Origin: Mollicutes bacterium Phil14 | GTDB lineage: Bacteria > Bacillota_I > Bacilli_A > ML615J-28 > CAG-698 | Assembly (NCBI GenBank): GCA_001940985.1 | Contig: MSHB01000022.1 | Span: 99,393 to 163,392 of the forward strand | DNA length: 64,000 nt | Direction: 5' to 3' | Shown: positions 1 to 64,000 of the stretch, piece after piece | Position numbering within the stretch: position 1 is the stretch's first letter | How the letters are laid out: each line of letters opens with the position of its first letter | Made by a program: the position numbers and the translations under genes | The notes under the pieces: model-generated | What the model saw: only the letters and a program-made list of their open reading frames with translations | Database searches by the model: none | Told to the model about the DNA's origin: nothing

Positions 1-985
1 TATCTAAGACTTCAAAAATTCTTTCAGCTGAAGCAAAAGCACTTTGTAGTGTGTTGTACTGATCAGCAAGAGACTGAACAGGATTATAAAACTTAGAAAT
101 ATATTGATAAAAAGTATATAAAATATCATAAGTCAAACTAACACTTACCAAACCAAGATTAAAATCAATAGCCTTATTACCACCAAAATATATAACGCAA
201 ACAACACTAATTATATATATTAAGTAAATTGATGGTCTAAATATACCAAACATGAATATTTCTTTCAAATTACTTTTCTTTAACTCATTATTGCCTTTTT
301 TAAACTCATTATATTTTTTATTTGTGGCATTATATACTTGAATAGTCTTTATACCTGTTATATTTTCTGATAAAAATGCATTCATATTAGAAACATTACT
401 TCTAACTTCTCGATGGATTTTTCTAAGTTTTTTTCTAAAAACTATTGTTGTTACAACTACTATTGGGAAAATTGCTATAATGATAATTGTCAAACTAACA
501 TTAAGTAACATCATAGCTATAAACACCCCAACAATAGTAAAAACATTTTTCAAAATATTAATAATAACATTAGTATACAATTCAAATAACACATTAACAT
601 CACTAGTATCTCTAGTAACCAATTTACCAATTGGTATTTCACTAAATTGTTTATGTGATAATCCTTGAATGTGATAAAAAACATCTTCACGAATCTTTTG
701 AATTATTCTATGAGCAGTATAATGAATCAATAAATTTTGAAAATAATTGATTATTGAACCAATTACTACTAGTCCCATTCCTAAAAGGAATAAATTTAAT
801 ATTTTATTGAAATTAATAACATCTGCACCTAAATATTTTAAAGATAATCCAATTAAATACGGATAAATTAAATCAACTCCAATAACAAAAAGCATCATAA
901 TTATAGCGATTATATATCTAAATAGATATGGTCTCATGTACTTAAACAAACGAGAAAACAATTTAATATCATTAGTTTTTATCAT
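1..985 (-). CDS. ABC transporter transmembrane/ATP-binding protein, partial (runs off the left edge of the window)
   Basis: Minus-strand open frame; reads MIKTNDIKLFSRLFKYMRPYLFRYIIAIIMM... at the N-terminus and ...SAFASAERIFEVLD at the window edge, typical of exporter TMDs; overlaps the stop of the adjacent ABC exporter (heterodimer arrangement). Confidence 0.85.
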   Translation of the reverse strand, partial: MIKTNDIKLFSRLFKYMRPYLFRYIIAIIMMLFVIGVDLIYPYLIGLSLKYLGADVINFNKILNLFLLGMGLVVIGSIINYFQNLLIHYTAHRIIQKIREDVFYHIQGLSHKQFSEIPIGKLVTRDTSDVNVLFELYTNVIINILKNVFTIVGVFIAMMLLNVSLTIIIIAIFPIVVVTTIVFRKKLRKIHREVRSNVSNMNAFLSENITGIKTIQVYNATNKKYNEFKKGNNELKKSNLKEIFMFGIFRPSIYLIYIISVVCVIYFGGNKAIDFNLGLVSVSLTYDILYTFYQYISKFYNPVQSLADQYNTLQSAFASAERIFEVLD

Positions 986-2750
986 AATCATATTCACCTG
1001 CTTCCTTTTCAAGTTCTTGTAATTTAACTTCGCGTTTATATATTTCATTAGTTTCAAGCAAAGTTTCATGAGTTCCTATGCCATCTACTTTTCCATCATT
1101 TAAAACAACAATTTTATCAAGTTTTTTAAGTGTAGATATACGATGGGCTATTAAAATGGTTGTTTTGCCGCTTCTTATCGTGCGTAATCGTTTTAGTATT
1201 GCTTCTTCTGTAATTATGTCAACAGCACTAAGCGAATCATCCAAGACCAAAATTGGGGCTTCCTTTAAAAGTGCTCTAGCGATTGATATTCTTTGTTTTT
1301 GTCCACCACTGACAGTTACTCCTCTTTCACCAACATAAGTATTATATCCCTCACTAAACTCTTCAATATCTTTATCAACATCGCTTAAAATAGCATATTT
1401 TTTAGCAACATCTTCATCATCTTTTTCCATAGAAAAACATATGTTACTAGAAATAGTATTCTTGAATAAAAAACTTTCTTGTGTAACATAAGCTATAGAA
1501 TCTCTTAAAAGAGATAGAGGAATTGTCATAATATCATTATCATCAATTAAAATAGTATTTTCATTAACATTATACATTCTAACTAACAAATCAACTAAAG
1601 TTGTTTTACCACTTCCAGTTGAACCCATTAGTCCAACAAATTCACCACTATTTATCTTAAATGTAACATCATCTAAAACAGTTTTATCACTACCTGGATA
1701 ACTAAAAGATAAATGATTAAAAGTGATATCTCCTTTTATTTCACTAATACTACTATCTGCAGCCAAATCATTTATCTCAACTTCTTCATTTAACAAATCT
1801 AATATTCTTTTTGCACTAGCTTGTCCTTGACTAGATAAATTAATTAGTTGTCCAATAGCCATAATAGGCCATACTAAAGAACCAAAATATGATGAAAACT
1901 TTGTAAGTTCACCGATTGTAAAAGTTGTACTAGTATTAGTTGCGCCTTTATATATATAATATCCTCCAATAAGAATAATTAGTGAAGCAATGGTTGTTAA
2001 AATGGCACTAATTAAAACATTGACAAAGATATTATCTTTAGTAAAGGCAATGCATGTATCCATATTTTTTTGATTATATTTTTCAAATTGCTTTAGTTTA
2101 AGTTTTTCTTTAACAAAAGCTTTGATTACACCAATTCCCATATAATCTTCTTGAACAAAATCACTTAACTCTGAATATGCTTTTAAATTCAAAAGTGATT
2201 TTCTTCTAATAATTCTTCCAACAATATTACTAATAACTAAAACTATTAATAATGGCACTAAAGAAGCCAAAGCTAAAGTAACATTCAATTTTAACATTTT
2301 ATAAAAAGCTAGAATGCCTAAGGCTAAAGCATCAACACTCATCATTGTTCCCATACCAAAGATTTGTCTAATAGAATTCAAATCATTAGTATAAAGAGCC
2401 ATAATTGCTCCAGTTTTATTCTTAGAAAACTTTTCTTGAGATAATTTAATCATATGATTAAACATATCATTACGAATATCTGCTTCGATTTTAACAGCAT
2501 TACCAAAAATACATATCCTCCAAATGAACCTTCCTACAAACACCATAAATGCTACAAAAAACATTTTTTTTGATAAAGAAAACAAAACATCTTTTGTTAG
2601 TGTTTTATAGCGAAGTCCATCTATTACTTCCCCAACAACATCGGGTATTTCTAATTGGAAAAAGTCAACAGCCACTAAAGCAATTATTCCAATCAAAAAA
2701 CATATCCAATATTTTAAATAATATTTAGCAAAATATTTATTAAATAACAT
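972..2750 (-). CDS. ABC exporter (permease fused to ATP-binding domain)
   Basis: Walker A GSTGSGKTT, signature VSGGQKQR, Walker B ILVLDDSLSAVD; start MLFNKYF preceded by a GGAG RBS. Confidence 0.93.
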   Translation of the reverse strand: MLFNKYFAKYYLKYWICFLIGIIALVAVDFFQLEIPDVVGEVIDGLRYKTLTKDVLFSLSKKMFFVAFMVFVGRFIWRICIFGNAVKIEADIRNDMFNHMIKLSQEKFSKNKTGAIMALYTNDLNSIRQIFGMGTMMSVDALALGILAFYKMLKLNVTLALASLVPLLIVLVISNIVGRIIRRKSLLNLKAYSELSDFVQEDYMGIGVIKAFVKEKLKLKQFEKYNQKNMDTCIAFTKDNIFVNVLISAILTTIASLIILIGGYYIYKGATNTSTTFTIGELTKFSSYFGSLVWPIMAIGQLINLSSQGQASAKRILDLLNEEVEINDLAADSSISEIKGDITFNHLSFSYPGSDKTVLDDVTFKINSGEFVGLMGSTGSGKTTLVDLLVRMYNVNENTILIDDNDIMTIPLSLLRDSIAYVTQESFLFKNTISSNICFSMEKDDEDVAKKYAILSDVDKDIEEFSEGYNTYVGERGVTVSGGQKQRISIARALLKEAPILVLDDSLSAVDIITEEAILKRLRTIRSGKTTILIAHRISTLKKLDKIVVLNDGKVDGIGTHETLLETNEIYKREVKLQELEKEAGEYDYDKN

Positions 2751-2864
2751 AACCTCAACTCCTTTTTCCAATTAATAAAGATTATACTACTTTTTAATCA
2801 TTTTTACAAACACTAAAAGAAAAAAGTGATAAGCACACTTATCACTTTCTCTATTTAGTAAATA

Positions 2865-3131
2865 TTACATATCTTCATTATTATTTGCCATACCTGGACA
2901 GCATCCTAAATTTTCCTCACAATATGTGTTTTCTTCACAACAAAGTGGTCTTGGAATATATTTATGGCGTTTAATAAAATGGTTGATTACTTTTGTTTCC
3001 ATTTCACAAATATGAGGTTGTTCAACAACTATATATCTGTGAACAACATTAGTTTGTCTAGTAACGATTGGTGGTAATTGTTGTACTTCTTGATTAACAA
3101 AACCTTGATTAATAAAACCTTGATTATTCAT
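2865..3131 (-). CDS. CotD-like spore coat protein (His/Cys-rich small protein)
   Basis: 88 aa; VVHRYIVVEQPHICEMETKVINHFIKRHKYIPRP followed by a Cys-rich tail, resembling CotD-type coat proteins; strong GGAGG RBS. Confidence 0.6.
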   Translation of the reverse strand: MNNQGFINQGFVNQEVQQLPPIVTRQTNVVHRYIVVEQPHICEMETKVINHFIKRHKYIPRPLCCEENTYCEENLGCCPGMANNNEDM

Positions 3132-3282
3132 TTTTCCCCCTCCTTTCGTTATATTATACTCTAGTATTTAAAATTTGGAATGTGCTTTTGCATATGACTT
3201 TTTTATTTAAGATAAAATTTGACATACTTCGATTTGACTTTACTTTATAATTATTGTAAAATAAATGTATTGGAGGAATATT

Positions 3283-3867
3283 ATGCAATTTATACCATAT
3301 GTAATTGAAAAAACATCTGCTGGTGAAAGATCATATGATATTTATTCTCGCTTACTAAAAGATAGAATTATTATTTTGTCTGGAGAAATAGATGATCAAT
3401 TAGCCAATTCTATTGTTGCCCAACTATTATTTTTGGCAGCAGAAGATAGCGAAAAAGATATCTACTTATATATAAACTCTCCTGGAGGAAGTATAACTAG
3501 TGGTATGGCTATTTTTGACACTATGAATTTTATAGCTCCTAAAGTATCAACTATATGCATCGGCATGGCTGCATCTATGGCTGCATTCTTACTTGCTAGT
3601 GGTGAAAAAGGAATGAGATATGCCCTACCAAATAGTGAAATCTTAATTCATCAACCTCTAGGTGGTGCTCAAGGACAAGCAACAGAAATTCAAATTGCAG
3701 CTGAACATATCATTCGTATTAGAAATAGAATGAATAAAATCTTAGCTGAAAAAACGAACAAACCAATTGAACAAATAAAAATCGATACTGAACGTGATAA
3801 ATACATGTTTGCAAACGAAGCCTTAGAGTATGGAATAATTGATGAAATAATGGAAAAGAAAAACTAA
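3283..3867 (+). CDS. clpP: ATP-dependent Clp protease proteolytic subunit
   Basis: [30 protein letters not shown], catalytic [11 protein letters not shown] and [16 protein letters not shown] motifs. Confidence 0.97.
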
Positions 3868-3870
3868 ATT

Positions 3871-3905
3871 AAAAACGCAAGTATATATGTGTGCTTGCGT
3901 TTTTT
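3871..3905. terminator. Rho-independent terminator after clpP
   Basis: aaaaacgcaag-tatatatgtg-cttgcgtttttt hairpin. Confidence 0.85.
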
Positions 3906-3916
3906 GTTTTATATTT

Positions 3917-4672
3917 TCAAATAAATGCTCTTTTTAATCTTTGCCAAAAATCATCACTATAGTGACTTAATATTATAATTTTTTTATCTGACAAACTACA
4001 TTTTATTTCTTTTACATCTTTAATATTTAAACTCTCACCATCAACACTAATATATATGTTACTATTGTTTTTAGGAACTAATACTACTTTATTTTTTTGA
4101 CTTAAGATAATTGGTGAGGCTATTGTCTTATAGACTCTATTATTAATTGAAGCTATTTCGGTTAGTTGAAAGGCCTTTAGACTTGGATCTATGACACTTC
4201 CTCCTAATGATTTATTATAAGCTGTAGAACCACTTGGGGGAGATACTAAAAATCCCGTTCCACGAAATGTTTCTAAAAGTTTTTCATTAATGAAAACATC
4301 TATTATTTGAGTGTGAATAGGATTAGTAATCGCTATTTCATTAACAGCTAATCCCTTTTTTTCGTTATTAATCTCATACTCTAAAAGAGAAAATTCATTA
4401 TCTATTAATTTATTATTAATTATCATATCTAAAGTATAATCTAGCTCTTCTTTTTCAAAGCTAGTAAAGAAACCTAATGTTCCTCCGTTTATTCCAACAA
4501 ACTTTACCTTATCTAAAATATCTTCATATTTATGAATAGCTTTAAGCATTGTTCCATCTCCCCCAAAAGAGAAAACAACTTCAGGATTTCTTTCATCTAA
4601 CTTAAAGCCCTTTTTTAAAAATAAACTTTTATCAACATCTATCTTACCATTACTAAAGATTGCATATTTCAT
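3917..4672 (-). CDS. nadK: NAD kinase
   Basis: FSFGGDGTMLKAI, GINGGTLGFFT, SPPSGSTAYNKSLGGSVIDP motifs. Confidence 0.95.
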   Translation of the reverse strand: MKYAIFSNGKIDVDKSLFLKKGFKLDERNPEVVFSFGGDGTMLKAIHKYEDILDKVKFVGINGGTLGFFTSFEKEELDYTLDMIINNKLIDNEFSLLEYEINNEKKGLAVNEIAITNPIHTQIIDVFINEKLLETFRGTGFLVSPPSGSTAYNKSLGGSVIDPSLKAFQLTEIASINNRVYKTIASPIILSQKNKVVLVPKNNSNIYISVDGESLNIKDVKEIKCSLSDKKIIILSHYSDDFWQRLKRAFI

Positions 4673-4676
4673 ATTA

Positions 4677-5348
4677 TCACTTCTTAAAACTTTCTAAAAA
4701 TAAATCTAATTCACTATCCTCTAACTCATCACCACGAGTTTTATTAACCACAGTTTGTAACACTTCTTCTCTAATTTTGGTTAATTCTTCATCAAGTTTA
4801 TAACTTGCACCTGCAGCTACTACTAATCTATCTTTTATATTTTCAGGAATCTCTTGATAATATTTATATTTTAAAGAATGTTCAATACTAGCCCATAAGT
4901 GCATTGCATGTGTTCTTATCTGAAATTCAACATTAATAGGAATGGCTCCATCAATTGTCTCTGCATGATATTTTGCCAAAACGTGTAGTGACCTATATCC
5001 ACTAGGTTTAGGATTTTTTATATAATCCTTAACAGAATATATCTCAATGTCTTGTCTACTTTTTAACAATTCGTATACTTTATATACATCATCAATATAT
5101 TTACAAATTATTCTTATTCCAGCTATATCATATATTTCTTCAGCAATATCACTGTATTTCACATTGAAACGATTAGCTTTTTCTAAAATACTAGGGACAG
5201 ACTTCACACGCCCTGACACTATTTCAATTGGACTATTCTCGCCTTTTAAGATATATTCTTTTTTTATAGCACCAAGTTTCATTATAAACCCACTTACCGC
5301 AAGTTCATATGGTAATAAAAAGCTCTTCCAATCAATTATATGTTTCAT
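4677..5348 (-). CDS. Small alarmone synthetase / GTP pyrophosphokinase (RelQ/YjbM-like)
   Basis: RelA/SpoT synthetase-type motifs (DIAGIRIICKYIDDVY, KPSGYRSLHV, EFQIRTHAMHLWASIEHSLKYK) without HD domain; adjacent to nadK and a CYTH protein as in the yjbK-yjbM-nadK gene order. Confidence 0.9.
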   Translation of the reverse strand: MKHIIDWKSFLLPYELAVSGFIMKLGAIKKEYILKGENSPIEIVSGRVKSVPSILEKANRFNVKYSDIAEEIYDIAGIRIICKYIDDVYKVYELLKSRQDIEIYSVKDYIKNPKPSGYRSLHVLAKYHAETIDGAIPINVEFQIRTHAMHLWASIEHSLKYKYYQEIPENIKDRLVVAAGASYKLDEELTKIREEVLQTVVNKTRGDELEDSELDLFLESFKK

Positions 5349-5470
5349 AAAAAACCACCACCACTAATATTTTATCATACTTTTAAAATATTTCTATTGA
5401 TTTTTTATTTATAATATGTATAATATAGTAAATTATATATATCTATATCTATAGCAAAGGAGGATACATT

Positions 5471-6040
5471 ATGCAAAGATCAACTGAGGTAGAATTTAAA
5501 TCTTTACTTACAAAGGAAGAATATGAGCGCCTAATGAATACGTTTCAAGGCAATCGCACTGATTTACAAACAAATCATTACTTTGATACTCCTCGTTTTT
5601 CATTAAAAGCAATTGATGCATCTTTAAGAGTACGAGAGAGAGACACATATGAATTGACGCTTAAAAAGAAAAAAGGATATGTCATTCAAGAATTCAACCT
5701 TCCTATTGATAAAGAAACATTTGAAGAAATCAAAAAAACAGGAATAGTTCCCGATAGTGAATTAAAGCAAGAGCTTATTCAAATCATTGGTGAACAAAAG
5801 GTAAATAACTTCTTAAGTCTTTCAACATTAAGAATGTTTTTCCAATATAAAAAAGGTATTCTTTTTATTGATAAAAGCACTTATCTAGGAATTACAGATT
5901 ATGAATTAGAATATGAAGCTAAAAACTATCATGATGGAAAAAAGGAATTTATCGAGTTGATTGGTGAACTTCAAATTCAATATAAAAAATCTGATAAAAA
6001 AGTAAAAAGAGCATTCAATGCTTATAAAAGAAGTCATTAA
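5471..6040 (+). CDS. CYTH domain protein (YjbK-like)
   Basis: EVEFKSLLTKEEYERL, HYFDTPRFSL, LRVRERDTYELTLKKK; RBS aaaggagg. Confidence 0.88.
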   Translation: MQRSTEVEFKSLLTKEEYERLMNTFQGNRTDLQTNHYFDTPRFSLKAIDASLRVRERDTYELTLKKKKGYVIQEFNLPIDKETFEEIKKTGIVPDSELKQELIQIIGEQKVNNFLSLSTLRMFFQYKKGILFIDKSTYLGITDYELEYEAKNYHDGKKEFIELIGELQIQYKKSDKKVKRAFNAYKRSH

Positions 6041-6067
6041 AAAAAGGTCATAAATTGACCTTTTTTA
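6041..6067. terminator. Bidirectional Rho-independent terminator between the CYTH gene and spx
   Basis: aaaaaaggtcataaattgaccttttttaa. Confidence 0.85.
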
Positions 6068-6499
6068 ATTATCTTTCAATTTTTTTAAAGCTTCAATAAA
6101 CTCACATTTTTCATCTTTAAAACAATTCTCACATTCAATTTCTCGCAACTCTTCTGGCAAAAATAAACTAATATCATCATTATTATAACCTATTTGCATA
6201 TCATCATCAGATAATATAATTGGACGTTTTAAAATACTAGGATTAGCAATTATAAAATCAACTAATTCGCTAGTTTTCATTTTTTCTAAATCAATATTTT
6301 CTTCTTTAATGATTTTAGAACGCGTAGAAATAATATCTTCAAATCCGTTTTCGCTGTAACTTAACATTTTAAATACATCTTCTCTTGTTAAGGGAATAGA
6401 AAAAATATTTTTTTCAGTATAATTAATATTATGTTTACTGAAATAAGTTTTTACTTTTCTACATGAAGAACAGTTTGGGGTAGTATATATTTGTACCAT
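6065..6499 (-). CDS. spx: Spx/ArsC family transcriptional regulator
   Basis: MVQIYTTPNCSSCRKVKTYF (CxxC) and ILKRPIILSDDDMQIGYNNDDI. Confidence 0.88.
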   Translation of the reverse strand: MVQIYTTPNCSSCRKVKTYFSKHNINYTEKNIFSIPLTREDVFKMLSYSENGFEDIISTRSKIIKEENIDLEKMKTSELVDFIIANPSILKRPIILSDDDMQIGYNNDDISLFLPEELREIECENCFKDEKCEFIEALKKLKDN

Positions 6500-6639
6500 T
6501 ATATCACTCCTTTACGTTAATTATATTTTACAATATTTTTCATTTTTTTAAAAGCATTTTTTTAAAAACTATTTACTTTTTTTAAATATTATAATATAAT
6601 ACTATAAAGCATACATAGGATTAGTAATATAATTTTACC

Positions 6640-6838
6640 TTTTAAGAGAGACTTTGGTTGGTGTAAAAAGTCATTGTAATTATATGAATGGACCTACTAG
6701 TTGCAAGGAGGAAATGCCTTGTCGTTTAGTAAAGCGTTAATTTACTTTAGAGTGCAAAATATTTTGATATTTTGAATTAAGGTGGTACCGCGAATTTTTC
6801 GTCCTTAGAAATTATTTCTAGGGGCTTTTATTTTTTAT
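6640..6838 (+). ncRNA. T-box leader, Trp specificity, upstream of trpS
   Basis: T-box core AAGGTGGTACCGCGAATTTTTCGTCCTTAG; specifier region gaa-TGG-acc; terminator TTAGAAATTATTTCTAGGGGCTTTT; followed by trpS. Confidence 0.93.
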
Positions 6839-6855
6839 TTAAAGGAGTTATTAAT

Positions 6856-7854
6856 ATGAATATTGTATTATCTGGAATTAAACCTACAGGTGTTCCTACT
6901 TTAGGTAATTACTTAGGAGCGCTAAAAAACTTTGTAAAATTACAAAACGAAATGACTGATTATGAATTTTTTATGTTTGTGGCTGACATGCATGCTATAA
7001 CTATTCCTGAAGATCCTAAAACTTTAAGAACTAACATCAAGAATTTAGCAGCAATCTATCTAGCTAGCGGACTTGATAAAGATCGTTTGACACTTTTCTT
7101 GCAATCAGAGGTTCATGAACACTTAGAATTAGGTTATATTATGCAATCAATTACTTATATGGGCGAACTTGAAAGAATGACTCAATATAAGGACAAAGTT
7201 GCAAAACAAGTAACTGGAGTCACTTCTGCTTTATTTACATATCCAGCACTAATGGCTGCTGATATATTACTTTATGATGCAAAATATGTTCCTGTTGGGG
7301 AAGATCAAAAACAGCATCTAGAAATCACTCGTGACCTTGGAAATAGATTCAATAATCGCTTTGGAAATACTTTCCAAATTCCTGAAGCACTTGTAACAAA
7401 AGTCGGAGCAAAAATTATGGATTTACAAGATCCAACTAAAAAGATGAGTAAAAGTGGTGATCCTTTAGATAAAGGTTGTATTTATCTACTTGAACCACTT
7501 AACATAATCAAAAAGAAAATTAAATCTGCTGTTACTGACTCTGAAACTAGAGTATACTATGATAAAGAAAAAAAACCTGGCATTTCTAATTTGATGACTA
7601 TCTACTCAGTTATTACTGGTCTAAATTATGATGAGATAGAAAAAAAATATGAAGGAAAAGGCTATGGTGACTTTAAAGGAGATTTAGCTGAAATTGTAGC
7701 TACTGAAATTGGTGGATTACAAGAAAGATTTAACGCTATAATCAATTCTAAAGAGCTTGACGAAATCCTAGATCAAGGAAGAGAAAGAGCAGAAATATTA
7801 GCTAGAAAGAAAATGCTTAAAGTTTATCATAAAGTAGGACTAGGCAGATTCTAA
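6856..7854 (+). CDS. trpS: Tryptophanyl-tRNA synthetase
   Basis: SGIKPTGVPTLGNYLGALKNF and KKMSKSGDP motifs. Confidence 0.97.
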   Translation: MNIVLSGIKPTGVPTLGNYLGALKNFVKLQNEMTDYEFFMFVADMHAITIPEDPKTLRTNIKNLAAIYLASGLDKDRLTLFLQSEVHEHLELGYIMQSITYMGELERMTQYKDKVAKQVTGVTSALFTYPALMAADILLYDAKYVPVGEDQKQHLEITRDLGNRFNNRFGNTFQIPEALVTKVGAKIMDLQDPTKKMSKSGDPLDKGCIYLLEPLNIIKKKIKSAVTDSETRVYYDKEKKPGISNLMTIYSVITGLNYDEIEKKYEGKGYGDFKGDLAEIVATEIGGLQERFNAIINSKELDEILDQGRERAEILARKKMLKVYHKVGLGRF

Positions 7855-7865
7855 AACACAAAATT

Positions 7866-7892
7866 AAAAGGCTGAAAACCAGCCTTTTTTAT
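7866..7892. terminator. Bidirectional terminator between trpS and the MATE gene
   Basis: aaaaggctgaaaaccagcctttttta. Confidence 0.85.
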
Positions 7893-9220
7893 ATTGCTTT
7901 TTCTTTAAAATCACGTCTAACAAATATAACTGATAAAATCATACCAATAACCCAACCTATAGGCCAAGATATCCAAATACCGATTGGACCTAAAACTTTA
8001 GATAACACTACCGCTAAAACTACTCTTAGTATCAAATCTGTAAATGTTGAGATAATGAATTTATCCATCATAGCACTACCTCTTAAAACTCCATCAACTG
8101 CTAACTTAGTTGCAACAATGAAGTAAAAAGGTGATACTACTCTTAAAAAAGTAATTCCTGTATTTATAGTTTCGTCTGTTGGAGAGTTTATTAATATATT
8201 TAATAGCTCTTTACCAAGGAAAAAGTATATAAGCATAAAAGGAATCGTTATTATAAGGGCTAATTTCAAACCAGCATATAACCCACTTTTAACTCTTTCA
8301 TATTTTGATGCTCCAATATTTTGAGCTGTATAACTACTAATACCATTTCCCATAGTTGTGTATGATGTAACAACTAAGTTGTTTAACTTTATACTAGCCG
8401 AATATCCTGCCACAACACTCGAACCAAACAGATTTATTACACCTTGAATTACTATATTACCTACCGAAATAAAACTTTGTTGGAGTATACTAGGAACAGC
8501 AATTTTAGATATCTTAAGGAAAATTTCCCAAGAAAACACAGCAGGTTTACTCTCAGTAGCAATCTTATTAAATCTTTTGAAGACAACAATCATGACCAAC
8601 ACAAAACTAATTCCTTGACAAATAAATGTTGCCCAAGCAACTCCACTAACACCCATTTTAAAAGCTGTAACAAACAATATATCCATAAATATATTAGAAA
8701 CAGAAGATATTGCTAAAAATATAAATGGTGTTTTTGAGTCACCTAAAGCCGAAAAGATTCCCGTAGCAATATTATAATAAAATACAAAAGGTAGACCAAA
8801 TGTATATATTGTAAGATACAGTTTTGAATCTTCAAAAATATCTTCTGGAGTATTAATCAAATTAAGTAATTGCGTACTAAATCCTATTCCAATAAACATA
8901 AGTAAAACGCATACTACTGCTGTACTAATTAAAGTAGTATATACTGATGTTTTTAGTTCTCCATATTTTTTGGCACCTAAACATCTAGCTACTACTACTG
9001 AACACCCAATATTACAACCAAAAGCAAAAGCTAAAAATATTAAAGTTATTTCGTAACCATTACCAACTGCAGCTATGGCTTTTTCACCTAAAAATCTTCC
9101 TGCTACAAAACTATCGGCAACATTATATAATTGTTGAAAAATTATACTTCCTAATAAGGGTAGGCAAAATCTCCAAAGCACCTTCTTAGGATCACCTACT
9201 GTCAAATCTTTTTGTACCAT
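7889..9220 (-). CDS. MATE family efflux transporter
   Basis: Multi-TM, FQQLYNVADSFVAGRFLGEKAIAAVGNGYEITLI motif. Confidence 0.93.
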   Translation of the reverse strand: MVQKDLTVGDPKKVLWRFCLPLLGSIIFQQLYNVADSFVAGRFLGEKAIAAVGNGYEITLIFLAFAFGCNIGCSVVVARCLGAKKYGELKTSVYTTLISTAVVCVLLMFIGIGFSTQLLNLINTPEDIFEDSKLYLTIYTFGLPFVFYYNIATGIFSALGDSKTPFIFLAISSVSNIFMDILFVTAFKMGVSGVAWATFICQGISFVLVMIVVFKRFNKIATESKPAVFSWEIFLKISKIAVPSILQQSFISVGNIVIQGVINLFGSSVVAGYSASIKLNNLVVTSYTTMGNGISSYTAQNIGASKYERVKSGLYAGLKLALIITIPFMLIYFFLGKELLNILINSPTDETINTGITFLRVVSPFYFIVATKLAVDGVLRGSAMMDKFIISTFTDLILRVVLAVVLSKVLGPIGIWISWPIGWVIGMILSVIFVRRDFKEKAI

Positions 9221-9259
9221 ATTTCACCTCAAAAAAGTACTAGCAAACTGTGTTAATAC

Positions 9260-9682
9260 TTATAAATTAATACTTTTTTTCATTAATATGTGAGGGCATC
9301 CTTCATCAAAATAAATGTCACCACTTTCTAGATAGCCATTCTTTTCATAAAATTCCTTTGCTTTAATTTGACTTCCTAGAATAATTTCTTTTGCACCTCT
9401 TAAGGACAATTCTTTTTCAAAAGCCTTAAGCATTTTAGCACCAATTCCTTGCATACGATAACTTTTCAAAACAGCAACTCGGCCTATATGATATTTTGTA
9501 TCATCTTCTTTATAAGCTCTTGCGGTAGCGATGCTTTGAGAGTTATACCTAACTAATAGGTGAATTGCTTCATCATCAATACTATCAAATTCTTGTAAAA
9601 ATCCTTGCTCTTTAACAAAGACTTCTTCCCTTATCTTTTTACATTCATCATGTAAAAAATCAAAAAATTCAAATTCTAGCAT
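9260..9682 (-). CDS. GNAT family N-acetyltransferase
   Basis: FVKEQGFLQEFD, IGRVAVLKSYRMQGIGAKML acetyl-CoA binding motif. Confidence 0.9.
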   Translation of the reverse strand: MLEFEFFDFLHDECKKIREEVFVKEQGFLQEFDSIDDEAIHLLVRYNSQSIATARAYKEDDTKYHIGRVAVLKSYRMQGIGAKMLKAFEKELSLRGAKEIILGSQIKAKEFYEKNGYLESGDIYFDEGCPHILMKKSINL

Positions 9683-10899
9683 TCTATTAAATAATAATTT
9701 TTCTTCCCACGACGAACAACAATATATTTTCCTTCAATTGCATTGTTCTTACCAATAATGCTAGTTATATCTTTATTAATTTCGCCATTAATACTAACAG
9801 CTCCATTTTCAACAAATTGTCTTCCTTCACGTTTACTTGAAGCCGCTTTAATTTCTACTAATAAATCAACAATATTTTTATCTTCTTCTAATTTTGTTCT
9901 TGTAAAATCAGCAAATGCTTGTTCTATTTCTTTAGCGTTTAATGTATTAACCTTTCCACTAAATAAAGCTTCACTAATTTTCAAAGCATTTTGATAAGCT
10001 TCTTCACCATGAATAAATTTAATTACTTCATGAGCTAATGTTTTATGAGCTTCACGTAAATGTGGTTCAACTTTATTCTTTTCTTCTAAGCGTTCAATTT
10101 CTTCTTTTGATAAAAATGTTAAGAACTTCAAATAATCTATTACTTTAGAGTCTTCAGAATTGATAAAGAATTGATACATTTCATATGGAGATGTCTTATC
10201 AGCATCTAACCAAATCGCTTTACCATTAGTTTTACCAAACTTTGTTCCATCACTTTTTGTTAACATTGGCATTGTGAAGGCATATACTTCTTTACCACTC
10301 TTTTTTCTAATAAGTTCAATACCAGCTGTTATATTACCCCATTGATCTTGTCCAGCTACTTGCATAGTAACGCCTTTATTTTCAGACAAATACCAGAAAT
10401 CCATAGCTTGCATAATCATATATGAAAATTCAGTATAAGTAATTCCTTGCTCTAATCTACGAGCAACTATATCCTTATTTAACATATAATTAACATTAAA
10501 ATATTTACCAAAATCACGCAAGAAATCAATAAAATTAATATCCTTTAACCAATCATAATTATTAACAACTTCACATCCAAACAAATTAACAAGTTGTTTC
10601 TTTAAACAATTAAAATTATGCTCTACAGTTTCTTTTTTTATCATTGGTCTTTCACTATCTGGTTTTGGATCACCAATTAATCCAGTACCACCACCAACTA
10701 AAACAATTGGATGATGTCCTGCTTCTTTTAATCTCTTACAAATTAAAAAGCTAGAAAAGTGTCCTATATGTAAAGAGTCACCAGTTGGATCAGTACCAAT
10801 ATAAAAAGTAACACCACCATTATTAATCTTGTCCTTAACAACAGGATCAGACACATCCTTTATTAATCCTCTCCATTGTAATTCTTCATAAATACCCAT
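9676..10899 (-). CDS. tyrS: Tyrosyl-tRNA synthetase
   Basis: YIGTDPTGDSLHIGHF, KFGKTNGKAIW, C-terminal S4-like domain; start MGIYEELQWRG after a ggaggt RBS. Confidence 0.96.
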   Translation of the reverse strand: MGIYEELQWRGLIKDVSDPVVKDKINNGGVTFYIGTDPTGDSLHIGHFSSFLICKRLKEAGHHPIVLVGGGTGLIGDPKPDSERPMIKKETVEHNFNCLKKQLVNLFGCEVVNNYDWLKDINFIDFLRDFGKYFNVNYMLNKDIVARRLEQGITYTEFSYMIMQAMDFWYLSENKGVTMQVAGQDQWGNITAGIELIRKKSGKEVYAFTMPMLTKSDGTKFGKTNGKAIWLDADKTSPYEMYQFFINSEDSKVIDYLKFLTFLSKEEIERLEEKNKVEPHLREAHKTLAHEVIKFIHGEEAYQNALKISEALFSGKVNTLNAKEIEQAFADFTRTKLEEDKNIVDLLVEIKAASSKREGRQFVENGAVSINGEINKDITSIIGKNNAIEGKYIVVRRGKKNYYLIEC

Positions 10900-10924
10900 T
10901 TTTAAAACCTCCAATTTTATATAA

Positions 10925-11105
10925 TTATAATAAATAAAAGTCCTCAGAAATAACTTCTAAGGACGAAAAATTCGCGGTACCACCTTAGTTTTTAGATTAA
11001 AAAATCTAAACACTCAATTATTAATAAGCTCATAAGGTGTAATTCTAAAATACCTTTGTTTAAGTTTCCACCAACCACTTAAATCTCTACTTTTCAACAA
11101 GTATT
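10925..11105 (-). ncRNA. T-box leader, Tyr specificity, upstream of tyrS
   Basis: Minus strand: CTAAGGTGGTACCGCGAATTTTTCGTCCTTAG core; specifier gaat-TAC-acc; terminator hairpin GTCCTTAGAAGTTATTTCTGAGGAC. Confidence 0.92.
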
Positions 11106-11130
11106 TTATACTATTTCCTTAATCAACGCT

Positions 11131-12123
11131 TTATTTAGTTGATTCTCTCCAAGCAATGTCATATGCTAATAAAATCTTATCAGCTTTATGATGTCTTGCT
11201 TCTTCATCTTTCATTAATTCAGTCAAATAACTCATCGCTTTATTTCCCATTTCATAAACAGGAATTTCTGCACATGTTAATTTTGGATTAGATAATAATG
11301 CATATCTAGTATTTTGGAATCCAATTACTTGAAGTTGATCTGGAACTTTGATTCCTTTCTTAACAGCTACATTCATTAATGAAATAGCAATTGAATCACG
11401 AACAACCAAAGCAACATCAGGAACACTTTCATCAAGCATTTTATTAAAAAATACTTCATTGACACTTATATCACCACTTGAATGAATAATCTTTGGTTCT
11501 AAACCTGCTTCTCTCATAGCACGTGAATAACCACGTTGTTTCATTTCATTAAGTGTATATATATGTTCAGTTCCAATGAACACTATATCTTTATTACCAC
11601 GATCAATCATTTCTTTAGTAATCTTGTATGCACAATCTTCATAATCAACACATACACTACCGATTGTATCTTTTTGTGATAATGTATTTACAAACACTAC
11701 AGGAACTGGTGTATATTCTATTTGACGATAAATATCTTTTGTCATTTCATCGTTCATAAACAGAATTCCATCAACACTTGAGGCAATTACTTCACCCCAT
11801 AAGTCTTCTTCCATTTTAGGGTCACGGTTAATAAACAAACGAATTGTATAACCGAATTTTTTGGCTGCATCATCAATACCTTGTATCATTTCAGCAACAC
11901 TGGCTCTTGAAAGCTCTGGGATAACAACAGCTACAGTTGTAGAACGACGACTCGCAAGTCCTCGAGCATTAGCATTAGGTTTATAACCTTTATCTTTAAT
12001 AATTTTTAAGACTTTCTCTCTTGTAGCCTCTTTTACTTTTTCTGGATGGTTCAACACACGAGAAACTGTTGCCAAACTAACGCCGGCAGCACCAGCAACG
12101 TCATAAATCTTCGCTTGATTCAT
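11131..12123 (-). CDS. ccpA: LacI family regulator, catabolite control protein A-like
   Basis: IYDVAGAAGVSLATVSRVLNHPEKVKEATREKV HTH plus periplasmic-binding-type effector domain. Confidence 0.88.
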   Translation of the reverse strand: MNQAKIYDVAGAAGVSLATVSRVLNHPEKVKEATREKVLKIIKDKGYKPNANARGLASRRSTTVAVVIPELSRASVAEMIQGIDDAAKKFGYTIRLFINRDPKMEEDLWGEVIASSVDGILFMNDEMTKDIYRQIEYTPVPVVFVNTLSQKDTIGSVCVDYEDCAYKITKEMIDRGNKDIVFIGTEHIYTLNEMKQRGYSRAMREAGLEPKIIHSSGDISVNEVFFNKMLDESVPDVALVVRDSIAISLMNVAVKKGIKVPDQLQVIGFQNTRYALLSNPKLTCAEIPVYEMGNKAMSYLTELMKDEEARHHKADKILLAYDIAWRESTK

Positions 12124-12203
12124 TCTTACGCCTCCCTCTTTTTTACTATTTTATCATAGTTTTTACCCTTTTTCAAGTAAAACACTGAAAATTTTCATTT
12201 TTT

Positions 12204-13493
12204 TCATTTTCTGTTTTTCCCATTCTTTAATATCTTCTTTATACATTCACTGATATTACCAGCCCCAATAAATAAAATTACACTATTTCTTGTCTTTTTA
12301 ATTTTTACCATTGTATGATGATTAAACTTGTTAGGATTATTAAATATAGCTTCAACTTCTTGTTCTAAACTTTTATTTCTAATTTCTCGTTTTGAAGAAA
12401 AAGTTTTTGCTAAATAAAACTCATCTGCACAATCAAATATACCTTCAAACTTACTCTTTAGTCTCAACGTTCTTGTATATGTATGTGGTTGAAAAATAAC
12501 AATTAACTTCTTATCGTAATACTTCTGCTTAATAGCACCTAAGCACTCTTTTATTTCGCTTGGATGATGAGCATAATCATCAATTATAACATTATCTAAA
12601 AAATTATATTCTTGCATTCGTCTTTTTGGCCTTTCAAACTTGTATATTTTTTCTTGAACTTTATTTAAATTCTTATTATAACAATAGTATACACTTATGG
12701 CAGCCAAAAAATCATAAATTATAAACTTACCAGGAAATGGTATTATATATCGATATCTTTTGCCTTCAATCCACACATCTAATAAATAACCATTATAGTA
12801 TGTGTCAACTATCTCACCGCGAATTGTTGAACCTTCACTAAAACCAAATGTTATTTTATTATCATGTTCGATTTTTTTGCAATATTCATCATCATTATTA
12901 ACTATTAAATTCTTACACTTTTCACTTGCTTTTTGAAAAGATTTAAAAACTTCATCAATATTATGAAAAAAATCCAAATGATCAAGATCTATATTATTAA
13001 TTACCAAAGTATCATAATCATATACTAAAAAATGATTTTTATATTCACAGGCTTCAAATATAAAATAATCATAATCCTTTTCCCCTCTTCCATAACCATC
13101 TCCGATTATTGATACTTTTCTTTCATCATTAAATAAAGTATTTATAATATGTGCAGTTGTAGTTTTACCATGTGTTCCACTTATTCCTATTTTCTTTTTG
13201 CCAAAATATTCAGAAATAAATTCATGATAATAGTATAATTTATATCCTCTTTTTAGTATCTCCTTAATTTCTACATTTTCACTATCATAACAACTACTAG
13301 CAATATATATAATATCTTCTTTTATATTATCTTTATTAAATGATTTAATCAAAATATTTCTTTCCATTAAAGATGAATCAGTAAAATAACTATCTTTTAC
13401 ATCACTTCCTAAAACCTCATTTCCTAAGTCTAACAACACTTTTGCTAAAGCGCTCATTCCTGTTCCCTTTATCCCAACAAAATAATATTTCAT
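12204..13493 (-). CDS. murC: UDP-N-acetylmuramate--L-alanine ligase
   Basis: FVGIKGTGMSALA, GISGTHGKTTTAHI, IDDYAHHPSEI motifs. Confidence 0.93.
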   Translation of the reverse strand: MKYYFVGIKGTGMSALAKVLLDLGNEVLGSDVKDSYFTDSSLMERNILIKSFNKDNIKEDIIYIASSCYDSENVEIKEILKRGYKLYYYHEFISEYFGKKKIGISGTHGKTTTAHIINTLFNDERKVSIIGDGYGRGEKDYDYFIFEACEYKNHFLVYDYDTLVINNIDLDHLDFFHNIDEVFKSFQKASEKCKNLIVNNDDEYCKKIEHDNKITFGFSEGSTIRGEIVDTYYNGYLLDVWIEGKRYRYIIPFPGKFIIYDFLAAISVYYCYNKNLNKVQEKIYKFERPKRRMQEYNFLDNVIIDDYAHHPSEIKECLGAIKQKYYDKKLIVIFQPHTYTRTLRLKSKFEGIFDCADEFYLAKTFSSKREIRNKSLEQEVEAIFNNPNKFNHHTMVKIKKTRNSVILFIGAGNISECIKKILKNGKNRK

Positions 13494-13627
13494 GACAATC
13501 ACCTATTACAATATATGTTTTTTACCTAGCTTTCGTGATTGCATTTTAAAATAAAAGAGTAGAATATTCTACTCATTATTATCTCTTTCTTAAGTTAACA
13601 TTTTAAATATTTCTTACTTTCTTGCTT

Positions 13628-14206
13628 TTAATTACCTATTCTCATTACATATGTTGGATCATTATCAATAATAATTCTATAATCATATTTGAATTTGATT
13701 TTTTTATCTTCTAATAAACTATTTTCATTGTGTATTCTTATTGAATGTGGATTTTTCAAAAAGACAGTTCCATTTTCATTAACATATACTTCTTTATCAT
13801 TTCCAAATATAAAAAACCAACTTTCTTCTCCTTCAAAATAACAATCATCTAATGAGCTAAATTCTTTCACTAAATATGCTTTTTCTTTTGTTGGAGCAAG
13901 TCCATATCTTACATATATTTTTTCTACAGTATAAATATATTTATAATTATTTTGTATTAAATAATCTAATACTTCTCTTGCATACTCATCTGCTTTTAGG
14001 CTTGATTTTACATAAACGGTTGGTGATGCAAAACCATAACTTTCCTTATACAAAATATTTCCACTAGGAATTGGTAAATCTTTCACTAGATTCTCATCTA
14101 AATAATTTTCAGAAAAGAATTTATCTTCATGATATATGCTTTTTTTATTACAAGGCATCAAAAAAATCACTAATATAAGAATTAAAAATTTAATTATTTT
14201 TCTCAC
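13628..14206 (-). CDS. Hypothetical exported protein
   Basis: N-terminal hydrophobic segment ending LMPCNKK; otherwise unrecognised; ORF with upstream RBS-like aagtg. Confidence 0.6.
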   Translation of the reverse strand: MRKIIKFLILILVIFLMPCNKKSIYHEDKFFSENYLDENLVKDLPIPSGNILYKESYGFASPTVYVKSSLKADEYAREVLDYLIQNNYKYIYTVEKIYVRYGLAPTKEKAYLVKEFSSLDDCYFEGEESWFFIFGNDKEVYVNENGTVFLKNPHSIRIHNENSLLEDKKIKFKYDYRIIIDNDPTYVMRIGN

Positions 14207-14304
14207 AATAAATCACTTCTCTTTTTGTTAATTATAACATTATATTTTATTTTTTCAATTACCTTTTAACTATTTCATGATATAATACTCTAGAGGCGAT
14301 TATT

Positions 14305-15249
14305 ATGAATAAGTTAAAAATACATTTTTTAAATACTATTTGGAGTGATGCAATTATTTTAGAAAGCTCTAACCATTTTGCATTAGTTGATACTGCTAGT
14401 AAATTTTATTATCCTATGATTGTTGATTACTTTAATACTAATAACATAGAAGAATTAGATTTTATTCTTTTAACTCATTTTCATTCAGATCACTATGGTA
14501 ATCTTAAATCAATTATAACTGACTATAAAGTTAACACTTTATATCTAAAACAATATTGTGCTAAAGAATCAGATATAGGTGGTGGCTTTAAAACAAACGA
14601 AGAATATCTTGAACATGAAAAAATGATGTATGAAGATATCATCAAAACTGCCCAAGAGAAAAAGATTAATATCGTTTACCTTGATAGTGAAAAAAAGAAT
14701 TTAACTGATTCATATAATATAGCATTTAATGGTAATATATTAGAATTATATAATACAAACAATAACATTATGGATATATATAATGATTCTAATTCACCAT
14801 TTTATAACATTCATACTTTTAGTGAAAACTCAAATAGTATTGCTCTTTTTACTATGGTTAATAATCATACAATACTACTAGGAGCAGATTTAACTGATAA
14901 TCCTTCTGTTTGCGAAAGTGTTTCTAATCTTGCTTCTAAACTTGTTAAATATCTATTAGATAAATACAATCTAAATAATATTGATGTTTATAAATCTTGT
15001 CATCATGGTGGTGGTGGAACAAACAAGCTTTCACTTATTTCTCTTATCAAACCGAAATATGCCATAATAACAAACACTGATTCATTTTTAGATAAATGGG
15101 AAACTATTCCTAATATGAAAATAGCTAACAGTGATGTTACTATATGTAAGACTGATAAGCAACAATTTATTTTTGATTTTTCAAATAAAGATATCACATA
15201 TAATAGTATCGATTTAATATCTTTATTTTTAACATTAAATAAAAAATAA
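14305..15249 (+). CDS. Metallo-beta-lactamase fold hydrolase (ComEC/Rec2 C-terminal-domain-like)
   Basis: LLTHFHSDHYGN, SCHHGGGGTNKLSL motifs. Confidence 0.8.
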   Translation: MNKLKIHFLNTIWSDAIILESSNHFALVDTASKFYYPMIVDYFNTNNIEELDFILLTHFHSDHYGNLKSIITDYKVNTLYLKQYCAKESDIGGGFKTNEEYLEHEKMMYEDIIKTAQEKKINIVYLDSEKKNLTDSYNIAFNGNILELYNTNNNIMDIYNDSNSPFYNIHTFSENSNSIALFTMVNNHTILLGADLTDNPSVCESVSNLASKLVKYLLDKYNLNNIDVYKSCHHGGGGTNKLSLISLIKPKYAIITNTDSFLDKWETIPNMKIANSDVTICKTDKQQFIFDFSNKDITYNSIDLISLFLTLNKK

Positions 15250-15285
15250 TTTTATAATTAATATTATATACTAAATAGAAAAAGA

Positions 15286-15318
15286 AAAACTGAAGATTTA
15301 AACTTCAGTTTTTTTATA
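15286..15318. terminator. Rho-independent terminator
   Basis: aaaaactgaagatttaaacttcagttttttta. Confidence 0.85.
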
Positions 15319-15340
15319 TCTATTAATAATCAAAAATAAG

Positions 15341-15838
15341 TTACTCCTTTTGTTCAGTTTCAACTTCTTTTCTGAAAAATACTAATGCACCATTAATAAT
15401 AAATATTATTCCTAATATAATGAAAAACCAATCCAAAAGTGCCCATTTACTTATTATTAACATTACACCTATTAAAATATTAATACAAGCATACACAATA
15501 CTTAATGTATCTAGTTTTGTTGAAATTGCTGATACTAAATCTAATATACCTTTTATAAGTAAAAGTACACCTAATATTATTAAAATTATTTCAACAAATA
15601 ACCATCCACCTAAAATAACAATAATTCCAGCTCCAATTTCAATAGCTCCAGAAGTTGTTTCTTTCTTTGTGATATTATAAATACCTAATGCAATAAGTAT
15701 TGCACCAACTATTGTCAATAACCAATTTATAACACTAGATTTTAGTACACAGAATAAAACTCCAATTAAGATATAAGCTATAGCATCAACAAACTTATAT
15801 TTAATTTCTCTTGCTTTAATTTTTGTTTCTAATTTCAC
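15341..15838 (-). CDS. DUF308 / HdeD-like multi-pass membrane protein
   Basis: Repeated hydrophobic GxxLIxxGIxxxI helices typical of the family. Confidence 0.65.
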   Translation of the reverse strand: MKLETKIKAREIKYKFVDAIAYILIGVLFCVLKSSVINWLLTIVGAILIALGIYNITKKETTSGAIEIGAGIIVILGGWLFVEIILIILGVLLLIKGILDLVSAISTKLDTLSIVYACINILIGVMLIISKWALLDWFFIILGIIFIINGALVFFRKEVETEQKE

Positions 15839-15894
15839 TATTTATCTCTCCTTTTTGTACTATTCTAATCTTTTTTCGGTTTATTGTCAAGAGT

Positions 15895-17121
15895 TTAGCC
15901 AGGATTATTCATAACACCACTAAACAAAATTGTATTATTACTATCTAAAATGTAGTAAATGAATGGTCTATTTAATTTTATATTTACCTTTTTATCAATA
16001 GGTTCGACTGATGTAGGCCCATCAATACTTGTTACTGCCGCTGCTTTTACTCCTTCTTCAGATAGTTCAATTCCAGCAACTTGTTTAATTTTTGACACTC
16101 TTAATCCAAGTTCAATATTATCTAGGCCACCTTTAAAAATTGATTTTACACCAACACTTTCCAAAGTATTATTTAAATCAAATTTTGTTATATATTTAAA
16201 TTTAGGGACAGTAATATTTAGCATAACTCTTTCCCATTTTTGTTCCATAAAATTGACATTTAAATAATCTTTAACATTCTTTCCTTCACTTGGTAAAAGA
16301 TAACATATTTTATTACCATTATGAAAATAATCATAAACCATTTCATAATCATCACTAGAAGCATATACACTTTCAACTGAATGCTTCATAAAGTAAACTT
16401 CAACGTCATTTTTATAACTATAAAAAGTATCTTTTCTTGTTAAGGATTTATCAAAAGGTTCACTCCATTTATTATTAAAATAAATTGTATTTAATAATAG
16501 TAAACTAATTGAAGAATCAATTGTATAATTGTCTTTTGTTAATTTCAAAAAATCATTAGTATTATTATTAATCCATCTAATTATATTATCTTTATCATTT
16601 TCATTACTAAAATCAGCCTTAAAACTTTCTGCATAATAACTTTCTTCTAATCGCTTTACATAATCAAGATTAATGTTACTTCCATTTTTTACCCAAATAG
16701 AATTTGCAATTTTACCTTCGCCATTTTTATTCTTATAGTAATTGTTTTCGTATAAATCTTTATTCAATTTTCTAAGTTCTTCTAAATTATTTACCCCTAG
16801 GTAATCAACAAGTTCATTATAACTAGCTCCAGTACTTCCTTCACTAAGAAGTGATAGTGCCATATATAAACTTGCTGGTGAATATATCATATTTTCTTTT
16901 TCTTTATATATATTACCAACTATTTTGAAATAAGAATCATTTATCAAACGAGTTTGTTGTGAATTTACATATGTCTTTTCTTCACTAACATTTGGATATG
17001 TAACATTTGATAACTTTTCAAATGTCTCACTATCAATATACTCTTTTGATTTACATCCTGCTAACATACTAGCAATCAGCACTAATAAGCAAACGATTAA
17101 ACCACTAATATTTTTTCTCAT
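15895..17121 (-). CDS. Serpin family protein with lipoprotein signal peptide
   Basis: LIASMLAGCKSKE lipobox; NMIYSPASLYMALSLLSEGSTG, hinge ELSEEGVKAAAVTS, NRPFIYYILDSNNTILFSGVMNNP serpin signature. Confidence 0.92.
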   Translation of the reverse strand: MRKNISGLIVCLLVLIASMLAGCKSKEYIDSETFEKLSNVTYPNVSEEKTYVNSQQTRLINDSYFKIVGNIYKEKENMIYSPASLYMALSLLSEGSTGASYNELVDYLGVNNLEELRKLNKDLYENNYYKNKNGEGKIANSIWVKNGSNINLDYVKRLEESYYAESFKADFSNENDKDNIIRWINNNTNDFLKLTKDNYTIDSSISLLLLNTIYFNNKWSEPFDKSLTRKDTFYSYKNDVEVYFMKHSVESVYASSDDYEMVYDYFHNGNKICYLLPSEGKNVKDYLNVNFMEQKWERVMLNITVPKFKYITKFDLNNTLESVGVKSIFKGGLDNIELGLRVSKIKQVAGIELSEEGVKAAAVTSIDGPTSVEPIDKKVNIKLNRPFIYYILDSNNTILFSGVMNNPG

Positions 17122-17206
17122 TTTTCTTTCCTCCTACTTTTATAACAATTAACAATAACATTTTTCCAATCATTAAAAAAATGCCCACAATGTAGGCATT
17201 TTAAAA

Positions 17207-17554
17207 CTATCGACGTTCTTTGATACGAGCAGCCTTTGCAGATAAAGTACGAATGTAATTTAACTTAGCACGACGAACTTTACCACGGCGAGTAACTTCG
17301 ATTTTGTCAACGCTTGGTGCATGAATAGGGAATGTTCTTTCAACTCCTATACCATAAGAATTCTTTCTTACTGTGAAAGTTTCGCTAACACCACCACCGC
17401 GTCTTTTAATTACTAGTCCTTCGAAAATTTGAATACGTTCACGATCACCTTCAACGATCTTAACATACACTTTTACATTATCACCAGGACGAAATTCAGG
17501 AAGATCTTTCTTCATGTATTCACTAGTAATAGCATTAATTAATTGTTGGCTCAT
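17207..17554 (-). CDS. rplS: 50S ribosomal protein L19
   Basis: [55 protein letters not shown]. Confidence 0.97.
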
Positions 17555-17557
17555 TGT

Positions 17558-17645
17558 TTTCACGCTCCTTCTAGCAATGTTCATTCCTATCAACTTATTT
17601 CAATAGTAGCGGAACATCGTGATGTGTTATTTTCATAACCTTACA
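17558..17645 (-). ncRNA. L19 ribosomal protein leader RNA
   Basis: Minus strand AACACATCACGATGTTCCGCTACTATTGAAATAAGTTGATAGGAATGAACATTGCTAGAAGGAG immediately upstream of rplS; GATGTTCC/GGAATGAACAT complementarity, matching my memory of the Firmicutes L19 leader. Confidence 0.75.
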
Positions 17646-17929
17646 TATTATACTACAAATTACCGACCTTTGCAATACTTTTTTATAGTTTTGTATATTT
17701 TTTATACAATTAATCAATGTTTCTTTTCAGTAATTTAAAGTCTTACATACTGACTTTTTTGTATTATTACTTTTCAGAAAACTCTTGACCAATTTTATTA
17801 CAAATTTTATAATATAAAACGTATTTATTTTATTATGAGGCGCAATATTTCTATTTATTGCATCATTTCGCTGTTTGTGGGGAAGCATTTTTAGAAAAAA
17901 TGTATTATAATCTTTTTGAGGTGAAATAA

Positions 17930-18472
17930 ATGAATCAAGAAAAAATAGGAAAATTTATTGCCAATTTGCGAAAAGAGAAAGGTATAACACAAGAACAACT
18001 CGGTCAAAAACTTGGTGTCACTAACAAAACCATTTCGCGTTAGGAAAATGGCAACTATATGCCAGACGTTGAAATGTTATCATTACTTTCAAAAGAATTC
18101 GGGGTAACTATCAACGAACTTATAACAGGAGAACGACTTGGGACAGAAGAATTCAAAAAAGTCGCTGACAATAACCTTGCCTCAGCACTAAATAATAGCA
18201 ACCTTTACACTAAAAGAAAAGATTGCTTTTTTTAAGAAAAAATGGTTGCGCGAACATATTGCAACTATTGTTTTATGTATCATAGCATGGCTTGCTGTAA
18301 TAATATTATTAGCAATTAAAACACGTGCAATAATATATTTATAGTTTTAGGTGCAGTTGGCGGTTTACTTGCTGTACTGTTTTATGTGGTATCGTATAAG
18401 CGTATGATGGCATATGTGGAAAGTTGTGCATATCAAAACACTGATAACGAAATAGACAATAAAAATAAATAA
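17930..18472 (+). pseudogene. Decayed XRE-family HTH regulator with C-terminal membrane segments
   Basis: MNQEKIGKFIANLRKEKGITQEQLGQKLGVTNKTISR-TAG(18041)-ENGNYMPDVEMLSLLSKEFGVTINELITGE; then apparent frameshifts near 18195 and 18325 restore TM-like sequence. Confidence 0.88.
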
Positions 18473-18592
18473 GTAATGTTATAATTACACATCTTAAGAG
18501 AAAACAAAAAAAGAAAGTTTGATTTCATATCATCATACTTTCTTTTTATATTTTTAATAAATGGTATTAGCTTTTATAATTCTTTTCAATTA

Positions 18593-19564
18593 TTAAAACT
18601 CAGTTTTTAAATTTCTAGAAAATAATTCTTCTAAAGTTTTCCTAGGTTCTTTCTTTTCATACAATATATCATAAACACCTTTGCAAATAGGAAGTTCTAC
18701 ATTATACTTATCTGCTAAATTCATTAATGCTTTTACTGTATAATATCCTTCAGCTAATTTATCATATTTATCTCCTTTGACGAAACTTTCTCCAAACATT
18801 CTATTATGACTATATTTTGAAAAGACAGTGGCTTCATAATCTCCCAAATGACATAAACCATAAGCTGATAATTCATTACCACCCATAGCTTTTATCAATC
18901 TAGCAACTTCTCTTGTTCCACGTGCCATCAAAGCTCCTTTAAGTGAAGATAAATGATAGCCATCAAGCATTCCTGCAGCTATTCCAATAACATTTTTACT
19001 AGCTGCTCCTATTTCATTACCAATCAAATCATTTCCATAATAAAATCTAATAAGTTCACTAGAAAATTCATTAACTAACTCTTTTTTAGTTTCGCTATCA
19101 TTACTATCTATTACCATACAATTGGGAATTCCTCGATAAAATTCTTCAACATGACCTGGTCCTAGCCAAACTGCAATTTTATTGCTACTATCTAGATTAT
19201 CTTCCAATACTTCTGTAAGCCTTCTTCCAGTTGATATTTCAATACCTTTCATACATAAAACGAAAATTTTATTCTTTAAATCATATCCTTTTATTTCATC
19301 CATAAAAGATTGCAAGCCTTGAGAATCTATAGAAATAATTATTATTTCTTTATCTAAAATACTGTCTAAAGAAGTAGTTAACTCAACGCTTTCTTTTAAA
19401 GACAACAAATCATTTTTTCTTTCTTTAATAAAGCGTTGCATATTTTTAGATGTCTTCCTACCATACAAACTTACATTATGACCTACTTTATCCAAATACC
19501 AAGTTATAAGTGAGCCCCATCTTCCACAACCAACAACAATAATGTTTCTTTTTTTCATTTTCAT
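18593..19564 (-). CDS. gpsA: NAD(P)-dependent glycerol-3-phosphate dehydrogenase
   Basis: VVGCGRWGSLITWYLDKVGHNVSLYGRK, AASKNVIGIAAGMLDG; start after GGAG RBS. Confidence 0.9.
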   Translation of the reverse strand: MKMKKRNIIVVGCGRWGSLITWYLDKVGHNVSLYGRKTSKNMQRFIKERKNDLLSLKESVELTTSLDSILDKEIIIISIDSQGLQSFMDEIKGYDLKNKIFVLCMKGIEISTGRRLTEVLEDNLDSSNKIAVWLGPGHVEEFYRGIPNCMVIDSNDSETKKELVNEFSSELIRFYYGNDLIGNEIGAASKNVIGIAAGMLDGYHLSSLKGALMARGTREVARLIKAMGGNELSAYGLCHLGDYEATVFSKYSHNRMFGESFVKGDKYDKLAEGYYTVKALMNLADKYNVELPICKGVYDILYEKKEPRKTLEELFSRNLKTEF

Positions 19565-19656
19565 TTGTATATTACTCTCCTTATAATTTTCTAACATTAT
19601 AATAACCTAAAAAACTATTTTTGTAAAGCCATAATTAAGAAAATGAGTAGAATAAT

Positions 19657-20874
19657 CTACTCATTTTTTTTATCTTTTTCAATAATATAACTAAATATTC
19701 TCTTAACATCACTTGATTTTAAGAAAGGATATAAAATATTAACATTAACATTTTGATGTTTTCCTTCAACATACTCGTCAACAAACTCCGACAACTTTTC
19801 TTGAGATACAAATGGAATAACAGTACTTAATTTTATTCTTTCATTGCCGCTGATAGCTGCATCGAAAATATCATTAATTTTTTCTAAAGAAGCAAATGGT
19901 AAAAATACACAAGTGTTTATATTTTTCATACTTTCATCATTATTTAATATTTTATCAATGCAATCATCTATATCACTTTTACTCATAAATGGTAATAGAG
20001 TAATAATCTTTTTAGTGTCACCAAAATCTAGATTTTCATCTAAATTTGTTTTTTTAGAAAAGTTCCAGTCTTTAAAATTGAAAGAAAAAATATGATCATT
20101 TTTTTTACCTTTTTTCGACTCATTAGACTCATCTTTATATTTAGAATATATCTCATCTAATTCATCTAGGCAATCATCATATAAATCTGCTATATCTTCT
20201 TCATAATCTTCATCAAAGTTCCCATTTTTAAGTCTAGTTTTGAATTTTTCTATTTCTTCATTAATTTCTTCTTGGGCTTTCATATTTCCATCAGATTTAT
20301 ACAAATATTTTTTTCTTTTCTCTTCAATCTTAACTAGATATTTTTCTATTTCAAGTGATATCTCATTTGAAATATCTTCTTGACTTTCTTCATATATTTC
20401 ATCTAATTTATCTAAGCAATCATCATATAAATCTGCTATATCTTCTTCATAATCTTCATCAAAGTCATTTCCTTTAATACTTTCTTTAAACCTATTAACA
20501 GTTTCTTTTAATTTTTCAATTGATGAAGTCTTACTCTTATCTATCTTTGTTAAGTATTTATTAAGTTTTTCATCTATTTTTAAACTGTATTTTTCAATTA
20601 CACTCTCAATTTCATTTTGTCCCTCTTCTTTGTAAAGAATATTATCTAAATCATTCAAACAGCTTTCATATAAGTTTTCTATAACTTTTTTATAATCTTC
20701 ACCTAAATATTCATTCTTTATTTTTTCATTGAAGATTTCAGCTCTTTCACTAAGTTTTTCTTTAGTATCCTCATTTTTTGCTTTCCATAATATTCTTTCT
20801 AATTTTCTTTCCATTTTTTCAAGATATTTTTCAATTGTCATTTCTAATTTAATATTATCAAATTCTTTATTCAT
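19657..20874 (-). CDS. Uncharacterised acidic repeat protein (about three ~80-aa helical repeats plus four ~27-aa LxPFxS repeats)
   Basis: Repeated DFDEDYEEDIADLYDDCLDKLDEIY; C-terminal series LLPFMSKSDIDDCI / FLPFASLEKINDIF / VIPFVSQEKLSEFV / LYPFLKSSDVKRIF. Confidence 0.85.
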   Translation of the reverse strand: MNKEFDNIKLEMTIEKYLEKMERKLERILWKAKNEDTKEKLSERAEIFNEKIKNEYLGEDYKKVIENLYESCLNDLDNILYKEEGQNEIESVIEKYSLKIDEKLNKYLTKIDKSKTSSIEKLKETVNRFKESIKGNDFDEDYEEDIADLYDDCLDKLDEIYEESQEDISNEISLEIEKYLVKIEEKRKKYLYKSDGNMKAQEEINEEIEKFKTRLKNGNFDEDYEEDIADLYDDCLDELDEIYSKYKDESNESKKGKKNDHIFSFNFKDWNFSKKTNLDENLDFGDTKKIITLLPFMSKSDIDDCIDKILNNDESMKNINTCVFLPFASLEKINDIFDAAISGNERIKLSTVIPFVSQEKLSEFVDEYVEGKHQNVNVNILYPFLKSSDVKRIFSYIIEKDKKNE

Positions 20875-21319
20875 ATTCGCTACCTCCTAAAAATTTTTTC
20901 TCGCCGTTTGTTAGTTTTGGCATTAATTCTTCTAAATCACAAATAGTTTTTCCATCTCTAATTTCTCTTAACACCATCAGTCTTTCTCCAGGTGATAGTT
21001 GATAAAAAACATCAGGAATACTAACGTCTAATTCGTTTGCAATCATTTTCTTTATTATGAAAGTTCTATCATGACCTATAAAGATATTTTCCTTGTCAAT
21101 ATTTATTTGTTCATCAAGGCACAAAATCTCATCAATAGAAACAAAAAACATTTTAGACATATCAATTAATACTTCTATACTAGGAACTGAATTTCCTAGT
21201 TCCCATTTTGACACACACTGTCTAGTAACATAAAGTTTGTTTGCTAAATCTTCTTGTGACCAGTCAAGAGAACGTCTTAATTTTGTTATTTTCTTTCCTA
21301 TTTGCACAAAATCAATCAT
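20867..21319 (-). CDS. XRE-family helix-turn-helix regulator
   Basis: IGKKITKLRRSLDWSQEDLANKLYVTRQCVSKWELGNSVPSIEVLIDMSKMF; overlaps the downstream repeat-protein ORF. Confidence 0.9.
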   Translation of the reverse strand: MIDFVQIGKKITKLRRSLDWSQEDLANKLYVTRQCVSKWELGNSVPSIEVLIDMSKMFFVSIDEILCLDEQINIDKENIFIGHDRTFIIKKMIANELDVSIPDVFYQLSPGERLMVLREIRDGKTICDLEELMPKLTNGEKKFLGGSEYE

Positions 21320-21416
21320 TGATATCACTTCCTTACATCTATATTATACTTTTCATATTTACAAAAGTCACGCAACAGAGAGTTGCTTTTTTTATTTTAC
21401 CACATATTTTTCTTTT

Positions 21417-21512
21417 TTAAAATCTTAATATTAAGTAATTTATCATAAAATCATAATTGTACTTATAATCAGCATAATACCTTTTAGTTTTTTTCTTAAA
21501 ATTTTTTCTCAT
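21417..21512 (-). CDS. Small basic peptide ORF (31 aa) MRKNFKKKTKRYYADYKYNYDFMINYLILRF
   Basis: ATG with RBS-like GAGGTGATAGAA; bounded on both sides by near-identical hairpins. Confidence 0.35.
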   Translation of the reverse strand: MRKNFKKKTKRYYADYKYNYDFMINYLILRF

Positions 21513-21601
21513 TTCTATCACCTCGAATAAATTTTATAACAAAGTAAATAAAAAGTCACGCAACAAAAAGTTGCCCCAAAAAAAGACATACCAAAGTATG
21601 T

Positions 21602-22057
21602 CTAGCAATCACATCCGGTAGCAGGAACAAAAGAATCACCTTTCTTAGTGGCATAACCTTCATACCCACCTTCAAAATAATATAAATTCTTATATCCATT
21701 AGCTTTTAGTTCATTAAATACTAGTAATATATCTTCTTCACTACCAATAAAAATTATTATCTTTTTTAAATCACTTTTTTTTGAATAAACCAAAGAAATA
21801 TTTGAAGCAACTTCAAGTAATTCTTCTTTAGTCATTTTTATATCTTTACCCATACACATAAAATATGGAATATGCGCAAGTGAACATTCATCTTTTGTAC
21901 GAATATCATAAAGTAGAGTATTTTCACTTTGAATTAGCTTATCAAATTCATTAACATCACTAACTTTAGTAATAGTTGCCTTTTGACATGCTCCTAAAAA
22001 AGATATAAATAGTAATAGAATTATTAATAGGATTTTTTTATTTCTCATTATTTTCAC
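21602..22057 (-). CDS. Rhodanese-like domain lipoprotein
   Basis: SFLGACQK lipobox; LLYDIRTKDECSLAHIPYF and KNLYYFEGGYEGY rhodanese motifs. Confidence 0.82.
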   Translation of the reverse strand: MKIMRNKKILLIILLLFISFLGACQKATITKVSDVNEFDKLIQSENTLLYDIRTKDECSLAHIPYFMCMGKDIKMTKEELLEVASNISLVYSKKSDLKKIIIFIGSEEDILLVFNELKANGYKNLYYFEGGYEGYATKKGDSFVPATGCDC

Positions 22058-22772
22058 CTTCTATTTCTTTTAACAAAAGTAAATCTTCTTTTGTTAATGT
22101 GGCTTTTTCTAATAAATCCTTTCGATATTTATATGTTGCCTCAAGCGATTTATATCGACGCCATTTTCTAATATTTTCATGGTTACCAGAAACTAATACC
22201 TCAGGCACGTCCATATTTTCAAAAGTAACTGGGCGTGTATATTGAGGGAATTCTAATAAATTTTGTGAGAAGCTTTCTTCTTCTATTGATAAAGAATTTC
22301 CCAAAACATTAGGCAAAAGACGAACTACACTATCGAAGATTACCATCGCAGCAAGTTCTCCACCTGTCAGTATATAATCACCAATTGAAGCAACTTCGTC
22401 AACAAAGTTCAATATTCTGCTATCAATTCCTTCATAGTGACCACATATTATTATTATATGTTCTTTCTTGCTTAAATTAAATGCTTTTTTTTGAGAATAT
22501 GTTTCAGCAACTGGAGTAGTTAAAATTTTATGTGCTTCTTTATAACCTTCTATTGATCGCAAGCAGTCTAGGACAGGTTGCACTTCAATTATCATTCCTG
22601 CCCCACCACCATAAGAGTAATCATCAACTCTTTTATTAGGTTTTTTGGAAAATTCTCTAAAATCATGAACTTTAACTTCAATTATACCTTTATCAATAGC
22701 TCTTGAAATAATTGAAGAAGATATTACTCCAGAAAACATTTCTGGAAACAACGTTAAAATATCTATTCTCAT
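22038..22772 (-). CDS. trmD: tRNA (guanine37-N1)-methyltransferase
   Basis: MRIDILTLFPEMFSG, YSYGGGAGMI, GHYEGIDSRI, SIGDYILTGGELAAM. Confidence 0.97.
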   Translation of the reverse strand: MRIDILTLFPEMFSGVISSSIISRAIDKGIIEVKVHDFREFSKKPNKRVDDYSYGGGAGMIIEVQPVLDCLRSIEGYKEAHKILTTPVAETYSQKKAFNLSKKEHIIIICGHYEGIDSRILNFVDEVASIGDYILTGGELAAMVIFDSVVRLLPNVLGNSLSIEEESFSQNLLEFPQYTRPVTFENMDVPEVLVSGNHENIRKWRRYKSLEATYKYRKDLLEKATLTKEDLLLLKEIEGENNEK

Positions 22773-23275
22773 AATAACCCCTCAATAGGAGTAATTATTA
22801 TTTTCTTTTCATCTAAAAAAACATCTTTAATAAACTCTTCAACAAATGGAACTAATGCTTCTTTTTTATCACTTTTTTCTATTACCAAAATTGCACCTTG
22901 AGGAACTTCTAATATATCAATAACTTCTCCTATTTTCTCATCATTATCTGTATAGGCAATAAGTCCAATCAAGTCATCATAATAAAAGTTATTTTCATCA
23001 AGTTTTTCTAATGTTTCTTTATCCACATATATATATTTTCCAACATACTCTAAAACATTATTAATATTTGTAATATTATTAAATGAAATTAATCCCAACT
23101 CTTTATGAATCCTAAAGGTATCGATTTTTATCTCTAGGTAATTGTTTCCATCCTTTATGTATAAAACATTACCTTTTTTAAATCTTTCAAAAGGAAAAGC
23201 AGTCGAAAGAGCAACTTTTACTTCACCTTTTATTCCATGAGTTGCAATTATTTTCCCAACTTCTAAATACTTCAT
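22769..23275 (-). CDS. rimM: 16S rRNA processing protein RimM
   Basis: YLEVGKIIATHGIKGEVKV, YYDDLIGL, GAILVIE...LVPFVEEFI. Confidence 0.95.
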   Translation of the reverse strand: MKYLEVGKIIATHGIKGEVKVALSTAFPFERFKKGNVLYIKDGNNYLEIKIDTFRIHKELGLISFNNITNINNVLEYVGKYIYVDKETLEKLDENNFYYDDLIGLIAYTDNDEKIGEVIDILEVPQGAILVIEKSDKKEALVPFVEEFIKDVFLDEKKIIITPIEGLL

Positions 23276-23282
23276 AATTCAC

Positions 23283-25709
23283 CTATTTTTTATCTACTTT
23301 CATAGCTCTTAAAGAATTCAAAATTGCTATTAGCGTTACCCCAACATCAGCAAATATTGCTTCATAAATCAAAAATTGATTAATACTTAATATACCAAGT
23401 GGAGCAACAATTAAAACAGATAGTTTTATAACTAAAGCTAAAACAATATTTTCAATAACAATTTTTCTAGTTTTTTTAGCAATTCTAATAGCTTCAGGAA
23501 TCTTATTTAATTCATCAGTCATTAAAACGATATCAGCCACTTCAATTGCGGCATCACTTCCAAGTGCTCCCATAGCAATGCCAACATCAGCTGCACTCAA
23601 AACCGGAGTATCATTTACCCCATCACCAATAAAAGCTATTTTTTCATTTGGTTTTAATTTTTTCTTTAATTCTACTAATTTTTCCACTTTATCAAGTGGT
23701 GACATTTCACTACAATACATATCGATACCGGTTTTTGTAGCTACCTCACGAGCAATTTCTTCATTGTCACCTGTTAGCATACAAACACTATTTACGCCTA
23801 ATTCTTTTAATTCTTTAATAGTAGTTTTGGCGTTAGATTTAACTCTATCACGGAAAACAAAATATCCAGCAATTACTCCATCAATAGCAATACAAAGATT
23901 AGTTAGTTTTTTTACATCTTTAGTTAAATTAATTCCTAATTGTTCCAAAAATTCTTTTCTTCCAATTATTACTTCTTTATCATTTACCCTAACATGAATA
24001 CCACGATTATTAGGGCTTTCTAAAGAAATAACGTTTGTTGAATCTATAACACCTTTATATGCTTCAACTATTGATTTCGCAATTGGATGCGTAGATGTTG
24101 ATTCTGCATGAGCTGCATAATATAATACTTGATCTTTTGGCATATGTGATAAAGTCACAATTCTTTTAAGAACAAACTTTCCTTCAGTAAGTGTTCCAGT
24201 CTTATCTAAAACAACTATTTTTAAATCATTTAAGGCTTCTAAGTAATTACTACCTTTGATTAAAATTCCTTCTTTACTAGCTCCACCAATTCCTCCAAAA
24301 AATCCTAGTGGTATTGATATTACTAATGCACAAGGGCAAGAAACAACTAAAAAGATTAAAGCTACTCTAATAGACTCTTTATATCCAGCCCAATCAAGAC
24401 TATATTTAGGATTAACAAATGGTAAAAAGATAGCAATTAATAAAGAACATATTACTACTATCGGAGTATAATAACGAGCAAATTTTGAAATAAAGTTTTC
24501 AGATTTAGATTTCAAACTACCTGCATTTTCAACCATATCAAGAATCTTTGATACCATTGAATCTTCATAACCCTTTTCAACTTTTACTTTTAGCATTCCA
24601 CTTTTACATATACTTCCTGATAATACCTTGTCCCCAACAACTACAAACTTCTCTAAACTTTCACCAGTTAAAGCTGAAACATCAAGTTCAGCTTCTCCAC
24701 TAATAACTTCACCATCTAGAGGAACCTTTTCACCAGTTTTTATTAAAAGTTCATCACCAACTATTACTTCTTCAGGATTAGCTTCAACTAGTTCACCATT
24801 AACAATTACATTGGCTTTTTGAGGTTGAATATCTATAAGAGAAGCAATCGATTTTCTTGAATAATTAACCGCATATTGTTGGCAAAGTTCTCCAAGTTTA
24901 TAAAATACCATAACCAAAATTGCTTCATCATAATATTTGATTAATAAAGCTACTATTGTGGCTAAAGACATTAAAAACTTTTCATCAAATACTCTTCCTT
25001 TAGAAATATTTTTATATGCGCCATATAAAACATCTTTGCCTAAGAAAAAGTAACCAGGAACATATGTAACATACACAACAATATCTTTAATAGCTATATT
25101 AATATTAAAAATACTAAAGCCATTATTAAAGTCTAATAAATTCATAATAGTTTTGGCAATAAAACCAACTAAAAATATACTAACACCAATAATAAATTCT
25201 TTTTTTCTTTTAGTATCAATTTTAAACTCTCTATCTTTTGGTTTACCTTTACTTGGTTCTTTAACAATAATATTACTATCAACGCTTGTAGCTATATCTT
25301 GAACTTTTTCGACTAAATTATTGATTACATCTTCATTTGAAGTTTCAATAATAAATTTAGTTGAAGCAAAATCAACAACTATAAACTCATGTTCTAATTC
25401 TCTTTTAGCTAAACGCTCTACTTTCATTGCACAATTCGCACAATCAAGATTTTCTAATATCAAAACTTTACGAGTAATAGGTTTAATTTCTCTTTCAGTA
25501 AGTTCAATATCTTCATCTATATCTTGAATATAATTTTCTATTCGTTTACTATCTTCATTAATTTTATTCTCATCTAAAAAATTAATGGTTAAAACGTTAG
25601 TTTCTCTGTTTAAAACAAAGTTTTCTTTTCCTATTTCTTTAGTTAAATAAACTTCTATTTTATATAGATTACTACCGCTAATATTTTCTATTTTATATTG
25701 TTTCTTCAT
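23283..25709 (-). CDS. Heavy-metal translocating P-type ATPase (Cd/Zn/Co type)
   Basis: LDCANCAMK metal-binding domain, SCPCALVISIP, DKTGTLTEGKF, GDGVNDTPVLSAADVGIAMG. Confidence 0.95.
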   Translation of the reverse strand: MKKQYKIENISGSNLYKIEVYLTKEIGKENFVLNRETNVLTINFLDENKINEDSKRIENYIQDIDEDIELTEREIKPITRKVLILENLDCANCAMKVERLAKRELEHEFIVVDFASTKFIIETSNEDVINNLVEKVQDIATSVDSNIIVKEPSKGKPKDREFKIDTKRKKEFIIGVSIFLVGFIAKTIMNLLDFNNGFSIFNINIAIKDIVVYVTYVPGYFFLGKDVLYGAYKNISKGRVFDEKFLMSLATIVALLIKYYDEAILVMVFYKLGELCQQYAVNYSRKSIASLIDIQPQKANVIVNGELVEANPEEVIVGDELLIKTGEKVPLDGEVISGEAELDVSALTGESLEKFVVVGDKVLSGSICKSGMLKVKVEKGYEDSMVSKILDMVENAGSLKSKSENFISKFARYYTPIVVICSLLIAIFLPFVNPKYSLDWAGYKESIRVALIFLVVSCPCALVISIPLGFFGGIGGASKEGILIKGSNYLEALNDLKIVVLDKTGTLTEGKFVLKRIVTLSHMPKDQVLYYAAHAESTSTHPIAKSIVEAYKGVIDSTNVISLESPNNRGIHVRVNDKEVIIGRKEFLEQLGINLTKDVKKLTNLCIAIDGVIAGYFVFRDRVKSNAKTTIKELKELGVNSVCMLTGDNEEIAREVATKTGIDMYCSEMSPLDKVEKLVELKKKLKPNEKIAFIGDGVNDTPVLSAADVGIAMGALGSDAAIEVADIVLMTDELNKIPEAIRIAKKTRKIVIENIVLALVIKLSVLIVAPLGILSINQFLIYEAIFADVGVTLIAILNSLRAMKVDKK

Positions 25710-25995
25710 GATTTATGTGAGAAGTATGATTAAAAACTTGTTCTATTATATTCTTTACATGATAATCATTTAAAGAATAATATACTTCTTTTCCTTTTCT
25801 TTCACATTTAACAATATTATGTAATTTCAATATCTGTAATTGATGAGAAACTGCAGATTGTGTCATAGCCACTTCTGATGAGATTGTTGAAACAGATTTC
25901 TTTTCATCAAAAACGGCAATAACTATCTTTAGCCTTGTGGAATCGGCTAAAGCTTTAAATATATTAACTCCACTTTCAATATTTGCTTTATTCAT
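25693..25995 (-). CDS. ArsR/SmtB family metal-responsive repressor
   Basis: MNKANIESGVNIFKALADSTRLKIV...MTQSAVSHQLQILKLHNIVKCERKGKEVYYSL; overlaps the ATPase gene. Confidence 0.93.
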   Translation of the reverse strand: MNKANIESGVNIFKALADSTRLKIVIAVFDEKKSVSTISSEVAMTQSAVSHQLQILKLHNIVKCERKGKEVYYSLNDYHVKNIIEQVFNHTSHINHEETI

Positions 25996-26171
25996 ATTTT
26001 CACCTTTCAAACATATGAACTATTATTCATACTATCATATTATACGCTTTTTACTTTTTTCTAACAATGTAATATCTTATTATTTTAATGTAAAAACATA
26101 TGTTTATTTGTTCATATTATATGATGTTAATATTAAAAGAAGAACAAAAAAAGTTAGCATAAAAATGCTAA

Positions 26172-26423
26172 CTAAAAAGTATCTACTGATATTTCTATTT
26201 TCTTACCAAAACGTGATGATGATGCATAAGCAATTGTTCTAATTGAATTGATAACGCGTCCCTTTTTACCGATTACTCGACCGATATCATCAGCGTTAAC
26301 CATTATTTGAACAGTAATGACATCATCTTCTTCAGAAAATATTTTAACCATTACTTCCTCAGGGTATAAAACAAGTGGTTTTACCAATTCACTCAAAAAT
26401 TGTTCATAATTGATTTCGTTCAT
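26172..26423 (-). CDS. khpA: KH-domain RNA-binding protein (YlqC/KhpA)
   Basis: VNADDIGRVIGKKGRVINSIRTI; adjacent to rpsP. Confidence 0.92.
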   Translation of the reverse strand: MNEINYEQFLSELVKPLVLYPEEVMVKIFSEEDDVITVQIMVNADDIGRVIGKKGRVINSIRTIAYASSSRFGKKIEISVDTF

Positions 26424-26432
26424 TAATACTAC

Positions 26433-26696
26433 CTACTTATTATTTTTAGTAAACTTTTCAATAATACCCACTTTAGTAAATAAAGATTTAACTGTATCAG
26501 TTGGTTGAGCACCATTTTCTAACCATTTAAGTGCTTTTTCTTCATCAATTTTAACTTGATTTTCTTTATCGATTGGATGATATGTTCCGATAATTTCAAT
26601 AAAACGACCATCACGTGGGCTTGTTGAAGCTGTAGCCACTAAACGATAGTAAGGACGTTTTTTAGTACCATATCTTTGTAATCTTAATTTAACCAT
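26433..26696 (-). CDS. rpsP: 30S ribosomal protein S16
   Basis: [41 protein letters not shown]. Confidence 0.97.
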
Positions 26697-26909
26697 AATT
26701 GTTTTCCTCCATAATTATTATTTTAATTCTTGTATATTATACTACAAACCTTAACAGATGTCAAGTATTTTTACTTAACACTTTAAAAACATTATAGAAA
26801 TAATAAAGTAGGAGTAAAATAACTCCTACTAATAAAAAGAATTATGTTAAATAACAAATTATTTACTAAACAAAAAAGAGCTCAAACTGAACTCTTTTTA
26901 ATATTCATT

Positions 26910-28601
26910 TTAAAATAAACCAACAATTTTCCCACTACTTAACACATCTATTTTTTCTGCCGATGGTTCTTTAGGTAGACCAGGCATTGTCATAATATCC
27001 CCTGCCAGTGCAACTATAAATCCAGCGCCAGCAGAAACTTTAACATTTCTTATTGTAACTACAAAGTCATCTGGGGCACATATTTTTTTAGCATCATCAG
27101 AAAAACTATACTGTGTTTTGGCAATACAAATAGGCAATTCATTGAATCCTAATTTCTCTAAATTAGAAATTTGTTTTTTGGCATCTAAAGTAAAAGCAAC
27201 ACCTTTACCATGATATATTCTTTTTACAATTGCCTCGATTTTTTCTTCAATGCTTTTACAAATATTATAACTATATGAAAATTCTTTATTACTTTCTTCT
27301 TCGCAAAGTCTAACTACTTCTCTAGCAAGACTACATCCGCCACTTCCACCTTCAGCCCAAGCGTTTGATAAAACAGCATTAACATTTAATTCTTTACACT
27401 TATTAATGATATAGTCTATTTCCTCATCTGTATCAGTTGGGAAACGATTGATTGCAACTACACAAGGAAGCTTATATACATCTTTTATATTAGAAACATG
27501 ACGAAGTAAATTAGGTATACCCTTTTTTAAAGCCAATATGTTTTCTTTATTTTCACATTTTTCAGTTAACTTATTTTTGTTCATTCCTCCATGCATCTTC
27601 AAGGCTCTAATTGTTGCTACAACCACTACTGCATTAGGAACTAGATTTCCTATACGACACTTTATATCTAAAAATTTTTCTGCCCCCAAATCAGCTCCAA
27701 ATCCAGCCTCTGTAATTACATATTCACCCATTTTTAAAGCCATTTTTGTCGAAACAATAGAATTGCATCCATGGGCAATATTAGCAAATGGGCCTCCATG
27801 AACAAAAGCTGGTGTACCTTCTAGTGTTTGAACTAAATTTGGTTTTAAAGCATCTTTAAGTAAAGCTGTCATTGCTCCACTTGCTTTTAAATCGCCACTA
27901 GTTACGGGTTTATTATCATATGTGTATCCGATTATTATTTTGCCTAATCTGTCCTTTAAATCCATTAATGATGTAGATAGGCAAAGAATAGCCATTATTT
28001 CTGAAGCAACAGTAATGTCAAACCCATCTTCTCTTGGAGTACCGTTAGCTTTTCCACCTAATCCATCAACTATAAAACGTAGTTGACGGTCATTCATATC
28101 CATACATCTTTTCCATGTGATTTTTCTTGGGTCTATATTTAGAGTATTTCCTTGTTGAATATGATTATCTATCATTGCCGCAAGCAAATTATTAGCTGAA
28201 GTAATGGCATGAAAATCACCTGTAAAATGAAGATTTATATCTTCCATAGGCACAACTTGAGCGTATCCACCACCTGCTGCTCCACCTTTTATTCCAAACA
28301 CTGGACCTAAAGAAGGTTCTCTTAGGGCAACAACTGACTCTTTACCGATTTTTCTTAATCCGTCAGCTAAACCTATGGTTGTGGTAGTTTTACCTTCACC
28401 TGCTGGAGTTGGAGTTATAGCTGTCACCAAAATCAATTTACCATCGCCCCTTTTTGTTTCACTTAAAAGTGATAAATCAACTTTTGCTTTATAATTGCCA
28501 TATTGTTCAAGATACTTTTCATCAATATGGGCAACTTTACCAACATCTAAAATATGTTTCATTTTACACTCTTGTGCTATTTCGATATCGTTTTTATACA
28601 T
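26910..28601 (-). CDS. fhs: Formate--tetrahydrofolate ligase
   Basis: [44 protein letters not shown]. Confidence 0.97.
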
Positions 28602-28611
28602 GTGTGCCTCC

Positions 28612-29349
28612 TTAAAAATACTTAACTTCTAAAATTATATTATCTTTTTTAGTCTTTCCAACTTCACCAATAATAAAAACTTTCCCGTGTCTCTTACAAG
28701 ACAAATAGCTATTAGGTGAAACTCTTTTGTCAACCTCTAATTCATTATTGAAATTTAGTTGAACATCTTTATTAATTATCATCTTTTTTGATAATTCTCT
28801 AGAAATATTAAATACTGAACTAACTACATTATCTAATCTATAAGAAGAAACAATAACTTTTTTAATTACACTATTAACACTAGGAATTTCATCTTCAGTT
28901 TTTTCTACTTTTACTCTATAGCAAGATATATTATTTAAATTATCAACGACATAATCTTCAATATGTTCAAGCACTTCAACAAGATAAACCCCATTAGTAT
29001 ATATATTACCTATAACCTCTCTTTTTAAACCTATATTTAAAATTGCTCCCATAATATCGCTATGTTTAAGGAAATCGTTAGTTTTTATCTTTAGAAGTCT
29101 AATAGGATTAAGTTTATATTTTAGGCTTATATTCCCTAAAATTGCTACTTTTCTTTCTCCACTATTAAAATAATATATATCAATTTGTGGTTTTATGTGT
29201 TTAAGCATTTTTTCTATTTCATATTGATAACTTAATGGCAAAAATGGAGTAACATAATAATCCCTATCTTTAGTGGGGCCATTAATTTCTAGTATTTTTT
29301 CTTTTATTTTAATTAAATTGTAATCATTGCTCAAATTATTTCCATTCAT
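28612..29349 (-). CDS. YlmH-like S4-domain RNA-binding protein
   Basis: [17 protein letters not shown]...[21 protein letters not shown]-type region, C-terminal S4-like [32 protein letters not shown]. Confidence 0.75.
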
Positions 29350-29437
29350 AAATGCACCATTTCAAATATTATATCACATATTTCAGTTTTTAAAAACTAC
29401 TAATTTAAAAAACTACCTAAGCAGATACTTAAGCAAC

Positions 29438-29662
29438 TTATTTTCTAAAATAGTTAATCATGGAACTTGCAAAATTAATTTGATTTTTTAAAGACTCAAG
29501 TTTATCATAAGTGGTAGTTTTGCTTTCCTTTTTAACAACTCTTTCAAATTCTTGAAAATACTTTGGGTCTAAATCAAGGTAATAATACCATTTAGGATGT
29601 CTGCGCAAATACTCTAAATAATAACTATTACTATATATTTTATTTAATACTTCATCACTCAT
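29438..29662 (-). CDS. YlbE-like protein
   Basis: LRRHPKWYYYLDLDPKYFQEFERVVKKE; adjacent to a YlbD-like gene as in Bacillus. Confidence 0.75.
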   Translation of the reverse strand: MSDEVLNKIYSNSYYLEYLRRHPKWYYYLDLDPKYFQEFERVVKKESKTTTYDKLESLKNQINFASSMINYFRK

Positions 29663-29665
29663 TTG

Positions 29666-30043
29666 TTAATCCCACCAATCATTGTAGGCGCTCGACACAA
29701 TCGGAGCAATACTACTAGCCTTTCCTCCACCAACAGTTTGAGCAATTTGAATAACTTTTTGAACGGTATTTAATGTTTTATTTAAATCATCGGGATTAAT
29801 TTTTTTAATATATGATACCACATTTTTCAAACTGTCCATATTAATGGATAAATTGTTCCCGTTTTGGCTTACAACTTTTTGTGAAGTATCATTCTGATAT
29901 TTTTCCCATTGTGGATCAGTATCACCATACAAAACCCATTCTTCATAAATGTTTTGCCAAGTTCTTTTTCCATTTCTTACTTCTTCTCTAATTTTTGTGT
30001 GATTAGAAACAAAAGTTTTAAATTCATCCATTCTTGATTGCAT
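29666..30043 (-). CDS. YlbD-like putative spore coat protein
   Basis: MDEFKTFVSNHTKIREEVRNGKRTWQNIYEEWVLYGDTDPQWEKY. Confidence 0.78.
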   Translation of the reverse strand: MQSRMDEFKTFVSNHTKIREEVRNGKRTWQNIYEEWVLYGDTDPQWEKYQNDTSQKVVSQNGNNLSINMDSLKNVVSYIKKINPDDLNKTLNTVQKVIQIAQTVGGGKASSIAPIVSSAYNDWWD

Positions 30044-30096
30044 CTTTTTCCCTCCCTACTTTAATTTATTACAAAGAGGGATAATTGGTGCATATT

Positions 30097-30804
30097 TTAA
30101 CAATTTTCTTTTAACATACTTACTTCTAAATCAGTTAGTTCTCGATATTCTCCTTCTTTTAGACTTTCATCTAACACAAGGTTTCCCATCGAAATTCTTT
30201 TTAGATAAGTCACTTCTTTATTTAGCTTTTGACACATCTTTTTAATTTCATGATATTTGCCTTCACTAATAGAAATATAAGCTTTATCCTTACTAATAAT
30301 TTCTAATATAGCTTCTTTAGTATGATATGCTTTTCCTTTACCATCATATAGATCTAAACCTAATTTTAATTTTTCTATATCATCTAAAGAAAACTCGCCA
30401 TCAACTTCAACATAATATTTTTTAAAACACTCTTTCTTTGGAGAAGTAAGTTTGTGAGCTAAAGGACCATCATTAGTAAGTATTAATAAACCAACAGTAT
30501 CTATATCTAGTCTACCAACCATAAATAAATTGGCCTTTTCATAACCTTTTATTAAATCTAAGACACATTTTTGTTTTTCATCATAGGTTGCAGATATATA
30601 TCCTTTAGGCTTATTTAACATAAGGTAATAAAACTCTTTAAATTCAATTTTTTTATCATCTAAAAAAACATCTTCACAGTTAACTTCCCAATCATTTTTT
30701 AAAGCTACTCTACTACCTATTTTTACTCTTTTACTTTTTATAATGTCTCTAGCATCTTTTCTAGATATAGCTAAAGCACGACTAATAAATTTATCTATTC
30801 TCAT
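30097..30804 (-). CDS. 16S rRNA pseudouridine synthase (RsuA family)
   Basis: MRIDKFISRALAISRKDARDIIKSKRV S4 domain; YYLMLNKPKGYISA; FMVGRLDIDTVGLLILTNDG. Confidence 0.93.
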   Translation of the reverse strand: MRIDKFISRALAISRKDARDIIKSKRVKIGSRVALKNDWEVNCEDVFLDDKKIEFKEFYYLMLNKPKGYISATYDEKQKCVLDLIKGYEKANLFMVGRLDIDTVGLLILTNDGPLAHKLTSPKKECFKKYYVEVDGEFSLDDIEKLKLGLDLYDGKGKAYHTKEAILEIISKDKAYISISEGKYHEIKKMCQKLNKEVTYLKRISMGNLVLDESLKEGEYRELTDLEVSMLKENC

Positions 30805-30867
30805 AAAAACCTCAAACAATCACACATTTTTAACATATAACATATTATATCAACGGAGAGGATATGT

Positions 30868-31152
30868 ATGTTTAATAATTTTTCAAAAAGGAACAATCAA
30901 AATCAAAAAACTGACTTTGGTCAATTTGATGAGAGAATGAATTACAATCAAAACCAATATAATAATCCTAATATGAGCTCTTTATACCCTAATTTTCAAT
31001 ACGAAAGAATCCAATATGAAATAAAGGAAAATCGTAGACGAATTAATAATTTAGCCAAAAGGATTATTAGAATTGAAAACTACTTAAGAATTAGAGATAC
31101 CTCTGATTATTCAATAAATGAAGATGATGATCCTAACGGTTTTCCATTATAG
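30868..31152 (+). CDS. Uncharacterised small hydrophilic protein, candidate spore-associated
   Basis: 94-aa ORF, ggagagg RBS; Asn/Tyr-rich; preceded by AC-N17-CATATTATA (sigma-K-like). Confidence 0.65.
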   Translation: MFNNFSKRNNQNQKTDFGQFDERMNYNQNQYNNPNMSSLYPNFQYERIQYEIKENRRRINNLAKRIIRIENYLRIRDTSDYSINEDDDPNGFPL

Positions 31153-31399
31153 CTTTCATTGTATGATAAATTGAAACTTTTGATTTTTCAAAAAGCATTT
31201 TATCATATTGTTTTTCTAAAGTCTTACTTCTTAAAATATTTTGATATTCACGATATTTTTCAATAAGTAAATCATTAGAAACTTTTTTGGTTTTTGTCTG
31301 CTCAATCAAATTAAAAAATTCAATTATTTTAATAATTTCAAAAGCAGAAAACAAATTATAATCAATTTTATAAGTTTTAGAATCTTTATTTGTATTCAT
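31133..31399 (-). CDS. UPF0223-like small protein
   Basis: YKIDYNLFSAFEIIKIIEFFNLIEQ...VSNDLLIEKYREYQNIL layout resembles the UPF0223 family. Confidence 0.5.
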   Translation of the reverse strand: MNTNKDSKTYKIDYNLFSAFEIIKIIEFFNLIEQTKTKKVSNDLLIEKYREYQNILRSKTLEKQYDKMLFEKSKVSIYHTMKAIMENR

Positions 31400-31486
31400 A
31401 ATATCACCCACTATATTTTATCACAAATTATAAATTAATAAAAATATAATTTTTATCTATTTATTAATTTTTAGGTAATTATACTA

Positions 31487-31513
31487 ACCGATATTTACGA
31501 TACACATATAATA
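31487..31513 (+). promoter_or_regulatory. Candidate sigma-K-type promoter of the yjcZ-like gene
   Basis: AC(31487-31488)-N16-CATATAATA(31505-31513), matches AC-N16/17-CATAnnnTA. Confidence 0.5.
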
Positions 31514-31533
31514 CTATTAGAGAGGAGGAGAAA

Positions 31534-31671
31534 TATGTACGCAGGATATGGCAATTATGGCTGTTCACAACCAGTAGGCAATAACTTTGGCGGATATGGA
31601 TATGCATTAATTTTAGTATTATTCATTCTTTTAGTTATCATCGGTTCTACTTCTTTAGGAAGCAGATTCTA
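31534..31671 (+). CDS. YjcZ family sporulation-associated small protein
   Basis: MYAGYGNYGCSQPVGNNFGGYGYALILVLFILLVIIGSTSLGSRF; Gly/Tyr-rich N-terminus plus FxLILVLFILLVIIG; RBS gaggagga. Absent from the supplied ORF track because of its length. Confidence 0.85.
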
Positions 31672-31752
31672 GTTTGTTAAAAAAAGGAGTTAAGTCTCCT
31701 TTTTTTGTTGCAATTTGTGATTTTTTTTGTTAATATATAGATGGTGATTATT

Positions 31753-32325
31753 ATGCTACTATATAAAGATATTATCAAAGAAAAAAATAAAGATTTAAGA
31801 AAAAAATCAGAACTTGTTAACACCCCATTAAGCGATGAAGATTTAAACACTTTAAAGCTTATGGATGAATATTTGACTAATGGTTATGATGATGAGTTTG
31901 TTAAAACTCATGACATTAGACCAGGAGTTGGTATTGCTGCCCCACAAATAGATGTTTTAAAAAGAATGTTCGTTATCCAAGCATATGATGAAAAAGGTTA
32001 TTTTCACCATTATTGCGTTATTAATCCCAAAATCATTTCTCATTCTGAGGCTTTAACATATCTAGAAACTGGAGAAGGTTGCCTATCAGTTGATAGAGAA
32101 GTAAAAGGACTTGTTTTTAGACCTAAAAGAATAAAAGCTCGATGCCTTTTATATGACTTTGAAAAAAAAGAACTTGAAGAAACTGTTCTTTCATTAAACG
32201 GTTATATCGCTATTGTCTTTCAACACGAATATGATCATTTAGATGGCATATTATTTGTTGATAGAATTGATAAAACTAACCCATTTTTAATTAAAGAAAA
32301 TGCTACTCCTGTAGCATTCAAATAA
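31753..32325 (+). CDS. def: Peptide deformylase
   Basis: GVGIAAPQIDVLKRM, EGCLSV, QHEYDHLDGILFVDRI. Confidence 0.95.
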   Translation: MLLYKDIIKEKNKDLRKKSELVNTPLSDEDLNTLKLMDEYLTNGYDDEFVKTHDIRPGVGIAAPQIDVLKRMFVIQAYDEKGYFHHYCVINPKIISHSEALTYLETGEGCLSVDREVKGLVFRPKRIKARCLLYDFEKKELEETVLSLNGYIAIVFQHEYDHLDGILFVDRIDKTNPFLIKENATPVAFK

Positions 32326-32392
32326 AAAATATACCTGCTAGATTACCGCAGTTCCCATAGGGAATTTCAGGTAAAGACGCAAGATTCAGAGT

Positions 32393-32418
32393 CAGGCGTG
32401 GCGTTATGCCACGCCTTT
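32393..32418. terminator. Rho-independent-like hairpin at the island edge
   Basis: aggcgtggcgttatgccacgcctttt. Confidence 0.75.
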
Positions 32419-32463
32419 TCTCTTGCTGTTTGTTGGTTTTAGTCATCATCGTCAGAGAGTTCG

Positions 32464-32871
32464 TTGCCTCATATCGGACGGTCGATTGCTCCAACGAAAT
32501 TATAAAAGATTTCTACCGTTTGCCTGTAATGTCCGTTGCCTTTCGTCTTTTCGTGAACAACGACTTTTTCGATGAACGCGCACAGTATTTCGGGCGTGAG
32601 TTCTTCAAAACTGTTATACTTGTAAATAAGCATCATAAAATCGAGAATTTTGTCGTCGTCTTCTTTCGGTTTCGATGATTTTATCCAGCCTTTCGATTCG
32701 CTCTTCCGAAGTTTTAATTTCCTTTGAATACTCTTTCAGTTCTTTTTCCGTTCTTGTTGCGGCGTTTTTCCGTAACGTCTGCAAAAACATTTCTCTTTGC
32801 TGTTGCGCAAAATAGATTGTTCGCCGCAAATCGTCCTGAATCAGCACCGCCAACGCTTCGACCATTATCTG
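32464..32871 (-). pseudogene. Large serine recombinase C-terminal remnant (TnpX-like), frameshifted
   Basis: Minus strand: VEALAVLIQDDLRRTIYFAQQQREMFLQTLRKNAATRTEKELKEYSKEIKTSEERIERLDKIIE then, in another frame, YNSFEELTPEILCAFIEKVVVHEKTKGNGHYRQTVEIFYNFVGAIDRPI*. The catalytic N-terminus is missing. Confidence 0.8.
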
Positions 32872-33030
32872 ATGAGAAGTACAGTACTTTTTCTTCTTTT
32901 TGCGATAAGTCGAACAGTTGAAGTATTCTTTTTATTTCATTGTCGTGCAACGGCAATGTGTCCATGTAATATGTAAGTTCTCCTTATAATATGCAAACCG
33001 AATGTTATTTCAGCGGCTTAATTTCATTGT

Positions 33031-33732
33031 TTAATCGTCAATCTTTATCATTCTGTACCCGATGCCGACGTGAGTTTGAATATATTGCGGCGAATCGGCG
33101 GACGGTTCGATTTTTTTACGTAAAGTCGCCATAAATACGCGTAAAGAAGCAATGTTGCTTTCCCATGCCGCGCCCCATATTTTTTGCGTAATGAAAGTAT
33201 GAGTAAGCACTTTCCCGATGTTTTTTAACAATAAGCACAGTAGTTTGTATTCGATAGGAGTAAGGTGGAGTTCTTCGCCACCTAAATATGCGCAACCTGC
33301 GCCATAATCAATTTTCAGATTTCCGTTGACAAAAACCGATTCGGATTTGTTTGTCGATTGTATTGCAAGAAGCCTTCTTTGCGTAACTCTTATTCTTGCA
33401 AGCAATTCTTCGACGGAAAACGGTTTGGTCAGATAATCGTCCGCTCCGGCATCCAACGCGTCGATTTTATCCTTATCTTCGGCGCGAGCGCTAATTACGA
33501 TAATAGGCATTTCCGACCAAGAGCGTATTTTTTTGATGACGTCCACGCCGTCAATATCCGGCAAACCCAAATCAAGCAAAACAACATCTGGATTGTGCGA
33601 AGATGCTTGCATAACGGCGCTTTCTCCGTTTGTTGCGGTAATATAATTGTAGCCGTGAGTTTTCAAAGTCGTTCCGATAAGGTTACGGACGGGCGCATCG
33701 TCTTCTACAACTAAAATCAGTAAGTTATTCAT
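33031..33732 (-). CDS. kdpE: OmpR-family response regulator, KdpE-like
   Basis: LVVEDDAPVRNLIGTTLKTHGY...DVVLLDLGLPDIDGVDVIKKIR...DYLTKPFSVEELLARIRV; winged-helix C-terminus. Confidence 0.92.
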   Translation of the reverse strand: MNNLLILVVEDDAPVRNLIGTTLKTHGYNYITATNGESAVMQASSHNPDVVLLDLGLPDIDGVDVIKKIRSWSEMPIIVISARAEDKDKIDALDAGADDYLTKPFSVEELLARIRVTQRRLLAIQSTNKSESVFVNGNLKIDYGAGCAYLGGEELHLTPIEYKLLCLLLKNIGKVLTHTFITQKIWGAAWESNIASLRVFMATLRKKIEPSADSPQYIQTHVGIGYRMIKIDD

Positions 33733-35683
33733 GAATTTTCACCTCCCCGACAGGTAATGTAAAGGTAAATATCGCGCCGTGCGGAATGTTGTCGGTTATC
33801 GTTATTTCTCCGCCGTGCGCGTTTATGATGGATTTACACAACGAAAGTCCCAACCCGATACTGCGACGACAATCAACAATTTTGTTTGCTCCTGTATAAA
33901 ACATATCGAACACCCGCAATTTTTGTTCGTCCGCAATTCCGTTTCCGTTATCCGCCACGCTTACGCAGACTGTTTCTCCGTTTCTTTTTGCCGTAATCGT
34001 GATTTGTGAATCGGACGGCGTGTATTTAATAGCGTTGTCTAAAAGATTGATTAAAACCTGCACGATAAGCCGAGCGTCCATTTTTGCAAGAAGCAACTCG
34101 TCTTGTTGTATCACGGTAATTTTTTGCATTTCGCTTTTCTTATGAATATGCTTCAATGCTTCGGCTATTACGTCGCCGACAAGTTCCGTCGTCAAATTTA
34201 TATTCATTTTGCCTTCTTCAAGGCGCGTTACCGCAAGCAGATTTTCAACCAAATTGATAAGCCAAAGCGAATCGCCGTAAATATCTTCGTATATTTGTTT
34301 TTTTGTCGCATCGTCAATATCGTTACCGTTTGAAATCAGATTGCTCGCATTGCCCGAAATGGAAGTAAGCGGCGTGCGAAGATCATGCGATATGGAACGG
34401 AGCAGATTTGCGCGCAACTGTTCGTTTTTGGCTAAAACGGCGGCGCGCTCTCTTTCTTTGGCGTTTATGATTCCGTCAATTGCGATTGCACATTCACCGA
34501 TAACGGAAAACACAATGCTTTCGTTAAAAGAATCAATCGGTTTTTCTCCGACAAAAATGCCTATTGCACCGTAGTTTTTGCCGTTTTTGCATATCGGGAA
34601 AAACTCATATTCGCTGTCCGGATAGATATTTGTTCCTTTCCCCGCTTTTACGTTGCTTTTCGTTATTTGCCAAGCGATTTGCTCGCAGTCAGTCGGTATG
34701 GCGGAAGAGTCGTTTTCCGTCGGCGAAGTATAAATTTTTTGTGTCTTATCATCAAATACAACTATCTTTCGGTTTAACAGCCTTTGCAATTGATTCGCCG
34801 TAACTTGAAATATCTCTGTTTCATCGGAAGCTTTCTGAATCAACCGGTTCGCATCGAACAGAATTTTTGTTCTGTATGCGGTTTGAGTTGCCTGACGTTC
34901 CCGAGTTTTCAGCTTTTCTGTTGTTCCACCGATGATAAGAGATGCCGCAAGCATAATTACGAAAGTGACGGAATAGCCGCTTCCGTATGCCAGAAACGAA
35001 AATCTCGGTTCCGTAAAAAGAAAATTAAAAACCAGAACGCTCACAACGGACGATATAACCCAGCAAATTTTACTTTCGGTAAAAATGGCGATAAGCAACA
35101 CGCCGAGTATATATACCGTAATTATGTTAGCGTCGGTAAATCCGAGACGAGAAAATAAATAGCCGAGCAAAGAAGATAACAGCAGTACAATGGATGAAAT
35201 TATCAATCCTTTCAGCAACTTTGAAAAACTCGGTTTTTCAAACAGTTTTTTCTTTCTTTCGGATACGACGGCGTCGCTGTCCGGAATAATATGTATATCG
35301 ACATTCGGAGCAAGCGATATCAATTTTTCCGTTAAAGTTGGTTTGCCTATAAAGCGTCGCTTACCGATAACGGTTCGCCCGATTACTATTTTCGTAACGC
35401 CGGAAAGACGCGCGTATTCCGCAATTTGAAACGCAATATCGTCTCCGCATACGGTAACTATCGACGCTCCGTTCGTTTCTGCAAAATGAATATTTGCCAG
35501 CAAACGCTCCGTATCATCCGTTGTCATAGATTCAGACGCGGGAGTTTTTACATATAATGCCGTGAACAATGAATCGAATGCTTTTGCCATTGCTGCCGCT
35601 GTTTGAATTATTTTCGTGTTTGAAGGCGCGGAAGACAAACAAACCAGTATGTGTTCTTTGTTGTTTATATACTGTTTTCCCAT
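33725..35683 (-). CDS. kdpD: KdpD-like sensor histidine kinase with USP-like N-terminus, lacking the N-terminal KdpD ATP-binding domain
   Basis: USP-like HILVCLSSAPSNTKIIQTAAAMAKAFDSLFTALYVK; four-TM DUF4118-like region; LLRSISHDLRTPLTSISGNAS H-box; N/G boxes. Confidence 0.9.
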   Translation of the reverse strand: MGKQYINNKEHILVCLSSAPSNTKIIQTAAAMAKAFDSLFTALYVKTPASESMTTDDTERLLANIHFAETNGASIVTVCGDDIAFQIAEYARLSGVTKIVIGRTVIGKRRFIGKPTLTEKLISLAPNVDIHIIPDSDAVVSERKKKLFEKPSFSKLLKGLIISSIVLLLSSLLGYLFSRLGFTDANIITVYILGVLLIAIFTESKICWVISSVVSVLVFNFLFTEPRFSFLAYGSGYSVTFVIMLAASLIIGGTTEKLKTRERQATQTAYRTKILFDANRLIQKASDETEIFQVTANQLQRLLNRKIVVFDDKTQKIYTSPTENDSSAIPTDCEQIAWQITKSNVKAGKGTNIYPDSEYEFFPICKNGKNYGAIGIFVGEKPIDSFNESIVFSVIGECAIAIDGIINAKERERAAVLAKNEQLRANLLRSISHDLRTPLTSISGNASNLISNGNDIDDATKKQIYEDIYGDSLWLINLVENLLAVTRLEEGKMNINLTTELVGDVIAEALKHIHKKSEMQKITVIQQDELLLAKMDARLIVQVLINLLDNAIKYTPSDSQITITAKRNGETVCVSVADNGNGIADEQKLRVFDMFYTGANKIVDCRRSIGLGLSLCKSIINAHGGEITITDNIPHGAIFTFTLPVGEVKIHE

Positions 35684-35748
35684 TTGACCGATACGTATCT
35701 CCTTCGTTTTTTTATTTCCTATATTATAGCATATTTTTTGAATAAAAT

Positions 35749-36045
35749 CTACTTGAAACGACTTTTGTAATCGTTCAAGGTGTCGGTCAACTCACGATTT
35801 TCTCCGTCAAATATAACAATAGCGACTTTTTTATGGTTTTTTTTGAAATCTTCAATCTCGGAAATCGTATTCTCATAGTTTTCCGTGTCTATGAATTCGA
35901 GCGGACTGTCTTTTTCTTCTTCTTCCTTTTCAATTGCTTTTCTTTTTTCCTCCAAGAAGACGTCAAGCCTTTTCATAATGAAAAAGCCGAAAATCATAAC
36001 TGCGATTACTGCAATAATAAGTATTACGCCTTCCATAAAAGTCAC
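35749..36045 (-). CDS. Small single-TM protein of unknown function in the potassium operon
   Basis: 98 aa; N-terminal TM ILIIAVIAVMIFGFFIM followed by a charged segment; lies tightly between ktrA-like and kdpD. Confidence 0.75.
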   Translation of the reverse strand: MTFMEGVILIIAVIAVMIFGFFIMKRLDVFLEEKRKAIEKEEEEKDSPLEFIDTENYENTISEIEDFKKNHKKVAIVIFDGENRELTDTLNDYKSRFK

Positions 36046-36060
36046 CTTCTTTTACGGCTG

Positions 36061-36714
36061 TTAAATATCAAAGCATTTTCGCATTGCTTTATATTCCCCA
36101 AGAACTAAAAGCGTTTCGTCTTCGGAAAGAATCGTGTCGGCGGTAACAACGGCATTGATTTTTCCGTTTTTCTTTGTGGCGATGATATTTACATTGTATT
36201 TTCTGCGAATGTCGATTTCTACGACCGATTTTCCGATCCACGCCGACGGAACGGAAACCTCAAATATCGAACAGGAATTGCCAAGTTCTATGTAATCAAG
36301 AATATTGTCGGAACTGTAACGGATTGCCGCCCATGTGGCAAGTTGTTTTTCGGGATAAATAATTTCGTCCGCACCGTTGCGCAGAAGAAATTTTGCCTGA
36401 ACGTCCTGTTCTGCGCGCGATACAACCTTTTGCGCGCCCAATTCTTTTAATAAACAGGTTGTTTCTAGAGAACTTTGAAAGTTACCGCCGATAGTTACAA
36501 TACAGACATCGTAGTTTTTTACGCCGAGCGATTTCAGCAACGCTTCGTTTGTGCTGTCGCCGATTTGCCCGTTAGTCACATAAGGCATAACATCGTTAAT
36601 TCTTTCTTCATTTTCGTCTACCGCCATGATTTCGTGTCCTAATTCGTGTAATTTCATTGCGATGTATTTCCCGAAACGTCCGAGACCTATCAATAAAACA
36701 GATTTTGTTTTCAT
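36061..36714 (-). CDS. TrkA/KtrA-type RCK NAD-binding potassium channel regulatory subunit
   Basis: SVLLIGLGRFGKYIAMKLHELGHEIMAVDENEERIND; single RCK-N plus RCK-C. Confidence 0.93.
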   Translation of the reverse strand: MKTKSVLLIGLGRFGKYIAMKLHELGHEIMAVDENEERINDVMPYVTNGQIGDSTNEALLKSLGVKNYDVCIVTIGGNFQSSLETTCLLKELGAQKVVSRAEQDVQAKFLLRNGADEIIYPEKQLATWAAIRYSSDNILDYIELGNSCSIFEVSVPSAWIGKSVVEIDIRRKYNVNIIATKKNGKINAVVTADTILSEDETLLVLGEYKAMRKCFDI

Positions 36715-36728
36715 ATATAAAAACCTCC

Positions 36729-38057
36729 TTAACCGACTGCAATCGTATCTGTCGGCAATTTTGCTACTTGTTTTTTATTTGCGCCGAAAGCGGCATATAT
36801 CAATGTTAAACCACCGACGCGCCCGAAAAACATAGATAAAATCAAAATCAATTTGGATACGATTCCGAGCGTCGGAGTAATTCCGAGCGTAAGCCCTACC
36901 GTGCCGACGGCAGAAGCCGCTTCATAAAGGCAAGACGTAATAGGCAATTTTTCAATCGCGCTTATAGTCATTCCGCCAAACAGAAACAGGGATATGTACA
37001 TTATAAATATCGCCGAAGCCGTCTTAACCGTTTCATCGTCGATGCGCCGTTTCACAAGTTCCGCATTGTCTTTTTTTCTGAATACGGAAAAAGCGGAAGA
37101 AAATAAAACCGCTACCGTCGTTGTTTTCATACCGCCTGCGGTCGAACCGGGCGAACCGCCTATCAACATAAGAATAATCATCAGGTATAATCCCGTATCA
37201 CTGATTGCCGTAAGGTTTACCGTATTAAACCCTGCCGTTCTAGGCGTTATCGATTGAAATAAAGACGTAAATATTCGATCACCGACAGGTAAATCGCCGA
37301 ATTCAAAAAAGAAGAAGTATATTGCGGGCAAAACAATAAGTGCGGCAGTTACAATCAATACCACTTTGCTTTGCGTGCGATATTCTCTTATTCGCCACTT
37401 GTGTTTGCAAATGTCTTCCCATACAAGAAACCCGATACCGCCGATAATTATCAACAACATAATCGTAATATTGATGATGGGTTGCGCGGAATAGTGCGTG
37501 ATAGAAGTAAATTCTCCGCTTTTCGTTCCCATTATATCAAACCCTGCATTGCAGAATGCCGACACCGAATGGAAAATAGCAAACCAAACACCTTCTGCGC
37601 CGTAATCAATGCAAAATACAGGCATCATAACAAGCGCGCCAATAAGTTCAATCAAAAATATACCCTTGATTATAAATCCGGTCAGACGAACCATACCGCT
37701 TACGTTTGGCGCAGAAATTGCATTTTTCATCGTTTCGCGGCTAAATAATCCGATTTTTTTCCCCGAAATAACGGCAAGAGACAGGGCTATGGTAACGACC
37801 CCCATACCGCCGATTTGAATCAGTAGCAATATAACGATTTGCCCGAATATCGTCCAGTGCGTTGCCGTATCGAATACGATAAGTCCCGTTACACATACGG
37901 CGGACGTCGAAGTAAAAAGAGCGTCGATAAAAGATGTCCATTCGTGAGTTTTTGAAGAAATCGGCAATGTCAATAGAAAAGCACCGAGCAAAATAACCCC
38001 CGCGAATCCCAATAATATTATCTGAAAGGATGTTAGCTTCCTTTTTAGTATTCCCAT
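36729..38057 (-). CDS. TrkH/KtrB family potassium transporter
   Basis: FTSTSAVCVTGLIVFDTATHW, SVSAFCNAGFD, GSPGSTAGGMKTTT selectivity-filter-like regions. Confidence 0.94.
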   Translation of the reverse strand: MGILKRKLTSFQIILLGFAGVILLGAFLLTLPISSKTHEWTSFIDALFTSTSAVCVTGLIVFDTATHWTIFGQIVILLLIQIGGMGVVTIALSLAVISGKKIGLFSRETMKNAISAPNVSGMVRLTGFIIKGIFLIELIGALVMMPVFCIDYGAEGVWFAIFHSVSAFCNAGFDIMGTKSGEFTSITHYSAQPIINITIMLLIIIGGIGFLVWEDICKHKWRIREYRTQSKVVLIVTAALIVLPAIYFFFFEFGDLPVGDRIFTSLFQSITPRTAGFNTVNLTAISDTGLYLMIILMLIGGSPGSTAGGMKTTTVAVLFSSAFSVFRKKDNAELVKRRIDDETVKTASAIFIMYISLFLFGGMTISAIEKLPITSCLYEAASAVGTVGLTLGITPTLGIVSKLILILSMFFGRVGGLTLIYAAFGANKKQVAKLPTDTIAVG

Positions 38058-38185
38058 GTTAAAACCTCAATTCCGTTTATCGTTATTATGATATCATATT
38101 TTTTATAAAGATAGCATTATGGTTCTTGTTGATGACGTTAAGATTTTATAAAGATTATAATCAATGCTTATCTGTCTTTTCTTTG

Positions 38186-38332
38186 TCATCGCATTCTTCT
38201 TACATGTCTTGCTTGCAATTTCGCTTCAAATATTATAAATAATGTATTCTGGATGGGTTCCGTTTGCGTTTTATTTCTATTCATTACAGTCAAATCTTTT
38301 TTTAACCACATAACATCTCTGTTTTTTGACAT
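38186..38332 (-). CDS. Short ORF (48 aa) MSKNRDVMWLKKDLTVMNRNKTQTEPIQNTLFIIFEAKLQARHVRRMR, uncertain
   Basis: Open frame between the right inverted repeat and trkH; no clear homology recognised. Confidence 0.25.
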   Translation of the reverse strand: MSKNRDVMWLKKDLTVMNRNKTQTEPIQNTLFIIFEAKLQARHVRRMR

Positions 38333-38452
38333 ACAAAAGATTCACGGAAAAATCTATGAGCCTTTTGTTGTCGTTTGAAAGTGCAATTTTAAAATTTAGT
38401 TTTAATACTTCCCTATAGAAACTGCGCTTTTTACTAGCAGGTTTTTTGATAC

Positions 38453-39139
38453 TCAAATAATAAAATAAATAGATAAAGCTATTAGGGTTTGCCCAATATA
38501 ATATGTTAAGATATTAACCATCTTAATCTTTCTATAAATCCCTTCATTCATTTCTTTAAAATATAAATATGAAAGTAAAGTGTCAGATATTAAAAAAGAT
38601 GATACTCCAACAAACGTAATTACACTTCTTTTCTCATGCAGCGGCCAGACATTTGCCCCTACAACGCAGATTAGGAAAGCACAACAAAGAATATAAACAT
38701 AACTGAAAATGCGAACAGAACCGAAATTTACCCCTGATTTTTCCAAAATAAGAGCAGTAATAACAAATAAAGCAAAAGATAGCAATATCATTGTTATTAT
38801 TTCATTCTTTTCCTCAAAGAATGATAAAATATAAGCTATATGACCAGTAAAGAAAAATAAAATTCCCCCAATGTATAATTCTTTCTTTCTATCTATGAAA
38901 ATATATTTTAATCCAAATAATATATCTCCAATCAACCCACAAAATAATCCCACTAAAATAAGCATTATTCTATCAGTTTTAAATCCTTTAAGAGTAGCAC
39001 AATAAACTCCTAAAATAACAAACTGTAAACTTGTAAGTCCTTTGGCTAAAACAATCTTCTTTTTATCTTGGTTGAAATAATTAGCCATATAAAAGATTGT
39101 TGAAAGTGCAATTACTAAAACAAGTATAGGTACAATCAT
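38453..39139 (-). CDS. YhhN-like membrane protein (lysoplasmalogenase family)
   Basis: GLIGDILFGLKYI, GHIAYILSF, FLISDTLLSYLYF; ggaggcaatatg start. Confidence 0.75.
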   Translation of the reverse strand: MIVPILVLVIALSTIFYMANYFNQDKKKIVLAKGLTSLQFVILGVYCATLKGFKTDRIMLILVGLFCGLIGDILFGLKYIFIDRKKELYIGGILFFFTGHIAYILSFFEEKNEIITMILLSFALFVITALILEKSGVNFGSVRIFSYVYILCCAFLICVVGANVWPLHEKRSVITFVGVSSFLISDTLLSYLYFKEMNEGIYRKIKMVNILTYYIGQTLIALSIYFII

Positions 39140-39310
39140 ATTGCCTCCCAAAATATAACATTATATAATAATAATATGCATCTTTTTCCATTTTACACTT
39201 AATTTTAACACATAATTATCATATTGACAAACTAATAAAACATTTTCCTCTTTATTTTTTATTTTATTTTGATATAATAATATTAATTAATTCTAGAAAG
39301 GAGATATAAT

Positions 39311-41008
39311 GTGTTATTAAAAAACAAAGCACAACTTCCAGAAATAGAATCCTTCAAAGATGATAATATTAAAATTATGGCCTTAGGAGGTCTAGGTGAA
39401 GTTGGAAAAAACATGTATGTTGTCGAGATTGATGATGAAATTATCATAATCGATTCCGGAATACTATTTCCTGATAATGACTATGGTATTGATTATATTA
39501 TTCCCGATTATACTTATTTAAAAATTAATCAAAAAAAAATTATTGGTCTTTTTATAACTCACGGTCATGAAGACCATATTGGTGGTATCCCTAGTTTACT
39601 AAAAGATGTTCCTATTAAAGCTGTCTATGCTACAGGATTAGCTGTTAGCCTAATAAAATCTAAAGTGGGAGAAGCTGGTGTCGATATTAATTTAATTGAA
39701 TATAATTCAAATTCAATCTATAAATTTAAAAATTTTGAAGTCTCTTTCTTTAAAACAAATCACAGTATTCCTGACTCACATGGAATAGCCCTTAAAACAA
39801 GATTAGGATATATTCTACATACTGGTGACTTCAAAATAGATTTGACTCCTCTTTCAAATCAAACAGATTTTGAAAAAATAGCAGATTATGCTAAAAGTGG
39901 TGTTTTATGCCTTTTATCTGATTCAACTAATGCCAATGTAACAAAATTCACTACTTCTGAAAAAAGAATTGGTGATAACATCCGTAGCATTTTCTCTACA
40001 ATTAAAGGCCGAATTATCATTGCTACTTTTGCATCAAATGTATATCGTGTTCAACAAATCGTTGAAGCAAGTGTTGAAAACAACAGAAAAGTAATCTTTT
40101 TTGGAAGAAGCATGGAAAAATGTATTAATGTTGCTCAAAAGTTAAATTACATTAAAACACCTAGTAATACTTTTATTAATTCGAAAGAATTTGACTATGT
40201 CAAACCAGAGCACCTAACAATATTAAGTACAGGTTCTCAAGGTGAACCATTAGCAGCTCTTTCAAGAATTGCTGATGGCTCTCATAGAAAAATAAAAATT
40301 ATCCCTGGTGATACAATCGTATTTTCATCAAGTGCAATTCCTGGAAATCAAGAAAGTATTAATAGAACTATTAATAAACTTTATAAGGCTGGAGCCAACG
40401 TTATTGTTAATAGTCCTCTAACAGATACTCATACTTCAGGCCACGCTAGTGAAAAAGAATTACAAATAATGCTTGTCTTAACAAAACCTAAATATTTCAT
40501 GCCTATCCATGGAGAATTTTCAATGCAAAAGCGTCACGCGGAACTAGCTGTTGAAACTGGTATTCCTAAAGAAAATTGCTTTATTTTAAAAAATGGTGAA
40601 GTTTTAACAATCACTCCTGATCGTGCTTTTTGCAACTATTGTGTTCCATTTGGAAATACATATATTGATTCCGGAAATGCTGAAATCGATGGAAATGTTA
40701 TCAAAGAAAGAAAATTAATGGGTGATGATGGAATCGTTTCTTTAGTTTTCAAAGTAAGAGACGACTTAAGTTTAATTGGAAATGTTAGTTTCTTTTCTAG
40801 AGGATTTGTATATATGAAAGAATCTGAAAAACTAATCACTAATATCAGAAAGAAAGCAGCAAGTCTTTACTCTAATTACCTAAGAAGAAACCCTAAAGCT
40901 ACAAAGAATCAACTTCACAATTTCATCGTCTTTGAAATGAGCAACTTTATTTCACAATTAACAGATAGAAAACCTATTATACTTCCATCTATTTTAATTT
41001 GCGAATAA
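39311..41008 (+). CDS. rnjA: Ribonuclease J
   Basis: MALGGLGEVGKNMYVVEIDDEIIIIDSG, ITHGHEDHIGGIP, GHASEKELQIML; TTG start after aaaggagat. Confidence 0.94.
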   Translation: MLLKNKAQLPEIESFKDDNIKIMALGGLGEVGKNMYVVEIDDEIIIIDSGILFPDNDYGIDYIIPDYTYLKINQKKIIGLFITHGHEDHIGGIPSLLKDVPIKAVYATGLAVSLIKSKVGEAGVDINLIEYNSNSIYKFKNFEVSFFKTNHSIPDSHGIALKTRLGYILHTGDFKIDLTPLSNQTDFEKIADYAKSGVLCLLSDSTNANVTKFTTSEKRIGDNIRSIFSTIKGRIIIATFASNVYRVQQIVEASVENNRKVIFFGRSMEKCINVAQKLNYIKTPSNTFINSKEFDYVKPEHLTILSTGSQGEPLAALSRIADGSHRKIKIIPGDTIVFSSSAIPGNQESINRTINKLYKAGANVIVNSPLTDTHTSGHASEKELQIMLVLTKPKYFMPIHGEFSMQKRHAELAVETGIPKENCFILKNGEVLTITPDRAFCNYCVPFGNTYIDSGNAEIDGNVIKERKLMGDDGIVSLVFKVRDDLSLIGNVSFFSRGFVYMKESEKLITNIRKKAASLYSNYLRRNPKATKNQLHNFIVFEMSNFISQLTDRKPIILPSILICE

Positions 41009-41023
41009 CAAAAGGAAAGAAAA

Positions 41024-41821
41024 ATGAATATACTTTGTCCTATATGCAAAAACAAAAATAAATTAAAACTAGCAACTAACGAAAAATCTTATATTTGTTC
41101 TAAAAACCATTCGTTTGATATTTCAAAAAGTGGATATCTAAATCTTTTGGTATCGAAAACAAATTCTGGTGATAATAAAGATATGGTTAATGCTCGAAGC
41201 AACTTTTTAAACAAAGGATACTACGAGCCCCTAGCTATTAAAATTAAAGAAGTCGTTAATAAATATTCACCTGATTATAAAAATGTTGTTGATGCTGGGT
41301 GCGGAACAGGTTATTATTCTAATTATTTAAAAAATAGCAACTCTTCTATATATGGATTTGACATTTCAAAATTTGCTATTGATAAAGCAAAAAAACTACA
41401 AAAAGAAAATAACTATTTTGTAGCTTCTACTTCTTTTCTACCAATAGAAGATGATTCAGTAGATGTCTTATTGACAGTTTTTGCTCCAACATTTCCAAAC
41501 GAATTTTTCAGAGTTTTAAAAAAAGATGCCATTTTTGTTTTAGTTGTTCCAAATCATAATCATCTTTATGAATTAAAAAAAGCTTTATATGATAAACCAT
41601 ATTTAAACGAAGATAAAGATTATTCTATTCTTAACTCTAACTTTACTCTTGTAGAAAAATTAGACTTAACATATAAAACAAATATCAATAATGATGATCT
41701 ACTACAACTTGTAAAAATGACTCCTTATTTTTATAAAACCAATCCAACTCGTATTGACAAACTTGATTTTAATAACGATGAATTAACTTTAGATTTTTCT
41801 ATCTTTGTATATAAAAAATAA
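41024..41821 (+). CDS. RlmA-like 23S rRNA (guanine-N1)-methyltransferase
   Basis: LCPICKNK...YICSKNHSFDISKSGYLNLL zinc finger, NVVDAGCGTGYYSNYL SAM motif. Confidence 0.88.
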   Translation: MNILCPICKNKNKLKLATNEKSYICSKNHSFDISKSGYLNLLVSKTNSGDNKDMVNARSNFLNKGYYEPLAIKIKEVVNKYSPDYKNVVDAGCGTGYYSNYLKNSNSSIYGFDISKFAIDKAKKLQKENNYFVASTSFLPIEDDSVDVLLTVFAPTFPNEFFRVLKKDAIFVLVVPNHNHLYELKKALYDKPYLNEDKDYSILNSNFTLVEKLDLTYKTNINNDDLLQLVKMTPYFYKTNPTRIDKLDFNNDELTLDFSIFVYKK

Positions 41822-41846
41822 ACGGGAAAAAATCCCGTTTTTTATT
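41820..41846. terminator. Bidirectional terminator
   Basis: aaacgggaaaaaatcccgttttttatt. Confidence 0.85.
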
Positions 41847-42711
41847 TAACACTTCGTTTAATGTCATCATTAACTCTAACTTTAAACATTCTATATATTT
41901 CTCTTGTTAACATTGCATCTTCAAGCGCATCATGAATTTGTGGTTTTAACTGTTCGCCACTCATCTCTTGATAAGTTTGGAACAACCCCATTTCTTCTTT
42001 AAAATTATAATAGTTTTTGATGACTTGCATTATATTAACATATTTTTTCCTGATTTGTAATGGCTTCACTTTATTAACTTGGAAAGACTGTTCTAAAGCA
42101 AGCATATCACTCCTGCCCCAGGCAATGATTTTCGGATTATATTCTTTTATTATTTTTTCTAGCAACTCATAAAACTCTATATATTCAATAGCATTATCAT
42201 ATTCATCTCTAGTTCTTGATAAAAACTTTAATGTTCTTGAATTTAAAGAATATTTCTTCTTTGGATTTACTAAATTGCTATCTTCAAAAACAATATTTCC
42301 ATCTTTATCTTCGATTACTATTCCATATTGAACAATTTCAGCAACATGTGGCATACTTTGATAATATGCTGGTAAAGAAAATTCTAAATCTAAAAACATT
42401 TTATAATTAATTTTATCAAGGAGTTTTTTTACTCCTTTTTTAATTGTGAAAATATCATAGAATATTTTTCTTTCTCTTTTTGTTGGTTCAACTACCTTAA
42501 CAAAATAGTTAATATCATAAACAAAATATTTACCATATTTTCTTGGCTGATTATCTATATCTACAAAAATATATGGATTATGATAAAAATATGGTCCAAA
42601 GTCTTTAAAAACTTTTCTTGTCATATACAAATACAAAAGTCTTCCATCATATTCAATTTTTACAATTCTTTCTTCAGGAATAGTTTCAATTATTTTTCCA
42701 TATATTCTCAA
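41842..42711 (-). CDS. DnaQ-like 3'-5' exonuclease domain protein
   Basis: MFLDLEFSLPAYYQ...EIVQYGIVIED, IIAWGRSDMLALEQ, IHDALEDAMLTREIYRMF exonuclease motifs. Confidence 0.82.
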   Translation of the reverse strand: MRIYGKIIETIPEERIVKIEYDGRLLYLYMTRKVFKDFGPYFYHNPYIFVDIDNQPRKYGKYFVYDINYFVKVVEPTKRERKIFYDIFTIKKGVKKLLDKINYKMFLDLEFSLPAYYQSMPHVAEIVQYGIVIEDKDGNIVFEDSNLVNPKKKYSLNSRTLKFLSRTRDEYDNAIEYIEFYELLEKIIKEYNPKIIAWGRSDMLALEQSFQVNKVKPLQIRKKYVNIMQVIKNYYNFKEEMGLFQTYQEMSGEQLKPQIHDALEDAMLTREIYRMFKVRVNDDIKRSVK

Positions 42712-42730
42712 AGATAATCACCTCGATTAA

Positions 42731-42946
42731 TTAATCATTTAATTTCAATTCTTCAATACGAATAAGTTCTAAAATGGCTTGGCTTCTTCCTTTTACTCCT
42801 AGTTTTTGAATAACATTTGATATATGATTTCTAACAGTCTTTTCACTTATATTTAGTTTTAAAGCTATCTCTGTTGTATCATATTTTTTTACTAGAAGTT
42901 GAAATATCTCCTTCTCACGCCCAGTCAAGAATTTTTGACTATACAC
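42731..42946 (-). CDS. gerE: GerE-like LuxR-type spore regulator (GTG start)
   Basis: LTGREKEIFQLLVKKYDTTEIALKLNISEKTVRNHISNVIQKLGVKGRSQAILELIRIEEL closely resembles GerE; ggaggggt RBS. Confidence 0.92.
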   Translation of the reverse strand: MYSQKFLTGREKEIFQLLVKKYDTTEIALKLNISEKTVRNHISNVIQKLGVKGRSQAILELIRIEELKLND

Positions 42947-42975
42947 AATATATTACCCCTCCATTGCTTCACTAG

Positions 42976-43003
42976 TATAATATGCATTATTTTTATGAGG
43001 GGT
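42976..43003 (-). promoter_or_regulatory. Candidate sigma-K-type promoter of gerE
   Basis: Minus strand AC-N17-CATATTATA. Confidence 0.45.
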
Positions 43004-44759
43004 TATATATTTTTAATATTTCTTTTTGTTGCTCTTCGCTTAAATTAATTTTCTTAAGTTCTTCAGCAAAATTATAACTACCTAAAATACTTAAAACTTT
43101 TTGTTTTTTAATAGGTCCTATACCTTTTATTTTATCTAGGCTTGAAGCAAAAGTGTTTTTCCCATGCAATTGATGATGAAAACTAATTGCATAGCGATGT
43201 ACTTCATCTTGAATATTTTCTAAAAGCAAAAAGATTTTGCTTTTTTTATCTAAAAAGATTTCTTCATCTTGATACAATAAGTGATCGCTATGATGGTTTG
43301 TATCTTTTACCATACCCAAGAGTGGAATATTTAAATCAAGTTTTTGTAAAGCCTCTTTACTAGCTTCTACTTGACCATGACCTCCATCAATTAAGATTAA
43401 ATCAGGCATAGCTTTGTTTTCATCTTTTAATCTAGAATACCTACGAGTAATCACTTCATACATTGTTTTAACATCATCGCTTCCACTTACAGTTTTCACT
43501 TTAAATTTGCGATAACCTTTAGGATTTTTTACTCCATCAACATAACTTACCATTGCACTAACACTACTTGTTCCTTGAATATTAGAATTATCAAATGCCT
43601 CTATTGTATGTATTGAAGCTATATTCAAAATCTTTTCTAATTCTTTTATTGCACCTAGTGTTCTTTCATATTTATTATTCTCTCTTTTTAAAAGAACATC
43701 TACTTTTTCTTTAGCATTTTCTGTTACCAAATTAACCAGTTCTTTTTTCTTTCCTTTTTTTGGAAAATATATTTTATTTTTTATTCTTTCATCAACAAAA
43801 GAAACATCTACATCTGGCAAAAGTATTTCCTTAGGTAAGGGGTTATTATATACAAAATAAAATTGTCCTAAAAAATCAACAAACATTTCGCTAGCATCTT
43901 CCATAACCTCAAATAAGAAACCATTACGCTCTACCATTTTATTAGAGCGAATATGGAAAACTTGAATGCTAATATAACCATCCTTTTCAACATATCCAAA
44001 AATATCAGTATCTAACATTTCAACTTCCATTTTTTGTTTTTCTGAAATTATTTCTAGACTCTTTATTATATTAAGATATTCTTTAGCTTTTTCAAATTCT
44101 AATTTATCGCTAGCCTCATACATCAAGGACTTTAATCTTTTTATCTCATCAGTAACATTACCTTTTAGAAAATGATTAATCTTATTAGTTATTGCTTCAT
44201 ATTCTTCTTCTTTAATATCATTTATACAAGGTGCAAGGCATTGTCCTAAATGGTAATACAAGCATTCTTTCTTTGGTATTTTATAACATTTTCTCAAAGG
44301 ATAGATTTTATTTAACAACTCCACAACTTCTTTTGCGGCTAAAGCATTAGGATATGGACCATAATATTTTGCTTTTTTGTTTAAATCTCTAGTATAATAA
44401 ATTCGAGGGTTTTTCTCATTTGATATGCAAATATATGGATATCTCTTATCATCCATTAACATTATATTATACTTAGGATGATGTTTCTTTATAAGATTCA
44501 TTTCTAAAATAAAAGCTTCAGTTTCACTACCTGTAATAATATATTCAAAGTCATTAACCATACTAACCATTTTTGTAGTTTTAGCATCATGACTTCCAAC
44601 AAAATAGCTCTTAACACGATTAGCTAATATCTTAGCTTTACCAACATATATTATTTTCCCATTTGCATTTTTCATTAGATAGCAACCAGGCTTTTTTGGC
44701 AATTCTTTTAATTTCTCTTTAATCTTATTTTTGATATCAACACTATTCAAACAAGACAC
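42993..44759 (-). CDS. uvrC: Excinuclease ABC subunit C
   Basis: PGCYLMKNANGKIIYVGKAKILANRVKSYF; IEAFDNSNIQGTSSVSAMV; C-terminal HhH. Confidence 0.96.
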   Translation of the reverse strand: MSCLNSVDIKNKIKEKLKELPKKPGCYLMKNANGKIIYVGKAKILANRVKSYFVGSHDAKTTKMVSMVNDFEYIITGSETEAFILEMNLIKKHHPKYNIMLMDDKRYPYICISNEKNPRIYYTRDLNKKAKYYGPYPNALAAKEVVELLNKIYPLRKCYKIPKKECLYYHLGQCLAPCINDIKEEEYEAITNKINHFLKGNVTDEIKRLKSLMYEASDKLEFEKAKEYLNIIKSLEIISEKQKMEVEMLDTDIFGYVEKDGYISIQVFHIRSNKMVERNGFLFEVMEDASEMFVDFLGQFYFVYNNPLPKEILLPDVDVSFVDERIKNKIYFPKKGKKKELVNLVTENAKEKVDVLLKRENNKYERTLGAIKELEKILNIASIHTIEAFDNSNIQGTSSVSAMVSYVDGVKNPKGYRKFKVKTVSGSDDVKTMYEVITRRYSRLKDENKAMPDLILIDGGHGQVEASKEALQKLDLNIPLLGMVKDTNHHSDHLLYQDEEIFLDKKSKIFLLLENIQDEVHRYAISFHHQLHGKNTFASSLDKIKGIGPIKKQKVLSILGSYNFAEELKKINLSEEQQKEILKIYNPS

Positions 44760-44792
44760 CTCTTCTTAAAAAAAGCCATATAAATATGGCTT

Positions 44793-45131
44793 TTATAAAT
44801 TCAAATTTTTCAATATATTTTCAATTTTATCTCCATATTCTAAAGATTCATCATATTTAAATCTTAAATCAGGTATTTTTTTTACTTGTAGCACTTTTCC
44901 TAAATGACCTCTAATCATTCCTTTGGCTTCTTCTAGATTAGTGCTTGTTGCAAGTTTTTGCTCTTCATTACCAAAAACTGTAAAATACACAGTTGCAATT
45001 GATAAATCATTAGTCAATCTTACATTAGTGATTGTAACATATTTTAATCTTTCATCCTTTGCTTCTAAAAGCAAGAATGATCCGATTTCACGAATTATAA
45101 TTTTTTCCAAACGTTCTTGCTTAAAACTCAT
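44793..45131 (-). CDS. rbfA: Ribosome-binding factor A
   Basis: RLEKIIIREIGSFLLLEAKDERLKYVTITNVRLTNDLSIATVYFTVFG. Confidence 0.95.
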   Translation of the reverse strand: MSFKQERLEKIIIREIGSFLLLEAKDERLKYVTITNVRLTNDLSIATVYFTVFGNEEQKLATSTNLEEAKGMIRGHLGKVLQVKKIPDLRFKYDESLEYGDKIENILKNLNL

Positions 45132-45139
45132 ATTATTAC

Positions 45140-47392
45140 CTACTTAACTTTTTCCATAATATAGGCTTCAATGCGATCTCCTTCTTTGATATCATTATAG
45201 TTTTCAATTGTTAAACCGCATTCATAACCATTTTTAACTTCTTTAACATCATCTTTAAATCTCTTAAGTGAAGATAGTTTTCCTTCATAAATTACTATGC
45301 TATCACGAATAAGACGAATATCTGAATTTCTAGTAATCATACCACTAGTGATATAGCAACCAGCAATTGTTCCGACTTTACTAGCTTTAAATATACTTCT
45401 TACTTCTGCTTCACCAATTACTTTTTCTTCAAATACTGGGTCTAACATACCTTTCATAGCAGCTTCAATATCTTCTAGTAATTTATATATTATGTTATAT
45501 AAACGAATTTCTACAGACTTCTCTTTAGCAGATTGCATGATTGAAGCATTAGGGCGAATATTAAAACCAATAATAATTGATTTTGAAGCTATTGCTAAAG
45601 TTATATCAGTTTCTGTAACTGTTCCAACACTAGCTCTAACAACATTAATTTTTACACCTTCAACATTAACTTTTTCTAAAGAACCTTTTAAAGCTTCAAC
45701 TGAACCTTGAACATCAGCTTTAATTATTAAATTTAATTCTTTTTGTGAATCATCTAAAGCATCAAACAAGCTTGCAAGCGATACTTGCTTATTACTATTT
45801 TTCTCTAAATTGAAAGCTCTCATACTTCTTTCTTCACTAATCAATCTAGCAGTTTTTTCATCGTCAAATACCATGAATCTATCTCCAGCTTGAGGTACAT
45901 CTACTAATCCTGTAACCTCAACAGCTTTTGATGGACCAGCACTTTTCAAATTTGCTTTAGTTTCATCTTGCATTGCTCTTATTTTACCATAAGTATTACC
46001 AACAACTACAGGATCTCCAACTTTAATAGTTCCATTTTTAACAAGTAAAGTAGCAACAGGTCCACGTCCTTTATCAAGTTTAGCTTCTATTACCATACCC
46101 ATACCTAAACGATTAGGATTAGCACGATAATTTTCCATTTCAGCAGTTAAAACTATCATTTCTAGTAAATCATCAACGCCTTTACCAGTAAGAGCTGAAA
46201 TTGGAACAAAGATTGTATTTCCTCCCCATTCTTCAGCAATCAAATTATATTGTGATAATTCTTGTTTGATTTTATCAACATTTGCACCTGGTTTATCCAT
46301 TTTGTTAACAGCAACTATAATTGGCACTTTGGCAGCTTGAGCATGATCTATAGCCTCTCTAGTTTGTGGCATTACACCATCATCAGCAGCAACCACTAAA
46401 ACAACTATATCCGTAATCTCTGCTCCTCTTGCTCTCATTTCTGTAAATGCTGCATGTCCTGGAGTGTCAATAAATGTGATATATTTATCTTTTTTCTTTA
46501 CTTGATAAGCACCAATGTGCTGAGTGATTCCACCAGCTTCACTTTGAGTAACTTTAGAATTTCTAATTGTATCTAGTAAAGTTGTTTTACCATGGTCAAC
46601 ATGTCCCATAATTGTTACAATTGGAGGTCGATCAACTAATTCACTTTCATCATCTTCAATAACTAAATCTTCAAATTTTGTTATATCTTCAGAAACTTTA
46701 TCTTTTAAAGTATATCCAAATTCATCTGCTAAAATTTCAATAATATCTCTATCTAGAACTTCTGTTGCAGATATCATATAACCCATTTCAACTAGTTTTC
46801 TAACTATATCCCCATAGTTTTTTCCTAAGCCTTCAGCAATTTGAGCAGGGCTCATTCCTGGAACATAATACAAAACATTGTTTTGTTCTTTCTTCTTATC
46901 GCCAACATTTGCTTGACGATTTTCTTTTTTATTATTTTTTTTCTTTTTTACATTTTTAATTCTTGTATACTCTTTTTCTTTAGTTACATAATCATTATAA
47001 GAATCATCGTATACTCTAGTTAATTCAACCTCAACTTCAGTCTTTTTATTTTCTTCTTTTTTAGGTTCTTTATTAACTTTATTTTCTACCTTTTTTGGCG
47101 CATCATTTTTCTTACTTTCTTCTTTTTTAGGACTATTATTTTCAAAAGTCTTTTCTTTTGGTTTTTCTACTTGTTGAGGTTTTTCTTTAATCAATTCTTT
47201 CTTTGTTTCCTTAACTTCAACTTTTTTTGCTTTAATTGGTTTGATTTCAACCTTATATAATTTGCTTAATTTCTTAATTACATCAGCAGGAATTTCTGTA
47301 TCAATATTTGCATCAATACCAACATTTTGTAATTTCTTTAAAAGTTCTGCTTCTGAAACTTTCAACACTTCTAATATTTCTTTAACTTTCAT
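45140..47392 (-). CDS. infB: Translation initiation factor IF-2
   Basis: [45 protein letters not shown]. Confidence 0.98.
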
Positions 47393-47403
47393 AAAAATAC
47401 ACC

Positions 47404-47718
47404 TCACTTCAAAATTTTAACTAAGGCTTCATAAAAACCTTGATCTGTAAGCGCCAAAATTTTAACTAATGGTCTACCAATTGCTCTAGACAACTCATCA
47501 GTAGAAAAATCTCTATTAATCATAGTGTTATAAAAGAAACACTTTTTATCTATTCTATCAATTGTTTTAAGCGACGCATCATTAGCCACAAAAACTATTT
47601 TGCATTTCCCACTTTTCAAAGCAAAAATAACATTTTCTTCACCATTGATAACTTTTTTTGCTTTGTATGCAAGTCCTAGCAAATTTAACACTTTAGTATT
47701 ATCAGTCAATACTATCAC
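47404..47718 (-). CDS. L7Ae-family protein YlxQ-like
   Basis: [41 protein letters not shown]; nusA-infB operon position. Confidence 0.9.
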
Positions 47719-47977
47719 CTAACATTTTTAATAATCTTTCATAAATTTCATCAGGTACAGCAACTTCCAAATGCTTATCTAAAATTTTTTTCTTCTTAGC
47801 AATTTCTATTGCTTTTTTAGTTTTGCTTAAATAAGCACCACGACCATTCATTTTTCCCACTTCATCGATTTCAACACTACCTAAAGGAGTTCTGACAATT
47901 CTAAACATCTCTTTTTTAGGATATTGTTCGTTTGTGGCAACGCACTTCCTTAGAGGGATTTTCTTAGGTTTATTCAT
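47702..47977 (-). CDS. YlxR/RnpM family RNA-binding protein
   Basis: IPLRKCVATNEQYPKKEMFRIVRTPLG...GRGAYLSKTKKAIEIAKKKK. Confidence 0.92.
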   Translation of the reverse strand: MNKPKKIPLRKCVATNEQYPKKEMFRIVRTPLGSVEIDEVGKMNGRGAYLSKTKKAIEIAKKKKILDKHLEVAVPDEIYERLLKMLGDSID

Positions 47978-47989
47978 CCTAAATACCTC

Positions 47990-49069
47990 CTATTTTTGAA
48001 TTACATTATAAGTAAACTTAATACCTTCTTTTGTTGCATCAGAAAGTTTTTTAATATCAATTTTCCAATCAACTGCATAAGCAGCAAGACGAGCATTTTG
48101 TCCACTTCTACCTATAGCAAGAGAATATTGATCATCTCTTACAATTACTAAAGCTTTCTTAGTTTTCAAATCTGGTATAACACTTAAAGTTTTAGCAGGT
48201 AGTAATGCTTCAGCTATTAATTCAACCGGATTATCTTTCCATGTGAAGATATCAATTTTTTCATTGTTTAAAGCTTCATTAATACTCTTAATTCTTAAAC
48301 CACCTTGGCCAACGCAAGCACCTTTAGGATCAAGATTAGGTTTAAGTGCTAAAACACCAATCTTTGTTCTACTACCAGGGTCACGAGATATACCCATTAT
48401 TTCAATTGAACCATCAGCAATTTCAGGAATAGTTATTTCAAACAATCTCTTAACTATCTCTTTACTAGTTCTTGATAAGAATACTTTTGGACCTTTAGTA
48501 GATTTATCAACTCTTGAAATATATACTTTTTTCTCAGTACCAGGAATAAATTCTTCATTAGGTAATCCTTCAGCAAGTGGCATATTTGCTTCGCAGTTTT
48601 TCCCAATATCAAAAGTAACAAAAGCATCATTTACTACTATTACTCTAGCATTGATTATTTCACCAACTTTGTTAGAGAAGAATTCATAAGCTTCCTCTCT
48701 TTCTAATTCTTTAAGACCGCTTAATAAAGCTTGTTTGAATTTACTTGCACTCTTTCTACCAAACTTTTCAAGTTTAACTTCTGTTTTTATTTCTTGACCA
48801 ACTTTAATTTTTGGTTTAATAAGTTGTGCTTCTTCTAATAATATTTCACCTTTATTTCCTTCAGTTAATTCACTTACTACATAACGATGATCAACTACTT
48901 TGATTTTCTTTTTATCAAAGTCTACTTCCATTTTTATTTCGCCTTTATATTCTGTATCACGGCAAGCTACGGCAAGAGCAGTTTCAACTTTTTCTAAAAC
49001 AGCATTTATATCCAAACCTCTTTCAAATGCAATACTTTCTAATGATTCAAAAAAATTCTTACTAGTCAT
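47990..49069 (-). CDS. nusA: Transcription termination/antitermination factor NusA
   Basis: S1/KH architecture; DPKGACVGQGGLRIKSI, IAIGRSGQNARLAA-like sequence. Confidence 0.97.
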   Translation of the reverse strand: MTSKNFFESLESIAFERGLDINAVLEKVETALAVACRDTEYKGEIKMEVDFDKKKIKVVDHRYVVSELTEGNKGEILLEEAQLIKPKIKVGQEIKTEVKLEKFGRKSASKFKQALLSGLKELEREEAYEFFSNKVGEIINARVIVVNDAFVTFDIGKNCEANMPLAEGLPNEEFIPGTEKKVYISRVDKSTKGPKVFLSRTSKEIVKRLFEITIPEIADGSIEIMGISRDPGSRTKIGVLALKPNLDPKGACVGQGGLRIKSINEALNNEKIDIFTWKDNPVELIAEALLPAKTLSVIPDLKTKKALVIVRDDQYSLAIGRSGQNARLAAYAVDWKIDIKKLSDATKEGIKFTYNVIQK

Positions 49070-49078
49070 ATTTTCCTC

Positions 49079-49552
49079 CTAAAACTTAACTGCCATTCGC
49101 ACTTTACTAGTTATTTTTTTATCTATTGTTATTTTCTTATGACGACCTTTAATTAAACAATCTAAAACAAAAGTGTTTCCATCGTAGCTTTCTAAGTCAC
49201 CATATATTTCTTTCATATTTTCTACTTTTTCATATGTCTTAATACAAATATACTCACCAATAGCATTAATTATATCTTCTTCTTTTTTTAATTCTCTTTC
49301 TAATCCTGCACTAGACACTTCTAAAAAATATTCTTCATCTATAAAATCTTCTCTATCCAAAGCATCACTGATTTTTTCATTTAAAGCAGTAGCTTCATCA
49401 ATCGTTAATCCACCTTTAGAATCTGCAATTATTCTTAAAATTCTACTCCCATTTTCCTTAACAAAAGAAACTTCTAAAATCTCTAGATTTAATTCTTCTG
49501 CACACTTTTTAGCTAATTTTTCACTTCTAATTTCAATTTCATTCATAAGCAT
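49079..49552 (-). CDS. rimP: Ribosome maturation factor RimP
   Basis: LEVSSAGLERELKKEEDI; directly upstream of nusA. Confidence 0.94.
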   Translation of the reverse strand: MLMNEIEIRSEKLAKKCAEELNLEILEVSFVKENGSRILRIIADSKGGLTIDEATALNEKISDALDREDFIDEEYFLEVSSAGLERELKKEEDIINAIGEYICIKTYEKVENMKEIYGDLESYDGNTFVLDCLIKGRHKKITIDKKITSKVRMAVKF

Positions 49553-49601
49553 TTTTAAAGGAGTGAGATTAACTCACTCCTAGTTTTCACTTTCTACCTA
49601 C

Positions 49602-49630
49602 ATTATACTATAATTACAATATAATGTCAA
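49602..49630 (-). promoter_or_regulatory. Sigma-A-type promoter for the rimP-nusA-infB operon
   Basis: Minus strand TTGACA-N17-TATAAT, exact consensus. Confidence 0.85.
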
Positions 49631-49647
49631 TTGTTTTCATGCTTTGT

Positions 49648-49980
49648 TATAAAAATAGCAAACTAAAAAGAGTTTTGCTATCCGCCTTTAGATTTCTCTA
49701 AAGAAATTTTTGTCTAATGACTGCTAATTTATAGCAAGTAGACCACTTTATTAAATATAAAGTTTTTAATTAACATTTGCCAACCACTAGTACATAAAAA
49801 GCAAATTTCTTTAACTATATAGGGGGGATGATGTATAGTAAACTAAACCACTTTATATATATTAGTCAAAAACTGTTAACTTTTTGTAAAATAAACTAGC
49901 ACACCTAACTCATCATTTACATAAAGTTCTTAATTGTTTTTAATTCTTTTTCACCTTGAACTTAACCATCTCCTTAGCCT
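49648..49980 (-). ncRNA. Candidate structured non-coding RNA (~330 nt), family unassigned
   Basis: Own promoter (minus TTGACA-N17-TAAAAT, 49987-50015), terminator ATAGCAAAACT-CTTTTT-AGTTTGCTAT-TTTTAT (49651-49681), several nested hairpins including CTTTAGA-GAAA-TCTAAAG; no convincing ORF. Confidence 0.6.
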
Positions 49981-49986
49981 AACATA

Positions 49987-50015
49987 ATTTTACAATATTT
50001 TTTTATATTTGTCAA
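49987..50015 (-). promoter_or_regulatory. Sigma-A-type promoter of the ncRNA candidate
   Basis: Minus strand TTGACA-AATATAAAAAAATATTG-TAAAAT (17-nt spacer). Confidence 0.7.
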
Positions 50016-50054
50016 CAAAAAAGATACCAAAAGAGTTCTTTTCTATATCAAAAT

Positions 50055-50795
50055 CTAATGTTTAGAATAAAAGTAATGCATTATTATTGCTCCACTAATA
50101 GCAACATTTAATGATTCTAATTCTTGATTCATTTCGATAAAAATATTTTCATCAGTAATACTTAAGATATCTTTTTTTACTCCATTTCCTTCATTTCCTA
50201 ATATTAAGCCATATGAAGACATCTTTTCATAACTTGTTAAATTTTTACCATTTTTAAGTGATGTTCCAAAAACTTTAATATTATGTTTTTTTAATAAAGA
50301 AATCATCTCTTTAATATCTTTTTGTACTGTCTTTACTTTAAACAAAGCTCCCTGACTAGAACGTATTAATTTATCATTATATAAATCTACTGAATCATTA
50401 GATAAAACTACTAAATCAATTCCAAATCCTAAAGCTGATCTTATTAAAGTTCCAATATTACCAGGATCTTGTAAACCATCAAGTAAAAGCACTTTATTAA
50501 AGTTTTCATTTTCATTATAAGAAAGATATTTACAAACTCCTATTATCATTTGTGGAGTTTCTGAAAATGATAATTTCTTAATAATTTCTTTAGTTACTAA
50601 AATATTACTTACACCTTCAACAATATCTTTTTCGTCAACAATCAAAACTTCAACTAAATTATCTTTAGCTTCTTCAACCAAATGATAACCTTCTACTAAA
50701 AATTTCTTTTCAGCATCACGATATTTTTTTAACTTTAACTTTGAAAGTTCTTTTATGTAGTTGTTATTTAAAGAATCAATTTTTTTTAACAACAT
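50055..50795 (-). CDS. TrmH/SpoU family RNA methyltransferase
   Basis: LLDGLQDPGNIGTLIRSALGFGID; GLILGNEGNGV; NVAISGAIIMHYF. Confidence 0.94.
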   Translation of the reverse strand: MLLKKIDSLNNNYIKELSKLKLKKYRDAEKKFLVEGYHLVEEAKDNLVEVLIVDEKDIVEGVSNILVTKEIIKKLSFSETPQMIIGVCKYLSYNENENFNKVLLLDGLQDPGNIGTLIRSALGFGIDLVVLSNDSVDLYNDKLIRSSQGALFKVKTVQKDIKEMISLLKKHNIKVFGTSLKNGKNLTSYEKMSSYGLILGNEGNGVKKDILSITDENIFIEMNQELESLNVAISGAIIMHYFYSKH

Positions 50796-50804
50796 TTCTT
50801 TCTC

Positions 50805-51383
50805 CTAGAAAAATGAATCAATTACAAAAAGTATAGATATTAATGACGCAATAAAATGAACACTAATAATAACTATCATTGACCAAAAATTAGTTTTGTT
50901 TTTCTTTATAAAACGATAGAAAACTAAATCCACTATAAAGTATAAAACAAAATATAATAAATAAATAACAAAAACAATTATCTTTTGTAAAGCGGCATTG
51001 CTTACTGCCTTAGCAATAGATGTAAGAAGAGGTTTAAGCAAAGTTAGATAATATGCACTAACTAATGGTCCTAAAGGATAAACAAGTATTATGAATGCTA
51101 AAACTCCCCACGCAATATACCAAATATTTAATCTTTCCCAAATGGTATTACTTGCTTCTTTTTTAGAAACATTTTTTAATTCCTTACGCAAAGATTTAAT
51201 TTCAGTTTTTAATTCTATCATCTTATTATACTGTTCTTCAGTCATTTCTTCAACGGGAATATCTTCATAACGCTCAAGTTCAACATCTGCTTCTTGTAAG
51301 CGAAATCTCATTTTTTCTTCATCAGTCAATTCAAGTTTTTCTTCTATAACATCTTGATTTTCTAATTCTTTTTCATCTACCAT
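50805..51383 (-). CDS. Hypothetical membrane protein with N-terminal coiled coil
   Basis: Acidic coiled-coil N-terminus then about 3 hydrophobic helices. Confidence 0.65.
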   Translation of the reverse strand: MVDEKELENQDVIEEKLELTDEEKMRFRLQEADVELERYEDIPVEEMTEEQYNKMIELKTEIKSLRKELKNVSKKEASNTIWERLNIWYIAWGVLAFIILVYPLGPLVSAYYLTLLKPLLTSIAKAVSNAALQKIIVFVIYLLYFVLYFIVDLVFYRFIKKNKTNFWSMIVIISVHFIASLISILFVIDSFF

Positions 51384-51500
51384 AAGTTTTCTCCTATTAT
51401 TTTGTATAATTATAATATCATAAAATTAATATTTTTTCTACCTTTTTTTAATATTTAAAAAATGCTCCTTAAAGAAGCATTTTTTATTTTTCAAATTTAA

Positions 51501-51716
51501 TTATCTATTAGTAGTTGAACCTAAACTAGATTGAGCTTGTTTTACTAAACGACGAGTAATTTCTCCACCTACTGAACCGTTTTGACGTGCAGTTGCGTCT
51601 GGACCTAAATTAACACCGAATTCATTAGCGATTTCGTATTTCATTTGTTCGATTGCGTTTTTTGAACCAGGAACCACTAATTTGTTTTTACTTGTGTTGT
51701 AAGATGAACCGTTCAT
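51501..51716 (-). CDS. Alpha/beta-type small acid-soluble spore protein
   Basis: [52 protein letters not shown] (SASP signature); start MNGSS after aggaggt. Confidence 0.96.
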
Positions 51717-51794
51717 TATTTTCACCTCCTGTCAACATTATTATTGTCTTTTATTTCAAAAATAAACAATAATTTGACAGGTAAGTTTTACCAA

Positions 51795-53051
51795 TTATAT
51801 ATCAAATTCACTACTATTTGAATCACTATTAAAAACAGAATATTTCTCAAAACAATTTAAAGTAATCGTTTTGGTATTTTCAATAGCTTTCTTTATACTT
51901 TCCTCTAAATCGCACTTTTCTTCTTCAACTAAAACATCTTCTAATTTTGGTTTAATTACTGGATGTTCAGGAACAAAAACCGTACAGCAATCCTCATATG
52001 GTCTAATTGATGTATCATAAGTTTTTATCTTTCGAGCAACACTGACGATTTCTTCTTTATCATAAGTTACAACAGGTCTAATTATTGGCATATTAGTCAC
52101 AGCATTAACAACTGACATACTTTCTAGAGTCTGTGATGCTACTTGTCCAATACTTTCACCATTAATTAAAACATCTATTTTTTTCTCTTTGGCAATACTA
52201 CAAGCTATTTTATACATTGCTCTACGCATCAATGTAACAGTATAAATAGGATTAGCTTTTTCATGAATAGCAGTTTGAATTTCAGTGAAAGGAACTACTA
52301 AAAGTTTTATTTTTCCATCAAGTGTATATTTTGCTAATATTTCAATCAAATCCACAACCTTTTGTAATGCTAAATCACTAGTATATGGAGGAGAAGCAAA
52401 GTGAATTGCACTCAAGACTACTCCTTTTTTAAGAGCCAAAAATCCAGCAACAGGGCTGTCAATTCCTCCACTCATCATTAGCATTCCTTTACCAGCACTA
52501 CCACTAGGATAGCCACCTAAACCTTTTATAGTTTCTACATATAAATAAGTTCCTTCAGTTCTCAAATCTATATTAAGTGTGATATCAGGATTATGCACAT
52601 CAACATACAAATCATTTATTTTAGGTAAGATTCTTTTAGCTACTTCTTGAGAAATTCCAATAGAAGTTCCAGGGAATTGCTTATTAGCTCGATTAGTCTC
52701 TACTTTAAAGCTTAATTTTTCATTATTATTTCCACTCAAAGCACGATATTTCACCTTGTACTCTTCAATCATATTTATCGCTAAAGAGCTGATAGCTTCA
52801 TAATCAGTACTAGTTTGTTTGCACAAACTATATGAATAAAGCCCAACAACTGTATCTAATATATCTAAAACTTTTTGATAATCTTCACCATTTAAATAAA
52901 TATAAAAGCGATAATCAGTATTAAAATATTTTAACTTTTTTAATCCTTTACATTTATTCTTTATATTATCATTTACTTTTTGAAGAAATTGACGATAATT
53001 TTTTTTCTTTAGTGTCATTTCTCCATATCTAACTAATATTAAATCATACAT
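51795..53051 (-). CDS. thiI: tRNA 4-thiouridine synthase ThiI
   Basis: MYDLILVRYGEMTLKKKNYRQF; GMLMMSGGIDSPVAGFLALKKG. Confidence 0.95.
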   Translation of the reverse strand: MYDLILVRYGEMTLKKKNYRQFLQKVNDNIKNKCKGLKKLKYFNTDYRFYIYLNGEDYQKVLDILDTVVGLYSYSLCKQTSTDYEAISSLAINMIEEYKVKYRALSGNNNEKLSFKVETNRANKQFPGTSIGISQEVAKRILPKINDLYVDVHNPDITLNIDLRTEGTYLYVETIKGLGGYPSGSAGKGMLMMSGGIDSPVAGFLALKKGVVLSAIHFASPPYTSDLALQKVVDLIEILAKYTLDGKIKLLVVPFTEIQTAIHEKANPIYTVTLMRRAMYKIACSIAKEKKIDVLINGESIGQVASQTLESMSVVNAVTNMPIIRPVVTYDKEEIVSVARKIKTYDTSIRPYEDCCTVFVPEHPVIKPKLEDVLVEEEKCDLEESIKKAIENTKTITLNCFEKYSVFNSDSNSSEFDI

Positions 53052-54159
53052 TTTTAATTTCTCCTAACGCTTTTAATAATGCATTTATTTCTTCTTCTGT
53101 AACTAAATGAGATAAACTAATTCGTATTGAAGATTTAGCCAAATCAACTGATGATGTCATAGCAAGAATAGTTTTTTCTGGCGTTGCAAGTTTTGATGAA
53201 CAACTAGAACCAGTTGAAACATATATATCACTATTTTCCAAAGTATGAACTATAGTTTCTCCGTTAATACTAGGAAATGATATATTTACTATATAAGGGC
53301 TACTAAAACTATTACTATTAATATGAATATATGGGATTTTTTTAAAACCATCTACTAATATTTTATTAATTTTCTTTACATATTCAAGATGCTTTTCAGT
53401 CAATGGATAAAACTTTTTTATTGCTTTGCAAGTGCAAACTACTAAAGCTAAATCAAGAGTTCCAGGTTTTAAACCATTTTGAGCATTTGAGCCATAAAGC
53501 CTTTTATCAATTTCCAAATTATTTTTATATATAAGAGCTCCAACTCCTTTAGGACCATATATTTTGTGAGTGCTAAAAGTAAACATATCAATATCATTAA
53601 AAGAAAAATCAGGTTTTACTTTGCAAATTCCTTGAACAGCATCAACATGAAGTTTTGTTCTAGGATATTCTTTTAATATATTAATAACTTCATTAATTGG
53701 TTGAATACTTCCAACAATGTTATTAACCCACATTATAGATATTAATAATGTATCTTTTGTAATTTCTTTTTTCAACTGTTCTATATCTATTATTCCATTT
53801 TCTAAAACATCTAAATATACAACTTCAAAACCATTTTTTTCTAAATGCTTATAAATTTCAAATACTGATGGATGTTCTATTTTAGTAGTTATAATTTTAC
53901 CACTTTTATATTTTGATAAATAACCTAATACTGCTAAATTATTAGCTTCTGTCGCATTAGAAGTGAAAATTATATCATGGTTTACAATACCCAAAGTGTT
54001 AAGTAATTCTTGTTTAGATTTTTCAAACATAAAATTACTTCTTTGACCAAGTCTATGTAAACTTGTTGTATTAGCAAAAAAATCTTTTTCAATTCTAACA
54101 TATAAATCAAGTATTTCATCATCAATTGGAGTTGTAGCACCATAATCTAGATATATCAT
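53044..54159 (-). CDS. Cysteine desulfurase (NifS/IscS-like), partner of ThiI
   Basis: YLDYGATTPIDDEIL; FTSNATEANNLAVLG; FSTHKIYGPKGVGALIYK; STGSSCSS. Confidence 0.95.
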   Translation of the reverse strand: MIYLDYGATTPIDDEILDLYVRIEKDFFANTTSLHRLGQRSNFMFEKSKQELLNTLGIVNHDIIFTSNATEANNLAVLGYLSKYKSGKIITTKIEHPSVFEIYKHLEKNGFEVVYLDVLENGIIDIEQLKKEITKDTLLISIMWVNNIVGSIQPINEVINILKEYPRTKLHVDAVQGICKVKPDFSFNDIDMFTFSTHKIYGPKGVGALIYKNNLEIDKRLYGSNAQNGLKPGTLDLALVVCTCKAIKKFYPLTEKHLEYVKKINKILVDGFKKIPYIHINSNSFSSPYIVNISFPSINGETIVHTLENSDIYVSTGSSCSSKLATPEKTILAMTSSVDLAKSSIRISLSHLVTEEEINALLKALGEIKNV

Positions 54160-54262
54160 TTTATCACCTTCATATATTATATACTATTTTTGTTTATTAT
54201 AAAAGTGTATTTTACTTGTTTTTTTTCTGTTTTTAAGTTAAAATTATACTGGGTGATTAAAT

Positions 54263-54523
54263 ATGAGACATATTTCTTACAAAACAAGCAGTACTTGCGC
54301 AAGACAAATTGACTTTGATTTAACTGATGATAACAAAATCACAAACCTTGCTTTCATTGGCGGATGTAACGGAAACCTAAAAGCTATTTCTAAAATATGC
54401 GAAGGTATGGATGCTTCTAAGGTAATGAATATATTCAGTGGTAATATCTGCGGAATGAAAGGTACAAGCTGTGCTGATCAATTATCATTGGCAATTAAAA
54501 AAGCTTTGGATGAAAATAAGTAG
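54263..54523 (+). CDS. TSCPD-domain small protein
   Basis: TCARQIDFDLTDDNKITNLAFIGGCNGNLKAISKICEGM...CGMKGTSCADQL. Confidence 0.85.
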   Translation: MRHISYKTSSTCARQIDFDLTDDNKITNLAFIGGCNGNLKAISKICEGMDASKVMNIFSGNICGMKGTSCADQLSLAIKKALDENK

Positions 54524-54530
54524 TGCTTGT

Positions 54531-54570
54531 AAAAAAAGAGTTAGGCAACCTAACTCTTATTTTTTTTATC
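54531..54570. terminator. Bidirectional terminator
   Basis: aaaaaaagagttaggcaacctaactcttatttttttt. Confidence 0.85.
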
Positions 54571-55165
54571 TGTTATAGAACTCAACGATCAAGTTTTCTT
54601 TAATTTCTTGTAAGAATTCATCTCTTTCTGGATAACGAACAAATGTTCCTTCCATAGCAGCTTGATCAAAGAATACATAATCTTTTCTTGAAACCATAGA
54701 ATCTAATGCTTCTTGGATAATCTTTAAATTACGTGAAGATTCTTTAACACCAATCTTTTGGCCTGGTTTTAACATATATGAAGGGATATCAACTTTCTTA
54801 CCATCAACAGTAATATGACCATGATTAACTAATTGACGAGCTTGAGGTCTAGTTGAAGCTAATCCTAAACGATAAACAACATTGTCTAATCTTGACTCTA
54901 ATAACTTTAAGAAGTTATCGCCATGTTTACCTTTTAATTTACTAGCGGCATTAAATACCTTCTTGAATTGTTTTTCGCTCATACCATAAGTATAACGAAC
55001 TTTTTGTTTTTCTTGTAATTGTGTACCATATTCAGAAATTTTTCCACGGTGTTGACCATGTTGACCTGGTGCATAATTACGTTTTTGTAATTCTTTACCT
55101 GTTTCAGTAATTGAATACTTTAATCTTCTTGAAATTTTCCAAGATGAACCTGTGTAACGTGACAT
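54566..55165 (-). CDS. rpsD: 30S ribosomal protein S4
   Basis: [19 protein letters not shown]...[33 protein letters not shown]4 domain. Confidence 0.97.
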
Positions 55166-55179
55166 ATTTTTTCCTCCTT

Positions 55180-55325
55180 ATAAATATTTTTTAGGACTTG
55201 AACATAAAGATAGACCTAGATTAGTAACAACTTTCACCTTGCAGCAAGGCTACTAATTCCTCTACAGGTATTTCTAAAATTCCCACCTTTTTTCAAGTGC
55301 TGCGTCTATGTCTTAAAGACTACAC
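55180..55325 (-). ncRNA. Probable S4 (rpsD) leader RNA
   Basis: ~145-nt structured leader directly upstream of rpsD (AGACATAGACGCAGCACTTGAAAAAAGGTGGGAATTTTAGAAATACCTG...TAGGTCTATCTTTATGTTCAAGTCC; outer CATAGAC/GTCTATC-type complementarity). Family assignment by position and memory. Confidence 0.6.
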
Positions 55326-55525
55326 CTAATATATTATACACTTTTTTTAGAAAAAGTCAAGGATATTTTCCTTAAATAAAACATGATATGTGTGACTGTA
55401 TTAAAATATATTTTTTTAGCACTAACAAAATTTCTTGTGTTAGTAATGTGAATTCTTGACAGAGTTATACTAAAAAGCTAGCGACTTTAAAAATCTACTA
55501 GCTTCTGTTTTTATAATATTTACTT

Positions 55526-56503
55526 CTATTCCCACTCAATTGTTCCAGTTGGTTTTGGAGTCAAATCATACAAAACCCTATTTACACCTTTAACTTCTTT
55601 AGTAATTCTATCAGTAATTTTTTTAAGTATACTAAAAGGAATTTCTTCAATTTCAGCAGTCATCGCATCACGAGTATTGACAGCTCTAATAATCACAGGC
55701 CATTCATAACTGCGTTTATCATCTTTTATTCCAGTAGATTTAAAATCTGGAATAATTGTAAAATATTGCCAAACTTTTTTAGACAATCCACTTATAGCAA
55801 ATTCTTCTCTTAAGATTGCATCAGATTCTCTTAAAGCTTCTAATCTATCTCTAGTTATTGCACCTAAACATCTTACGCCAAGTCCAGGGCCAGGGAAAGG
55901 TTGACGATAAACCATATTGTCAGGTAAACCTAAAGTTTTACCAACAACTCTAACTTCATCTTTAAACAAAAACTTAAGTGGTTCTACTAATTCAAATTTC
56001 AAATCTTCTGGTAAACCACCGACATTATGATGAGCTTTTACTGGGCCACTTTCTAAAATATCAGGATAAATAGTTCCTTGTGCTAAAAAAGATATATTTT
56101 CAAGTTTTCTTGCTTCTTCTTCAAATACTCTTATAAATTCTTTACCTATAACTTTTCTCTTTTCTTCAGGTTCATTAACACCTTTTAATTTATCTAAAAA
56201 TCTATCACTTGCATCTACATATATAAGATTGGCATCCATTTGATTTTTAAAAACTTCTATAACTTGTTCTGGCTCACCTTTTCTTAATAGTCCATGGTTT
56301 ACATGAACACATACTAATTGCTTACCTATTGCTTTAATTAATAAGGCAGCCACAACTGATGAATCAACTCCACCAGACAAAGCTAGTAAAACTTTTTTAT
56401 CCTTTACTTGTTCCTTTATGCTTTTAATTTGTTCATCTATGAAACTTTTAGCTAACTCTTCTGTTTCTATTCTTAACATATCTACAGGTCTTTTATTTTC
56501 CAT
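55526..56503 (-). CDS. guaA: GMP synthase ATP-pyrophosphatase/synthase subunit only (no glutamine amidotransferase domain)
   Basis: [57 protein letters not shown]; 325 aa. Confidence 0.93.
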
Positions 56504-56515
56504 ATATTTACCTCT

Positions 56516-57994
<1,479 letters not shown>

Positions 57995-58007
57995 TTATTA
58001 TAAAATA

Positions 58008-58115
58008 AAAAGTCCTAAAACAGGACATACAAGAAAAAATATTTGTATGCCTTAGTGCTCGGATTTACGGCCCAAGCGTAGAAACAATCAATCCATATTA
58101 TTGATCATATAAGAC
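58008..58115 (-). ncRNA. Guanine (purine) riboswitch upstream of guaB, with terminator hairpins
   Basis: Minus strand GTCTTATAT...AATATGG-ATTGATTG-TTTCTAC-GCTTGGG-CCGTAAA-TCCGAGC-ACTAAGGC; P1 GUCUUA/UAAGGC; C at the position equivalent to C74. Confidence 0.88.
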
Positions 58116-58223
58116 TTTTTGTAATTATATCATTTTCATTAATAATAAGCAAACCTTTTTTATTTTTTTACAATAAAGAGATATACCGCTATAGTATATC
58201 TCTAGTAATTAAAATTATTTATA

Positions 58224-60497
58224 TTAATCTATTCCCTTTAGTGATTCTACCATATCAATTTTCTTACTCTTTTTAGAAATAAATAAACTGATAACAAAAG
58301 ACAACAATATAATCAACCAAATTGTTAATATATATGTAAGTATATTAACTGTTGGCTTCATTTCATATTCACTTGCCAATTTTTCTATCATATATTTAAG
58401 TAAGAATACACCTGTTGGAACACCGATAATTATTCCCACTATTGTTAACCATAAATTTTGGCTAATCAACAATGAACCAATTTTACTATCTTTAAAACCT
58501 ACAACTTTCAAAGTTGACATCTCACGATATCTTTCCATAAAACTCATAACACCTAAATTATATAAAACTATTGCTCCTAAAACTAGTGCTGCAACTATTA
58601 ATAATAAAACCATCAAATTCATTAGTCCCATAAATGTATCGAAAGATTTAATTATACTACTCTTACTTTGAGTATTAACGATGTTTTTATTTGCTTCAAT
58701 ATTCTTTTGATTAGTAAAAACCAAATTAATATGATAGTCATAACCTATTTTTTCAGCATATTTCTCTGACATTATTATTGTTTCACTTAAAGTTCTAATA
58801 ATATCTTCAACAATAATTTCATAACTTTTATTAGTGCCATATGGTAAAAACACCAATTTATCACCAACTTTTATATTTAATTTCTTGGCAATTCTTTCAC
58901 ACACATATACGCCATTATCACCTAACTCAAAGAACTTCATATTTCTATCAATAAACTTAACTCTATTATGAGTTATATTATATATTTCTAATCCGATAGT
59001 TTGATCATTAATTTTGACAGTAGTTGAACCAGCATAATCACCTTCATATTTACTAGCAAGTTCTTTTGTTTCTTCGTTGGTTGCCGTTTCAGATACATTA
59101 ATTCTAGTTTCGTAGTTTATTGCTCCTTCATAGAATATATCTACAAAATCATTCATTGTATCTTTCATTCCTAAAGATGCTATAATTAGTATTGTACATC
59201 CTAAAATTCCAAATAATGTCATAAAGCTTCTGGCTTTGTGTCTCATTATATCACGCATATTCCATTTCACACCAAAATTAAGTTTTGACCAAAGTTTAGT
59301 TTTTTCAATTGCCATAGCTTTCATTTTCTTAGGTGTATAAGGTCTTAAAGCATCAGATGCACTACCTTTTAACATACTTTTAACTGATAAGTATCCAATA
59401 ACAATTAATAAAGCATTTATTAATATAAGTATTATCCAAGTAAAGAAAGGAACATATAATTTCCACTCAGGCATATCGAAATAAATTCCTAATGTGCCAT
59501 TTGGATTCATTATCAAATATCCCATTAAATATCCAATTATAATACCAAACAAGGTTCCAAATACGCCTATTAATATTGAAAAGGAAGTATAATGTGCTAT
59601 TATTTTTTTATCTTTAAAACCAAGAGCTTTTAAAATACCAATTTGCGTTTTTTCATTTATAGCTAAACGATGCATTGTTGTAACCATTGTTAAAATAGCT
59701 ATTGCTAAAAACAAAACTGGTAAAACTGAAGCCATTGTTTTTCCTTCTTCAATTTCACCTTGTGTTTGCACATATGATACATTTTCATCATTAGATAAAA
59801 TTACCATAGTTTTTTCAAACACATTATCTATTTTTTCTGACATTTTTTTCTTATCTAAATTAGAAGAAATATTAATTTGAGGATAATATTCAAATCCTAA
59901 TGTTCTTTTCAACATTTTAGGAGAAATATAAGCAAATCCATATGTATTAAAATCAGGCATCAATTGTGTCTCATCAGGAAGACAAATCAAAAATTCACCT
60001 GATTTAATTAATCCTAAAACTTTTCCACTTATTTCTATCTCTTTATATACTACAGTTATTGTATCACCTAATTTTATATTGTTTTTATCAGCATATTGTT
60101 TAGATAACCAAATACCATCTTCACTATCGGCATTATATTCTTCGCCATCACCAATTAAAACAAATCCTGATACATCTATATTTTCACTAACTGCTAATGC
60201 TAAAACTTTTTCTGTGCCTTTTACAGTTGTATTAACAGATAAGAATCTTGTTGCATCATCTACACCATCAATATTTTTGATTTTTTCAAGGTCATCACTA
60301 CTAAAACCAATTTCATCAAAAACTCTGTAATCAGCAAAACCAGTTTCATCAAAGAACTTGTTTGTGTTTCTTTCTATACTATACCATTCCATATTAAACC
60401 CAACAAAGACACCTATTCCAATTGCTGTCATAACTATCATTGATATAAATTGGGCTAAATATAGCCTTATTGTCCTGAACGTTTTTCTAAACAACAT
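58224..60497 (-). CDS. FtsX-like ABC transporter permease
   Basis: Two MacB/FtsX-like TM modules; MHRLAINEKTQIGILKALGFKDKKI and MERYREMSTLKVVGFKDSKI. Confidence 0.92.
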   Translation of the reverse strand: MLFRKTFRTIRLYLAQFISMIVMTAIGIGVFVGFNMEWYSIERNTNKFFDETGFADYRVFDEIGFSSDDLEKIKNIDGVDDATRFLSVNTTVKGTEKVLALAVSENIDVSGFVLIGDGEEYNADSEDGIWLSKQYADKNNIKLGDTITVVYKEIEISGKVLGLIKSGEFLICLPDETQLMPDFNTYGFAYISPKMLKRTLGFEYYPQINISSNLDKKKMSEKIDNVFEKTMVILSNDENVSYVQTQGEIEEGKTMASVLPVLFLAIAILTMVTTMHRLAINEKTQIGILKALGFKDKKIIAHYTSFSILIGVFGTLFGIIIGYLMGYLIMNPNGTLGIYFDMPEWKLYVPFFTWIILILINALLIVIGYLSVKSMLKGSASDALRPYTPKKMKAMAIEKTKLWSKLNFGVKWNMRDIMRHKARSFMTLFGILGCTILIIASLGMKDTMNDFVDIFYEGAINYETRINVSETATNEETKELASKYEGDYAGSTTVKINDQTIGLEIYNITHNRVKFIDRNMKFFELGDNGVYVCERIAKKLNIKVGDKLVFLPYGTNKSYEIIVEDIIRTLSETIIMSEKYAEKIGYDYHINLVFTNQKNIEANKNIVNTQSKSSIIKSFDTFMGLMNLMVLLLIVAALVLGAIVLYNLGVMSFMERYREMSTLKVVGFKDSKIGSLLISQNLWLTIVGIIIGVPTGVFLLKYMIEKLASEYEMKPTVNILTYILTIWLIILLSFVISLFISKKSKKIDMVESLKGID

Positions 60498-60498
60498 A

Positions 60499-61215
60499 TT
60501 ACCACTCTACTTCCTCAACACTTAGTGGCTTATCTTGAATTTCGTAAGATTTTATACGTCCATTTTTTACGCGAATAACTGCATCGGCAATTTTTGCTAT
60601 GTTTTGATTATGTGTAACTATAATTACTGTTTTCTTATCATCGCTAAGTTCTGATCCTTTACACATCTTTGATAATAATTTAAGAATCATTACTCCAGTT
60701 TCACTATCTAAAGCACCAGTTGGTTCATCACACAAAATTATTTGTGGATTCTTAGCTAATGCTCTTGCTATTGATACTCTTTGTTGTTCTCCACCTGATA
60801 ATTCAGCAGGGAAATTATTAATGTGATCTAGTAAGCCTACTTCATCAATCATTTTTTTAGTATCTAAATGATTATGAGAAATTTCATTTACTAAGCTTAT
60901 ATTTTCTAAAACTGTAAGTGTAGGAATCAAATTATAAAATTGGAATATAAATCCAACTTTATTAGCTCTATATTCAGCTAATTCATTCTTTGTAAGACTA
61001 GAAATATCTTTACCATCAACTATTATTTTTCCGCTTGTTGGTGAATCTAAGCCCCCAAGCAAATTAAGTAGTGTAGACTTTCCAGCACCACTTGGTCCTA
61101 AAACAACTATTAACTTGCCTTTTTCTATTTCTAAGCTAACGTCATCTAAGGCTTTTAAAATATGATCTCCGTTAGTGTAGGTTTTACTAACATTTTTAAA
61201 CTCTACTATTTTCAT
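60499..61215 (-). CDS. ABC transporter ATP-binding protein (LolD/MacB type)
   Basis: VLGPSGAGKSTLLNLLGGLDSPTSG; LSGGEQQRVSIARALAKNP. Confidence 0.95.
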   Translation of the reverse strand: MKIVEFKNVSKTYTNGDHILKALDDVSLEIEKGKLIVVLGPSGAGKSTLLNLLGGLDSPTSGKIIVDGKDISSLTKNELAEYRANKVGFIFQFYNLIPTLTVLENISLVNEISHNHLDTKKMIDEVGLLDHINNFPAELSGGEQQRVSIARALAKNPQIILCDEPTGALDSETGVMILKLLSKMCKGSELSDDKKTVIIVTHNQNIAKIADAVIRVKNGRIKSYEIQDKPLSVEEVEW

Positions 61216-61228
61216 ATAATACCTCAAT

Positions 61229-61561
61229 CTATTCCAATAACTTTTTTAAATCTTGTTCATTAATTTTGCTTATAAATAACCATATATAATTATCTATATT
61301 ATTATTAATATTTCTATTATAAAAATAATTTTTCACTCTATCATACAATTCGCTATAATGATTATAATGCTTTTCACCACTTTTACTCATACGTATATAA
61401 TCATTCTCTCTTTCAATAAGACCCTTTAAATTCATTTTTTTGATCATAATAGAAACAGATGGCTTACTAATGTGCAGAGCCTCAGCAATTTCTGTAACAT
61501 TATGTAAGCCATTCTTTCCCATCGTTATCAAATATTTGATTTCTGATGTTGTAATATTCAT
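61229..61561 (-). CDS. Winged-helix regulator (DtxR/MarR-like N-terminal domain only)
   Basis: SEIKYLITMGKNGLHNVTEIAEALHISKPSVSIMIKKMNLKGLIERENDYIRMSKSGEK; 110 aa. Confidence 0.8.
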   Translation of the reverse strand: MNITTSEIKYLITMGKNGLHNVTEIAEALHISKPSVSIMIKKMNLKGLIERENDYIRMSKSGEKHYNHYSELYDRVKNYFYNRNINNNIDNYIWLFISKINEQDLKKLLE

Positions 61562-61568
61562 ATTTTTG

Positions 61569-61745
61569 TTACTTTTTTGACTCCTTCTTTGCTAGCATTT
61601 TTGAACAATTACCTCTTTGAGGACAGCAGCAACAGCCAGAAGAGCAACTAGATTTTCCTTTTTTCTTATTAACGATTCTCAATATGAATGGAAGAAAAAC
61701 CATACCAATCATAGCGATTATTAAAATATATTCCCAAAATTTCAT
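61569..61745 (-). CDS. FeoB-associated Cys-rich membrane protein
   Basis: 58-aa ORF MKFWEYILIIAMIGMVFLPFILRIVNKKKGKSSCSSGCCCCPQRGNCSKMLAKKESKK directly downstream of feoB; not in the supplied ORF track. Confidence 0.85.
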   Translation of the reverse strand: MKFWEYILIIAMIGMVFLPFILRIVNKKKGKSSCSSGCCCCPQRGNCSKMLAKKESKK

Positions 61746-61773
61746 ATAAGTCTTCCTCCTTTTTAAATTTTAA

Positions 61774-63990
61774 TTATTTTGCTTCTTTAGCTTTTAGTTT
61801 TCCACTTGCATATAATCCAACTAATACTATAGCAGCAATTAATACTAAGATTACAAGTAATCCAACTATCCAAGACAATTCACATAATTTTCCAACCCAG
61901 TAAACTGCTAATGAAATTACATATGAAGCAGTTAACCACCAAGCGATTGTAACTCTGAACCCTTTCTTACTACTTTCAGATTTTGCTGTAGCAACAGCTG
62001 CGAAACATGGTAGAGTAAATAAGTTGTAAACTGCGAATGCATAAATAGCAGCGTTTGATAATGATATTGTTCCTTCTTCTAATCCTAAAGAAGCCATAGT
62101 AGCTACAACGTCTTCCTTAGCAATTAAACCAGTAATAGATGCTACTGAATACTTCCAGCCATCTGCACCCATTGCCCAACCTAGTGGATAGAATACAACT
62201 TTTAACACTCTACCTAAATCAGCTAAAATACTGTCTTCGATTTCTACCATACCTTTCCAAAATGCCCAGCCGAAGTTAGATAAGAACCAAATCAATATTA
62301 TAGAAGCAGTAATGATTGTAGATGCTTTGTATAAGAAATGCTTGAATTTTTCCCATAAATGCGCAAGCAAGTTCTTTGCTTGAGGTCTATGATAAGCAGG
62401 TAATTCCATAATAAATGGAGGTACTTCTTTTGTCTTACCAAATACTTTCATGATAATAGCTGCAACTATTGCAATAACTATACCGAATAAATAAATACTA
62501 AATACGAATATATCACCTAAGAAATGTCCAGCTACTACGCTAGCTAACATTGCCCAAATTGGAGCCTTAGCACCACAACTAAAGAATGGTGTTAATCTTA
62601 TTGTTAAATCACGTTCTTTTTCATCTTCAAGAGTCTTAGTAGCAATCATAGCAGGAACGCTACAACCAAATCCCATTAATAGAGGAATAAATGATTTTCC
62701 ACTTAAACCGAATTTTCTAAATGCTCTATCCATAATGAAAGCAACACGTGCCATATAACCAGAGTCCTCTAAAATAGATATAAACAAGAACAATAATAAT
62801 ACTTGTGGAATGAAACTAAATATTGAATCAATACCAGTTAAGAAACCATCAACGATAAATCCTGTATACCATGTTCCTTCAGGTAATACTCCAGCAACTA
62901 AATCAATTACAGAACCTGTAAGCCAACCCATCCAACTTTGTAAGAATACACCTGGAGAAGGAATACTAATTCCAGTGAAAGCTTCCCCAGCTTCTAATGC
63001 TTCAGCTAATAAATCTTCATAACCCATACCAGTAAAGAAGTTAACCCAACCTTTACTAGAAACTTCTAAACCAAAAATACTATTTAAGAAGAATAAATCT
63101 TCAGAGAATACTAAATGGAACACAAAGAACATAATTACTAAGAAAATAGGAATACTCCAAATTCTATGTGTTAAAACTTTATCTATTTTATCAGATTTAG
63201 TTTCTTTTTCTTCACCGTTTTTTCTAATGATTGTCTTTTCAAAATTCTTTGTAATATATTTATATCTTTCATCAGCAACTACTGCTTCAAAGTCGCCAGC
63301 AAAATCTCCAGTATCAATTCTATTTTTCATAGTCTTAACATCTGCTAAAATATCTTGGTGATTTTTAACTTCTAATTCATCATTTTCAATTAACTTAATA
63401 GCATGGAATAAAGGACTACTAACTTTTCCTGCGAATTCATCTTTTGTTTTTTCAATTAAGTTAACAAGATCTTTATTTTCAATAACAGTTTGTCCTACTC
63501 TCTTTACTCTAGCACAGCTATAAGCTTTTTTCATCATAGCATCAATGCCTTCGCCTTTAAGAGCACTAATTTCAACAACTGGTACATTAAGTTTACTTTC
63601 AAGTTCTTGAACTAAAATAGTTGTACCTCTTTGTCTAACTACATCTATCATATTTAAAGCAATTATTACAGGAACATCTATTTCTAATAATTGTGTTGTT
63701 AAATATAAATTTCTTTCTAAGTTTGTTGCATCTACTACGTTAATAATACAATCAGGATGTTCATCAACGATAAAGTTTCTTGAAACGACTTCTTCAGGAG
63801 TATATGGACTCAAAGAATAAATACCAGGTAAGTCAACGATATCGATTTTTTCTCCTAATTTCTTATAAGTACCTTCTCTTTTATCAACAGTTACACCAGG
63901 CCAATTACCGACATGTGCTGTTGAACCAGTTAATGTATTAAATAAAGTTGTTTTACCACAATTGGGATTTCCAGCAAGTGCAAATTTCAT
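61774..63990 (-). CDS. feoB: Ferrous iron transport protein B
   Basis: MKFALAGNPNCGKTTLFNTLTGSTAHVGNWPGVTVDKREG; Gate-domain TM regions. Confidence 0.97.
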   Translation of the reverse strand: MKFALAGNPNCGKTTLFNTLTGSTAHVGNWPGVTVDKREGTYKKLGEKIDIVDLPGIYSLSPYTPEEVVSRNFIVDEHPDCIINVVDATNLERNLYLTTQLLEIDVPVIIALNMIDVVRQRGTTILVQELESKLNVPVVEISALKGEGIDAMMKKAYSCARVKRVGQTVIENKDLVNLIEKTKDEFAGKVSSPLFHAIKLIENDELEVKNHQDILADVKTMKNRIDTGDFAGDFEAVVADERYKYITKNFEKTIIRKNGEEKETKSDKIDKVLTHRIWSIPIFLVIMFFVFHLVFSEDLFFLNSIFGLEVSSKGWVNFFTGMGYEDLLAEALEAGEAFTGISIPSPGVFLQSWMGWLTGSVIDLVAGVLPEGTWYTGFIVDGFLTGIDSIFSFIPQVLLLFLFISILEDSGYMARVAFIMDRAFRKFGLSGKSFIPLLMGFGCSVPAMIATKTLEDEKERDLTIRLTPFFSCGAKAPIWAMLASVVAGHFLGDIFVFSIYLFGIVIAIVAAIIMKVFGKTKEVPPFIMELPAYHRPQAKNLLAHLWEKFKHFLYKASTIITASIILIWFLSNFGWAFWKGMVEIEDSILADLGRVLKVVFYPLGWAMGADGWKYSVASITGLIAKEDVVATMASLGLEEGTISLSNAAIYAFAVYNLFTLPCFAAVATAKSESSKKGFRVTIAWWLTASYVISLAVYWVGKLCELSWIVGLLVILVLIAAIVLVGLYASGKLKAKEAK

Positions 63991-64000
63991 ATTATTTTAC

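Follow-up and report, generated by a model that had tools for sequence, protein, structure and literature searches.

The window, that is, the whole 64-kb stretch of DNA that was analyzed (29% GC), belongs to a genome of 1.69 Mb in 26 contigs (hereafter G000) and carries on its minus strand a gene for a trmH-type RNA methyltransferase (50795-50055), followed after a gap of 500 nt by rimP (49552-49079), nusA, and infB. Among named organisms, the trmH product is closest to proteins of Firmicutes bacterium ZOR0006 (43% identity) and of Candidatus Scatoplasma (38%), which points to an AT-rich Firmicutes lineage, probably within the Bacilli. The trmH–rimP gap is filled by the candidate under study, which lies upstream of the rimP promoter and whose features are collected in table 1. 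Elsewhere in the window, Rfam cut-offs are exceeded by two T-box leaders and by a purine riboswitch (6607-6809 on the plus strand, 10956-11135 and 58033-58134 on the minus strand). The infB gene contains, in the N-terminal part of its coding sequence (47045-47143), 33-bp repeats of 11 codons that are rich in Lys and Asn.

Table 1. Predicted features between trmH and rimP, with positions in the window and, for most hairpins, folding energies.
Feature	Positions	Strand	Description
Terminator-like hairpin after trmH	50016..50047	minus	GATATAGAAAAGAACTCTTTTGGTATC + T6; weak, -4.3 kcal/mol
Candidate promoter	49987..50015	minus	TTGACA (50015-50010), 17-nt spacer, TAAAAT (49992-49987); 11/12 consensus matches
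Candidate transcript, predicted non-coding	49652..49981	minus	~330 nt; start near 49981 inferred from the -10 box
5' hairpin	49924..49963	minus	AAGTTC...GAACTT; weak, -3.2 kcal/mol
Hairpin with C-rich apical loop	49814..49839	minus	ACTATA-CATCATCCCCCCTA-TATAGT; C6 run at 49822-49827
Hairpin	49745..49763	minus	ACTTTAT-ATTTA-ATAAAGT; -3.9 kcal/mol
Hairpin with internal loop	49712..49743	minus	GTCTA / TGCTA-TAAAT-TAGCA / TAGAC; -7.8 kcal/mol
Hairpin with GNRA tetraloop	49686..49703	minus	CTTTAGA-GAAA-TCTAAAG; -5.3 kcal/mol
Intrinsic terminator	49650..49682	minus	ATAGCAAAACT-CTTTTT-AGTTTGCTAT; ~11-pair stem with one bulged A, then T-run; about -8 kcal/mol
rimP promoter (outside the candidate)	49602..49630	minus	TTGACA-17-TATAAT; 12/12; conserved across the family
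rimP-leader hairpin (outside the candidate)	49559..49581	minus	AGGAGTGAG-TTAAT-CTCACTCCT + T-run; conserved across the family

A predicted transcription unit beside the rimP signals

An earlier note on this DNA had proposed that a gene-free interval holds an independent transcript, bounded by a near-consensus promoter and an intrinsic terminator with its T-run and followed by a separate promoter for rimP. All of these elements were recovered on the minus strand. Taken alone, the 11/12 promoter is unremarkable because shuffled sequence leads one to expect 5.2 promoters of this kind per window, against 10 found in the 64 kb. As for the pair, a promoter followed by a same-strand terminator at 150-450 nt occurs once in the whole window, namely at the candidate, and in none of four shuffled windows, the terminator hairpin with its T-run being present on the correct strand only. 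The minus strand of the interval holds no ORF of at least 20 aa, and the five of its six frames that were tested gave no Pfam similarity. The promoter–terminator pair, these two absences, and the family-conserved promoter that rimP has for itself support the idea of an independent transcript, and we regard a non-coding transcription unit of its own as a fairly probable prediction for this interval.

The hairpin downstream of the rimP promoter (AGGAGTGAG-n-CTCACTCCTTTAA) displays a compensatory stem change in one family locus, L048 (GAGTGAAC/GTTCACTC), and agrees with the known rimP-leader, an attenuator family described previously (PMC2965389); the stretch that holds promoter and leader (49553-49640, minus strand) goes unreported by the Rfam gathering search. 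Since both are conserved in the family, rimP expression should be independent of the candidate promoter, and since rimP thus retains its own conserved promoter, the candidate is not needed as a rimP leader.

Known RNA families and folding

The earlier note could not match the interval to the signature motifs of tmRNA, RNase P, SRP, or 6S RNA and looked to Rfam for a name. No family is named there: at the gathering score the candidate region has no match, and at E <= 10 the families of Rfam 15, T-box and riboswitches included, gave chance-level matches only. The four housekeeping RNAs were all located elsewhere in the genome. Indeed, tmRNA (RF00023), type B RNase P RNA (RF00011), and SRP RNA (RF00169) have no match in the region, with genes for the first two at G000:C7:21603-21954 and G000:C21:153076-153417, respectively, and an above-cut-off match for the third at G000:C1:28836-28931. 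For 6S RNA, a family-specific model built from nine family members detected nothing significant in the window and gave one 165-bit match at G000:C21:40379-40581. The Rfam 6S model itself misses the 6S RNA of this genome though it finds 6S in two congeners. In the congeners G001 and G003, the 6S gene adjoins what looks to be an arginyl-tRNA synthetase gene (argS).

With regard to folding, the note's wording of a structured RNA proved too strong. The hairpins are there, the GNRA-capped CTTTAGA helix, the ACTTTAT/ATAAAGT helix, and the AAGTTC/GAACTT helix being found as described, but the overall folding excess is modest: the whole transcript reaches a z-score of -2.0 (11 of 300 shuffles fold as well), which becomes -1.3 when the terminator is left out, and the two halves differ, with -0.7 for the 5' half and -2.2 for the 3' half. 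The RNA is therefore not strongly structured. Both helices of the GTCTA/TGCTA element exist, but an internal loop separates them and they do not form the one continuous nested stem that had been described. Likewise, the sequences of ATGATG and CATCAT would allow them to pair, but the predicted minimum free energy (MFE) structure lacks this helix and leaves CATCAT single-stranded within a hairpin loop. No significant internal duplication was detected within the candidate (34 of 300 shuffles were as good). Taken together, the interval is a plausible transcription unit, and its RNA would be weakly structured.

An orphan at a variable junction

DNA searches, which covered 40 relatives and a set of 43 genomes from the order, found the candidate once in its own genome, so that it is no dispersed repeat, and no homologue in the other 42. 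Besides the window itself, these searches returned only AT-rich matches of 23-62 nt, several of which fall on the promoter stretch. Some of the compared genomes are incomplete; the absence is thus firm wherever the junction was read, and less so across the remainder of a genome. Beyond the order, the phage collection gave no match, the plasmid collection one match of 46 nt only (E 0.1), and the viral contigs no match to two exact patterns.

The junction itself is variable. In G001, about 95 nt separate trmH from rimP. In G003, whose NusA is 86% identical, rimP is preceded by a lipoprotein gene; trmH lies on another contig, with a different spacer behind it and then the beginning of a similar lipoprotein gene. 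In other genera, this place is taken by a short gap or by different genes. We considered whether the candidate retains remnants of the G001 and G003 spacers or has sequence in common with them, and discarded this idea, as its similarity to them is no better than that of shuffled sequences. By sequence comparison, the candidate is thus an orphan, absent from all examined relatives, and because these relatives are without the sequence altogether, no covariation can be shown.

The junction in G003 has particulars of its own. Between trmH and the lipoprotein gene (L054, about 2335-2425) lies a short stretch with promoter-like and terminator-like signals (ACTCCCTTGTATTAGGGAGTTTTTT), perhaps a small RNA, perhaps an attenuator acting on the lipoprotein gene. 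The two very similar lipoprotein gene starts (L019 3177-4030 and L054 2544-2665) share the same signal-peptide region on two contigs, one adjoining trmH and the other preceding rimP; a tandem duplication at which the assembly broke may account for them.

The C-rich loop, competing readings, and known parallels

The most distinctive feature of the candidate, which the earlier note does not mention, is the C-run CAUCAUCCCCCC: the minus-strand segment CATCATCCCCCC (49822-49833) holds six C in a row, no other C or G run of this length occurs in the window, and all six C have an unpaired probability of 0.99-1.00 in the predicted ensemble, within the apical loop of the ACTATA...TATAGT hairpin. Since runs of this kind number about two per shuffled 64-kb window, a given stretch of 330 nt would hold one with a chance of about 1%; as the run was seen after the fact, this figure is no more than suggestive. 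The hairpin that carries it is, taken alone, not very stable (-1.2 kcal/mol).

We propose that the candidate may be a young, species-specific small-RNA gene, with its own promoter of sigma-A type and its own intrinsic terminator, that would yield a non-coding transcript of about 330 nt. The working part of this RNA is likely a hairpin loop displaying the unpaired CAUCAUCCCCCC, which, by analogy with RNAIII, IsrR, FsrA, and further small RNAs of low-GC Gram-positive bacteria, could block the translation of some mRNAs by pairing with their G-rich Shine-Dalgarno regions. To the whole of this mechanism, acting in trans through the C-rich loop, we give a probability of roughly 40%; we infer the transcription of the candidate, the pairing of its loop with mRNAs, and its importance to the cell. 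At present, the candidate is an orphan of an ordinary, known kind, probably a local regulatory RNA and no new class. That it should be an undescribed 330-nt RNA of one species, born at a variable junction and regulating several mRNAs through one CAUCAUCCCCCC loop laid over Shine-Dalgarno sequence and start codon, appears doubtful to us.

Predicted pairing gave a mixed picture of the loop's possible targets. The starts of the 67 window genes, which were chosen by script and of which at least one is wrong, pair with the loop at -6.2 versus -4.9 kcal/mol for internal coding sequence. On average, however, 183 of 200 shuffled loops of the same composition pair with these starts as well or better. 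Some predicted starts pair strongly (AGGGAGGG, about -15.6), and starts with AGGGAGGG or GGGGAGG, such as those at 30043 and 33732 on the minus strand, count among the predicted targets. The strongest predicted pairing, with the gene at 3920-4549, was set aside as an artefact of a wrong start inside an apparent GGDGT coding motif. No exact G6 site anywhere in the genome is clearly placed as the Shine-Dalgarno sequence of a gene. Elsewhere in the family, no dispersed copies of the loop CATCATCCCC turned up among the loci read, all 30 of which fall in open frames of at least 80 codons.

Two other readings of the interval are serious rivals of a small-RNA gene. The interval may be neutral or decaying DNA that remains from a gain at this variable junction, its promoter- and hairpin-like signals having arisen by chance or come from a lost gene; we hold this to be unlikely, yet it is the foremost of the alternatives. 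The differing contents of the trmH–rimP junction among relatives (the spacer of G001, the lipoprotein gene of G003, the other genes of other genera), the candidate's lack of conservation, and the readiness with which AT-rich sequence yields -10 and -35 boxes and short hairpins, as the expected number of promoters per window illustrates, all speak for it. Against it stand the joint spacing of promoter and terminator, which the shuffles do not reproduce, the single genomic copy, which leaves no place for a repeat family or a MITE, and the five tested frames with no trace of a protein family. Less likely again, the interval could be a long 3' UTR of trmH, possibly with a small RNA derived from it, if RNA polymerase passes a weak first terminator and stops at 49650. 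Transcripts of trmH may leak into the candidate in this way, given that the GATATAGAAAAGAACTCTTTTGGTATC hairpin directly after trmH is weak (its six T notwithstanding), and the trmH genes of G003 and G001 seem to carry a stronger hairpin immediately past their stop codon. However, a near-consensus promoter sits right behind trmH, and the hairpin-T6 element precedes this promoter.

Two further possibilities appear more remote. Transcription from 50015 that passes the terminator could feed the rimP operon, which would make the interval a cis-acting leader or attenuator of rimP-nusA, with possible base pairing between the RNA's 5' end (GGCUAAGGAG) and the terminator; the MFE structure indeed pairs the 5' end of the RNA with the 3' half of the terminator, and rimP-nusA-infB operons are often attenuated (PMC2965389). 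We nevertheless consider this improbable in view of the 12/12 promoter and conserved rimP-leader that rimP has downstream of the terminator, just as in relatives free of the insert. Finally, the plus strand might encode a very short toxin-like peptide (MMYSKLNHFIYISQKLLTFCKIN, 49828-49899) after AGGGGGG, the minus-strand RNA then being its antisense antitoxin. Although the G6 run stands directly before ATGATG, only 0-3 bases separate it from the start codons, the peptide has no stretch resembling a membrane segment, and the plus strand offers a promoter of only 9/12 and no terminator, all of which makes this reading very improbable.

If the candidate is transcribed and functional, it would exemplify the gain of a regulatory RNA gene by a single species, in an AT-rich Bacilli lineage of uncultured type from which, to our knowledge, hardly any small RNA has been described. 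A functional candidate would also offer a small test case for the origin of small-RNA genes, the empty junction being preserved in a close relative.

From a comparative perspective, the candidate resembles the housekeeping 6S, tmRNA, RNase P, and SRP RNAs as a stand-alone RNA of 100-400 nt with predicted structure, but all four of them sit elsewhere in this genome. The rimP-leader (PMC2965389) adjoins the candidate and shares its position upstream of rimP-nusA-infB, but the two sit on opposite sides of the rimP promoter, the leader, a short and conserved hairpin rich in GC, downstream and the candidate upstream, and relatives have the rimP-leader without the candidate. The nearest parallels in mode of action would be small RNAs of AT-rich Gram-positive bacteria, in which the binding of Shine-Dalgarno sequences by single-stranded C-rich loops is established (PMC9410917; PMC2837412): IsrR has three C-rich regions, and it has been argued that the G-rich stretches of AT-rich genomes are mainly Shine-Dalgarno sequences (PMC9410917), while the C-rich loops 7 and 13 of RNAIII act on coa mRNA (PMC2837412). 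Unlike RNAIII, IsrR, FsrA, RoxS/RsaE, and LhrC, the candidate has one C-run only and has neither sequence similarity to known RNAs (no Rfam match) nor conserved relatives. It nevertheless shares with them an unpaired C-run in a hairpin loop within an AT-rich genome and the layout of a stand-alone gene with its own promoter and intrinsic terminator, both predicted here, and its length is within the range of RNAIII (coordinates up to nt 514; PMC2837412).
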